Below, piece after piece: positions 1 through 46,395 of a stretch of DNA of 46,395 nucleotides (its first letter is position 1; each line of letters opens with the position of its first letter). The stretch comes from Thiotrichales bacterium. Lineage in GTDB: Bacteria; Pseudomonadota; Gammaproteobacteria; Thiomicrospirales; Thiomicrospiraceae. The translations under genes and the position numbers were made by a program. The notes under the pieces were generated by a model. It searched no databases. It saw only the letters and a program-made list of their open reading frames with translations, and was not told where the DNA came from. The DNA is taken from contig JAFGXP010000015.1 in NCBI GenBank assembly GCA_016936535.1, positions 1 to 46,395 on the forward strand. Reading direction: 5' to 3'.

Positions 1-219
1 ACACAACGCAACCCCCAAAACCCTCTTTTTTTCACTTTTTTACCCTTTTTTTAGCCTTTTTTTCAATCCAATCACTTATACACCCCAATCCACATCTTAT
101 CCACAGAATTAATCACAAATTACACTCTCATAATTAAGTTGATTAACCAATAATAATGTTTGATAAGACACTTTTTACGCAAAGCACTAGTATGTGTGGG
201 CTGATTTTGGAGGTTTGTT
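1..219. other. Non-coding leader with phased T-tracts and one DnaA box
   Basis: No gene is seen here. Four T-tracts of 6-7 bases begin at 26, 36, 46 and 57, so they recur every 10-11 bases, in phase with the DNA helix, which is the classic pattern of intrinsically curved DNA. A perfect DnaA box (TTATCCACA) lies at 97-105. The rest, up to about 190, is AT-rich. A clear ribosome site (GGAGG) at about 209-213 belongs to the next gene. Confidence 0.6.
97..105 (+). promoter_or_regulatory. DnaA box (perfect 9-mer)
   Basis: The sequence TTATCCACA matches the high-affinity DnaA recognition 9-mer exactly. It is isolated here, next to the phased T-tracts. An exact 9-mer on either strand is expected less than once by chance in a window this size, yet several are present and all are intergenic. 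Confidence 0.55.
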
Positions 220-1359
220 ATGTCTCAATTAAATCGTAGGAAATTCATTCAAGCGGCTTTGATGGCTTCTGCTGGCTTGACTCTTCCGTTTTCAAACCAA
301 GTTCACGCTATAACGAGTAAAAAAGTTGGGGTGGTGTTAGACCCGCTTTTCTTTAAACATACTTGGCCAAATCATCCAGAGAGTGCTGAGCGCCTTAAAG
401 CGATTGACGCTGAACTGACCAAACGAAACTATTGGCCTTATTTAACGGCGATTAAAACTCGACTTGTTTCCGATGATGAACTTCTCAGCACCCATCAATC
501 TGGCTATATTTTTGAGATTAAGACGCTAGCCGAAAAAAATGAGCCGATGTTTTATAGCGCCTATAGTGAAGATACTTATTTAAACCAGTACACCTATGAT
601 GCCGCTCGTATGGCGGCCGGCAGTAATATTGAATTGAATTTAGCTGTGTATGATCGCCAAGTGGATCGTGGCTTTGGTTTATTACGTCCACCCGGACATC
701 ATGCCCAATTTGATAATGCGATGGGATTTTGTATTTTCAACAGTGATGTCATTGCAGCTAAGGCATTACAGAAATATCGAGGGGTAGAGCGGGTTGCGAT
801 TATTGATTTTGATGTGCACCACGGCAATGGTACTCAGGATCTGACAATTAAAGACCCTTCTATTTTAGCTATTTCTATTCATCAACACCCTTATTGGCCG
901 ATGACAGGCTTTAGCAGCTTCACCGGTATTGATGCGGGACAAGGCTGGAATGTCAACTGCCCGTTTCCAAAGGGCGCGGGAAATCAAACTTATTTGCAGG
1001 TTTATGATCAGGTCATCCTCCCTAAGTTGGAGAAATTTAAGCCACAACATATTATTGTTTTTGCGGGTTACGATGGCCACTGGCAAGATCCATTGGCAAG
1101 CCATCAACTTTCCGTTACCGGTTATAACCAACTGGCACAGCGCTGTATAGATTCTGCTGAACAGTTATGCGGAGGCAGAATCAGCTTTTCATTGGGAGGA
1201 GGCTACCATCTGGAAACGCTTGCACAGTGTGTTGCCGGCAATCTACATCAATTAATGGCCTTACCTGATCCTTTTATTGATGTGATTGGCGAAGCGGTGG
1301 AACCAGAAGTGGACTACAGCGCAGAGATTGAAGTACTACGCAAGATTCACCTAGCATAG
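220..1359 (+). CDS. Tat-exported histone deacetylase-like amidohydrolase
   Basis: A 379-residue member of the arginase/deacetylase (class II HDAC-like) zinc amidohydrolase family, whose bacterial members deacetylate acetyl-lysine, acetylpolyamines or related amides. The active-site landmarks are visible: PPGHH with His160/His161, DFDVHHGNGTQ giving zinc ligands Asp198 and His200, GYDGHWQDP giving Asp285, and GGYH giving the transition-state Tyr329, so it should be catalytically competent. The N-terminus (NRRKF with Arg6-Arg7, a hydrophobic stretch, then VHA at about 28-30) reads as a twin-arginine signal peptide, implying folded export to the periplasm. That is unusual for a family usually thought of as cytoplasmic. 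The start is supported by GGAGG seven bases upstream. It converges on yigZ. The substrate cannot be read from sequence. Confidence 0.85.
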   Translation: MSQLNRRKFIQAALMASAGLTLPFSNQVHAITSKKVGVVLDPLFFKHTWPNHPESAERLKAIDAELTKRNYWPYLTAIKTRLVSDDELLSTHQSGYIFEIKTLAEKNEPMFYSAYSEDTYLNQYTYDAARMAAGSNIELNLAVYDRQVDRGFGLLRPPGHHAQFDNAMGFCIFNSDVIAAKALQKYRGVERVAIIDFDVHHGNGTQDLTIKDPSILAISIHQHPYWPMTGFSSFTGIDAGQGWNVNCPFPKGAGNQTYLQVYDQVILPKLEKFKPQHIIVFAGYDGHWQDPLASHQLSVTGYNQLAQRCIDSAEQLCGGRISFSLGGGYHLETLAQCVAGNLHQLMALPDPFIDVIGEAVEPEVDYSAEIEVLRKIHLA

Positions 1360-1370
1360 GCTTGCAAAAC

Positions 1371-1970
1371 TTATTCCAATAATTGGTAGAAACAACTGAC
1401 TGACTCAAGTTGCGCTAAAAAGGCAGGCAGATGTTTTACAGGAATCTGTAACCCCATCTCAACCTGTTGATGATAATGAACCTGCTCAACCCCACCCTCA
1501 ACTTGCTGACACCAATGGCGCAATAACTGCTCTTGAGCAAAATCACAGCTGATCAAGAGCCGTTTTTGCGCCACACGCTCTTCAATGAGTAATTGCGCCA
1601 TCACCGCCTGCGCAGCCTGTCCATATGCACGCGTTAACCCACCCGCACCCAATTTGATGCCGCCAAAGTAGCGTACAACCACCAGCATAATGTCGCCAAC
1701 GCCTTTATGTTGCAACACATTCAGGATGGGTTTTCCGGCTGTACCAGAGGGCTCACCATCATCGCCCATCCCAGCACTGACAGCGTATTGTGGATCGCCT
1801 AATAAATACGCCCAACAATGGTGACGTGCGTCTGGATATTGTGCTTTAAGACTTTCTAACCATTGTTGTCCTTGCTCTCGGCTTTCGATGCCGCAGGCAT
1901 AGGCAATGAAACGACTCTTTTTAATCTCAATCTCTGCCCTGGCTTGAGCAGCAGGTATGGGGTAGCTCAT
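1371..1970 (-). CDS. yigZ: YigZ/IMPACT family protein
   Basis: A 199-residue protein of the YigZ (UPF0029, IMPACT) family. The family hallmark is visible in the middle: HHCWAYLLGD, then GDDGEPSGTAGKPIL and VVVRYFGGIKLGAGGLTRAYG. Members resemble the eukaryotic IMPACT protein and have a ribosomal S5-like fold; the bacterial role is not settled. Length is close to the usual ~205 residues. It starts 12 bases after the RND permease stop, so it is probably the last gene of that operon. It ends 11 bases from the convergent deacetylase gene. Confidence 0.9.
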   Translation of the reverse strand: MSYPIPAAQARAEIEIKKSRFIAYACGIESREQGQQWLESLKAQYPDARHHCWAYLLGDPQYAVSAGMGDDGEPSGTAGKPILNVLQHKGVGDIMLVVVRYFGGIKLGAGGLTRAYGQAAQAVMAQLLIEERVAQKRLLISCDFAQEQLLRHWCQQVEGGVEQVHYHQQVEMGLQIPVKHLPAFLAQLESVSCFYQLLE

Positions 1971-1982
1971 GTTACGTTGCTC

Positions 1983-4900
1983 TTAATCTGACCTTAACTT
2001 AACCTTAAACCAGAGCGCATAGAGCGCCGGCAAGAACAGCAGAGTCAACAAGGTTCCTACCCCAATTCCGCCAATTAAAACATAAGCCATTGGTCCCCAG
2101 AAAGTCGAGGTGGTCAACGGAATAAATGCCAGCATTGCCGCTAAAGCGGTTAACAATACTGGCCGTGCCCGTCTAAGGGTTGCATCAATTAAAGCCGTTG
2201 CCTCCTCCATACCTTGACGCTTATTCTCATCGATTTGACCGGTTAGAATCAGTGTGTTGCGCATCAAAATTCCAGCGAGTCCAATCAGCCCTAAATTGGC
2301 AACAAAACCAAAAGGTTGATTAAATAATAGCAGGGCAGCAACAGCACCGATTAATCCTAATGGCGCCGTTAACAAAACCATGAACATACCGCTGAAGCTG
2401 CGGATAAACACCATTAATAGCAGGGTCATGCTAAGCAGCATGAGCGGCATCATCGCCTGAATTGAACCTTCTGCAATCGATGACTCTTCAACCGAGCCGC
2501 CCACATCAATTCGATAACCTGGCGGCAAACTGGCTTTTAAAGGCCCCATGGCATCCAAAATTCTCTGTGTGGCAACGGGTGGCTGTACGCCAGGAATTAC
2601 TTCACTATTTACCGCCAAGAACAATTCACGGTTACGGCGATCCAGCAACATATCTTCGTACTGCGGCTGCAACTGTGCCAAATGACTCAGTGGAACCATG
2701 GCACTGGGTGTTTGAATCAGCAACGTGTCTAAATCCCCTAAGGCGTTGCGTGTCGTGGTATCTGTGCGTAAAACAACCTCAACCGTACGATTTGCTTGAC
2801 GTACCTGTCCAGCAGATGCCCCCTGCAATTGGGCATCCAGTTGAGCCATGACTTGTTGCTCAGTTAACCCCAGTTGCAGCAATCGATCAGGATCGAGCTG
2901 CAAACGCAGCACCAACGAGCGTTGTCCCCATTGCAAATGCGGGTCAATCGTAAAATCTTGTTGCGCCATTAGGGTACGCAATTGTTCGGCAATAGCCCGC
3001 AGCTGCTCAGGATCAGGCCCAACAACCCGAAATGTCACTGGCCAAGGAACGGGCGGGCCAAACAGTAAAGGGTGCACCCGAACGCGCGCTTCCGGAAAAA
3101 GTCCTTGATTAATTCGCTGTTGCAGCTGAGCCTGCAACGCCTCTCTCTCCGATTTTCCATGGGTAACAACAATAATTTTGGCAAAAGCGGGATTTGGCAA
3201 CTCAGGGTTAAGGGCTAAGAAAAAGCGTGGTGCGCCCTGACCAACGTAACTTGATAAGGACTTCACCTGCGGAAAATCTTTGATTAAATCCTCCATCCGT
3301 TTGGCGACCGCATCGGTTGCTGCGAGAGAGGTTCCCTCGGGCATCGCAATATCAATCATCAATTCGGGCCGATCCGAACTCGGAAAAAACTGTTTTTCAA
3401 CCGCGTTTTTCATCCCCATAATCGCTAATAAAAAAACCAATACCGTCAATAAAACCACACTTTTCTTAAAGCGTATGCAGGTCTGTACGATTTGTCGCAA
3501 TCCACGGTAAAACGCATTGTTATAGAGCTCTGTGTGCGGACGACTGACCAATAATTTCGTACCCAGATAAGGCGTGAAATACACCGCGACCAGCCAGGAA
3601 GCAATCAGCGTCATGCCAAGTACCCAAAAAATCCCACCGGCATAATCACCAACCCGCGATTGCGCTAACCCGATGGGTAAAAAGCCGACGACCGTGACGA
3701 GGGTGCCAATCAGCATTGGCGCGGCGGTCACAGTCCAGGCATGGGCAGCGGCTTTCGCCTTTTCCATGCCTTCCGCCATTTTGACGAGCATCATTTCAAT
3801 CGCAATAATGGCATCATCCACCAACAGCCCAAGGGCAATAATCAAAGCCCCGAGTGAAATTCGGTCAAAATTGATCCCATACAAATACATAAAGACAAAA
3901 GTCATCGCGAGCGTTAAGGGTACAGCCAGTGCAACAATTAAACCGGCGCGCAAACCAAGAGCCAGTAAACTGACCAACAAAACTACTCCCAAAGCCGTTA
4001 CAAATTTGAGCTGAAAGGTACTGACTGCGGCATGAATAGCATCGGCTTGATTCGTCACTTTGGAAAAACTCACCCCCAAGGGTAACTGGTTTTGAGTGTC
4101 TTGCTCAAAGAGCTGCAAACGCTGTTCCAATTTCAATCCATCAATATCAGCGGCCATGACCACCCCTAACAAAAGGGCTTCTTCACCATGATTTCGAACC
4201 AGATAGCGCGCAGGCTGCTGCACATTTTGACGCACCTCTGCCAAATCACTCAACACCAGAGTCTGCTCTCCCGCGCGGATGGGTAAAGCAGCAATCTGTT
4301 CTGCGCTCAGATTTTGTCCACTTTGGCTGGAACGTAAATACACCCTAGGTCCAAAGGTTTCTACAAAGCCGCCAGAAGTTTTTTGCAGGTGAGCATGAAG
4401 CTGTTGTTGTAAATCGCTATAACTCAAGGCGAGGAGAGCCAACTTCTGATGGTCCACATCAACATAAATTTTAGGCGTCTGCTCCCCAATCAGATTGACC
4501 TTTTTCACCCCCTCAACCCGGCGTAATGCAACCGACATTTTTTCTGCAACCTGTACCAAAGACTGCTGTGGCCAATCCTTAGCTGTCAAACTGTATAGGG
4601 TGAAATACACATCCTCAAAGTCATCATTAAAGAAAGGACCTTGCACTCCCAGCGGCAAAGTCGGTGCTATATCGGTTAACCGTTTGCGGACTTGGTAATA
4701 CAGGTCCTGCGACATACCGCTTGGTGTATTTTGTGCAAAAAGTACCAGTAGATCGGTACGTCCTGGACGAGATTTGGTTTCGACGCGATCAAAATAAGGA
4801 ATCGCCTCCAATTGCTTTTCAAGTGGATCAGCCACCTGCTCTTGCATTTCCAAAGCAGTCGCTCCAGGCCAAGTTGCAGAAACCACCATGGTATTGAGCT

Positions 4901-5036
4901 CAAAGCTGGGGTCTTCCGCACGGCCCATATGCAAAAATGCATAAATTCCAGCCAAAGCAACCACCAAAATGAAATACAAAGTAACGCTCGACTGCCTTAC
5001 TGCAATCGCAGAGAGATTCCAACGGGTATTGTTCAA
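1983..5036 (-). CDS. RND family efflux permease
   Basis: A 1017-residue inner-membrane pump subunit of the resistance-nodulation-division superfamily (AcrB/MdtB-like), expected to exchange protons for an exported substrate. Two halves each carry a transmembrane bundle and a large periplasmic loop. The paired proton-relay aspartates fall at residues 407-408 in LLVDDAIIAIEMM, the same numbering as AcrB. The N-terminus begins directly in the first membrane helix. The start codon is TTG, overlapping the TGA stop of the adaptor gene (four-base overlap) and preceded by GAGGAG at good spacing; no ATG fits as well. The upstream neighbour is its membrane-fusion partner, but no TolC-like outer-membrane channel is encoded nearby. 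Substrate class (drug, fatty acid, dye) is not determinable. Confidence 0.92.
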   Translation of the reverse strand: MNNTRWNLSAIAVRQSSVTLYFILVVALAGIYAFLHMGRAEDPSFELNTMVVSATWPGATALEMQEQVADPLEKQLEAIPYFDRVETKSRPGRTDLLVLFAQNTPSGMSQDLYYQVRKRLTDIAPTLPLGVQGPFFNDDFEDVYFTLYSLTAKDWPQQSLVQVAEKMSVALRRVEGVKKVNLIGEQTPKIYVDVDHQKLALLALSYSDLQQQLHAHLQKTSGGFVETFGPRVYLRSSQSGQNLSAEQIAALPIRAGEQTLVLSDLAEVRQNVQQPARYLVRNHGEEALLLGVVMAADIDGLKLEQRLQLFEQDTQNQLPLGVSFSKVTNQADAIHAAVSTFQLKFVTALGVVLLVSLLALGLRAGLIVALAVPLTLAMTFVFMYLYGINFDRISLGALIIALGLLVDDAIIAIEMMLVKMAEGMEKAKAAAHAWTVTAAPMLIGTLVTVVGFLPIGLAQSRVGDYAGGIFWVLGMTLIASWLVAVYFTPYLGTKLLVSRPHTELYNNAFYRGLRQIVQTCIRFKKSVVLLTVLVFLLAIMGMKNAVEKQFFPSSDRPELMIDIAMPEGTSLAATDAVAKRMEDLIKDFPQVKSLSSYVGQGAPRFFLALNPELPNPAFAKIIVVTHGKSEREALQAQLQQRINQGLFPEARVRVHPLLFGPPVPWPVTFRVVGPDPEQLRAIAEQLRTLMAQQDFTIDPHLQWGQRSLVLRLQLDPDRLLQLGLTEQQVMAQLDAQLQGASAGQVRQANRTVEVVLRTDTTTRNALGDLDTLLIQTPSAMVPLSHLAQLQPQYEDMLLDRRNRELFLAVNSEVIPGVQPPVATQRILDAMGPLKASLPPGYRIDVGGSVEESSIAEGSIQAMMPLMLLSMTLLLMVFIRSFSGMFMVLLTAPLGLIGAVAALLLFNQPFGFVANLGLIGLAGILMRNTLILTGQIDENKRQGMEEATALIDATLRRARPVLLTALAAMLAFIPLTTSTFWGPMAYVLIGGIGVGTLLTLLFLPALYALWFKVKLRSD

Positions 5037-6094
5037 GGCGTCATCTCCTCAACCCGCTGGCCTTCATTGAGTAAATGGACGCCGAGCACGACGATTTTAC
5101 TTTGTTCCGCTAAGTCAGCTGTTACCCAAGCAGAGCGTTCATCCACCCTAAGCACTTGAACCGCGACCCGTTTAACACGCTGCTGTTCAACAACCCATAC
5201 CGAAGGATAATCTCCTTGTTCATATAAAGCACTTAGCGGTAGCTGCCAGCCTGGATTCACTTGCTCAAAGCGAACCTTTACCGACTGTCCCAACAACATA
5301 GCATCTAACTCGGGTAAAGCGGCAAATTGATAAAACGCTGTCCATGTTCGGCTCGCGGGGTCCGCAGCGGGTTCAATGGTGCGTAAAGAAACAGAATAGA
5401 CTGTGCCTGCCACCTCAGCTTGCGCTTGCTTTGGCAAAGCTTGAATCCGATTTTCGGGAATCGCCACCTTTACTTCACGCTCGCCGTTTGCAACCAATTC
5501 GAACAGTGTCTGCCCAGCCGACACAATTTGTTGCACCTCAACCTGCTTATGTTGAATCACGCCCGTAAAGGGAGCTTTCAGCTGACCATAACGTAATTGA
5601 TTTTGGGCCTGAGCCAATTGTTGCTGATTGGCACTCAGCTCGGCTTCTAAACTCTTTAGCTGAGTTTCCAGCTGCTGGCGAGCCTGCTCTGAAGCCAACT
5701 TTCGTTGTTCAAGGGTACGTATCCGCTGCAAATCGGCTTTAACCTGAGTGATTTGAACCGTAATGGTTTGCATCTGTGCTTGCAAACGACGAACCTCTAA
5801 CTGGCGATCCGTCATATCTAATTCAACCAGTTTTTGCCCCGCTTGCACCGTCTGGCCCAAATCGGTGTATACCTGCTGAACTTCTCCCCCGACACGCAAC
5901 GCCAAATTCACTACGGTTTTAGCTTGTAAGGTACCAATCAACTGCCATTGACTTTGACTCTGACTGCTCCCTAACGTCAGCGTTTGTACCTTTAACACCA
6001 CTGGCTCCGGTGGCGTTTCAGTGGGTTGACAACCACTCAGCAGGCCAACGCCGAAAAGACTCAGAATCCAGAAAGTGTGCTTAATTTTTAGCAT
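5033..6094 (-). CDS. RND efflux periplasmic adaptor lipoprotein
   Basis: The membrane-fusion protein of the pump. I start it at ATG 6094, giving 353 residues. The sequence from there is a lipoprotein signal peptide with lipobox LLSGC (Cys22), and AGGAAA lies upstream. A longer open frame reaches 6187 but has no signal sequence at its start. The order is a short hydrophobic leader, a lipoyl/barrel half-motif, a long Gln-rich helical hairpin around residues 90-170 (many QLE, QAQ repeats), the second lipoyl half-motif (LKAPFTGVI), then the beta-barrel. It overlaps the nfeD-like gene by 14 bases and the permease by 4, indicating translational coupling. Confidence 0.9.
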   Translation of the reverse strand: MLKIKHTFWILSLFGVGLLSGCQPTETPPEPVVLKVQTLTLGSSQSQSQWQLIGTLQAKTVVNLALRVGGEVQQVYTDLGQTVQAGQKLVELDMTDRQLEVRRLQAQMQTITVQITQVKADLQRIRTLEQRKLASEQARQQLETQLKSLEAELSANQQQLAQAQNQLRYGQLKAPFTGVIQHKQVEVQQIVSAGQTLFELVANGEREVKVAIPENRIQALPKQAQAEVAGTVYSVSLRTIEPAADPASRTWTAFYQFAALPELDAMLLGQSVKVRFEQVNPGWQLPLSALYEQGDYPSVWVVEQQRVKRVAVQVLRVDERSAWVTADLAEQSKIVVLGVHLLNEGQRVEEMTP

Positions 6095-6527
6095 GAATCG
6101 ATTTCCTCGAAAGCAGCTCCACCGATGCAAAGCCTTCATCAATTTGCAGTACCACAACCCGGTCGCCGGGTTGGAGTTGCGGTTCATCCGTCACAATCGG
6201 CCAACTGCGTTCTTTATAAATAACCCGCAACGCTTGCCCATCCTGAATAATTTCACCGATGCCCCCTTCTGGATGCTCATCGGCAACCGGTAGAGATTGC
6301 CCACCTTGTTCCGTCAAACGCCAGAATAAAATCAGCAGGACCATACCGCCGAACAATTGCCACCAACCGCTTTGCACATCGAATCCCCAGCTGATGGCGC
6401 CCACGACGCATAAGCTCAAACCAAGCACCTTCAACCAGCGTTTTAACAACAAAACCTCAAGCAGCATGACAATCACCCCCAGAAAAATCAATCCCCATGG
6501 ATTCAAGCTGGACAGAGTTTCATACAT
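6081..6527 (-). CDS. NfeD-like membrane protein
   Basis: A 148-residue short NfeD-type protein. I use ATG 6527, preceded by AGAGGAAAG; the open frame extends to 6584 without a good ribosome site. Two to three hydrophobic segments occupy about residues 8-75 (GLIFLGVIVMLLEVLLL and following). A soluble OB-fold-like C-terminus of about 60 residues follows, containing the typical G-x-A-L-R-V-I-Y motif (GQALRVIYKERSW) and GDRVVVLQIDE. NfeD proteins usually pair with stomatin/SPFH proteins. No such partner is here; instead this gene overlaps and leads the RND pump genes. Confidence 0.75.
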   Translation of the reverse strand: MYETLSSLNPWGLIFLGVIVMLLEVLLLKRWLKVLGLSLCVVGAISWGFDVQSGWWQLFGGMVLLILFWRLTEQGGQSLPVADEHPEGGIGEIIQDGQALRVIYKERSWPIVTDEPQLQPGDRVVVLQIDEGFASVELLSRKSIHAKN

Positions 6528-6671
6528 ACGCTTTCCTCTGAAATTTAGCCACAAGCCAAAACCGTATCCTAAAGCCAAGCACATGAGAGAATTGCGTTAT
6601 TTAAAGAGCTGCGACCGCAAGAGAGAGATTATCCATAATCAGGTTGATATGAATCAACCTAAAATACCTGT

Positions 6672-6718
6672 CGATGAAAAACAAAACAGCCCCCTTAGTT
6701 TTGAGTCCAAGGGGGCTG
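6672..6718 (-). terminator. Rho-independent terminator after the ferritin-like gene
   Basis: A perfect 10-base stem (CAGCCCCCTT at 6687-6696 and its complement at 6709-6718) with a 12-base loop is followed on the minus strand by a T-rich stretch (TTTTGTTTTT). It lies 34 bases downstream of the ferritin-like stop and separates that gene from the nfeD/RND operon. Confidence 0.9.
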
Positions 6719-6751
6719 AGTTAAGGCGCAAAATAAAACGGGCAAAATCGC

Positions 6752-7786
6752 TTAAGCGGGAGTAGCCGGACTGGCACCTGCACTGGTACGAATATCACCG
6801 TTTACCCCATCAGGGAAGAAACCACCGGCGCTCACTGCATTGGGGTTAAGGTAAACGATATTCAAAACTTGACCGGGTGAACGACTGTACGCCAAACCAT
6901 TTGCATCAAGCGGTACGATATTTGAAGCGGTATAAGAGGCACCATTTAGGTCTACCATTCTGGAAGCCAAACCTTGGTCGATATCCGCATCACCATCCAA
7001 GCTGTCGCGGGCATCAGAAATCGCATTCGCGGCAGCAATTAAGCCTGGAGCGTCCACGCCTCGCGCACTCAAAATACTACGTACCAAGCCGGCATGATAA
7101 GCTTCTGCGGCTAAGAGTCCGGCAGCGGCCTCTAAAAAAGTTTTATTGCTGATGAAAGGAGAAGCGCCTTTATAAGCCGTTACCCCCACGTCTTCAAAAA
7201 TATACGCGGCCAAAAGGAAATTATTTTCGTTGGCAAAAGGGTCAAACGTTTGGGTGTTGTCGATTAACCCAGCAGCTCGGGCCGCCGCGGTAAAACTGTC
7301 AACAAAATCAATAGCAGGCCGCGCCACAGCCGCGCTACCCAAAGCGGCGCGTAAAAAATCTACGTGGTCGCGCTCATCCCCAGCAATCTCATTGGCATAC
7401 TGTTCAATCAACGGAGTGTCAAACATCACTTGTTGACCACCGGTAACCATGCCCAGCGAACCCAGTCCACTGGTTTGACTTGTATTTAGCCCCATGCCGG
7501 TTGCCGCAATCAAATAAAATTCAGCTTCCAAATACTCCAGGTTCAACGCAAAATTCAAAACCTGTGCATCAGTAGGACCACTTGGCACATCATCAGCAAC
7601 CGCATCGCTGCTACCACCGTTACATCCGCTGAGCATCGCGCTGCCAACCAAACCTGCGCCCAAGGCCGCAAACCCGCGCATGAAAGCTCGGCGGTTTGCT
7701 TGGTAGTGGCTAAATTTATTGTGCAAATCCTGGTCTAAATCCGTACCGACCGGCAAACCATACTTGTTAAGATCTTGCTTTTTCAT
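6752..7786 (-). CDS. Tat-type ferritin-like domain lipoprotein
   Basis: A 344-residue exported protein with a ferritin-like four-helix domain (Ferritin_2 type). I start it at ATG 7786, preceded by GGAG; the frame continues upstream to 7960 without signal features. A hydrophilic N-region of about 30 residues leads to a twin-arginine motif (NRRAFMRGF), a hydrophobic stretch and a lipobox (LSGC), so it is probably a Tat-exported lipoprotein. The domain shows Glu/His-rich helices typical of di-metal sites: LEYLEAEFY, then EIAGDERDHVDFLR, then LLAAEAYHAGLVR. The C-terminal third is Gly/Asn/Ala-rich and of unknown role. It is monocistronic, with its own terminator and several palindromes in its upstream region. 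Function in iron handling or peroxide defence is inference. Confidence 0.8.
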   Translation of the reverse strand: MKKQDLNKYGLPVGTDLDQDLHNKFSHYQANRRAFMRGFAALGAGLVGSAMLSGCNGGSSDAVADDVPSGPTDAQVLNFALNLEYLEAEFYLIAATGMGLNTSQTSGLGSLGMVTGGQQVMFDTPLIEQYANEIAGDERDHVDFLRAALGSAAVARPAIDFVDSFTAAARAAGLIDNTQTFDPFANENNFLLAAYIFEDVGVTAYKGASPFISNKTFLEAAAGLLAAEAYHAGLVRSILSARGVDAPGLIAAANAISDARDSLDGDADIDQGLASRMVDLNGASYTASNIVPLDANGLAYSRSPGQVLNIVYLNPNAVSAGGFFPDGVNGDIRTSAGASPATPA

Positions 7787-8130
7787 AAACAACTCCAGAA
7801 AAAAGGTATAAAGCCCAAATTTGGGCAAAACCAAAACCGCCCAAACGGAGTCTGAGCAGAGAGAACGAAAATTTAGGCAAGCTTGCTTATAGGTATCGGT
7901 TTTAACCGAGCGTTGGATGCAAATTTTTACATCCTTTGTGTTAAAAAAACGTAAAGACAAAGTAGTTAGGGTTTGGAGGGCGTAAAAAAGTCGGTTAAGA
8001 ATGAAGATAGCTGACTGACCTCATCCTCGAAAGTCAAAGTCAGCTTGTTTTGCGACTCTGGCTTTCAAGCGCCAGACGCTGAGAAAATTGATCGTTGCTG
8101 AATAGCCTTACAAATCCTCAGCAAAGGCGA
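7787..8130. other. 344-base non-coding region with palindromes upstream of the ferritin-like gene
   Basis: No gene is supported. The part near the ferritin-like gene holds three symmetric elements: GCCCAAATTTGGGC (perfect, 7813-7826), GCAAGCTTGC (perfect, 7877-7886) and TCGGTT-TT-AACCGA (7896-7909). They sit where a promoter and operator would lie. Nearer mnmE, CTGGC (8058-8062) and GCCAG (8071-8075) form a weak hairpin without a T-tract on the minus strand, so I do not call it a terminator. Confidence 0.5.
7813..7826. promoter_or_regulatory. Perfect 14-base palindrome in the ferritin-like gene leader
   Basis: GCCCAAATTTGGGC lies 27-40 bases upstream of the ferritin-like start codon. The symmetry and position suit an operator for a dimeric repressor, or an mRNA hairpin; no matching known operator consensus comes to mind. 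Confidence 0.35.
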
Positions 8131-9492
8131 TTATTTACCGATACAGAAAGAGCTAAAAATGCGACCCAATAAATCGTCAGAGGTAAAACGACCGGTAATT
8201 TGTGAAAGGGCTTCTTGCGCCAACCTTAAGTCTTCGGCCAAGAGTTCACCGGCAGCAAACTGCTCTAGCTGCTGCTGGCCATTTTCGACCCATTTCAACG
8301 CGGTTTGCAAGGCATCGAGATGCCGCTTGCGAGCCATAAAAACCCCTTCTTCGGTTTGCGCATAGCCCATTTCGGTTTTGAGATGTTCACGCAAGAGATT
8401 TAAGCCCAATTGATGCTTAGCCGACAACCAGATAACCGAACGACCAGTCGCTTCTTCGCGCTCAATCATCGGCGCATGACCAATCAAATCAATTTTATTG
8501 CGCACAAGCGTAACGGGTAAAGCAGGCGGCAAACGCATTAAAATCGCTTGATCTTCTGGATGAATCGCTTCACCCGCTTGCAACATCACCAACACACGGT
8601 CGGCATTATCAAGTGCTTGCCAAGCACGCGCGATACCAATTTGCTCCACCTGATCGGTGGCTTCACGAACCCCTGCCGTATCCAAAATATGCAGTGGCAT
8701 ACCATCAATATGAATCTCTTCTTTGACAATATCCCGCGTGGTACCGGCAATCTCGGTCACAATCGCACTTTCACGGCCTGAGAGCGCATTCAATAAACTC
8801 GATTTACCCGCATTTGGTCGCCCCAAAATTACCACAGACATTCCTTCACGCAGCAACACACCTTGTTTTGCGCAAACGAAAACCTGCTGCAGACGCTGCA
8901 AAATATGCTGCAATTGGCCAGCAACCCTTCCATCCGAGAGAAAATCAATTTCTTCTTCCGGAAAATCAATCGCCGCTTCAACATACAAACGAAGCTGAAT
9001 CAATTCTTCAACCAGCGCATTAATTTCCCGAGAAAACTCACCTTGTAAAGAACGCAAGGCTGATTTTGCAGCTTGTGACGAACTGGCTTGAATCAAATCG
9101 GCAATCGCTTCCGCCTGAGCTAAATCCAACTTGTCATTCATAAACGCTTGTTTGGAAAACTCGCCTGGCTCCGCAAGACGCGCGCCCAATTGCACAACCC
9201 GTTCCAACAGCCATTGCAATACGACCGGCCCACCATGACCTTGCAACTCCAGCACATCTTCACCGGTAAAAGAGTGAGGGTTTGGAAAAAACAGCGCAAT
9301 GCCACGATCAAGAATCTCGCCATCCGCTCCATAAAAGGGGCCATAGTGCGCATAGCGTGGTGTCGGCAATTTGCCTAAGATGGCTTGCGCAATGGCGGCG
9401 GCCAAATTTCCAGAAACGCGGATAATTCCCACCCCACCGCGTCCGGGCGGCGTGGCAATTGCCGCAATCGTTTCATGAGTTTGATCGTTCAT
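8131..9492 (-). CDS. mnmE: tRNA modification GTPase MnmE
   Basis: The 453-residue GTPase that acts with MnmG to add the (carboxymethyl)aminomethyl group to C5 of wobble uridine in certain tRNAs. The order is an N-terminal tetrahydrofolate-binding domain ([16 protein letters not shown]), a helical domain, and the inserted G domain with P-loop [16 protein letters not shown], switch region [22 protein letters not shown] and NKID. It ends with the diagnostic C-terminal CIGK, whose Cys is essential in the family. GGGGAG precedes ATG 9492. It is separated from the upstream small gene by a strong terminator, so it may have its own promoter or depend on readthrough. mnmG is not in this window. Confidence 0.97.
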
Positions 9493-9520
9493 GTCTCAGC
9501 TCCCCAAAGGTGCGTAAGGT

Positions 9521-9559
9521 AAAACAAAAACGCCCACCGAGAAAGAGACTGGGCGGGCG
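9521..9559 (-). terminator. Rho-independent terminator between the yidC-linked gene and mnmE
   Basis: On the minus strand an 8-base GC-rich stem (arms at 9552-9559 and 9531-9538, one G-T wobble) is followed by TTTTTGTTTT. It lies after the small gene ending at 9584 and only about 30 bases before the mnmE start, so it could act as an attenuator for mnmE. Confidence 0.85.
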
Positions 9560-9583
9560 CTTAAAAGAGTGCTAAACAAGCTG

Positions 9584-9925
9584 TTAGTTTTGACGAACTT
9601 GCAACGTTTTGCTTTGAATATGGCTGATAAACGGCTTGCTCTGATAGAGTTCAATCGTTTGCTCTAATTGTTTTTTAGAACGGAACGTCTGCTCTTCCAA
9701 CTCACCATTCATGACAAAGCTTAAGAGATAAAGCGTTTCCATCGCTGCGCCATCTTGCGGTGCGGCGCTCGTTGACGCCTCTGTTGTCGGCGCACTGCTG
9801 GGCTGTAAAGGCACATAGCCAGCTTTGGTCTTGTAACATAGCGGCGTCATACCGTCTGCCACCAAGTACTCAACCTTGCCGTACATTGGATGATCTACCC
9901 CTAATTTTTGATAGCTTAATTGCAT
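9584..9925 (-). CDS. Unknown 113-residue protein between yidC and mnmE
   Basis: I do not recognise this protein. It is soluble and has no signal peptide. An N-terminal segment (HPMYGKVEYLVADGMTPLCY) and a C-terminal helical segment (FRSKKQLEQTIELYQSKPF) flank a low-complexity Pro/Ser/Thr/Ala linker at about residues 42-60. Translation is well supported: AGAGGA overlaps the yidC stop and the start is 11 bases after it, so it is co-transcribed with yidC. A terminator follows. A role linked to membrane insertion is suggested only by position. Confidence 0.7.
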   Translation of the reverse strand: MQLSYQKLGVDHPMYGKVEYLVADGMTPLCYKTKAGYVPLQPSSAPTTEASTSAAPQDGAAMETLYLLSFVMNGELEEQTFRSKKQLEQTIELYQSKPFISHIQSKTLQVRQN

Positions 9926-9936
9926 CTGAGTGTCCT

Positions 9937-11601
9937 CTATTTTGTCTCTTCACCGGCTTCAATTTTTCGGGTGATGTACCACTGTTGCGCAACCGAAAGA
10001 ATGTTGTTGACCAACCAGTACAGAACCAAACCGGCAGGGAACCACAAGAAGAAGAAGGTGAAAATAAACGGCAGCAGTTTAAACACTTTTTGCTGCATTT
10101 CATCCATCATTGCCGATGGGTTTAGCTTCTGCTGAATGAACATGGTAATCCCCATCAACACCGGCAGAATAAAATATGGGTCCATGGCTGAAAGATCTTG
10201 AATCCACAGCATGAAAGGCGCTTGACGCATCTCAACTGAGTAGAGCAGCACCCAATAGAGCGCAATAAAGACCGGCATCTGAATGAGAATCGGCAAACAA
10301 CCACCTAAGGGGTTAATCTTCTCTTCCTTATAAAGCTTCATGAGCTTTTGCTGGAACAACGCCTTGTCATCACCATAATTTTCCTTAAGCTGTTGCAGCT
10401 TTGGCTGGAACTTGCGTAAACGCGCCATCGAACGGTAAGACGTTTCCGATAGCTTGTAAAACACCAACTTAATCAACAAGGTCAGGATAATAATAGCCAC
10501 ACCCCAGTTGCCGACAAAGCCATGAATCCAGTCCAAAATCCAGAACAGGGGTTCGGCTAAGAACGTCAGCACACCATAATCGATGGTCAGTTCCAAACCT
10601 GGTGCAATCTCAGCTAGGACATTTTGCAATTCTGGGCCAATGTAGAGCTGCGAGCTCAACTCTTTCATCTGGCCTGGTGCCACCTCGGTTAGCGGCTCAA
10701 CCACACCCACCGCATAGCGGCCACCTTCTAAAGGTTTGGCGTAATAACTATTTTGTGCGCTTTGATCCGGCACAATTGCAGTGAGAAAATACTGCTGAAT
10801 CATCGCCGCCCAACCACCGGTAACGGTTCGACCATTCACTGGCTGAGTATTCAAATCATCAAACGAATGCTTAACGTACTTTTCTTCCGCATTACCGTCG
10901 TACAAGACGGGACCGGTGTAGGTGTACATCATCCAGTTCTCATCTGGATTGTGGCGGTTACGAACCAATTGCGAATACAGGCTGCCCGCCCATGCTTCGT
11001 TACTCAAATTGCGGACTTGATAAACCACCTGAATAAGGTGCTGACCTTTGGTAAAACGATAGAGTTTTGTTACCTCAATCCCTTCTTTTTGCCACGTTAA
11101 AGGCACTTCCAAAGTATCGCCCGTCATGACATATTCAGAACGCGAAGCACTCCATAAGTCTTTATGAGTAGGCGCAGGCAATTTCGCATTTTGTTGAGTC
11201 GCCAGACCATTTTGCGCCATATAAATCAGCGCGCCCTGATCGCTCATCAAATGAAAAGGTTGCAAAGGATCTTCGGTTGCTCCGTAGGTTAAGAGCTTGG
11301 CATCGCGAATATCGCCACCTTGAGTGTCGATTACCAGTTCCAGCGTATCGGTCACAACCTTGATACGCTGACCTGAACCAATACTTTCTGCAATAACGGG
11401 TACTGACTCATTGCCAACACGGCCGAGATTCGCGCCTGGAACAGAAGCATCGGTCGGAGCCTGAGCGGCGGCAGGCACCTCTTGTTGGGCGGAGGATTGC
11501 AGCACCTGTTGCTCTTTTTGGGCGCCAAACTGCATCCATTCGAGCCAAATCCAGGTTAGCGTAAAAGCTAAAGCTAACCACCAAAACGATCTCATATTCA
11601 T
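9937..11601 (-). CDS. yidC: Membrane protein insertase YidC
   Basis: The 554-residue YidC/Oxa1/Alb3 insertase, which inserts and folds inner-membrane proteins alone or with SecYEG. It has an N-terminal membrane anchor (residues about 5-22), a large periplasmic domain (about 60-335) as in other Gram-negative YidC, then the conserved five-helix core with LFWILDWIHGFVGNWGVAIIILT, the cytoplasmic loop LRKFQPKLQQLKENYGDD, and LNPLGGCLPILIQMPVFIALYWVL (quoted loosely; the GCLP and QMPVFIALY motifs are the diagnostic ones). It starts 22 bases after rnpA. The usual small gene yidD is missing between them. Confidence 0.96.
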   Translation of the reverse strand: MNMRSFWWLALAFTLTWIWLEWMQFGAQKEQQVLQSSAQQEVPAAAQAPTDASVPGANLGRVGNESVPVIAESIGSGQRIKVVTDTLELVIDTQGGDIRDAKLLTYGATEDPLQPFHLMSDQGALIYMAQNGLATQQNAKLPAPTHKDLWSASRSEYVMTGDTLEVPLTWQKEGIEVTKLYRFTKGQHLIQVVYQVRNLSNEAWAGSLYSQLVRNRHNPDENWMMYTYTGPVLYDGNAEEKYVKHSFDDLNTQPVNGRTVTGGWAAMIQQYFLTAIVPDQSAQNSYYAKPLEGGRYAVGVVEPLTEVAPGQMKELSSQLYIGPELQNVLAEIAPGLELTIDYGVLTFLAEPLFWILDWIHGFVGNWGVAIIILTLLIKLVFYKLSETSYRSMARLRKFQPKLQQLKENYGDDKALFQQKLMKLYKEEKINPLGGCLPILIQMPVFIALYWVLLYSVEMRQAPFMLWIQDLSAMDPYFILPVLMGITMFIQQKLNPSAMMDEMQQKVFKLLPFIFTFFFLWFPAGLVLYWLVNNILSVAQQWYITRKIEAGEETK

Positions 11602-11623
11602 GTTGTACCCTTTGTCACACTTT

Positions 11624-12088
11624 TCATTCGGGGCGGTGTTTTAAATTACTTTTGTGAATTTTACGAATCAGATGCAAAAAGCTATCGTGCAGCACCTGAC
11701 TTTCGATTTGCTCCATCCCGCGACGGCCCAAAACCACGATATCATACCCAGATAAAGCTTTTTTATGTGAACGAAATGCTTCGCGCGCCACTCTTTTTAC
11801 GCGGTTACGCCAAACCGCCTTGGCCAACTGCTTTTTTGCAATCGCTAAGCCTAAACGAGGATAGGGTTTATCATTGGCGCGAACAATCAAGGTCCAATTG
11901 CGATTGGCAAAACGTTCGGCATCGGCAAAAACATACGAAAAATCTTTAGCATTCAGTAGACGCAAAGCTTTGTCAAAGGTTTGATCAGATAAACAGGGGG
12001 AAGGAGCAGATGGACGGGCTAAGGGGATTGGCATGACTGCGCAATTTAACCCGTCTGAAGTCGTTTCTGTGTGTACCATATGCAGCAC
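11624..12088 (-). CDS. rnpA: Ribonuclease P protein component
   Basis: The protein subunit of RNase P, which trims the 5' leader of pre-tRNAs with the RNA subunit. The family signature is present: FSYVFADAERFANRNWTLIV, then the basic RNR motif LAKAVWRNRVKRVAREAFR. The start is uncertain. A GTG at 12088, an ATG at 12079 and an ATG at 12034 are all possible, and none has a strong ribosome site. The family core begins at about residue 38 of the longest version, so the shortest (136 residues) is closest to the usual ~120. The gene lies immediately downstream of rpmH, as in most bacteria. Confidence 0.92.
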   Translation of the reverse strand: MLHMVHTETTSDGLNCAVMPIPLARPSAPSPCLSDQTFDKALRLLNAKDFSYVFADAERFANRNWTLIVRANDKPYPRLGLAIAKKQLAKAVWRNRVKRVAREAFRSHKKALSGYDIVVLGRRGMEQIESQVLHDSFLHLIRKIHKSNLKHRPE

Positions 12089-12096
12089 ACTCAGAA

Positions 12097-12231
12097 CTAT
12101 ACAGTCAAGCGCTTACGTCCTTTGGCACGACGAGCAGCTAGAACTTTACGACCGTTTTTAGTCGCCATACGAGCGCGAAAACCGTGAGTACGCGCGCGCT
12201 TGATTACGCTTGGTTGAAATGTACGTTTCAT
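12097..12231 (-). CDS. rpmH: 50S ribosomal protein L34
   Basis: A 44-residue ribosomal protein too short for many gene callers. The translation begins [18 protein letters not shown] and ends AKGRKRLTV, the near-invariant bL34 sequence. It is the first gene of the rpmH-rnpA-yidC operon, with a clear promoter about 50 bases upstream. Only eight bases separate its stop from the earliest rnpA start, indicating co-transcription. Confidence 0.97.
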
Positions 12232-12277
12232 CTCTTAAGTCCTTAAGTAGCACTTTCCAGAATCGGAAAAAACCGGA

Positions 12278-12306
12278 ATTATAAAGAGTTCTGCAATAGA
12301 AAACAA
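12278..12306 (-). promoter_or_regulatory. Sigma-70 promoter for rpmH operon
   Basis: Read on the minus strand, TTGTTT (12301-12306) and a perfect TATAAT (12278-12283) are separated by 17 bases. They lie about 47 bases upstream of the rpmH start. This is the best promoter match in the window. Confidence 0.75.
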
Positions 12307-12627
12307 CGGTTATTTCAAGAATTTAATTCACTGCACTCGGGTTATGCCTTGCAACACAAGTCTTTGATAAATAAGGCGAGCTTAGAAAAACTCTGAACCC
12401 ATCCCCATTGCCCTCAGCCAAGACTTCTCGGGAAAATTCTCGACATGCTTTGAAACACATCGTCGCCATGAGAGATGGGCGGCCAAACAAAACATCAAAA
12501 TTGCTCTTTGCACACTGAACCGCTTTACAACCAATCTCATAAACGCTTCTATAGAAAGACTTAAACGAAAAGCAAGACAGGGATGATCCTAAACCCTTCT
12601 CTTAAGAAAAAGCAGAAAGTGTCAAGG

Positions 12628-12636
12628 TTATCCACA
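12628..12636 (+). promoter_or_regulatory. DnaA box (perfect 9-mer)
   Basis: TTATCCACA, an exact DnaA recognition 9-mer, about one kilobase from the main cluster before dnaA and on the same strand. It lies in the rpmH-to-TauE/SafE gap. Confidence 0.6.
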
Positions 12637-12766
12637 ACACCCCCTTTCCATGCGAAAATTCTCGGCGTGTTTTGAGTTTCGAGACCTAACCTTAAAATTT
12701 CCCTTGCACGCCAAGCCCATTGGGGTTTGCAAAAGATATCGAATTTAACAATCAAATGGAGCTGCC

Positions 12767-13573
12767 ATGCCAGAAATGTTACTCACTGAATGGTTTATTT
12801 ACCTTCTCACCGGAGCATTCGTTGGCCTTGCTGCTGGCCTTCTTGGCATTGGAGGCGGTTTGATTATTGTGCCAGTACTCACCAGTGTGCTGGCCTACTA
12901 TATGGACTCGACCCAAATTGTCCATATTGCGATTGCTACCTCACTGGCGACGATTATGGTGACTTCGTTATCATCGGTTCGAGCGCATCATCAGCACGGA
13001 GCGGTGCGTTGGGATGCTTTCAAACTCCTCACCTTTGGCGTATTGATCGGTGCTTTTATTGGCGGTTGGGTTTCGCAATATTTGAATGCCAGAGCCCTTT
13101 CGATCTTATTTGGCGTAATCGAACTGCTGATTGCAATCAATATGCTCCTAGCAATCAAACCCAATCCTTCACGACAATTGCCAGGTTTGATGGGCAATAC
13201 CTTTGCTGGGGTGATTATTGGCAAACTTTCTTCCATTGTAGGAATTGGCGGTGGAACCCTAACCACGCCTTATTTGGTCTGGAATAACATTTCAATGCAT
13301 CAGGCCATTGCCACCTCTACCGCGGTCAGTTTGCCGGTTGCGGTGGCGGGAACGATCGGCTTTATTTTGGCCGGTATGCAAGCCGAAGATCTGCCGCCTT
13401 ACACAACCGGTTATGTTTATTGGCCCGCGTTTTTTGGGATTATTTTAACCAGCATTTTCACCGCACCTATTGGCGCTCGTTTGGCACATCGCTTACCGGT
13501 GGCACCTTTAAAGCGCATTTTTGGGGTTTTTCTACTGTTGTTAGCCGCAAAAATGCTTTTTTTTAGCCACTAA
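12767..13573 (+). CDS. TauE/SafE (TSUP) family anion transporter
   Basis: A 268-residue membrane protein of the TSUP family, implicated in export or uptake of sulfite, sulfoacetate, thiosulfate and related anions. Eight or so hydrophobic segments fill the protein. The two internal repeats each start with the family's glycine-rich motif: GLAAGLLGIGGGLIIVPVL near residue 21 and IGKLSSIVGIGGGTLTTPYL near residue 150. GGAG precedes the ATG. The location is odd: it splits the rpmH/dnaA intergenic region where oriC usually lies. In a sulfur oxidiser a sulfite/sulfur-anion role would be logical, but substrate is inference. Confidence 0.9.
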   Translation: MPEMLLTEWFIYLLTGAFVGLAAGLLGIGGGLIIVPVLTSVLAYYMDSTQIVHIAIATSLATIMVTSLSSVRAHHQHGAVRWDAFKLLTFGVLIGAFIGGWVSQYLNARALSILFGVIELLIAINMLLAIKPNPSRQLPGLMGNTFAGVIIGKLSSIVGIGGGTLTTPYLVWNNISMHQAIATSTAVSLPVAVAGTIGFILAGMQAEDLPPYTTGYVYWPAFFGIILTSIFTAPIGARLAHRLPVAPLKRIFGVFLLLLAAKMLFFSH

Positions 13574-13630
13574 GTTATCAACCGAAAAAAAGTCAATAAA
13601 AACAAATCATTAAAAATTTAAATAACAAAC

Positions 13631-13693
13631 TTATCCACAGGGCCATTCCACAACTTATCCACAAAAATTATGCTTGAGTTAGGGTTATTCACA
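13631..13693 (+). repeat. Cluster of three DnaA boxes
   Basis: Two perfect boxes (13631-13639, 13655-13663) and one with a single change, TTATTCACA (13685-13693). The starts are 24 and 30 bases apart. They are adjacent to an A-rich stretch, typical of an origin and also of dnaA autoregulation. Confidence 0.8.
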
Positions 13694-13701
13694 GGTATAC
13701 T
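13674..13701 (+). promoter_or_regulatory. Predicted dnaA promoter with DnaA box in its spacer
   Basis: TTGAGT (13674-13679) and TATACT (13696-13701) are separated by 16 bases. The DnaA box at 13685-13693 lies inside the spacer, so DnaA binding should occlude RNA polymerase. This is consistent with the autorepression known for dnaA in other bacteria. Confidence 0.55.
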
Positions 13702-13770
13702 GTGCTCAAATTTTGGCAGCAGTCGCTTATTCAATCGAGCACTGCCCACCCAAACTCCGCTTAACCCCCG

Positions 13771-13793
13771 CGTCTTGGGCTTTGCCCAGGGCG
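13771..13793 (+). promoter_or_regulatory. Strong hairpin in the dnaA 5' leader
   Basis: Arms at 13771-13780 and 13784-13793 pair over ten positions, including two G-T wobbles, around a TTT loop. The hairpin ends about 7 bases before the AAGGA ribosome site of dnaA. No T-tract follows, so it is not a standard terminator; an effect on translation or mRNA stability is possible. Confidence 0.5.
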
Positions 13794-13815
13794 ACTTCTT
13801 GTAAGGAATTCCAAC

Positions 13816-15192
13816 TTGTCTTCACTTTGGGCTCAAAGTCTTAAAATTCTTGAAGATGATCTTAACGATCAACAGTTCCATACGTGGATTTTACCGCTGC
13901 GCGCGATTGAAGAGAGCGATACCATTCGTCTCATTGCGCCCTCAAGCTTTATTCTCGACTGGGTCAACAAGCGCTTAATGGAAAATGTTCGCCAAGCCGT
14001 CAGCCGCGTTGCGCCAATCAACACCCCGCAGGTGGTGATTGAAATGGGCGATTATTCAATGAATGAATTTGAAGCCGACGACCAGCCAACCATTCCACAA
14101 CCCTTGAAAAGCCATCAAGAAAAAGCCAAGCCGGCTGCAACCAAAACCGATAGCGGCAAAGCCAAGATTCAAAACAATCTCAACAGCAACTTTACCTTTA
14201 ATACTTTTGTACAAGGTAAGGCCAATCAACTCGCGGCAGCGGCGGCTCGACAAGTCGCCGAAAATCCGGGCGGTAGCTATAACCCATTTTTTATTTATGG
14301 TGGCGTGGGACTGGGAAAAACACACTTAATGCATGCCATTGGCAATCAATTGCTGGCCGATAATCCGGATGCTCGAGTGGTCTATTTACATTCTGAGCGT
14401 TTCGTACAAGATATGGTCAATGCACTTCGCCATAATAAAATTGATGACTTTAAACGCTTTTACCGCTCTTTGGATGCACTGCTGATTGACGATATTCAGT
14501 TTTTTGCCAATAAAGAACAATCGCAGGAAGAGTTCTTTCACACCTTCAACACACTGCTCGAAGGCAATAAACAGGTCATTTTGACTTCAGATCGTTTTCC
14601 TAAAGAGGTGGATGGCCTAGAAGACCGCCTAAAATCCCGTTTTGGTTGGGGCTTGACCATTGCGGTCGAACCACCCGAATTTGAGATGCGAGTCGCGATT
14701 TTGTTGCGCAAAGCCTCAGAATACAACATTGCACTGAGTGAAGAAGTCGCCTTTTTTATTGCCAAACGCTTGCGCGGCAATGTTCGAGATTTGGAAGGTG
14801 CGCTAAAACGCGTCGATGCTTATGCGCAATTCAGTAATCGCCGCGCGATTACGGTAGAAACCGTTAAAGAAGCACTTAAAGATTTGCTGGCGCTGCAACA
14901 AAAAATGGTCACACTGGACAATATCCAAAAGACCGTAGCCGATTTTTACAAAATTCGCGTTGCAGATCTTCATTCACCTCGTCGTTCGCGCAATGTTGCA
15001 CGGCCTCGGCAAATTGCCATGGCTATTGCCAAGGAGCTGACCAACCACAGTCTGCCAGAAATTGGCGATGCGTTTGGCGGCCGCGACCATACTACCGTGC
15101 TGCACGCTGTGCGCAAGGTTAAAGCATTACGCGAAACCGAACATCAACTCGATGACGACTACAACAGCTTAGTGCGCATTATCACCAACTAG
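13816..15192 (+). CDS. dnaA: Chromosomal replication initiator DnaA
   Basis: The 458-residue AAA+ initiator that binds DnaA boxes and opens oriC. Domain I (about 1-80, interaction with DnaB/DiaA-like partners) and a Lys/Ala/Pro-rich linker (about 85-125) precede the AAA+ core with Walker [10 protein letters not shown] (162-170) and Walker [11 protein letters not shown]-terminal domain IV ends with the DnaA-box-binding signature [15 protein letters not shown]. The start codon is TTG, preceded by AAGGA; no ATG lies at a suitable place. It leads the dnaA-dnaN block, and its promoter contains a DnaA box. Confidence 0.98.
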
Positions 15193-15210
15193 TCATAAAA
15201 AGGCATTGGC

Positions 15211-16320
15211 ATGAAAATCTCCATTACTCGCGAAAACCTTCTTAAAATTTTGCAAAAAGTCGGCGGCGTTGTCGAAAAGCGTCATACCATGCCAATTTTG
15301 AGCAATTTACTGTTTCAAGTGAATAACAATCTTTTGACGGTCACAGCTTCTGATTCCGAAATTGAAACCCGAGCCCAAGCGGAACTGGAATCCAGTGATC
15401 AGACGCATTTTGCAATTACCTTACCCGCGATGAAATTAATTAACATTGTTCGCTCTCTGCCAGAAGGCTTGACCATTCTGTTCGATTTTGAGGAACATCG
15501 TTGCACACTTTCTGCTGGACGCTCTCGCTTTAAACTCTCGACACTTCCCGCTGAAAGCTTCCCGATTCTGGATTTGACTCAAACCGAGTTAAGTTTCGCT
15601 TTAGCGCAAAATCAGTTAAAACAATTGATTAACCACTCCAGTTTTGCCATGGCAAGTCAAGATGTTCGCTTTTATCTTAATGGAATGTTGTTTGAAATTG
15701 GCAACAGCACCTTGCGTGTCGTGGCAACCGATGGACACCGCCTTTCTACCTGCACTACCGAACTCGCCATACAAGGATTGCCACAAACTCAAGCCATTTT
15801 GCCGCGCAAAGGGGTAATGGAGTTGTCAAAATTATTGGTGGATGAAGATAACCTTTTGCAATTGTCTCTGGCCAAAAACTACCTAACGCTTGAACTCGAC
15901 TCGACCGTTTTTACCTGTAAATTGGTGGATGGACGTTTCCCAGATTATCGTCGCGTGATTCCCCAAAATAACGATCAAATTGTACAAACTGATCGTGAAT
16001 TGCTCCGCAGCCTATTACAGCGCGCATCGATCTTATCGAACGACAAATTCAAAGGCATTCGTTTACAGCTCAGCCGCAACCTCTTGGCCGTCAATGCCTC
16101 CAACAGCGAGCAAGATGAGTCGCATGAGGATATGGCCATTGATTATGCTGGCACTGAGATGGAAATTGGCTTTAACGTTAGCTATCTACTGGATGTGCTC
16201 AATTCGATGCACGAAGATTGCGTCAGTCTTCAATTTAAAGATGCCAACAGCAGCTGCCTCATCGGCGCAAATGTCGGCCAATGCCACTGCCAGCATGTTG
16301 TGATGCCAATGCGCTTGTAG
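15211..16320 (+). CDS. dnaN: DNA polymerase III beta sliding clamp
   Basis: The 369-residue processivity clamp, which forms a dimeric ring on DNA and tethers polymerase III. Three similar domains of about 120 residues are evident. Recognisable stretches include KRHTMPILSNLLFQV near the start, VATDGHRLS in the middle and the clamp C-terminus QHVVMPMRL. Length matches the family. AAGG precedes the ATG, and the gap to dnaA is only 18 bases, so the two are probably co-transcribed. Confidence 0.98.
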   Translation: MKISITRENLLKILQKVGGVVEKRHTMPILSNLLFQVNNNLLTVTASDSEIETRAQAELESSDQTHFAITLPAMKLINIVRSLPEGLTILFDFEEHRCTLSAGRSRFKLSTLPAESFPILDLTQTELSFALAQNQLKQLINHSSFAMASQDVRFYLNGMLFEIGNSTLRVVATDGHRLSTCTTELAIQGLPQTQAILPRKGVMELSKLLVDEDNLLQLSLAKNYLTLELDSTVFTCKLVDGRFPDYRRVIPQNNDQIVQTDRELLRSLLQRASILSNDKFKGIRLQLSRNLLAVNASNSEQDESHEDMAIDYAGTEMEIGFNVSYLLDVLNSMHEDCVSLQFKDANSSCLIGANVGQCHCQHVVMPMRL

Positions 16321-16341
16321 GTAAAGGTGTTGATGAGTCAT

Positions 16342-16379
16342 GCACTTTTCTCAAAGGATTTCATAAGAAATCCAAGTGC
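16342..16379 (+). other. Structured element after dnaN
   Basis: A compound hairpin: GGATTTC (16356-16362) pairs with GAAATCC (16367-16373) over a four-base loop, and outside it GCACTT (16342-16347) pairs with AAGTGC (16374-16379), leaving an eight-base bulge on one side. It lacks a T-tract, so it is unlikely to be a simple terminator. An RNA processing or stability element is possible. Confidence 0.4.
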
Positions 16380-16471
16380 TTGGCCCCATTCTGACAGGCA
16401 TATCTTAATTCGTTCCTATAAGGTAGAATAATTATCAATTACTTTTCGAGATCAGGATAGGCCGATCAAAA

Positions 16472-17365
16472 ATGACAAACGCACGCCTCGTCAAACTGGC
16501 GGCACTTGCCTCAGTAAGTGTCGCCAGTCTGTTATTAATACTAAAGTTTTATGCATGGGTACAAACCGATTCCGTCAGTATCTTGGCTTCTTTACTTGAC
16601 TCTGCCTTTGACATTATTGCCTCATTAATGATTATGCTCGCGGTTTATATCGCACAAATTCCCGCCGATAAAGAACATCGTTTTGGACACGGCAAAGCGG
16701 AACCCTTAGCCGCACTGGCACAGAGTGTTTTTATTGCAGGCTCGGCGCTTTATCTGATTTTATATTCTCTAGAACGGATTTGGCGCGATGCTGAAGTCGA
16801 AAAAGTGACGATTGGTTTAAGCGTGATGATTCTGTCGTTAGCGCTGACCTTAATGCTGGTGTTATTTCAGCGTTATGTGGTGCGAAAAACCGAATCAACC
16901 GCCATCGCTGCCGATGCATTACATTACTGGTCTGACGTTTTAGCGACCACGCTGGTGATCATCAGTTTAATTTTTAGCCATTTGAACTGGGCCGACCCAC
17001 TTCTCGCGATTCTGATTGCCCTCTGGATTCTGCGCAGTGCTTATCAAATTGCCAAGGACGCGATTAACCAATTGCTCGACCGCGAACTGCCGCAAGCCAT
17101 GCGCCACGAAATCAGCACAATCATTCTCAATAGCGCCAATGTACTCGGATTTAATGACTTACGAACCTACCAATCAGGGCCCAATCGCTTTGTGCAATTT
17201 GATTTAGAGCTGGATGACCATCTCACTCTACTCCAAGCACACGATATTGCCGAACAGGTTACGGCCCGTTTAAAACAACGTTTTGATAACCTAGATGTAA
17301 TTGTCCACCAAGAACCGGTTAGCCTAAAGCATGATGACAGCCACCATACCTGGGGCATGAACTAA
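16472..17365 (+). CDS. Cation diffusion facilitator, FieF/YiiP-like
   Basis: A 297-residue proton-coupled divalent metal exporter (zinc, iron or similar) of the CDF family. Six membrane helices occupy about residues 8-205. Metal-site residues match FieF: Asp43 and Asp47 in SLLDSAFD, the loop HRFGHGKAEPLAALAQS, and His151/Asp155 in ADALHYWSD. A cytoplasmic metallochaperone-like domain with HHT and late His residues follows. It sits between dnaN and recF, an unusual place for a metal exporter, and ends five bases before recF, so recF is likely translated from a shared transcript. An AGGATAGG ribosome site lies upstream, somewhat distant. Confidence 0.93.
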   Translation: MTNARLVKLAALASVSVASLLLILKFYAWVQTDSVSILASLLDSAFDIIASLMIMLAVYIAQIPADKEHRFGHGKAEPLAALAQSVFIAGSALYLILYSLERIWRDAEVEKVTIGLSVMILSLALTLMLVLFQRYVVRKTESTAIAADALHYWSDVLATTLVIISLIFSHLNWADPLLAILIALWILRSAYQIAKDAINQLLDRELPQAMRHEISTIILNSANVLGFNDLRTYQSGPNRFVQFDLELDDHLTLLQAHDIAEQVTARLKQRFDNLDVIVHQEPVSLKHDDSHHTWGMN

Positions 17366-17370
17366 CGCAG

Positions 17371-18495
17371 ATGGCCCACATCAAACGCCTGCACTTTCAA
17401 CATTTTCGCAATGCGGAACAACTCCGTTGTGAACTGGGTACAGGCCTCAACCTCTTTATTGGCGATAATGCCGCAGGAAAAACCTCTGTGCTGGAAGCGC
17501 TGTGGTTTTTGGCCACTGGCCGCTCATTTCGCAACGCACAAATTGGCCAGTTGATTCAGCACTCGCATCCACAAACAACTTTATTTATTGAACTCCACAG
17601 CCAGCGCCAGCCGCTGAATCCGCTTCGAATTGGCGTTCAGCGTCAGGCTCAGCATAACCTTATGCGCCTCAACGGCGAAAATGTCCGAGCGCACAGTGAA
17701 ATTGCCCAACATCTGCCGCTACAATTGCTTACCCCAGAAAGTCACCGTTTGCTTGAAGAGGGCCCAAACGCCCGTCGGCAATTTATGGATTGGGGTTGCT
17801 TTTACCAGTTTGCCGATTTCATTCAGCTCTGGCGTCAGCAAAAACGCCTGCTCAAACAGCGTAATCAAGCTCTTAAACAACGCCTACCGGCTCAACAAAT
17901 TCAACTGTGGGATGCGCCCTTGGTAGAGAGTGCCATTCAAATTGATCAGATGCGCCGTCATTACCTTGAAGGGCTAACCCCTTTGTTACAAGATTATTGT
18001 CAGACCCTAATGCCCGAATTAAGCGAATCGGTGGTGTGTCACTATCGAGCGGGTTGGCCAAAAGGCAATGACGATCTACTTGGTCTTTTCAAAGATAACT
18101 TAGGACGCGATTTGGCCCTGGGTCATACCCAATATGGCGCGCATCGTGCCGATATTCGTTTTCGTTTTGGGGGACAGGAAGCCATGCAAAAGCTCTCACG
18201 CGGACAGCAGAAACTTTTCGTTTGTGCATTGCTGCTTGCTCAAGCGAAATTGCACCAAAATCTGACCGAAGAACCGGCCATCATGCTGATTGATGATCTC
18301 CCCGCCGAGCTGGATGCCACGCATCGCCACACACTCTTAAAACTGCTGGCTGAATTGAACATCCAACATATCGTCACCAGTACCGCACTCAATCTTATTC
18401 CCCTTATTCATCCAAGCTCAATAAAAGCCTGGAAAATTGAGCAGGGCGTTTTACAAGCGCTGAACTTGGAAAAAAGCACCTCGCCTGAAATTTAG
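17371..18495 (+). CDS. recF: DNA recombination/repair protein RecF
   Basis: The 374-residue SMC-like ATPase that, with RecO and RecR, loads RecA at single-strand gaps and stalled forks. It shows FRNAEQL near the start, Walker A GDNAAGKTSVLEAL at about residues 31-44, an ABC-type signature LSRGQQKLFVCALL at about 275, and Walker B IMLIDDLPAELD. No strong ribosome site precedes the ATG. It starts five bases after the CDF stop, suggesting coupling. Confidence 0.97.
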   Translation: MAHIKRLHFQHFRNAEQLRCELGTGLNLFIGDNAAGKTSVLEALWFLATGRSFRNAQIGQLIQHSHPQTTLFIELHSQRQPLNPLRIGVQRQAQHNLMRLNGENVRAHSEIAQHLPLQLLTPESHRLLEEGPNARRQFMDWGCFYQFADFIQLWRQQKRLLKQRNQALKQRLPAQQIQLWDAPLVESAIQIDQMRRHYLEGLTPLLQDYCQTLMPELSESVVCHYRAGWPKGNDDLLGLFKDNLGRDLALGHTQYGAHRADIRFRFGGQEAMQKLSRGQQKLFVCALLLAQAKLHQNLTEEPAIMLIDDLPAELDATHRHTLLKLLAELNIQHIVTSTALNLIPLIHPSSIKAWKIEQGVLQALNLEKSTSPEI

Positions 18496-18498
18496 AAA

Positions 18499-18540
18499 GT
18501 GTCGATAAGAAGGCAGTTTTCAATCGACACAATCAATGCC
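18499..18540. other. Inverted repeat after recF
   Basis: GTGTCGAT (18499-18506) and its exact complement ATCGACAC (18533-18540) flank 26 bases. No T-tract follows on the plus strand. It lies just beyond the recF stop, between recF and the small membrane protein. Confidence 0.4.
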
Positions 18541-18623
18541 AAAATGCGTGCCATAAAGGCAGAATATAAGTGCTTTACTGCTTTTGCCATTATCTTGTCC
18601 CACTTTTCACTTTGAGGTTCGCC

Positions 18624-18998
18624 ATGAACGATATTACCGATTACCTACCCGCGTCGCCCAATACTCCCCCTGTTTCAAGCACCGTACCGACATTAATTTA
18701 TATTCTCTATTTACTAAATCTATTAGTGCCTTTTACCAGCTTAATTGGCCTTATCCTCGCTTATGTCAATAAAGGCGATGGGAATTACCTAGATAGCCAC
18801 TATCGTTTTCAGATTCGTACCTTTTGGATTGGGCTACTGATTGGCTTAATTGGGGCGGTTATGACATTGATTATGATTGGCTGGCTGGTTCTCGGATTAC
18901 TGGTGATTTGGCTAATTATTCGTTGCGCCATCGGCCTGAAATACCTTGGCCGCCGCAGTGCTATCCCCAATCCAGCCAGCTGGGGTTTTGGTAACTAA
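18624..18998 (+). CDS. DUF4870-like small membrane protein
   Basis: A 124-residue membrane protein resembling the DUF4870/YrhK-type small integral proteins often annotated only as 'membrane protein'. I start it at ATG 18624, preceded by GAGG; the frame extends upstream to 18570 without support. Two or three hydrophobic helices (about 23-45 and 65-105) flank the family-typical LDSHYRFQIRTFWIG segment. It has no known biochemical role and is probably transcribed with, or just after, recF. Confidence 0.75.
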   Translation: MNDITDYLPASPNTPPVSSTVPTLIYILYLLNLLVPFTSLIGLILAYVNKGDGNYLDSHYRFQIRTFWIGLLIGLIGAVMTLIMIGWLVLGLLVIWLIIRCAIGLKYLGRRSAIPNPASWGFGN

Positions 18999-19093
18999 GA
19001 AAACAACGTCCGCTTAAAAACCCTTTGATTGGCCTCTAGCCAAAGCCCTGCTGCTCTTGACTAGGGGAATCCCCTTTACGCCTCAAAACATGC

Positions 19094-19099
19094 TAGAAT
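19094..19099 (+). promoter_or_regulatory. Possible extended -10 element for gyrB
   Basis: TGC precedes TAGAAT, matching the extended -10 pattern TGnTAnnAT. It lies 47 bases upstream of the gyrB start. No good -35 hexamer is present at the usual distance. A small hairpin AGGGG-AAT-CCCCT (19063-19075) lies just upstream. Confidence 0.4.
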
Positions 19100-19134
19100 G
19101 CACGATAATTTTTGCATTAAAAATCTTACAATAA

Positions 19135-21576
<2,442 letters not shown>

Positions 21577-21620
21577 AGAAAACAACCCAAAAACTGCGTA
21601 ACTCGTCAAAAATTATTTTT

Positions 21621-21661
21621 TTGAAAATGCGCTACTTTTAGTTTCTAATATCGACCATTAG
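21621..21661 (+). promoter_or_regulatory. Candidate prk promoter with LysR-type inverted repeat
   Basis: TTGAAA (21621-21626) and TCTAAT (21644-21649) are 17 bases apart. An inverted repeat CTAAT-N7-ATTAG (21645-21649 and 21657-21661) overlaps the -10 and resembles the dyads bound by LysR-type regulators such as CbbR. About 85 bases separate it from the prk start. CbbR binding is inference; no cbbR gene is in the window. Confidence 0.35.
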
Positions 21662-21746
21662 TCGAACAGACCGTATTGTAAAAGTGAAAAGCACTCATCT
21701 GTCAGCCTTGTGTTGGCCGATGATTTTGTCAATTTAGGAGACATGA

Positions 21747-22691
21747 ATGTCAGTAGAACATCCAATTGTTACGGTTACCGGTTCTTCCGGCGCCGGTACG
21801 TCTTTTGTGAAGCGCGCGGTTGAGAAAATCTTTGCTCGTGAAAATTTGAATGTGGCCATTGTGGAAGGCGATAGCTACCACAAATATAGCCGTATGGAAA
21901 TGAAGCAAAAGGTTGCAGAATCCAAAGAAAAGGGTGGCCCAGTGCTGACTCACTTCTCTGAAAACGCCAACCTGTTTGATGAACTTGAAGCACTGTTCAA
22001 AGAATACAAAGAGAGTGCAACCGGTAAACGTCGCTACTACATTCACTCTGACGACGAAGCCGCCGAACACAATGCTCGTTTAGGCCGTAACGATCTGAAA
22101 TCTGGTGAATTTACCCCTTGGGAAGCCATTCCAGAAAACACAGATGTACTGTTCTACGAAGGTTTGCACGGTATGGTCAAGCGTAAAGATCATGGTCCTG
22201 AAGAAGGCAAGCATGATGTTTCTCAATACGTTGACTTAGGGATTGGCGTTGCACCTTGCGTTAACATTGAATGGATGCAGAAAATCTACCGTGATACTGC
22301 CGAGCGTCCTTATTCTGTACAACAGGTTCGTGATGTTATTCTTGAGCGTATGCCAGACTACATCGAGACCATCGTGCCGCAGTTTCACCGCACCCATATT
22401 AATTTCCACCGCGTACCATTAATTGATACTTCAGATCCGTTTTCAACCATGTCGCCGGATGCACCAATGGGCCCAGCTCCAGAAGATTCATTAATCATTT
22501 GCCATGTTCGCCATCAAGACATTGATTTAGAAGCGATCAAACAGCAAATTCCAGGGGCTTTCTTGCAAAACAACGAAACCTTGGTATGTGGTGGTCAACA
22601 CATGATTCAAGCGATGGATCTGATGATGACTCCCATCATTCAGAACCTGATTGCGAAAAAACGTGCAGCGGTTGCGGCTCTAGCCCAATAA
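21747..22691 (+). CDS. prk: Phosphoribulokinase (class I)
   Basis: The 314-residue Calvin-Benson enzyme that phosphorylates ribulose 5-phosphate with ATP to give the RuBisCO substrate ribulose 1,5-bisphosphate. It has P-loop TGSSGAGTS (about 11-19), EGDSYHKYSRMEMK, and the Asp/His-rich segment FYEGLHGMVKRK with the downstream APCVNIEWMQKIYRD typical of the bacterial octameric class I enzyme. The strong AGGAG and ATG are right. It stands alone: no RuBisCO, CbbR or other cbb gene is near, and a strong terminator follows. It is the main evidence that the organism fixes CO2. Confidence 0.97.
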   Translation: MSVEHPIVTVTGSSGAGTSFVKRAVEKIFARENLNVAIVEGDSYHKYSRMEMKQKVAESKEKGGPVLTHFSENANLFDELEALFKEYKESATGKRRYYIHSDDEAAEHNARLGRNDLKSGEFTPWEAIPENTDVLFYEGLHGMVKRKDHGPEEGKHDVSQYVDLGIGVAPCVNIEWMQKIYRDTAERPYSVQQVRDVILERMPDYIETIVPQFHRTHINFHRVPLIDTSDPFSTMSPDAPMGPAPEDSLIICHVRHQDIDLEAIKQQIPGAFLQNNETLVCGGQHMIQAMDLMMTPIIQNLIAKKRAAVAALAQ

Positions 22692-22724
22692 TTCTCGTTT
22701 GTCAAAATCACGCTTTTTTCTTAA

Positions 22725-22763
22725 CCCGTATAAGATTTTCTTATGAGTCTTATGCGGGTTTTT
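22725..22763 (+). terminator. Rho-independent terminator after prk
   Basis: CCCGTATAAGA (22725-22735) pairs with TCTTATGCGGG (22748-22758), with one G-T wobble, and is followed by TTTTT. It lies 34 bases after the prk stop. Confidence 0.9.
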
Positions 22764-22982
22764 CGTTTCTAGCGCAGCAAAAATACCCTTTTCCAGCTAA
22801 GATTTCCGTCCTTCAAATCACCAATCTCTTTGCTGAATTTTTTCTGGCAAATCTGGATCCTAAAGGGGGATTTCTGAGACAGATAGCCTTTGTTGGCATC
22901 GCTTAAAACAGAGTACCTTATTGACTTAATTGAAACTTTTGGTACCTTTAGCGATTAAATATTTTAATCTGGAATTCCGCGC

Positions 22983-25793
22983 ATGAATTTACTGGCCTTT
23001 AACCTCCCGATCGTTGCTCTGCTGCCCTTTTTGGCTGCAGCCTTGGCGGCTTATGCGGCTAAATTTCATCGCTATGCGGCCGCCTGGGTCAGTGCTTTTG
23101 CAACGCTTGTGGCTCTGGGATTACTGGTACCGTCAATAGGGCAAGTGTTTGAAGGACAAACGCTCATTCAAAGCTGGACTTGGCTCGACCAAGCAGGTTT
23201 GCAGTTTTCTTTCCGACTGGACGGTTTAGCAACCCTTTTTGCGTTGCTGATTTTAGGCATCGGTTTGCTGGTTATTCTCTACGCTCGTTGGTATTTGTCG
23301 GCAAACGACAGTATGGGGCGCTTTTTTGCCTATTTAATGATGTTTATGGGTTCAATGCTCGGCATCGTACTCTCGGAAAACCTGATTCAGTTAGTGGTCT
23401 TCTGGGAATTGACATCGATTACCTCTTTCTTGCTGATCAGTTACTGGCAGCACCGTAAAGATGCGCGCGAAGGCGCACGTATGGCCTTAGCCATTACGGG
23501 TGCAGGTGGCTTGGCTTTATTAGCGGGCGTCCTATTATTAGGGCATATTGTCGGCAGCTATCAACTCAGCGATGTTTTGGCCAGCGGCGAACTCATCCGT
23601 AATCATCCCCTGTATTTACCCACCCTAGTGTTGATTCTGTTGGCGGTTTTTACCAAATCGGCGCAGTTTCCGTTTCACTTTTGGCTGCCCCATGCAATGG
23701 CTGCCCCAACACCGGTTTCAGCCTATTTGCACTCCGCTACCATGGTCAAAGCCGGTATCTTTCTGTTGGCTCGCTTTTTTCCGGCACTCTCCGGTACTGA
23801 TGCTTGGATGTGGCTGGTTGGCGGCGCGGGCATGGCTACGCTGTTGATTGGCGCTTATACCGCCTTGTTCAAACACGATCTTAAGGGATTACTGGCGTAT
23901 TCAACCATCAGCCATTTGGGTCTGATTACCCTACTTTTTGGCTTTGGCAGTCAGTTTGCAGTGGTCGCGGCGATTTTTCATATCATTAACCATGCCACCT
24001 TTAAAGCTTCTCTATTTATGGTGGCAGGAATTATTGATCACGAAACCGGTACGCGTGATATGCGCAAACTCAACGGCTTAATCAAATACATGCCTCATAC
24101 CGCGGCCCTGGCGATTATTGCTTCTTTGGCCATGGCGGGGGTCCCTTTGCTGAATGGGTTCTTAAGTAAAGAGATGTTCTTTACTGAAGCCGTCAGCATC
24201 TCGCAAGGCAGCGCATTGGCTTGGATTATTCCCGCCTTAGTAACGCTGGCCGGGATTTTCTCCGTTGCTTACTCGTTACGCTTTGTCCACGATGTGTTTT
24301 TTAATGGCGAACCTGTTGATCTTCCTCGTACACCGCATGAACCGCCTAGAATGATGAAAATTCCAGTCGATCTATTGGTCATTCTCTGCTTGGCGGTTGG
24401 TATTTTACCGATGTTTACGGTTGCCCCAATTCTCGATTTAGCAGCGAGTGCCAGCTTACAAGCTCCCACCCCAGAATACAGTTTGGCGTTATGGCACGGC
24501 TTTAACCTGCCACTGATGATGAGTATTGTGGCTTTGGGCCTAGGCGCTTTACTCTACTTCAACCGTAAAGGCCTGATTGCCGCTTATGAACGCCATCAAC
24601 ACATTGATGCTAAGCACTATTTCCAAAGCGGACTGCATGGCTTGATTTGGGCTGCCGAATGGGTAAGCACTCGCTTTGATAAAAGCTCGCTGCAGAATGC
24701 CGCGGCTTGGACTCTGTTTGCCAGTCTGTTACTGAGTGCATATGGGTTTATGCAATTTAGCAGCCCCCTCTTTGGCCAACGGCCACTTATGGCGGTGGAT
24801 GCGGTGAGTATGGCTGCTGCGGCAGTCTTAATTTTTGCCAGCCTCTTTACCCTTATCTGGCATCGACACCGTTTACAAAGTTTGATGATGATTGGGGTTG
24901 TCGGTCTGATTACTTCCTTGGCTTTTGTAAAATTTTCTGCGCCCGATTTGGCACTGACACAACTTTCTGTTGAGGTGGTGACCATTGTGCTGCTGCTCTT
25001 AGCCTTATACTTCTTGCCACAAACCACACCAAAAGAAACGGGGGTTTCCCGCTTAGCACGCGACGCACTGCTTGCGATTGCCTCTGGGGTTGGGGTCTTT
25101 TTGTTTACGATGATGGTCTTAAGTCGCGAGTTCTCCACCATTTCTGATTTCTTCTTGGCTAACAGTGTCCCAGGCGGCGGGGGAACCAATGTGGTCAATG
25201 TGATTCTGGTCGATTTCCGTGGCTTTGACACACTTGGCGAAATCATCGTTTTAGCCTTGGCCGGTTTAGGCATCTTTGCGATGTTGCAAGGCTTACAACT
25301 TCAACCAACCCAACGTTTTCAGCTCACTAAAGAAGCACATCCACCGATTTTGCAAACCTTTAGCCGTTTGCTATTGCCACTGATGTTACTGGTCGCTGTG
25401 TTTATTTTCTTACGCGGTCACAATCTGCCTGGTGGCGGTTTTATTGCTGGCTTAATTGCCTCGGTCGCCTTGATTGTGGTGTATTTGGCCAATGGTATCG
25501 AGTGGACTCAGGCGCGCTTAAAAATCGATATGCATTTAGTGATTGGTTTGGGATTATTAATCGCGACCGCCACGGGTCTTGCGGCCATTTTAGTCGGTTA
25601 TCCATTCTTAACCTCAGCCTTTACCCACATTCATTGGCCAATTGTTGGCGACTTTGAACTGGCCAGTGCCATCGCTTTTGATTTGGGGGTGTTTTTGGTA
25701 GTAGTGGGCTCCAGCGTCTTAAGCCTCGTACAGCTCGGTAAACTCAGCCAGAGTAGTGATACCTCTCCCCGCCATTCTGAAGGAGCGAAATAA
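22983..25793 (+). CDS. mrpA: Mrp antiporter subunit A fused to subunit B (MrpA/MnhA-MrpB)
   Basis: A 936-residue integral membrane subunit of the multi-subunit Mrp (Mnh, Pha) sodium/proton antiporter, homologous to NuoL of complex I. The antiporter core (about 60-430) contains [15 protein letters not shown] and the His/Lys-rich channel segment [30 protein letters not shown] (abbreviated in the usual way as the PFHFWLP and [17 protein letters not shown] motifs). A DUF4040-type region follows at about 600-700. The C-terminal ~140 residues ([16 protein letters not shown] onward) are an MrpB domain, so no separate mrpB is needed: this is the fused A/B (group 2) arrangement. It leads a tight six-gene operon and starts with a modest ribosome site. 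Confidence 0.95.
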
Positions 25794-26191
25794 TGGAAAT
25801 TCTTTTTGCCTTGAGCATCGCGGTCATGACGGCTGCTGGGGTCTTTTTGACTTTGCGAGCTCGGACTTTTCCGGTCGTATTGGGTTTAAGTCTGTTGGCT
25901 TATGCGGTCAATCTGTTTTTGTTTGCCATGGGACGATTACAAGTCGGTCTGCCCTCCGTCATTAATCCGGTACAAGGCGGCTATTCAGACCCTTTGCCGC
26001 AAGCTCTGGTGTTAACCGCGATTGTCATTGCTTTTGGGATGACCGCTTTTTTGATTGTCTTGGCGTTAAAAGCCAAAGCGGAATTGGGCAATGATCATGT
26101 TGATGGACTTCATCAAGCCCAAGATGAAATGGCCGACCCTAATCCCTCACCGCGCGCGTCCTCTAAAGCCAAGCGAGAAATTCAATCATGA
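25793..26191 (+). CDS. mrpC: Mrp antiporter subunit C
   Basis: A 132-residue NuoK-like subunit with three hydrophobic helices in the first ~95 residues (FLTLRARTFPVVLGLSLLAYAVNLF and GGYSDPLPQALVLTAIVIAFGMTAF, motifs YSDPLPQALVLTAIVI). A hydrophilic tail of about 35 residues (AQDEMADPNPSPRASSK) extends beyond. Its ATG overlaps the stop codon of subunit A by one base, so translation is coupled. Confidence 0.95.
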   Translation: MEILFALSIAVMTAAGVFLTLRARTFPVVLGLSLLAYAVNLFLFAMGRLQVGLPSVINPVQGGYSDPLPQALVLTAIVIAFGMTAFLIVLALKAKAELGNDHVDGLHQAQDEMADPNPSPRASSKAKREIQS

Positions 26192-27726
26192 TGCACCTTC
26201 CTTTTTTACCCCTAATTCTGCCGCTGCTTGCTGGGATTTTAATCCTGTTGTTAAAACCTTTTGGATTGGCCGCACAGCGTTGGATCAGTTTCGTTTCCGT
26301 CTTGGTTTTGCTTGGTCTGAATCTTTGGTTATTGAATTTCAGCCTAGAGGTTAATCCGCAGATTTATGCTTTGGGGAACTGGCAAGCGCCTTTTGGCATT
26401 GTTCTCGTATTAGATCAACTGTCGGCTTTTATGCTGGTCATTACCGCTCTACTTGCCTCGGCGGCTCTGTGGTTTGCACTTCGGCAAAATACCGATCGTT
26501 TGGGAGCACACTTTCATGTACTGTTCCAAATCCAATTGTTTGGTATTAATGGCGCTTTTTTAACCGGTGATCTCTTTAACCTCTTTGTCTTTTTTGAAGT
26601 GCTGCTACTGGCCTCTTACGGTCTTTTACTGCATGGAGGCGGGCGCTTAAAAACCCGTGCAGGCTTACACTATGTCGCTATTAACTTAATTGGCTCAACG
26701 CTATTTTTGTTTGCAGTTGGCGCCCTCTATGGCATTTTAGGCACGCTTAACATGGCTGATTTGGCCGTTAGGATTGCCCAACTTCCCGCTTCAGAGCAGG
26801 GCGTTGTCGCCGCAGCGGGTTTAATGTTATTTGTCGTGTTTGCCATTAAAGCGGCTCTCTTTCCGGTGTATTTGTGGTTGCCAAACGCTTACAGCCAAAC
26901 CACTGCTGCTGTCGCGGCCTTATTTGCGATTATGACCAAAGTTGGTATCTATGCGATTCTGCGAGTGCATGGGCTCTTATTTGGCGAACAGGCCGGTGCT
27001 TTGGCGGGCATTCATCTTGACTGGCTACTCTGGCTCAGTTTAATCAGTATGCTGATGGCGGCATTGGGCGTTGTGGCGGCCAAAGCACTGCGTCAACAAA
27101 TTGCCTACTTGGTTTTGGCTTCGGTAGCGACTCTAATGGCTGCTATCGCCATCAATAGCCCAAATGCCTTAGCCGCAGGGCTCTTTTACCTGATTCACTC
27201 CACCTTTATTGCCGCTGGGCTCTTTCTATTGGCGCAATGGATTACCCAGGGACGCGGTGCCACCGCAGATCATTTCATTTCCGCCCCCGCCATGCCCAAA
27301 GCCATTTTGATTGGCTCGGTATTTGTTTTTGCCGCTCTAGCGATTAGTGGTATGCCGCCACTTTCTGGATTTATGGGCAAATTTTTGATTTTGCAGGCGG
27401 CCCTGCTCCATCCGCAAGCCGCTTGGATTTTCAGCGCAATTTTAGTATCAAGTTTATTGATCATAATTGCCTTAGCTCGCAGCGGCTCGCTGCTGTTTTA
27501 CAACGTACAACCGGCAGAATCTCGCGCCAGCGAACCCCAACCCTTGGCCGGAGCCAATGCGGTGTTGCTCTTATTGGCCAGTGGTCTGCTCCTCGTCATT
27601 TTTGCCCAACCGATCTTTGATTTAACAGAATTGATTGCCAATCAACTTTATCAACCCCAACTCTATTTGCGCACCGTGTTAGAGTTTGCCCCACTTGCCA
27701 ATCCCTATAAGGAGTTAGTGCCATGA
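26188..27726 (+). CDS. mrpD: Mrp antiporter subunit D
   Basis: A 512-residue NuoN/NuoM-like antiporter subunit, the second proton/cation-translocating channel of the complex. The family core is evident: NGAFLTGDLFNLFVFFEVLLLASYGLL, FPVYLWLPNAYSQTTAAVAALFAIMTKVG, and SGMPPLSGFMGKFLILQAAL (motifs GDLFNLFVFFE, WLPNAY, SGMPPLSGF). About 14 hydrophobic helices are expected. It starts at ATG 26188, overlapping the subunit C stop (ATGA); the next codon but one, ATG 26191, is an alternative. Confidence 0.95.
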   Translation: MMHLPFLPLILPLLAGILILLLKPFGLAAQRWISFVSVLVLLGLNLWLLNFSLEVNPQIYALGNWQAPFGIVLVLDQLSAFMLVITALLASAALWFALRQNTDRLGAHFHVLFQIQLFGINGAFLTGDLFNLFVFFEVLLLASYGLLLHGGGRLKTRAGLHYVAINLIGSTLFLFAVGALYGILGTLNMADLAVRIAQLPASEQGVVAAAGLMLFVVFAIKAALFPVYLWLPNAYSQTTAAVAALFAIMTKVGIYAILRVHGLLFGEQAGALAGIHLDWLLWLSLISMLMAALGVVAAKALRQQIAYLVLASVATLMAAIAINSPNALAAGLFYLIHSTFIAAGLFLLAQWITQGRGATADHFISAPAMPKAILIGSVFVFAALAISGMPPLSGFMGKFLILQAALLHPQAAWIFSAILVSSLLIIIALARSGSLLFYNVQPAESRASEPQPLAGANAVLLLLASGLLLVIFAQPIFDLTELIANQLYQPQLYLRTVLEFAPLANPYKELVP

Positions 27727-28232
27727 GTCAATTGCGCCGCGTTTGGCTACCGCATCCTTGGTTGAGCTTTACCTTATGGCTGGTTTGGCTGCTGCTCAAC
27801 AACACCATCAATCCTGGGCATATGCTGTTAGGCGCCATCTTGGCGATTCTGTTGCCAATCTTGACCCAATCCTTTTGGCCAGAATCGGTAAGCCTTGCTC
27901 GTCCTAAAGTATTGGCAAAGTTTCTTGGCGTGGTCTTATGGGATATTTTGGTTGCCAACCTCTTGGTTGCACGATTAATTCTGGGGAAAAAAGACCATCT
28001 GCAGCCGGCTTTTCTGAGCATTCCGCTCGAATTGGAATCGCCTTTAGCCATCAGCATTCTGGCCAACACCATTTGCTTAACGCCAGGGACGGTCAGTTGT
28101 GATCTCAGTGCCGATCAAAAAACCCTTCTGGTACATGCTTTGGACGCCAAACAACCGCAAGCGACCATTGATGAAATCAAACACCGTTATGAACGGCCAC
28201 TAAAAGAGATTTTTGAATCATGCTCGAACTAA
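27723..28232 (+). CDS. mrpE: Mrp antiporter subunit E
   Basis: A 169-residue membrane subunit of the Mrp complex. Hydrophobic helices fill the first half. The second half carries the MrpE signature LANTICLTPGTVSCDLSADQKTLLVHALD (motif TICLTPGT). Its ATG overlaps the subunit D stop by four bases, and it in turn overlaps subunit F by 13. Confidence 0.95.
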   Translation: MSQLRRVWLPHPWLSFTLWLVWLLLNNTINPGHMLLGAILAILLPILTQSFWPESVSLARPKVLAKFLGVVLWDILVANLLVARLILGKKDHLQPAFLSIPLELESPLAISILANTICLTPGTVSCDLSADQKTLLVHALDAKQPQATIDEIKHRYERPLKEIFESCSN

Positions 28233-28489
28233 GTCTGCAAATTGCATTATTGATTGTCGCCTTGGCCTCATTACTGAGTTTTTATCGCTTGTTTGTCGGC
28301 CCTGACTTACCCGATCGAATTCTGGCACTGGATACCTTGTATGTGAACACCATTGTGTTGCTTGTGATTGGTGGGATTTTGCTGCAAAGCGCGCTTTTCT
28401 TTGAAGCCGCTCTTTTGATTGCCGTTATGGGCTTTGTTGGCACGGTCGCGCTCAGTAAATACCTGCTGCGCGGTGACATTATGGAATAA
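28220..28489 (+). CDS. mrpF: Mrp antiporter subunit F
   Basis: An 89-residue protein with three hydrophobic helices. RLFVGPDLPDRILALDTL is the conserved MrpF motif, followed by ALFFEAALLIAVMGFVGTVALSKYLLRGDI (motif FEAALLIA). It overlaps the end of subunit E by 13 bases in another frame. It is required for complex assembly in other bacteria. Confidence 0.95.
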   Translation: MLELSLQIALLIVALASLLSFYRLFVGPDLPDRILALDTLYVNTIVLLVIGGILLQSALFFEAALLIAVMGFVGTVALSKYLLRGDIME

Positions 28490-28504
28490 ATTAAGGAACC
28501 GTCT

Positions 28505-28837
28505 ATGCCCTTTTGGTTTGAACTTCTCTTATCCGCACTGGTCCTGCTAGGTGCTTTTTTAACGCTCGTTGGTTCAATTGGCTTAGCCAAACTGCCCGAT
28601 TTTTATATGCGGCTGCATGGTCCAACAAAAGCGACCACCCTTGGGGGCGGCGCCGTTCTACTAGGCTCAATTCTGTACTTTAGTCAACAAAGCGGAGAAA
28701 TCAGTCTTCACGAGCTGCTAATTACCTTGTTCTTGTTCATAACCGCACCGGTTGGCGCACATTTAATGGCCAAGGCGGCTTTGCACCATAAAACCCGAAA
28801 AATAAAACGCACCCTCGATTATCACGGCAAACAATAA
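28505..28837 (+). CDS. mrpG: Mrp antiporter subunit G
   Basis: A 110-residue membrane subunit with the conserved MrpG segment GLAKLPDFYMRLHGPTKATTLGGG (motif LPDFYMRLHGPTKA) and a second conserved part LFLFITAPVGAHLMAKAAL. AAGGA precedes its start, which is 15 bases after subunit F. It is the last gene of the operon; the complete set A/B, C, D, E, F, G is present. It converges on hslR. Confidence 0.95.
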   Translation: MPFWFELLLSALVLLGAFLTLVGSIGLAKLPDFYMRLHGPTKATTLGGGAVLLGSILYFSQQSGEISLHELLITLFLFITAPVGAHLMAKAALHHKTRKIKRTLDYHGKQ

Positions 28838-28875
28838 ACCCGCGAACTCAGTGTGGGCGAATCCTTCGAGCTGAC

Positions 28876-29244
28876 TTATCCCATAAAGCGTTCGATTAAT
28901 CGCCGGTCGCGTTTGGTTGGACGGCCCGCCCCCTTGTCGCGATAAGCGTGTAACAAGGTCTCAGGATTCGGTTTGGCATGGTTTAGTCGTTCGCTGTCCA
29001 ATTGATACAGTAGCTGGGCCTGTTCTGCACTGCCACGTTGGCTGGAAAGGAGCAAAACCGTCACTTCAACCTGACGCTGCGGTTGGGTAATTTTAAGTTT
29101 ATCGCCAACCTGTAAGGCTTTACTGGGTTTGGGTTTGTGACCATTAAGCTCGACCTTACCGCCTTTCAGAGCCTCAGCGGCTAAGCCTCGCGTTTTAAAA
29201 AAACGCGCTGCCCACAACCATTTATCAATCCGCACCGGTTCCAT
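28876..29244 (-). CDS. hslR: Hsp15-like S4-domain RNA-binding protein
   Basis: A 122-residue protein of the Hsp15 family, which rescues stalled 50S subunits carrying nascent chains. I start it at ATG 29244, preceded by GGAGGT; the open frame reaches 29274. The N-terminal S4 motif reads RIDKWLWAARFFKTRGLA, followed by KGGKVELNGHKPKPS. The C-terminus is basic and helical (GRPTKRDRRLIERF). It lies 16 bases downstream of hemF and is probably co-transcribed with it. Confidence 0.93.
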   Translation of the reverse strand: MEPVRIDKWLWAARFFKTRGLAAEALKGGKVELNGHKPKPSKALQVGDKLKITQPQRQVEVTVLLLSSQRGSAEQAQLLYQLDSERLNHAKPNPETLLHAYRDKGAGRPTKRDRRLIERFMG

Positions 29245-29260
29245 TTTTAAACCTCCGTGG

Positions 29261-30328
<1,068 letters not shown>

Positions 30329-30377
30329 TTAAATGGCATCTTGAAATTGCTTTTCTTGCCAAATTAAAAGGTCAACT

Positions 30378-31136
30378 ATGCGGGTAATACGCACACTTCT
30401 TCCCCTCTGCGCACTGAGTTTGAGTTGCGCCTTACCGGTTAATAGCCAAGCAAATTGGTTTGAAAAAGGACTGGAACTCTACCAACAAAACAGCCAAGCA
30501 TCGTCTCCCACTTCCTCAGCTTCTTCTAGCCAATTCAGCTCCGCTGAGCTTGAACAGGCTTTTAGACAAGCATTAAGCTTGGGCTCAGAAAATGTTTTAG
30601 CAAAACTCGGTCTTGAAAATGGTTTTAATCAAGACCCCAAAGTGCATATTCGCCTTCCAGAAAGCTTGCAGAGCGTCGATCGCGTTTTAAAACGCGTTGG
30701 TTACGCCTCACTCACCAGCGACCTAGAACTGAAACTCAATCGTGCGGCTGAAGCGGCGGCTCCGGAAGCAAAAACATTGTTTTTAGAGACTATTCAACAG
30801 ATGAGTTTTGAGGATGTACGAGAGATTTATCAAGGCGGACCAGATTCAGCCACCCAATTTCTGAAAAGCAAAACGGCCGATAAAATTCGCTCTAAAATGG
30901 CTCCCATTGTCAGCGAAAAACTGCAAGAAGTTGGGGCTTTACAACTTTATGACCAAGTAATGGCTCAATATATGCGTTACCCGCTGGTGCCCAATTTAAG
31001 TGCGAATTTACAGCAGCACGTTTTGGATAAAAGCGTTGATGGCATTTTTCTGTATCTCGGTGAAGAAGAAAAAGCCATTCGTGAAAACCCAACGAAACAA
31101 GCCACTGAGCTCCTAAAGAGAGTCTTTCAACCATGA
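30378..31136 (+). CDS. DUF4197 family exported protein
   Basis: A 252-residue protein of the uncharacterised DUF4197 family. The N-terminus (to about residue 25, ending at VNSQA) is a signal peptide, so it is likely periplasmic. A Ser-rich linker (about 38-55) precedes a mostly helical body with the family-type segments LGSENVLAKLG, IRLPESLQSVDRVLKRVG and LNRAAEAAAPEAK, and FLYLGEEEKAIRENPTKQATELLKRVF at the end (motif LGEEEKAIRENP). Its stop overlaps the start of the M48 protease gene (ATGA), so the two are coupled. Function is unknown. Confidence 0.85.
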   Translation: MRVIRTLLPLCALSLSCALPVNSQANWFEKGLELYQQNSQASSPTSSASSSQFSSAELEQAFRQALSLGSENVLAKLGLENGFNQDPKVHIRLPESLQSVDRVLKRVGYASLTSDLELKLNRAAEAAAPEAKTLFLETIQQMSFEDVREIYQGGPDSATQFLKSKTADKIRSKMAPIVSEKLQEVGALQLYDQVMAQYMRYPLVPNLSANLQQHVLDKSVDGIFLYLGEEEKAIRENPTKQATELLKRVFQP

Positions 31137-31963
31137 ACCAAAAAACAACCAAACTCTCCCTTTTCTTAAGTCTTGCTTTCATCGGCACGAGCATTCAGCT
31201 TAGCGGCTGTACGACTACTACCAAACAGGGTGAAGTCGGTGTTGAACGCAAACAAATTCTCTTAATTTCAGAAGCGCAAATGGTTGCAAGCAGTCAACAA
31301 GCCTATGCCACTGTTCTGCAGGAAGCTCAAAAAGAGAAAAAACTCAACACCAATGCCAAACTGACCAAGCGGGTAAGAGCCATTGCGGATCGTTTGATTC
31401 CACAAACGGCGGTTTTTCGTGAAGATGCCCCTAAATGGAACTGGGAAGTGAATGTTTTGGAGTCCGAACAACTCAACGCTTGGTGTATGCCGGGCGGCAA
31501 AATAGCCTTTTACACAGGCATTATTGAAAAGCTCCAGCTAACCGATGCCGAAATCGCGGCCATTATGGGCCACGAAATGGCCCATGCGTTACGCGAACAT
31601 GGACGAGAACGCGCCTCGCAACAAGCCATGCAACAAGCAGGACTGGGAATTTTAGGCGCCGCAACCGGTATGGGACAAGTTGGCATGGATCTTACCGCTT
31701 TAGCCATGCAGGTAACCTTAACCTTACCAAACAGTCGTACTCACGAAGTAGAGTCTGATCGAATGGGCGTGGAACTGGCGGCCCGTGCAGGCTATGACCC
31801 TTACGCTGCCATCTCTTTATGGCAAAAAATGGATAAAGCAACCGAAGGCGGGAAAACCCCTGAACTCTTAAGTACCCATCCGTCGCACGACTCTCGAATT
31901 GAAGATTTGCAAAAGTACGCGAAAAAAGTTTACCCACTTTACCAAGCGGCGAACAAACGTTAA
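31133..31963 (+). CDS. M48 family metalloprotease lipoprotein
   Basis: A 276-residue zinc protease related to BepA/LoiP/HtpX. A lipoprotein signal peptide ends at the lipobox LSGC (Cys26), so it is probably anchored in an envelope membrane. The catalytic motif HEMAH spans 147-151, and HEVESD (about 204-209) contributes the third zinc ligand, Glu205. It lacks the C-terminal TPR region of BepA, so it is a short, single-domain M48 protease. It is coupled to the DUF4197 gene, suggesting joint work in envelope quality control. It converges on tsaC with a 12-base gap. Confidence 0.92.
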   Translation: MNQKTTKLSLFLSLAFIGTSIQLSGCTTTTKQGEVGVERKQILLISEAQMVASSQQAYATVLQEAQKEKKLNTNAKLTKRVRAIADRLIPQTAVFREDAPKWNWEVNVLESEQLNAWCMPGGKIAFYTGIIEKLQLTDAEIAAIMGHEMAHALREHGRERASQQAMQQAGLGILGAATGMGQVGMDLTALAMQVTLTLPNSRTHEVESDRMGVELAARAGYDPYAAISLWQKMDKATEGGKTPELLSTHPSHDSRIEDLQKYAKKVYPLYQAANKR

Positions 31964-31975
31964 AAACCACTCACG

Positions 31976-32524
31976 CTAGCGCAGTCGGTGTCCACTTTGC
32001 GCATCAAAAATTTGGGTTGGTTGACTTAACTGGCCCAAATCTCCAGCCAAGCAATCTAACTGCCCTAAAAAAATCTGCTCAATTTCTCGACAAGAACGAG
32101 CCGGTTCTGCTCCGGTTAGGTTCGCGCTTGTTGAGACTAATGGGCCGGCAAAAGCTCGACACAATTGTTGAACTAATGGATGAGCACTCACTCGGACCGC
32201 AACCGTGGCTCGCCCGCCGGTTATCCAATCTGGAATACGGTTTTGTACCGGCAAAACCCAGGTCACCGGCCCCGGCCAAGTGGCTTCAACCTGTAATTGC
32301 CACGCTTCACCTTGCAATCTGACCAGCGGTAGAATTTGTTCAATCTCCGCAGCAATTAAAATAACGCCTTTTTCTAAAGGTCGCTGTTTCACGTGAAGCA
32401 GAGTTTGCATTGCCTGTGGATTAAAAGGATCACAGCCTAAACCAAAAACGGATTCGGTCGGATAGGCAATTACTTTCCCCGCTTGCAGTTGCGCTACCGC
32501 TTCCGAAAGTGAAATCTGTGCCAT
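31976..32524 (-). CDS. tsaC: Threonylcarbamoyl-AMP synthase
   Basis: A 182-residue Sua5/YciO/YrdC-family enzyme that makes threonylcarbamoyl-AMP for the t6A modification at position 37 of ANN-decoding tRNAs. The motifs AYPTESVFGLGCDP, KQRPLEKGVILIAAE (KxRP), WPGPVTWVLP, TVAVRVSAHPLV and GPLVSTSANLTG are all present. The length matches the short TsaC type rather than Sua5. Its ATG directly follows the thrB stop (TAA-ATG). Confidence 0.95.
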   Translation of the reverse strand: MAQISLSEAVAQLQAGKVIAYPTESVFGLGCDPFNPQAMQTLLHVKQRPLEKGVILIAAEIEQILPLVRLQGEAWQLQVEATWPGPVTWVLPVQNRIPDWITGGRATVAVRVSAHPLVQQLCRAFAGPLVSTSANLTGAEPARSCREIEQIFLGQLDCLAGDLGQLSQPTQIFDAQSGHRLR

Positions 32525-33481
32525 TTAGACGGCTGCCTGACGATGCAACAACAAGACCTGTTTAAAGACATTCGGGTCTTTTATTTGCGTCATCTCGCCT
32601 TCGCGAGGAATGTGCTTATCTTTTAATCGGGAAAGGAAAAAACGTAACGCCGCTAAACGCAACGCTGCTGGCCAAGCCTGTTGTTCCAAGCGATTCAAGG
32701 GCCGCTGCTGAGCATAGGCCTCTAACATGGCTTGCACCTTAGTTTGGTCAAAGTGAATCTGTTCCACACCGAGACTGTTGACACGACACCAATCATTTAC
32801 CATGACCGCGAGATCGTACAAAAACGCCGCGTTACAGGCGTAATAGAGGTCAATAATGCCGGAAAGTTGATCTTCACAAAACAACGCGTTGTCACAGAAT
32901 AAATCGGCATGAATCACACCCGCTGGGAGTTCAGACCAATCAATGGTTTGTTGAAATGCCAATTCCGTTTCAATCAACACTTGCTCGTCCGCTTCCAGAT
33001 GAGGACGAATTCCTTGGTAGGTGTTTTGCATCCAATCTAAGCCGCGATCATTGGCTCGATAATCGGTAAAATCGGCACCCGCTTGATGAAAGCGGGCCAA
33101 TGATTGGCCCATCACCGCACATTGCTCGCAATTGGGCGCCTCTACGCCGCTGCCTTGTAAACGTTCTACCAAGGCAGCGGGCTTGCCTTTGAGCGCCTTC
33201 AGATAACCGTTTGAAAAGCTTTTAACCGGATGTGCGGTTGGAATTTTATGTTCGGCCATAAACGCCATGATGTTCAAAAAATAAGGCAGCTCGTCAAAAC
33301 AATGATGCTCAAAAATGGTCAAAACAAAGCGTTGGGTCTGCCCGTTGTGAATGGTGTTGACAAAGTAGTTGGTGTTTTCAATGCCGGCACTGATGCCTTC
33401 AAAAGAGTCCAGTTGACCAACGGCATAATCTTGTAAAAACTCAACTAGATCGCCGCGATCGACAACGGTATAGACAGACAT
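32525..33481 (-). CDS. thrB: Homoserine kinase, aminoglycoside-phosphotransferase type
   Basis: A 318-residue homoserine kinase of the type II (APH/choline kinase fold) family, which makes O-phosphohomoserine for threonine synthesis; the pseudomonad-type alternative to the GHMP ThrB. It shows GISAGIENTNYFV near the start, the catalytic loop GVIHADLFCDNALF (His-x-Asp) and the metal-binding Asp in GIIDLYYA. Its position next to polA and engB matches the arrangement I recall for Pseudomonas. No strong ribosome site is visible. Confidence 0.93.
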   Translation of the reverse strand: MSVYTVVDRGDLVEFLQDYAVGQLDSFEGISAGIENTNYFVNTIHNGQTQRFVLTIFEHHCFDELPYFLNIMAFMAEHKIPTAHPVKSFSNGYLKALKGKPAALVERLQGSGVEAPNCEQCAVMGQSLARFHQAGADFTDYRANDRGLDWMQNTYQGIRPHLEADEQVLIETELAFQQTIDWSELPAGVIHADLFCDNALFCEDQLSGIIDLYYACNAAFLYDLAVMVNDWCRVNSLGVEQIHFDQTKVQAMLEAYAQQRPLNRLEQQAWPAALRLAALRFFLSRLKDKHIPREGEMTQIKDPNVFKQVLLLHRQAAV

Positions 33482-33530
33482 AGAGTAAACTCTCGTTATT
33501 CGCTAAAATGGTTGCGCGAATTTTACCATA

Positions 33531-36344
33531 ATGAGTATTTCAATGACGCCTTGCAAAATCGATTTCCCAATCAATCCGAACAGCCCTTTTATTTTAGTGG
33601 ATGGCTCCTCTTATCTCTTCCGAGCGTTCCACGCCATGCCACCACTTTCCAACTCTAAAGGTCAAGCAACCGGAGCGATTTTTGGGGTAATTAATATGCT
33701 CGGTAAGCTGATTGAACAGTATCAGCCGCAAAAAATGGCCGTGATTTTTGACGCTAAAGGCCCCACTTTTCGCCATCATCTGTACAGTGAATATAAGTCG
33801 CATCGCCCGCCAATGCCTGATGAATTACGCAGTCAAATTGAACCCATTCATCAAATTGTTCGTGCATTAGGGCTACCTTTGTTGGTCATCGAGGGAGTCG
33901 AAGCCGACGATGTTATGGGAACCTTGGCACACCAAGCTACCTTAGCGGAACACGACACCTTAATTTCGACCGGTGATAAAGATCTCGCGCAGCTAGTCAA
34001 TCCGCACATCACCCTAATCAATACCATGACCGATACCTTGATGACCCCTGAAGCGGTCATCGAAAAATTCGGCGTTCGACCTAACCAAATCATTGACTAC
34101 TTAGCCTTAGTGGGGGACAGCGCCGACAACATCCCCGGGATTCCAAAATGTGGGCCGAAAACGGCGGTGAAGTGGTTACAAGCCTTTGGCAACATCGACA
34201 ATCTTATTGCCAATGCGCCAATGATTGGCGGAAAAATTGGCGAAAACCTACGCGACAATATTGAACGATTAAAATTATCACGCCAACTCACCACCATCAA
34301 ACTCGATTGCCTGTTACCAATCGGGCTTGAGGACATTAACCGCGAAGCGCCGGATTTGGAAAAACTTCAAGCGCTGTTTGCAGAATATGAACTGCGGGCT
34401 TGGTTGGCTCAGGTCAGCAAAGGCCAACTGCCCTTCACGCAAAACAATGGCGCTAAAGCGCACAGTCAAACCGTACAAAAAAATGACGTTGAGGCAGTCA
34501 AAACCGAACCGAAAACGCCATCAACGACCCCTTACGAGACCGTTTTCACTTCCGAAGCCTTTGGCAAATGGCTCAGTTGGTTAGAGCAAAGCGAACTGTT
34601 TGCGATTGACACCGAAACCACATCTTTAGAGGCGATGCAGGCCGAGCTGGTCGGCTTATCTTTTGCCGTAATCCGCAACCAACAACAGTATGCCTGTTAC
34701 CTTCCACTCGCTCATAATTATGCCGATGCGCCAAAACAACTCGACCGAACTTGGGTGTTGCAACAACTCAAACCCATTTTACAAAATCCAGCAAAAGCAA
34801 AAGTTGGGCAAAACCTAAAATACGATTGGCACATTTTAAAAAACTACGACATTGAGCTGCAAGGCATTGCCTTTGATACCATGCTAGAGTCCTACACCTT
34901 TAACAGCGTCGCCACTCGCCATAATATGGACGATTTGGCTTTGAAATACCTGAATCGTCGAACTCAGCATTTTGACGAGTTAGCTGGAAAAGGAAAAAAC
35001 CAACTGACTTTTAATCAAATCGCGATTGAATCTGCTAGCGACTATGCGGCAGAAGACGCCGATGTCACACTGCAACTGCATCACGCGCTTTGGCCACAAC
35101 TTCAGAAAGAGCCCGAACTGGCTCAGGTCTTGCAAGAAATTGAAATGCCATTACTGCCAATTTTGGCCAAAATTGAGCGTAATGGGGTCTTAATCGATCC
35201 AGAGATGCTGGCACAACAGAGCCAAGAATTGGATAAAAAACTGCAAAATTTAGAGCAACAAGCCCACGCGATTGCTCAGGAAGCCTTCAACCTCAACTCA
35301 TCAAAACAACTGCAAACGATTTTATTTGATCGTTTAGGTTTGCCGGTCATCAAAAAAACACCGAAGGGCGTGCCGTCGACCGCAGAACCCGTCTTGGTGC
35401 AACTGGCAGAAGAAGGTCATGCCATGCCAAACCTGATTTTAGAATATCGCAGTCTTGCCAAACTGAAATCAACCTACACCGATTCGCTACCCAAACAAAT
35501 TAACCCCGATACCGGACGAATTCATACCAGCTATCAACAAGCCGTGGCGTCAACCGGACGACTTTCTTCCACCGAACCCAATTTACAAAATATCCCCATT
35601 CGCAGCGCTGAAGGACGACGAATTCGTCAAGCGTTTATTGCCAAACCGGGTTACAAAATTTTAGCCGCTGACTATTCACAAATTGAGCTGCGAATTATGG
35701 CTCATCTTTCTGCAGATGCAGGATTGCTCGCCGCCTTCTCAGCCGGTAGAGATGTGCATCGTGCCACCGCAGCCGAAATTTTTGGCGTGCCACTCAATGA
35801 GGTTACAACCGAACAGAGACGCAGTGCCAAGGCCGTTAACTTTGGTTTGATTTACGGTATGTCTGCCTTTGGTTTAGCCAAGCAACTTAATGTTTCACGG
35901 CCGGTTGCACAAGACTATATCAATTTGTATTTTGCGCGCTACCCTGGCGTGTTGACCTATATGGAGCAAACAAAAGAAAAAGCAAAAAAACAAGGCTATG
36001 TTAGTACCCTGAGCGGCCGGCGCTTATATCTGCCTGATATCAATGCGAGCAATGCTCAATTACGACAATATGCTGAACGTACTGCCATTAACGCACCCAT
36101 GCAAGGCACCGCTGCCGACATCATCAAAAAAGCAATGATTCAGATTGATGATTGGTTAAAAAACAGCAATCTGGATGTAAAAATGATTATGCAAGTGCAC
36201 GACGAACTGGTTTTTGAAGTCGCTGAAAAGGACCTTGCCCAAGCACAACCACAAATTTGTTCACTGATGGAAGCTGCGATTAAATTAGATGTGCCACTAC
36301 GGGTAGAAGCGGGTATTGGTGACAATTGGGATCAGGCACATTAA
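33531..36344 (+). CDS. polA: DNA polymerase I
   Basis: A 937-residue repair/Okazaki-fragment polymerase. The 5'-nuclease domain (about 20-300) starts FILVDGSSYLFRAFHAMPPL. The 3'-5' proofreading exonuclease looks intact, with FAIDTETTSLEAM (DxE) and the later YAAEDADVTLQL. Polymerase motif A is DYSQIELRIMAHLS, motif B is RRSAKAVNFGLIYGMSAFGLA, and motif C is MQVHDELVFEV. The start is uncertain between ATG 33531 and ATG 33543; neither has a strong ribosome site. It is divergent from thrB. Confidence 0.97.
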   Translation: MSISMTPCKIDFPINPNSPFILVDGSSYLFRAFHAMPPLSNSKGQATGAIFGVINMLGKLIEQYQPQKMAVIFDAKGPTFRHHLYSEYKSHRPPMPDELRSQIEPIHQIVRALGLPLLVIEGVEADDVMGTLAHQATLAEHDTLISTGDKDLAQLVNPHITLINTMTDTLMTPEAVIEKFGVRPNQIIDYLALVGDSADNIPGIPKCGPKTAVKWLQAFGNIDNLIANAPMIGGKIGENLRDNIERLKLSRQLTTIKLDCLLPIGLEDINREAPDLEKLQALFAEYELRAWLAQVSKGQLPFTQNNGAKAHSQTVQKNDVEAVKTEPKTPSTTPYETVFTSEAFGKWLSWLEQSELFAIDTETTSLEAMQAELVGLSFAVIRNQQQYACYLPLAHNYADAPKQLDRTWVLQQLKPILQNPAKAKVGQNLKYDWHILKNYDIELQGIAFDTMLESYTFNSVATRHNMDDLALKYLNRRTQHFDELAGKGKNQLTFNQIAIESASDYAAEDADVTLQLHHALWPQLQKEPELAQVLQEIEMPLLPILAKIERNGVLIDPEMLAQQSQELDKKLQNLEQQAHAIAQEAFNLNSSKQLQTILFDRLGLPVIKKTPKGVPSTAEPVLVQLAEEGHAMPNLILEYRSLAKLKSTYTDSLPKQINPDTGRIHTSYQQAVASTGRLSSTEPNLQNIPIRSAEGRRIRQAFIAKPGYKILAADYSQIELRIMAHLSADAGLLAAFSAGRDVHRATAAEIFGVPLNEVTTEQRRSAKAVNFGLIYGMSAFGLAKQLNVSRPVAQDYINLYFARYPGVLTYMEQTKEKAKKQGYVSTLSGRRLYLPDINASNAQLRQYAERTAINAPMQGTAADIIKKAMIQIDDWLKNSNLDVKMIMQVHDELVFEVAEKDLAQAQPQICSLMEAAIKLDVPLRVEAGIGDNWDQAH

Positions 36345-36575
36345 AAACGAAGTCGCTGCAAGTTTATGGAAAAATCTTCCATAAAAAACCAATCAAATCG
36401 TCCAATGTATGGATTATGATTTTAAATAACATATTTTTTAGGCTTTAAAATACGCGTAAAATAATTGGCATTTTTTATTTGGCGAATGGGGTAAATAAAA
36501 TATAATGCGCGGTCCAAAAACGGTGTTATTGTATTTTAAAAGATCACTTGAACGAAAAGGTTCCGAGGAAAAACC
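36345..36575. other. AT-rich gap between polA and the outer-membrane protein gene
   Basis: An inverted repeat TTTATGGAA / TTCCATAAA (36363-36371 and 36377-36385) lies just after polA; it is not followed by T's on the plus strand, so termination is doubtful. The remainder is AT-rich, and the right part holds the predicted promoter of the next gene. Confidence 0.5.
36479..36506 (+). promoter_or_regulatory. Predicted promoter of the outer-membrane protein gene
   Basis: TTGGCG (36479-36484) and a perfect TATAAT (36501-36506) are separated by 16 bases. The start codon lies 70 bases further on, giving a leader that contains GAGGAAAAA as ribosome site. A strong -10 and AT-rich flank suggest good expression. 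Confidence 0.65.
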
Positions 36576-37301
36576 ATGCTTACTTTAAAACGTCTTCTTA
36601 CAGCTTGTATGCTAGGTTCAGCTCTAAGCGGTACCGCCGCTCTAGCCGGTGATAATGACATTAACAGCATTTCTCTAACGTCTCAAAAAGAATTTGCAGA
36701 CTTCTCGGACAGCGTAACCAATGTGTTTGCCCATAAAACGCTTTTACCAGGCGAACCCTTAGGCGTTTTAGGCTTTGATATCGGCATTGGATTGATCTCT
36801 TCAGAATCACGCTTTAAGCTCAACACCCAAGCACCGGACAGCAGTCACCGCGTCAATATTTTAACAGTCAATGCTCAAAAAGGATTGCCAGGCGGTTTTG
36901 ACATAGGTGTGCAATACAATCAGTTGATGGACAGTGACGCTTCCAGCATCAGTGGTGAACTGCGTTATGCGATTTTAGAAGGCGGAGTACTTTACCCAAG
37001 CTTATCTGTTGGCGGCCAATACACTAAGGCTTCTGGGATGGATGCATTGGATTATCAATCCTTCGGAGTGGATCTCGGCATTTCAAAAGGATTTGCTAAT
37101 TTTACGCCCTACGCTAATATCGGCATGGTTGCTGCCAGTGTTGACCCCATATTGAATACCAATTTGAAAGAAGAAAACCCAACACTGCTCAGCGTCTCAG
37201 CGGGCTTAAATATCAATCTTTTTGCGTTTGATGTATTAGTTGGATATAACCAAATTGGCGAAAACAATAACTTTATCTTAAAAGCCGGCTACCGCTTTTA
37301 A
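36576..37301 (+). CDS. Small outer-membrane beta-barrel-like protein
   Basis: A 241-residue protein that I do not recognise by family. A signal peptide ends at about residue 24 (AALAG). The mature part has alternating polar/hydrophobic strands separated by short turns (GVLGFDIGIGLISSES, GFDIGVQYNQLM, PSLSVGGQYTKAS, FTPYANIGMVAAS, ILKAGYRF), and the last residue is Phe, the classic Bam-complex signature of outer-membrane barrels. It may have 8-10 strands. It has its own promoter and terminator, so it is a single-gene unit. Porin, adhesin or assembly roles cannot be distinguished. Confidence 0.75.
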   Translation: MLTLKRLLTACMLGSALSGTAALAGDNDINSISLTSQKEFADFSDSVTNVFAHKTLLPGEPLGVLGFDIGIGLISSESRFKLNTQAPDSSHRVNILTVNAQKGLPGGFDIGVQYNQLMDSDASSISGELRYAILEGGVLYPSLSVGGQYTKASGMDALDYQSFGVDLGISKGFANFTPYANIGMVAASVDPILNTNLKEENPTLLSVSAGLNINLFAFDVLVGYNQIGENNNFILKAGYRF

Positions 37302-37343
37302 AACATCATTTTTAAAACACAATTACGCAGTTTATTCAATATT

Positions 37344-37381
37344 AAAACCTAGCAGAATAGGGTTATTCTGCTAGGTTTTTT
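37344..37381. terminator. Bidirectional Rho-independent terminator
   Basis: A perfect 12-base stem: CCTAGCAGAATA (37348-37359) and its complement (37364-37375), with a 4-base loop (GGGT), preceded by AAAA and followed by TTTTTT. It can stop transcription from the outer-membrane protein gene on the plus strand and from engB on the minus strand; its T's touch the engB stop codon. Confidence 0.92.
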
Positions 37382-38034
37382 TACGACTCAATTACCGTTA
37401 AGACATCGTCGGTCAAAGCGGTTTTATGAGGTCGATGATACTCCATCCATTGATCCAACTGTTTCCAAACCTGGTCCAAACCTTCCCGCTTCAAGGCTGA
37501 AAAAAGTTGTGCCGTGGCGTGGGGAAATGTTTCTTTCAGTTGCTGTTGCAGTTGCAGCAATGCAGCTTTTGCCGGCCCTTTCTTTAGCTTGTCAGATTTG
37601 GTCAACAAAATATGCACTGGCATACCCAGTTCTTGGGTCCATTGCAGCATCGTTAAGTCTATTTCAGTGGGGCCAAGGCGTGAATCCATTAATAACACGA
37701 CGCCCTTCAGCTGTTCACGTTTTTCAATATATTCACTTAAACCCGCTTCCCAAGCACGTTTAACCTTGACATTGACTTTAGCAAAGCCGTAGCCGGGTAA
37801 ATCGACCAGCGCACGAGTTTCATCCAGAACAAAGAAATTGATCATCTGGGTGCGTCCAGGGGTTTTACTGGTTCTGGCCAAACTACGCTGCGAAGTAATC
37901 ACGTTCAATGCACTGGATTTTCCAGCATTAGAACGTCCAGCAAAAGCAACCTCATGCGTTAATTCGGGTGGACAAAGTGCCAAGGTTGGCACGCTTTTTA
38001 GGTAATGCGCTTTCTGATATAAGGGATGTTGCAT
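37381..38034 (-). CDS. engB: Ribosome biogenesis GTP-binding protein EngB/YihA
   Basis: A small GTPase needed for 50S subunit assembly. I start it at ATG 38034 (217 residues), where the sequence MQHPLYQKAHYLKSVP aligns with the known N-terminus of the family; a longer frame to 38127 exists. P-loop GRSNAGKSSALN, GRTQMINFF, DLPGYGFAKV, and TKSDK are all visible. The C-terminus extends a little beyond the GTPase domain. No strong ribosome site is seen. Its placement near polA is common in gammaproteobacteria. Confidence 0.93.
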   Translation of the reverse strand: MQHPLYQKAHYLKSVPTLALCPPELTHEVAFAGRSNAGKSSALNVITSQRSLARTSKTPGRTQMINFFVLDETRALVDLPGYGFAKVNVKVKRAWEAGLSEYIEKREQLKGVVLLMDSRLGPTEIDLTMLQWTQELGMPVHILLTKSDKLKKGPAKAALLQLQQQLKETFPHATAQLFSALKREGLDQVWKQLDQWMEYHRPHKTALTDDVLTVIES

Positions 38035-38150
38035 ATTAGGGAACTTTAAGACTTTATCAATTGTTTGCAAAATTATATACTCTATCCTATTTTGAGTTAA
38101 ATTCATCCACGATAAATCGCTACTCAAAGCGCATAAAAATACATGATAAC

Positions 38151-38197
38151 CCTACTAAATAAGTAGGAAATTTAAGAAAAACGCAAAAACGTTTTTG
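38151..38197. promoter_or_regulatory. Two palindromes in the engB-resB intergenic region
   Basis: CCTACT-AAATA-AGTAGG (38151-38167) and the perfect palindrome CAAAAACGTTTTTG (38184-38197) lie side by side between divergently transcribed engB and resB. They are candidate operators or mRNA-leader structures; neither matches a consensus I know. Confidence 0.4.
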
Positions 38198-38274
38198 ATT
38201 GGTGTCAATAAAGCCATTAAAAGGTATAAAAACCAATCGGCAGTTTTTCAGTGGATTAGAGGCTAGAAACCATC

Positions 38275-40287
38275 ATGAGTACACCAAATTCCAACGGTGC
38301 ACAGGCGCGCAAAAAGCCTGGCGTACTAATCAATTTTTTAGGCTCGATGAATCTGGCCGTCACTTTGCTGGTCATGCTCTCTATTGCATCGGTTATTGGC
38401 ACCGTTCTTCAACAGAATCAAGCGTTTCAAGACTATATCATCAAGTTCGGTCCTTTTTGGACTGAAGTGTTCAATACCCTTGGTTTATTTCATGTTTATG
38501 GGGCTGCCTGGTTTGTTTTAGTGTTAGTCTTCCTTCTGCTTTCCACTTCCGTCTGTGTTAGCCGCAATACACCAGGCTATCTGAAAGACATGAAACAGTT
38601 CAGTGAAAAGCTTTCTGCCAGTGCGCTGTTGCATCAACCCCACCAACTGCGTTTACAAACCCAAATTACTCATCAAGATCAACAGCAAATTGCCACAGTA
38701 GTCTTGCAAAAAAACGGTTATAAAACCAAAGTTCATCACCGCGAAGACGGATCGGTAACCATTGCAGGATTAAAAGGGAAATGGAATCGACTCGGCTACA
38801 TCTTTACCCATGTCTCCATTGTAATCATTTGTGTTGGCGCTCTTCTCGACAGTAACCTGTTGCTAAAATATCGTGAAATGAGTGGTAATCTTGTCCCTGA
38901 AACCCGTACCGTTAGCTTAGATCAAGTGGATGAAAAATCCTGGATAGGCGCAGAAAACCTCTCTTTCCGGGGAACGGTTAACATTTCTGAAGGTCAAACT
39001 TCGGACGTGCTGTTTTTACCTTATGAAAACGGATATTTGGTACAAAAACTGCCGTTTACGATCGTTAATAAAGATTTTCGCATTGAATACTACGATACCG
39101 GAATGCCAAAAAATTACGCCAGTGACCTAGAGTTAATCATTCCAGGCGAAGCAGAACCTATTCGCAAAACGATAGAAGTCAATAAACCGCTTTACTATGA
39201 AAACTACGCCATTTATCAATCTTCGTTTGGCGATGGCGGAACTCAACTCAAAATCAAGGTACACCCCTTACTTTCGCCAGAGATGAATCCCTTACCGCTT
39301 GAAACGGCGATCAATAAAGTCGAACCTTTGAAAACACCGGTAGGACGCTTTCGCTTAGAGCTAAATGATTTCCGCAACTTCAATATGGTTCCCATGACCG
39401 AAGAAGAGCAGGCCGCTACCGGTCGAAAATTCCATAACAATGGCCCAACCATTACATTTAAAGTTCGCAACGAACAAGGTAAGGCTTGGGAGTACGAAAA
39501 TTTTGTTATGGCCAATCAGCAAGAAGGACGCTGGTTTTTTATGACTGGCGTGCGCAACAGTGCCGCAGAACCCTTCCGCTACCTATTTATCCCCGCAGAC
39601 ATGCAGCGTAAAAAGACTCGTTTCTTTAACTATCTTGCTCTGCTCAATAATCCGCGAGAAGTTCGCAATATCTTCGCCAGTCAGTATCCCTTGACCGAAG
39701 GCATGGATCCTCGCACCTACGAGCTGCAGCTCGGTTTAGTTGAGCAGTTATTGACCTTGTTCCGACAAACTGGGTTTAGTGGCATCAGTGATTTTGTTGC
39801 TACCAACGTACCAAAAGAAGAGCAAGAACGGGTTAATGAGTATTACCTTTCGCAAGTCACCTTTGCGTTGCAAAGCGCCTATTTGCATTTATTAAAGCAG
39901 GAAGGTGTCATTGAATCTCACCAACAAGAGATCCCAGACTTTGATAAAACATGGTTTGAGGACGCGCTGACCGTGATTACGTCTTTATCTCGATATGGGC
40001 CGCCGATGTATTTTGAAATCGAAAGTTTCCGTGAAGTCCAAGCCACCGGTTTGCAAATCACCAAATCCCCTGGTAAAGATGTGGTTTATTTTGGTAGCGC
40101 CTTGCTGACAATCGGAGTTTTCTTAATGTTTTATGTTCGTCAACGTCGTTTCTGGATTAATATCAAGCCCGATGCCGACCAGTTGGCGCTCACCCTTGCG
40201 GCCAAAGACAATAAAAATTTGCCAGAGGCCAAAACCGAATTTGATAAGATTGTCGATCAAATTCAAAAGATCAGTAAACCAGCATAA
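38275..40287 (+). CDS. resB: Cytochrome c biogenesis protein ResB (Ccs1/CcsB)
   Basis: A 670-residue member of the ResB family, which together with CcsA handles heme and attaches it to apocytochromes c (System II). The N-terminus has helices LAVTLLVMLSIASVIGTVLQQNQ and FHVYGAAWFVLVLVFLLLSTSVCVSRN (motif SVIGTVLQQNQ). A third lies near residue 175 (IFTHVSIVIICVGALLDS), followed by a large periplasmic domain and a final helix at about residues 605-625. His in the third helix is the likely heme ligand. It begins an operon with ccsA and dsbA. System II implies no ccm operon is needed. Confidence 0.95.
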   Translation: MSTPNSNGAQARKKPGVLINFLGSMNLAVTLLVMLSIASVIGTVLQQNQAFQDYIIKFGPFWTEVFNTLGLFHVYGAAWFVLVLVFLLLSTSVCVSRNTPGYLKDMKQFSEKLSASALLHQPHQLRLQTQITHQDQQQIATVVLQKNGYKTKVHHREDGSVTIAGLKGKWNRLGYIFTHVSIVIICVGALLDSNLLLKYREMSGNLVPETRTVSLDQVDEKSWIGAENLSFRGTVNISEGQTSDVLFLPYENGYLVQKLPFTIVNKDFRIEYYDTGMPKNYASDLELIIPGEAEPIRKTIEVNKPLYYENYAIYQSSFGDGGTQLKIKVHPLLSPEMNPLPLETAINKVEPLKTPVGRFRLELNDFRNFNMVPMTEEEQAATGRKFHNNGPTITFKVRNEQGKAWEYENFVMANQQEGRWFFMTGVRNSAAEPFRYLFIPADMQRKKTRFFNYLALLNNPREVRNIFASQYPLTEGMDPRTYELQLGLVEQLLTLFRQTGFSGISDFVATNVPKEEQERVNEYYLSQVTFALQSAYLHLLKQEGVIESHQQEIPDFDKTWFEDALTVITSLSRYGPPMYFEIESFREVQATGLQITKSPGKDVVYFGSALLTIGVFLMFYVRQRRFWINIKPDADQLALTLAAKDNKNLPEAKTEFDKIVDQIQKISKPA

Positions 40288-40300
40288 GTAGGTAACGAAT

Positions 40301-41476
40301 ATGCAAACACAAACTATCATGGAATCGCTCCAAGAAGAAAAAAGACCTTACGGAATTAAAGATTTCGTATGGATCGCTTTTATCCTGATCGGCAGCTTCT
40401 ACGCTTACATGCACTACAACTCGCTGATGGACATTTACGAAGTCGGCATTCTTATTGGTACCGCCGCAAGCATGATTTGGTTAGGTCGTTTCTGGCCAAG
40501 CCTGATGCAAATGAGTTACTGGGTGGCCGGTTTATCTTTGGTTGCTCTCTGGAGTTATCACAGCCATGGCAATGTGATTAGCGCAAATGAACAAGCGTTT
40601 TTCCTGAAGTTTTTGGTCTCCAGTCAATCGGCGATTATGTGGATGAGTGCCCTCTTTGTTCTTGCCACTGCCACCTACTTTCTCGCTCTGTTTAACAAAT
40701 CGGAATTCACTGCCAAAACCGCAACAACTCTGGTTTGGTCTGGTGTGGTTTTTGGTCTGGTTGGGATGATGGTACGCTGGCGCGAATCTTACATTATCAA
40801 CTTTGACTATGGTCATATTCCAGTCAGCAGCCTGTATGAAGTGTTCATTTTGTTCGTTGTTCTTACCGGATTAATCTATCTTTACTACGAACAAAAGTAT
40901 AAAACGCAATCGCTTGGTGGCTTTGTCATGCTAATTATTAGTGCGGCAGTTGCCTTCTTGCTTTGGTACCACTTTGATCGTGGCGCACACGAAATTCAAC
41001 CGTTGGTTCCTGCGTTAAAATCCTACTGGATGAAGATTCATGTTCCTGCGAACTTCGTTGGTTATGGAGCCTTCTCGATTGCCGCTATGATTGGCTTTGC
41101 TTACTTATTGACCAACCGCGCCATGCAAAAAAATCCAAATGGTGTCTTCGCCAAACGTATGCCTTCTTTAGACATGATGGATGACCTGATGTACAAAACC
41201 ATTGCGCTCGGTTTTGCTTTCTTTACGATTGCGACCATTCTTGGTGCAATGTGGGCTGCAGAGGCATGGGGCGGTTACTGGTCTTGGGATCCAAAAGAAA
41301 CTTGGGCTCTGATTGTTTGGCTAAACTACGCGGCCTGGTTACATATTCGTATGACTAAAGGCTGGCGTGGTAATCCAATGGCATGGTGGGCAGTTATCGG
41401 CTTATTAATCACCACCTTTGCTTTCCTTGGTGTAAACATGTTCCTCTCTGGTCTGCACTCTTACGGTGAACTCTAA
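40301..41476 (+). CDS. ccsA: Cytochrome c biogenesis protein CcsA
   Basis: A 391-residue integral membrane protein of the CcsA/CcmC/CcmF heme-handling superfamily. About eight hydrophobic helices are present. The diagnostic Trp-rich WWD motif reads WGGYWSWDPKETWALIVW near residues 330-345, with likely heme-ligand histidines in adjacent helices (HVPANFVGYGAF, WLHIRM). The start at 40301 has AGGTAA upstream; an ATG at 40319 has none. It is 13 bases after resB, so the two probably form one complex from one transcript. Confidence 0.96.
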   Translation: MQTQTIMESLQEEKRPYGIKDFVWIAFILIGSFYAYMHYNSLMDIYEVGILIGTAASMIWLGRFWPSLMQMSYWVAGLSLVALWSYHSHGNVISANEQAFFLKFLVSSQSAIMWMSALFVLATATYFLALFNKSEFTAKTATTLVWSGVVFGLVGMMVRWRESYIINFDYGHIPVSSLYEVFILFVVLTGLIYLYYEQKYKTQSLGGFVMLIISAAVAFLLWYHFDRGAHEIQPLVPALKSYWMKIHVPANFVGYGAFSIAAMIGFAYLLTNRAMQKNPNGVFAKRMPSLDMMDDLMYKTIALGFAFFTIATILGAMWAAEAWGGYWSWDPKETWALIVWLNYAAWLHIRMTKGWRGNPMAWWAVIGLLITTFAFLGVNMFLSGLHSYGEL

Positions 41477-41488
41477 GGAGTAAGCAAG

Positions 41489-42112
41489 ATGAAACGTCGT
41501 CAATTCTTGTCTAGCATTGGCCTAACTGGACTCGCTCTTATAGCACCAAACGCTTGGGCTAAAATTGCTCTTGAAGCCGGCGTGCATTACAAACTTCTGG
41601 CTAAGCCGGTCGCAATTGCGCCGGCAAAAAAGAAAGTGGTTGAGGTGTTTGGCTATAGCTGTCCGCACTGTTACCATTTAGAGCCAAGTTTGCATGAATG
41701 GCTCAAGCAAAAACCGCAAGAGGTAAGTTTTGAACGGATGCCTGTGGTGTTTAATAATCCGAATTGGATTTTTATGGCCAGAGCCTTTTTTACTGCCCAA
41801 GAACTTGGCATTCTTGAAGCTTCTCACAATGCTTTCTTTGATGCCTTGCATCGAGACAAAAAGCCACTTTTTACCCTAGAAGCTTTAGCGGATTTCTACT
41901 CACAATTTGGGGTCGATAAAAAACAATTTACCGATACCTATCAAGGTTTTAGTGTAGATCAACAAATTCGTAAAGCAGCCAAACTGACACAAGAATATCA
42001 GGTGGAAGGGGTTCCAGCCGTCATCGTAAATGGTAAATTCCTAACCGATGTTCCGATGGCAGGCAGCCGAGAAGACTTATGGCAAACGGTTGACCAACTC
42101 CTGCAACGCTAA
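41489..42112 (+). CDS. dsbA: DsbA-like thiol:disulfide oxidoreductase with Tat-like leader
   Basis: A 207-residue periplasmic disulfide oxidoreductase. The thioredoxin-fold active site GYSCPHCYHLEP (Cys58, Cys61) has the CPHC dipeptide of DsbA, and the cis-Pro loop reads EGVPAVIVNGKF. The leader MKRRQFLSSIGLTGLAL ending near NAWA contains a twin-arginine pair and resembles a Tat signal, whereas DsbA usually uses the SRP/Sec route; it could still be a Sec signal. AAGGAG precedes the ATG. It lies 12 bases after ccsA, so the resB-ccsA-dsbA operon may link heme attachment and thiol chemistry of apocytochromes. Confidence 0.92.
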   Translation: MKRRQFLSSIGLTGLALIAPNAWAKIALEAGVHYKLLAKPVAIAPAKKKVVEVFGYSCPHCYHLEPSLHEWLKQKPQEVSFERMPVVFNNPNWIFMARAFFTAQELGILEASHNAFFDALHRDKKPLFTLEALADFYSQFGVDKKQFTDTYQGFSVDQQIRKAAKLTQEYQVEGVPAVIVNGKFLTDVPMAGSREDLWQTVDQLLQR

Positions 42113-42144
42113 CCACTTAAATTCATTTAAATTTTTTTCTTTCT

Positions 42145-42172
42145 AGGGTGGAACCCACTCCGCCCTTTCTTG
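42145..42172 (+). terminator. Possible terminator after dsbA
   Basis: AGGGTGGA (42145-42152) and TCCGCCCT (42159-42166) pair over eight positions with one G-T wobble and a six-base loop. Only TTCTT follows, so efficiency is uncertain. Confidence 0.5.
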
Positions 42173-42349
42173 GAATCCTCTTTCTTTTTTGCGTCACGGA
42201 TAAATTGACTGACTCTAGTCATTTACCGCTGAAACCTCCATAATGGTCAAAAATTTAGCCTGACGAACCCTTGTTAGATTGAGATGGCAAACCTCGTAAT
42301 CGCCTCACTTTACGCCACTCACAAAAGACCGAAAACGACTGGAAACCCT

Positions 42350-43993
42350 ATGAAAGCTGCAAAACTGTTTGTTGAATGTCTAGAAAATGAAAACGTAGAA
42401 TTTATCTTCGGTATTCCCGGGGAAGAAAATCTCGATATTATGGACGCTCTACTCGATTCCAATATTCGCTTTATCACCACTCGTCACGAACAAGGTGCCG
42501 CTTTTATGGCCGACGTTTACGGTCGCTTGACTGGCAAACCAGGAGTCTGTTTATCCACCTTAGGTCCTGGTGCAACCAATTTAGTAACTGGGGTGGCCGA
42601 TGCCAACATGGATAACGCCCCCTTAGTGGCGATTGCTGGTCAAGCGGCAACCACACGGATGCACAAGGAATCTCACCAAGTTGTTGACTTGGTAAGCATG
42701 TTTAAACCAATTACCAAGTATGCCACTCAGGTTTTGGAACCTGGCACCATCCCGGAAGTAGTACGCAAAGCCTTTAAACTCGCTCAAGCCGAGAAACCCG
42801 GCGCTACCTTTATTGATTTGCCTGAAAACATCACCGAAATGGAAACGCTAGAACGCCCTCTTCCTTTTTCAGAAAATCGACTCACTTTAGCCGACAATGA
42901 GATGATTCAAAAAGCTGCCGATGCCTTGAGGCAAGCTCAATATCCCTTATTGCTGGTTGGCAATGGCGCCGTCCGCAGCCATGCGGGGGCCGACATTATT
43001 GCGTTTGTCGAACAGCACAAAATTCCTGTCATTAATACCTTTATGGCCAAAGGCATCATCCCTTTTTACAATCCAATGTCTGCAGGAACAGCAGGATTGC
43101 AAAAAGGGGATTACGAAAATGGCGGTTTTGCCAAAGCCGATTTAGTGATTTGTGTTGGTTTTGATATGGTCGAATATCACCCACATCTTTGGAATCCAGA
43201 CCGTCGTCTTAAGATTCTTCATCTGGATACCAAAAAGGCCGAAGTCGATAACAGTTACATTCCCGCGGTAGAACTGATAGGCAATATTGGTGCCAATCTT
43301 AAGGCGCTTGGTGAAGCACTCACCGAACCCCTCGCGGCACGGCGTATTGATTTCTCTCTGCGCGAAGCAATGATTGCGGAAATGAACCGCTGTGCCAAGA
43401 GCGAAGCATGGCCTATGTTGCCTCAAAAAATCATTTGGGACCTGCGAACCGCAATGAACTCTCAAGATATTGCCATAAGTGATGTGGGCGCACATAAAAT
43501 GTGGATGGCGCGGATGTTTCGCTGTGACTTACCCAATACCTGCATTATTTCGAACGGTTTTGCCGGAATGGGAATCGCGGTGCCGGGTGCCGTCGCGGCT
43601 AAGCTGGCTTATCCAGATCGTGCTGTCGTCGCCGTTACTGGCGATGCGGGCTTTATGATGAACTCTCAAGAAATTGAGACCGCCCTGCGCTGCAAAACCC
43701 CTTTTGTTATCTTAATTTGGAATGACAGCCAATATGGCCTCATCGAATGGAAACAACAACGGCGTTTTGGACGGAGCGCTTACATTGATTTTAAAAATCC
43801 AAATTTTGTTGATTACGCCAAATCGTTTGGGGCAGAAGGTATTCGGATTCAGGCTGCGCATGAACTCTTACCCAGCTTAAAAAAAGCTTTAAAAACCCCA
43901 ACGGTTACCATAATTGATTGTCCAGTTGATTATTCTGAAAACGATCGTTTAACGACGCTTTTAGGCCATGTACTGTCTGAGATTGAAGACTAA
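42350..43993 (+). CDS. Acetolactate synthase, large (catalytic) subunit type
   Basis: A 547-residue thiamine diphosphate enzyme that condenses two pyruvates to acetolactate. I start at ATG 42350 (GGAAA upstream); a frame to 42284 exists. The N-terminal pyrimidine-binding domain has VEFIFGIPGEENLDIMD and RHEQGAAFMADVYGRLTGKPG with the catalytic Glu. The C-terminal pyrophosphate-binding motif is GDAGFMMNSQEIETALR followed by NDSQYGLIEWKQQ. No regulatory ilvN/ilvH subunit follows; instead there is a small unknown gene 10 bases downstream. That leaves open whether it serves valine/leucine synthesis or a pyruvate-overflow path. A dyad TGACT-CT-AGTCA (42210-42221) lies upstream. Confidence 0.9.
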   Translation: MKAAKLFVECLENENVEFIFGIPGEENLDIMDALLDSNIRFITTRHEQGAAFMADVYGRLTGKPGVCLSTLGPGATNLVTGVADANMDNAPLVAIAGQAATTRMHKESHQVVDLVSMFKPITKYATQVLEPGTIPEVVRKAFKLAQAEKPGATFIDLPENITEMETLERPLPFSENRLTLADNEMIQKAADALRQAQYPLLLVGNGAVRSHAGADIIAFVEQHKIPVINTFMAKGIIPFYNPMSAGTAGLQKGDYENGGFAKADLVICVGFDMVEYHPHLWNPDRRLKILHLDTKKAEVDNSYIPAVELIGNIGANLKALGEALTEPLAARRIDFSLREAMIAEMNRCAKSEAWPMLPQKIIWDLRTAMNSQDIAISDVGAHKMWMARMFRCDLPNTCIISNGFAGMGIAVPGAVAAKLAYPDRAVVAVTGDAGFMMNSQEIETALRCKTPFVILIWNDSQYGLIEWKQQRRFGRSAYIDFKNPNFVDYAKSFGAEGIRIQAAHELLPSLKKALKTPTVTIIDCPVDYSENDRLTTLLGHVLSEIED

Positions 43994-44003
43994 GGAACCC
44001 AAG

Positions 44004-44345
44004 ATGCTGTATGTTAAAGAAGATACCAACAATCAGATTGTAGAAATTGAATTTCAACCATTACCCGGCTTTGAAGAGATCAGTCTGACCGATCCAAGAG
44101 TCAGTGAGTTTATTGCCAAATCCGAACATTCCCAGCCATTAATCCAAGCGCTTCTTGAACGCTTGGATCTCAAAATGATTCGTTCGATTGAAGACATTGT
44201 GCAAATTTTAATCGACAAAAATCTAATGATAATCACAGACTTACCTGAACCAGTACAAAATGTTTTGTTGTTTAAGAAAAAGCTCCGTCATCTAAACCAC
44301 AACAATTCCCCAGTATTTGAAGAAGACGACATGATTAAACTTTAG
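44004..44345 (+). CDS. Small uncharacterised protein downstream of acetolactate synthase
   Basis: A 113-residue soluble protein. I start it at ATG 44004, preceded by AAGGA; the frame reads upstream into the synthase gene without support. It has a beta-like N-terminus (MLYVKEDTNNQIVEIEF) and helical segments (SIEDIVQILIDKNLMIITDLPEPVQNVLLFKKKLR). From memory it resembles small gammaproteobacterial proteins that databases call, misleadingly, 'tryptophan synthase beta-like'; I cannot verify this. It is not an ACT-domain regulatory subunit as far as I can see. The ten-base gap suggests co-expression with the synthase. Confidence 0.7.
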   Translation: MLYVKEDTNNQIVEIEFQPLPGFEEISLTDPRVSEFIAKSEHSQPLIQALLERLDLKMIRSIEDIVQILIDKNLMIITDLPEPVQNVLLFKKKLRHLNHNNSPVFEEDDMIKL

Positions 44346-44357
44346 GAAAACCCTGAT

Positions 44358-44957
44358 CTAGTCTAACCAGACGCTAACCGATTCTAAGGGCTTACGCTTC
44401 GCGCTTTGATTATTGCAGTCGCCTTGCACATATCCCATGTATAGAGCCCCTATTAACTCGATACGCTCAGGCGATTGCTCAAGCAGGTCGTAGGTAGCTT
44501 GCGCTTGCAAAATGGGTCCAGTGCTCCACTGCACGCCAATCCCCTGTTGCCACGCCATCAATTGTAAATTTTGAATGCCACAAGCACAGGCCGCATAATC
44601 TTCTTTACGAATCACCGCATCGTCACTCAAGACTTGACCCACCAAAACAATCTGCGGAATCTGCAAAAACTTCTCAACAGCAGAAGTGTAGTGAAGTCGA
44701 TAGGCTTCACTATCGACTTCAGCACGACTCCCAGCTCTCAATGCTGCATAGGTGCTGGCTAAAACCGCTTGGCTCTGAGAGCCTAAAACCCAAAAGCGCC
44801 ATGGCTGTGTTAATTTATGATTTGGAGCCCACAGCGCGGCTTCTAAACACGTTTTAAGCGTATTCGTCTGCAAAGGTGCACTTTGTTTATCTTTAAAAAG
44901 GTAGCAACTACGTCTTTGCTGAATTAATTGCGCTAAATCTTCTGTTCTAAGCGTCAT
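44358..44957 (-). CDS. Nitroreductase family protein
   Basis: A 199-residue FMN-dependent oxidoreductase of the nitroreductase family, resembling YdjA. The FMN-binding N-terminus reads LIQQRRSCYLFKD, then APNHKLTQPWRFWVL, and CACGIQNLQLMAWQQGIGVQWSTG in the second half (motif NLQLMAWQQGIGVQW). Substrate is unknown. It converges on the small gene at 44004, with a 12-base gap. Confidence 0.92.
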   Translation of the reverse strand: MTLRTEDLAQLIQQRRSCYLFKDKQSAPLQTNTLKTCLEAALWAPNHKLTQPWRFWVLGSQSQAVLASTYAALRAGSRAEVDSEAYRLHYTSAVEKFLQIPQIVLVGQVLSDDAVIRKEDYAACACGIQNLQLMAWQQGIGVQWSTGPILQAQATYDLLEQSPERIELIGALYMGYVQGDCNNQSAKRKPLESVSVWLD

Positions 44958-45103
44958 CTTCTCTCCTTGTTTTACGGTGCACCATTCTAGTAAAAAGCCA
45001 ATAAAGTAACAGTGCTAAGCGTTTTTTAAACCAGCATAAATGCAAAAAAATCGCTTTCCAAGTATGATGGGCGGGCAAAACTGCGCTTTATGCCGTCAAC
45101 CCT

Positions 45104-45214
45104 TTGGATAAAATGTGTCTTATTGTGGATAAATACAGGTTTTTAGAAAACTGGTATTTTTATCCACAAAACACTCACTTTTACCCACAGCAGTTGTCTA
45201 GAGGTCTATGCACA
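45104..45214. repeat. DnaA box cluster
   Basis: Two perfect 9-mers (45124-45132 minus, 45160-45168 plus), one box with a single change (TTACCCACA, 45181-45189) and two weaker sites (45104-45112 minus, 45206-45214 plus) fall within 111 bases. Both strands are used, unlike the cluster before dnaA. Confidence 0.65.
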
Positions 45215-45232
45215 GCTTGCCCACTGGCTATC

Positions 45233-45324
45233 TAGTTGATTTTTTTAGTAATTTAATTTTTATCAACTAAAATTCTCTTACTAAGAGAAAAGATAATAAG
45301 GAATATATATTCCTTTTATCTTTT
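45233..45324. repeat. Three consecutive AT-rich inverted repeats
   Basis: TAGTTGAT ... ATCAACTA (45233-45240 and 45262-45269, AT-only loop almost throughout); TTCTCTT-ACT-AAGAGAA (45273-45289); and a 37-base near-perfect palindrome (45288-45324) with one bulged base, centred on the perfect GGAATATATATTCC (45300-45313). They occupy over 90 bases with no gap of note. Confidence 0.75.
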
Positions 45325-45443
45325 AATAACCCAGCGAAAATCTGCGAATAAATCGAATTGCTATTTATTCAGCCAGTTTTAATGGTAATGAGAACTTTTC
45401 TCAAAGATAATGCTACAGAACCAAAAAGGTACCGTTTAGTCTC

Positions 45444-46370
45444 ATGACACTTAGTGAATTGAAATACGTCATTGCTGTTGCCAAAGAAAAACACTTTCGC
45501 AAAGCATCGGAAACCTGTTTTGTCAGTCAACCGACTCTGAGCGTTGCCGTTAAGAAGCTTGAGGAAGAGCTCGGTGTCATTTTGTTTGAAAGACGTAAGC
45601 AAGATGTGATTGTGACGCCAGTCGGTAAAAAGATTATTGAACTGGCCGAAGAAATTCTAGAACGGACGCAAGACATCAAAACTATTGCTCAAGAAGCACA
45701 AGGCGATCTTTCTACACAATTGAAAATTGGTGCCATCTATACCGTTGCGCCCTATCTGTTGCCTAAGTTCATTCCAGAATTCAGTAAACGCTTTCCAAAT
45801 ATTCCGCTACTGATCGAAGAAAACTACACACACGTTTTAGCCGATAAGTTGCAATCTGGTGATTTGGACATTGCTATTCTCTCCTTGCCTTTCCAAGAGC
45901 CAAATATCGAAACCCTACCGCTCTATCAAGAACCTTTTAAGGTCATTTTGCCCAACTCTCACAAGTTGGCATTAAAAGAAGGCAAAATTTCTTTAAACCA
46001 AATTCAAAATGAAACCGTATTGTTGTTAGGAGCAGGTCATTGCTTTCGAGACCAAGTCGTAGAGACCTACCCAAATTTGCTGCATATGAGTCATCAAAGT
46101 GATCGTTTGCAAAAAACATTTGAAGGCAGTTCACTGGAAACCATTCGCTATATGGTGGCTTCTGGTGCAGGAATCTCGATTTTTCCGTGCACATCACTTT
46201 CGAAACGCGATGAAAACTTATTTCAAATTCGCGAATTGATTCAAAAAGATCAAGCCAATCGCACAATCGCCTTGGCCTGGCGTAAAACGTTTCCTCGCAC
46301 CCAAGTTTTGGAAGTGTTTCGCAGAGTGATTAAAGACATTAATCTGCCTTGCACGATTCCAATCGAGTAA
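45444..46370 (+). CDS. OxyR-like LysR regulator lacking the usual second cysteine
   Basis: A 308-residue LysR-type regulator. An N-terminal winged helix (1-60: KHFRKASETCFVSQPTLSVAVKKLEEELG) precedes a linker helix and effector domain. The motif GAGHCFRDQ (Cys200) matches the peroxide-sensing cysteine of OxyR, and SSLETIRYMVASGAGISIFP is also OxyR-like. The partner cysteine, expected about eight residues on (E. coli Cys208), is missing: the sequence there is VVETYP. Other cysteines are at 25, 249 and 303. It is not divergent from a catalase or ahpC gene in this window. Confidence 0.85.
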   Translation: MTLSELKYVIAVAKEKHFRKASETCFVSQPTLSVAVKKLEEELGVILFERRKQDVIVTPVGKKIIELAEEILERTQDIKTIAQEAQGDLSTQLKIGAIYTVAPYLLPKFIPEFSKRFPNIPLLIEENYTHVLADKLQSGDLDIAILSLPFQEPNIETLPLYQEPFKVILPNSHKLALKEGKISLNQIQNETVLLLGAGHCFRDQVVETYPNLLHMSHQSDRLQKTFEGSSLETIRYMVASGAGISIFPCTSLSKRDENLFQIRELIQKDQANRTIALAWRKTFPRTQVLEVFRRVIKDINLPCTIPIE

Positions 46371-46375
46371 GGTTT

Positions 46376-46395
46376 TTAACAGCGATTAACAGCGA
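46376..46395 (+). repeat. Tandem 10-base repeat at the window end
   Basis: TTAACAGCGA occurs twice in immediate succession, ending exactly at the last base. The true copy number is unknown because the window stops here. Confidence 0.6.

Follow-up and report, generated by a model that had tools for sequence, protein, structure and literature searches.

What is the role of a cluster of DnaA boxes, bordered by AT-rich inverted repeats, that lies 30 kb from dnaA in the gap between a nitroreductase-family and a LysR-family gene? The original prediction left four answers side by side: the true origin, a DnaA-titration site like datA, a DnaA-reactivating site, or a regulator of the oxyR-like gene. 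We analysed the cluster within a window of 46,395 nucleotides, which is the whole contig and ends 25 bp past the LysR-family gene, and in the genomes of relatives. The conserved block that holds the boxes is almost certainly the chromosomal replication origin (oriC). We take this identity as decided because a model trained on the block finds sites beside dnaA in other Gammaproteobacteria, and because the switch of GC skew falls at this locus.

Layout of the box cluster

The cluster occupies an intergenic gap of 486 bp between the two genes, which are divergent. Its features in the window are as follows.

44358..44957, minus strand: nitroreductase-family gene (Pfam PF00881)
45098..45325, plus strand: oriC core, the whole conserved block of about 228 bp in the 24-row genus alignment; it matches model R1 (see below) with 138.7 bits and E 1.7e-40, the alignment behind R1 itself including the window sequence
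45103..45111, minus strand: DnaA box TTATCCAAA, one mismatch; most rows of the genus alignment have GGATAA or a similar sequence
45124..45132, minus strand: perfect DnaA box TTATCCACA; TGTGGATAA in 24/24 genus rows
45160..45168, plus strand: perfect DnaA box TTATCCACA, convergent with the box at 45124..45132; TTATCCMCA in 24/24 genus rows
45181..45189, plus strand: DnaA box TTACCCACA, one mismatch, from the pattern scan and the genus alignment
45206..45214, plus strand: DnaA box CTATGCACA, one mismatch, weakly conserved in relatives
45229..45241, plus strand: IHF-site-like motif TATCTAGTTGATT, one mismatch to the IHF consensus
45260..45268, plus strand: weak box TTATCAACT, two mismatches in the window, beside the putative unwinding region; placed by the aligned genus columns
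45281..45301, plus strand: TAA-rich, DnaA-trio-like stretch, the putative start of unwinding; TAA-rich columns kept in the genus and class alignments
45288..45324, no strand: AT-rich near-perfect palindrome, putatively within the unwinding region; the palindromic form is not conserved
45444..46370, plus strand: LysR-family gene, OxyR-like, below the curated cut-off for OxyR

A scan with the pattern TTWTNCACA, allowing at most one mismatch, bears out the five DnaA-like sites, two of them perfect, that had been described within 111 bases; the first is the sole exception, its start lying one base before the one given. A second site at 45179 overlaps the box at 45181-45189. The three inverted repeats said to follow the boxes can likewise all be read in the sequence, as TAGTTGAT...ATCAACTA, as TCTCTTA-C-TAAGAGA and as the 37-base palindrome, which is indeed present at 45288-45324, made imperfect by one extra base around an 18-base perfect centre, AAGGAATATATATTCCTT; a gap-free repeat search did not list the three as such. 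The flanking LysR protein can be named no further than oxyR-like, because its top score, to OxyR, is 221 bits and falls below the curated cut-off of 329 bits.

How much weight can the number of boxes bear? Dinucleotide shuffling of the whole window gave at least five sites within 111 bp in 6 of 100 trials; shuffling of the 486-bp intergenic region alone gave none in 2000. When 160-240 kb were scanned in each of 11 relatives, the best 200-bp box window lay at the LysR locus, or tied with it, in six, and at an array upstream of dnaA, or tied with it, in nine. Box counting was therefore dropped as stand-alone evidence, both since the array equals or exceeds the LysR locus in 9/11 relatives and since 6/100 window shuffles reach five sites. 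The count alone is marginal at the scale of the window; conservation and GC skew decide.

A third box cluster proved to be located upstream of an rRNA operon. Its boxes are at 76-117 of the window; in G019 they are found about 15.2 kb before dnaA (L139), where a 16S gene on the minus strand adjoins. Another contig of the same assembly, C26, carries TTATCCACA at 97-105, the same position as in the window contig (C32), which suggests a second copy of the rRNA operon with the same flank.

Conservation within the genus and the order

The named relatives of its LysR protein place the window's genome, that of a sulfur bacterium, in Thiomicrorhabdus. The genus set comprised 24 Thiomicrorhabdus genomes, including the window's own, with a LysR orthologue of 60-100% identity that no contig end cuts off upstream. 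The block, with its arrangement of clustered DnaA boxes as in an oriC, is conserved in all 24 of these untruncated loci, and one more locus is divided between two contigs (G013). In every one of the 24 the gap holds TGTGGATAA, then 25-29 bp, then TTATCCMCA. The alignment spans 236 columns at 72% mean identity, and largely conserved in it are the boxes, a TAA-N4-TTGA motif, TTATCNACA, and a tail that is TAA-rich and contains TATATA. The weak-box slot (45260-45268) is within one mismatch of TTATCCACA in 21 of 24 rows. Thus the boxes are kept in relatives, and the palindrome itself is not: its centre GAATATATATTC is found in the closest relatives only, over 12 bases in L010 and 14 in L011 and L012, and in most other rows the palindromes are shorter, different or made of A/T only. 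We have therefore rejected the palindrome as a functional element. The AT-rich region beside the boxes that an oriC requires for unwinding is nevertheless present by sequence, its TAA-rich and TATATA columns being conserved in the genus and the class.

From the genus alignment we built a sequence-only model, R1, and searched it in 62 genomes of the order. At E<=1e-4 it matches 52 of them, with one dominant site each, the exceptions being overlapping opposite-strand matches and the split locus of G013. At E<=0.01 it matches 56 of 62, two of which (G006 and G029) are discounted as weak matches without LysR or nitroreductase neighbours; they are counted in the 56 and fall outside the 52. Seven Thiomicrorhabdus drafts (G002, G006, G010, G011, G016, G028 and G029; 79-94% complete) yielded no close LysR orthologue, neighbouring nitroreductase gene or convincing origin block; these drafts could share an assembly gap or form a subclade with its origin elsewhere.

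In relatives the strand switch lies at the LysR locus

For GC skew we analysed the 160-240 kb surrounding dnaA in 11 relatives with complete or near-complete genomes; ten of these assemblies consist of a single contig and one (G018) of two. In all 11 the change point is nearer to the LysR locus than to dnaA, and in all 11 the likelihood of the switch is higher at LysR than at dnaA, so that the block takes the position of an oriC at the transition between leading and lagging strand. The change point falls 0-11 kb from the LysR locus, the distance between dnaA and that locus being 28-82 kb; it misses the locus by most in G009 (10.7 kb) and G035 (7.6 kb), and in the latter dnaA lies on the other side of the LysR locus. 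In G023 the skew was sampled around the chromosome and is positive in 9/9 samples at 0.20-1.35 Mb and negative in 9/9 at 1.48-2.63 Mb; the local switch is thus the chromosome-wide one. The window itself shows one side only, the switch being seen in the relatives, and its cumulative skew falls past dnaA to the contig end, as it should to the left of an origin at about 45 kb. The GC-skew mapping proposed with the original prediction hence comes out in favour of its origin reading, with the switch at the LysR locus and not at dnaA.

The placement of parS-like sites, searched with the parS consensus at no more than two mismatches, points the same way: 53 of 54 in ten genomes lie on the LysR side of dnaA, where a longer stretch was sampled, and for this reason we treat it as supporting evidence only. 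In the eleventh genome, G035, both sites lie between dnaA and LysR.

Related sites beside dnaA in other Gammaproteobacteria

To what is the block related outside the order? R1, trained on the genus block only, was searched in a class sample of 274 genomes, with eight candidates scored per genome and a threshold of E<=1e-3. It matches 83 genomes, 80 of them outside the order; in the other 191 none of the eight candidates scored per genome gave a match. dnaA was found in 78 of the 80. In placing the matches, secondary and opposite-strand matches in a genome were left out, except in G308. Of the 80 matches, 57 are found no more than 400 bp 3' of dnaA, 55 of these 57 in the same orientation, and eight no more than 1.5 kb 5' of dnaA in the opposite orientation; the remaining 15 are farther off on the same contig (seven), on another contig (six) or in genomes without dnaA (two). 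The similarity to origin sites of related bacteria that is expected of an oriC is hence found, and mostly just 3' of dnaA. We take these dnaA-side matches in other orders to be followed by dnaN. The gap between dnaA and dnaN is the classic origin site. More generally, oriC is described as usually flanked by dnaA and sometimes by dnaN (PMC4285127).

In seven genomes outside the order (G302, G262, G212, G046, G133, G132 and G175) the listed match lies 2-37 kb from dnaA; these may be independent relocations, or chance among the weaker matches.

The dnaA region and other functions of the block

Does replication start at dnaA after all? Two features of the window bear on this.

13631..13693, plus strand: direct DnaA-box array upstream of dnaA, separate from the block and conserved; not the origin on our main reading
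13816..15192, plus strand: dnaA, 30 kb from the block and 18 bp from dnaN

An origin at dnaA, served by this array, would make the LysR-side cluster a datA-like site of DnaA titration or inactivation, and we hold this to be very improbable. The box starts of the array are 24 and 30 bp apart in the window, relatives often have one extra box between the first two, and at least two perfect same-strand boxes stand upstream of dnaA in 19/19 genus loci examined (19 of 30 dnaA loci). By box score it equals or exceeds the LysR cluster in nine of 11 relatives, and datA, like the block, combines boxes with an IHF site (PMC10380432). However, the likelihood of the skew switch is higher at LysR in every one of the 11, R1 detects sites immediately 3' of dnaA outside the order and yet matches the window's own dnaA-upstream array at best with E 0.34, and the gap between dnaA and dnaN, only 10-60 bp wide in 11/11 relatives, cannot hold the block. 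A datA-like site, by its nature away from the origin and serving to promote the hydrolysis of DnaA-ATP, predicts neither the skew switch, with which the block coincides, nor the likeness to dnaA-side sites, so that this option fits less well. The array itself is likely to serve the autoregulation of dnaA or another control by DnaA. In G031 (C4:367385-368753) the dnaA match is split into two neighbouring pieces, through a frameshift or an error in sequencing.

Could the block instead be a DnaA-dependent promoter or operator, of the oxyR-like gene or of the nitroreductase gene? Among the loci examined in other genera of the order, the block stands directly upstream of LysR in 22/22 and beside the nitroreductase gene in 19/22. 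The sister genus g2, however, keeps it beside the nitroreductase gene with another ORF in the place of LysR: in G059 a weak R1 match lies between the nitroreductase gene and a 306-aa ORF unrelated to LysR (at L285, 2283 onward), in G032 a strong one is flanked by the nitroreductase gene and by a similar ORF, of which the contig end leaves only the start (counterpart at L279, contig start), and in G058 a weak one lies beside the nitroreductase gene; G060 gave no R1 match, and a search for LysR in the g2 loci gave no match better than E 3. The block is thus present beyond the company of the LysR gene. A survey of the DNA upstream of LysR relatives covered 33 of 63 loci, 15 of the 33 from the order; in all 18 from outside it there is at most one box in up to 450 bp. 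The same module, moreover, sits beside dnaA in other orders. Regulation of the oxyR-like gene as the block's function can therefore be given hardly any credence, and the block may have a secondary effect on the promoters of LysR or the nitroreductase gene.

A DnaA-reactivating (DARS-like) site, a kind defined by a core of three DnaA boxes that regenerates ATP-DnaA, would suit the several DnaA boxes and the IHF-like site but is just as far-fetched, for it predicts no skew switch, no AT-rich flank of TAA repeats and no likeness to sites 3' of dnaA, and this option too explains less than an origin does.

A proposed relocation of the origin and its proposed mechanism

The oriC reading, for which the strand switch in 11/11 relatives, the conservation of the block and its likeness to sites 3' of dnaA speak together, is thus the one of the originally proposed options that we retain. 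Since most of the class matches sit 3' of dnaA and the gap between dnaA and dnaN is closed in the order, the block reads as a gammaproteobacterial oriC of the ordinary type at a derived position. Here, replication could proceed along the DnaA/IHF pathway (PMC10380432, PMC8287927). DnaA would fill the boxes of the block, and IHF would bend the DNA at the IHF-like site. From the weak box at 45260-45268, DnaA would then spread onto the TAA-rich stretch at 45281-45301, the AT-rich DNA would open towards the LysR gene, up to about 45325, and helicase would be loaded for replication in both directions.

As to how the origin came to this place, we envisage an ancestral origin between dnaA and dnaN which, in an ancestor of the order, would have been transferred to the gap between the nitroreductase and LysR genes, after which dnaA and dnaN would have closed up. 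Movement of the origin, or its duplication with loss of the old copy, is a better guess than a simple inversion, which, taking place between dnaA and the origin behind it, would split dnaA from dnaN. We give even chances to a scenario in which oriC is a movable module that was copied or moved once into the gap, leaving dnaA-dnaN intact and the box array behind as a separate control site. In G308, R1 matches at C1:3396303-3396495 and at 3407954-3408152, one just 3' of dnaA and the other about 10 kb away; this genome could represent a two-copy stage of the same relocation process elsewhere.

That an oriC can lie away from dnaA is well known (PMC4285127); what is interesting here is the proposed relocation across a whole order. 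In titles and the opening parts of abstracts our literature search met no paper that locates the origin in this group, for which DoriC or BOriS may hold predictions, and in the part of the T. cyclicum genome paper available to us we found no statement on the origin's position. The main contig is numbered from dnaA in 9/11 relatives, with the apparent start of replication 28-82 kb distant. The order offers a clean comparison for asking what parts an origin from the gene of its initiator. Moreover, with an oriC alignable over 230 bp, the model extends to further orders of the Gammaproteobacteria and can be applied to draft contigs on which skew is unusable.

Comparison with known systems

How does the block compare with characterized origins? 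The E. coli oriC is also apart from dnaA (PMC8287927). The segment that we compared (NC_000913.3:3925744-3925975, L232) is neighboured by mnmG and mioC and gave no match to R1 at E<=0.5. In it the E. coli DnaA box called R1, TTATCCACA, is followed 13 bp later by CTAATAAGA; similarly, in L015, TTATCTACA is followed after 12 bp by CTAATAAGA. The E. coli origin carries GATC, whereas this motif is absent from the core in the window and from 23/24 Thiomicrorhabdus cores, and for this reason the core is unlikely to be subject to sequestration by SeqA and Dam of the E. coli kind.

The IHF consensus is given as TAAnnnnTTGATW, and IBS1 sits among the left DnaA boxes of the E. coli oriC (PMC10380432). 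The IHF-like motif of the block, which is the TAA-N4-TTGA of the genus alignment and lies between the weak box and the stronger boxes, recalls IBS1. At this one slot the consensus is exact in nine of the 24 genus rows and within one mismatch in 19, against at most three of 24 at other slots; the motif test is not a sharp one, as the IHF site of the E. coli oriC itself gave no consensus match within one mismatch.

Towards the unwinding region, the TAA-rich stretch of the window resembles TAAGAGATCA, the Enterobacteriaceae form of the DnaA-trio motif TAATAATAA that gammaBOriS learned from gammaproteobacterial origins (PMC7174414). The Bacillus-type basal unwinding system likewise consists of a box, a short spacer and an AT stretch of repeated, trinucleotide-like units (PMC8287927). 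Its strict rule asks for three or more NAN trios no farther than 16 bp from a box (PMC8287927); the window has a run of four, but across the genus only 11 of the 24 rows show such trios, against 6.1 expected by composition, and in this the block differs from that system.

The dnaA-side sites of other orders (G192, G185, G116, G292 and others), finally, align with the block over nearly the whole of R1, and common to both are the convergent boxes, TAA-N4-TTGA, TTATCCACA, a TAATAATAA-like stretch and TATATA. The difference is one of place: these sites lie less than 400 bp from dnaA, whereas the block in the window lies 30 kb off, between the nitroreductase and LysR genes.
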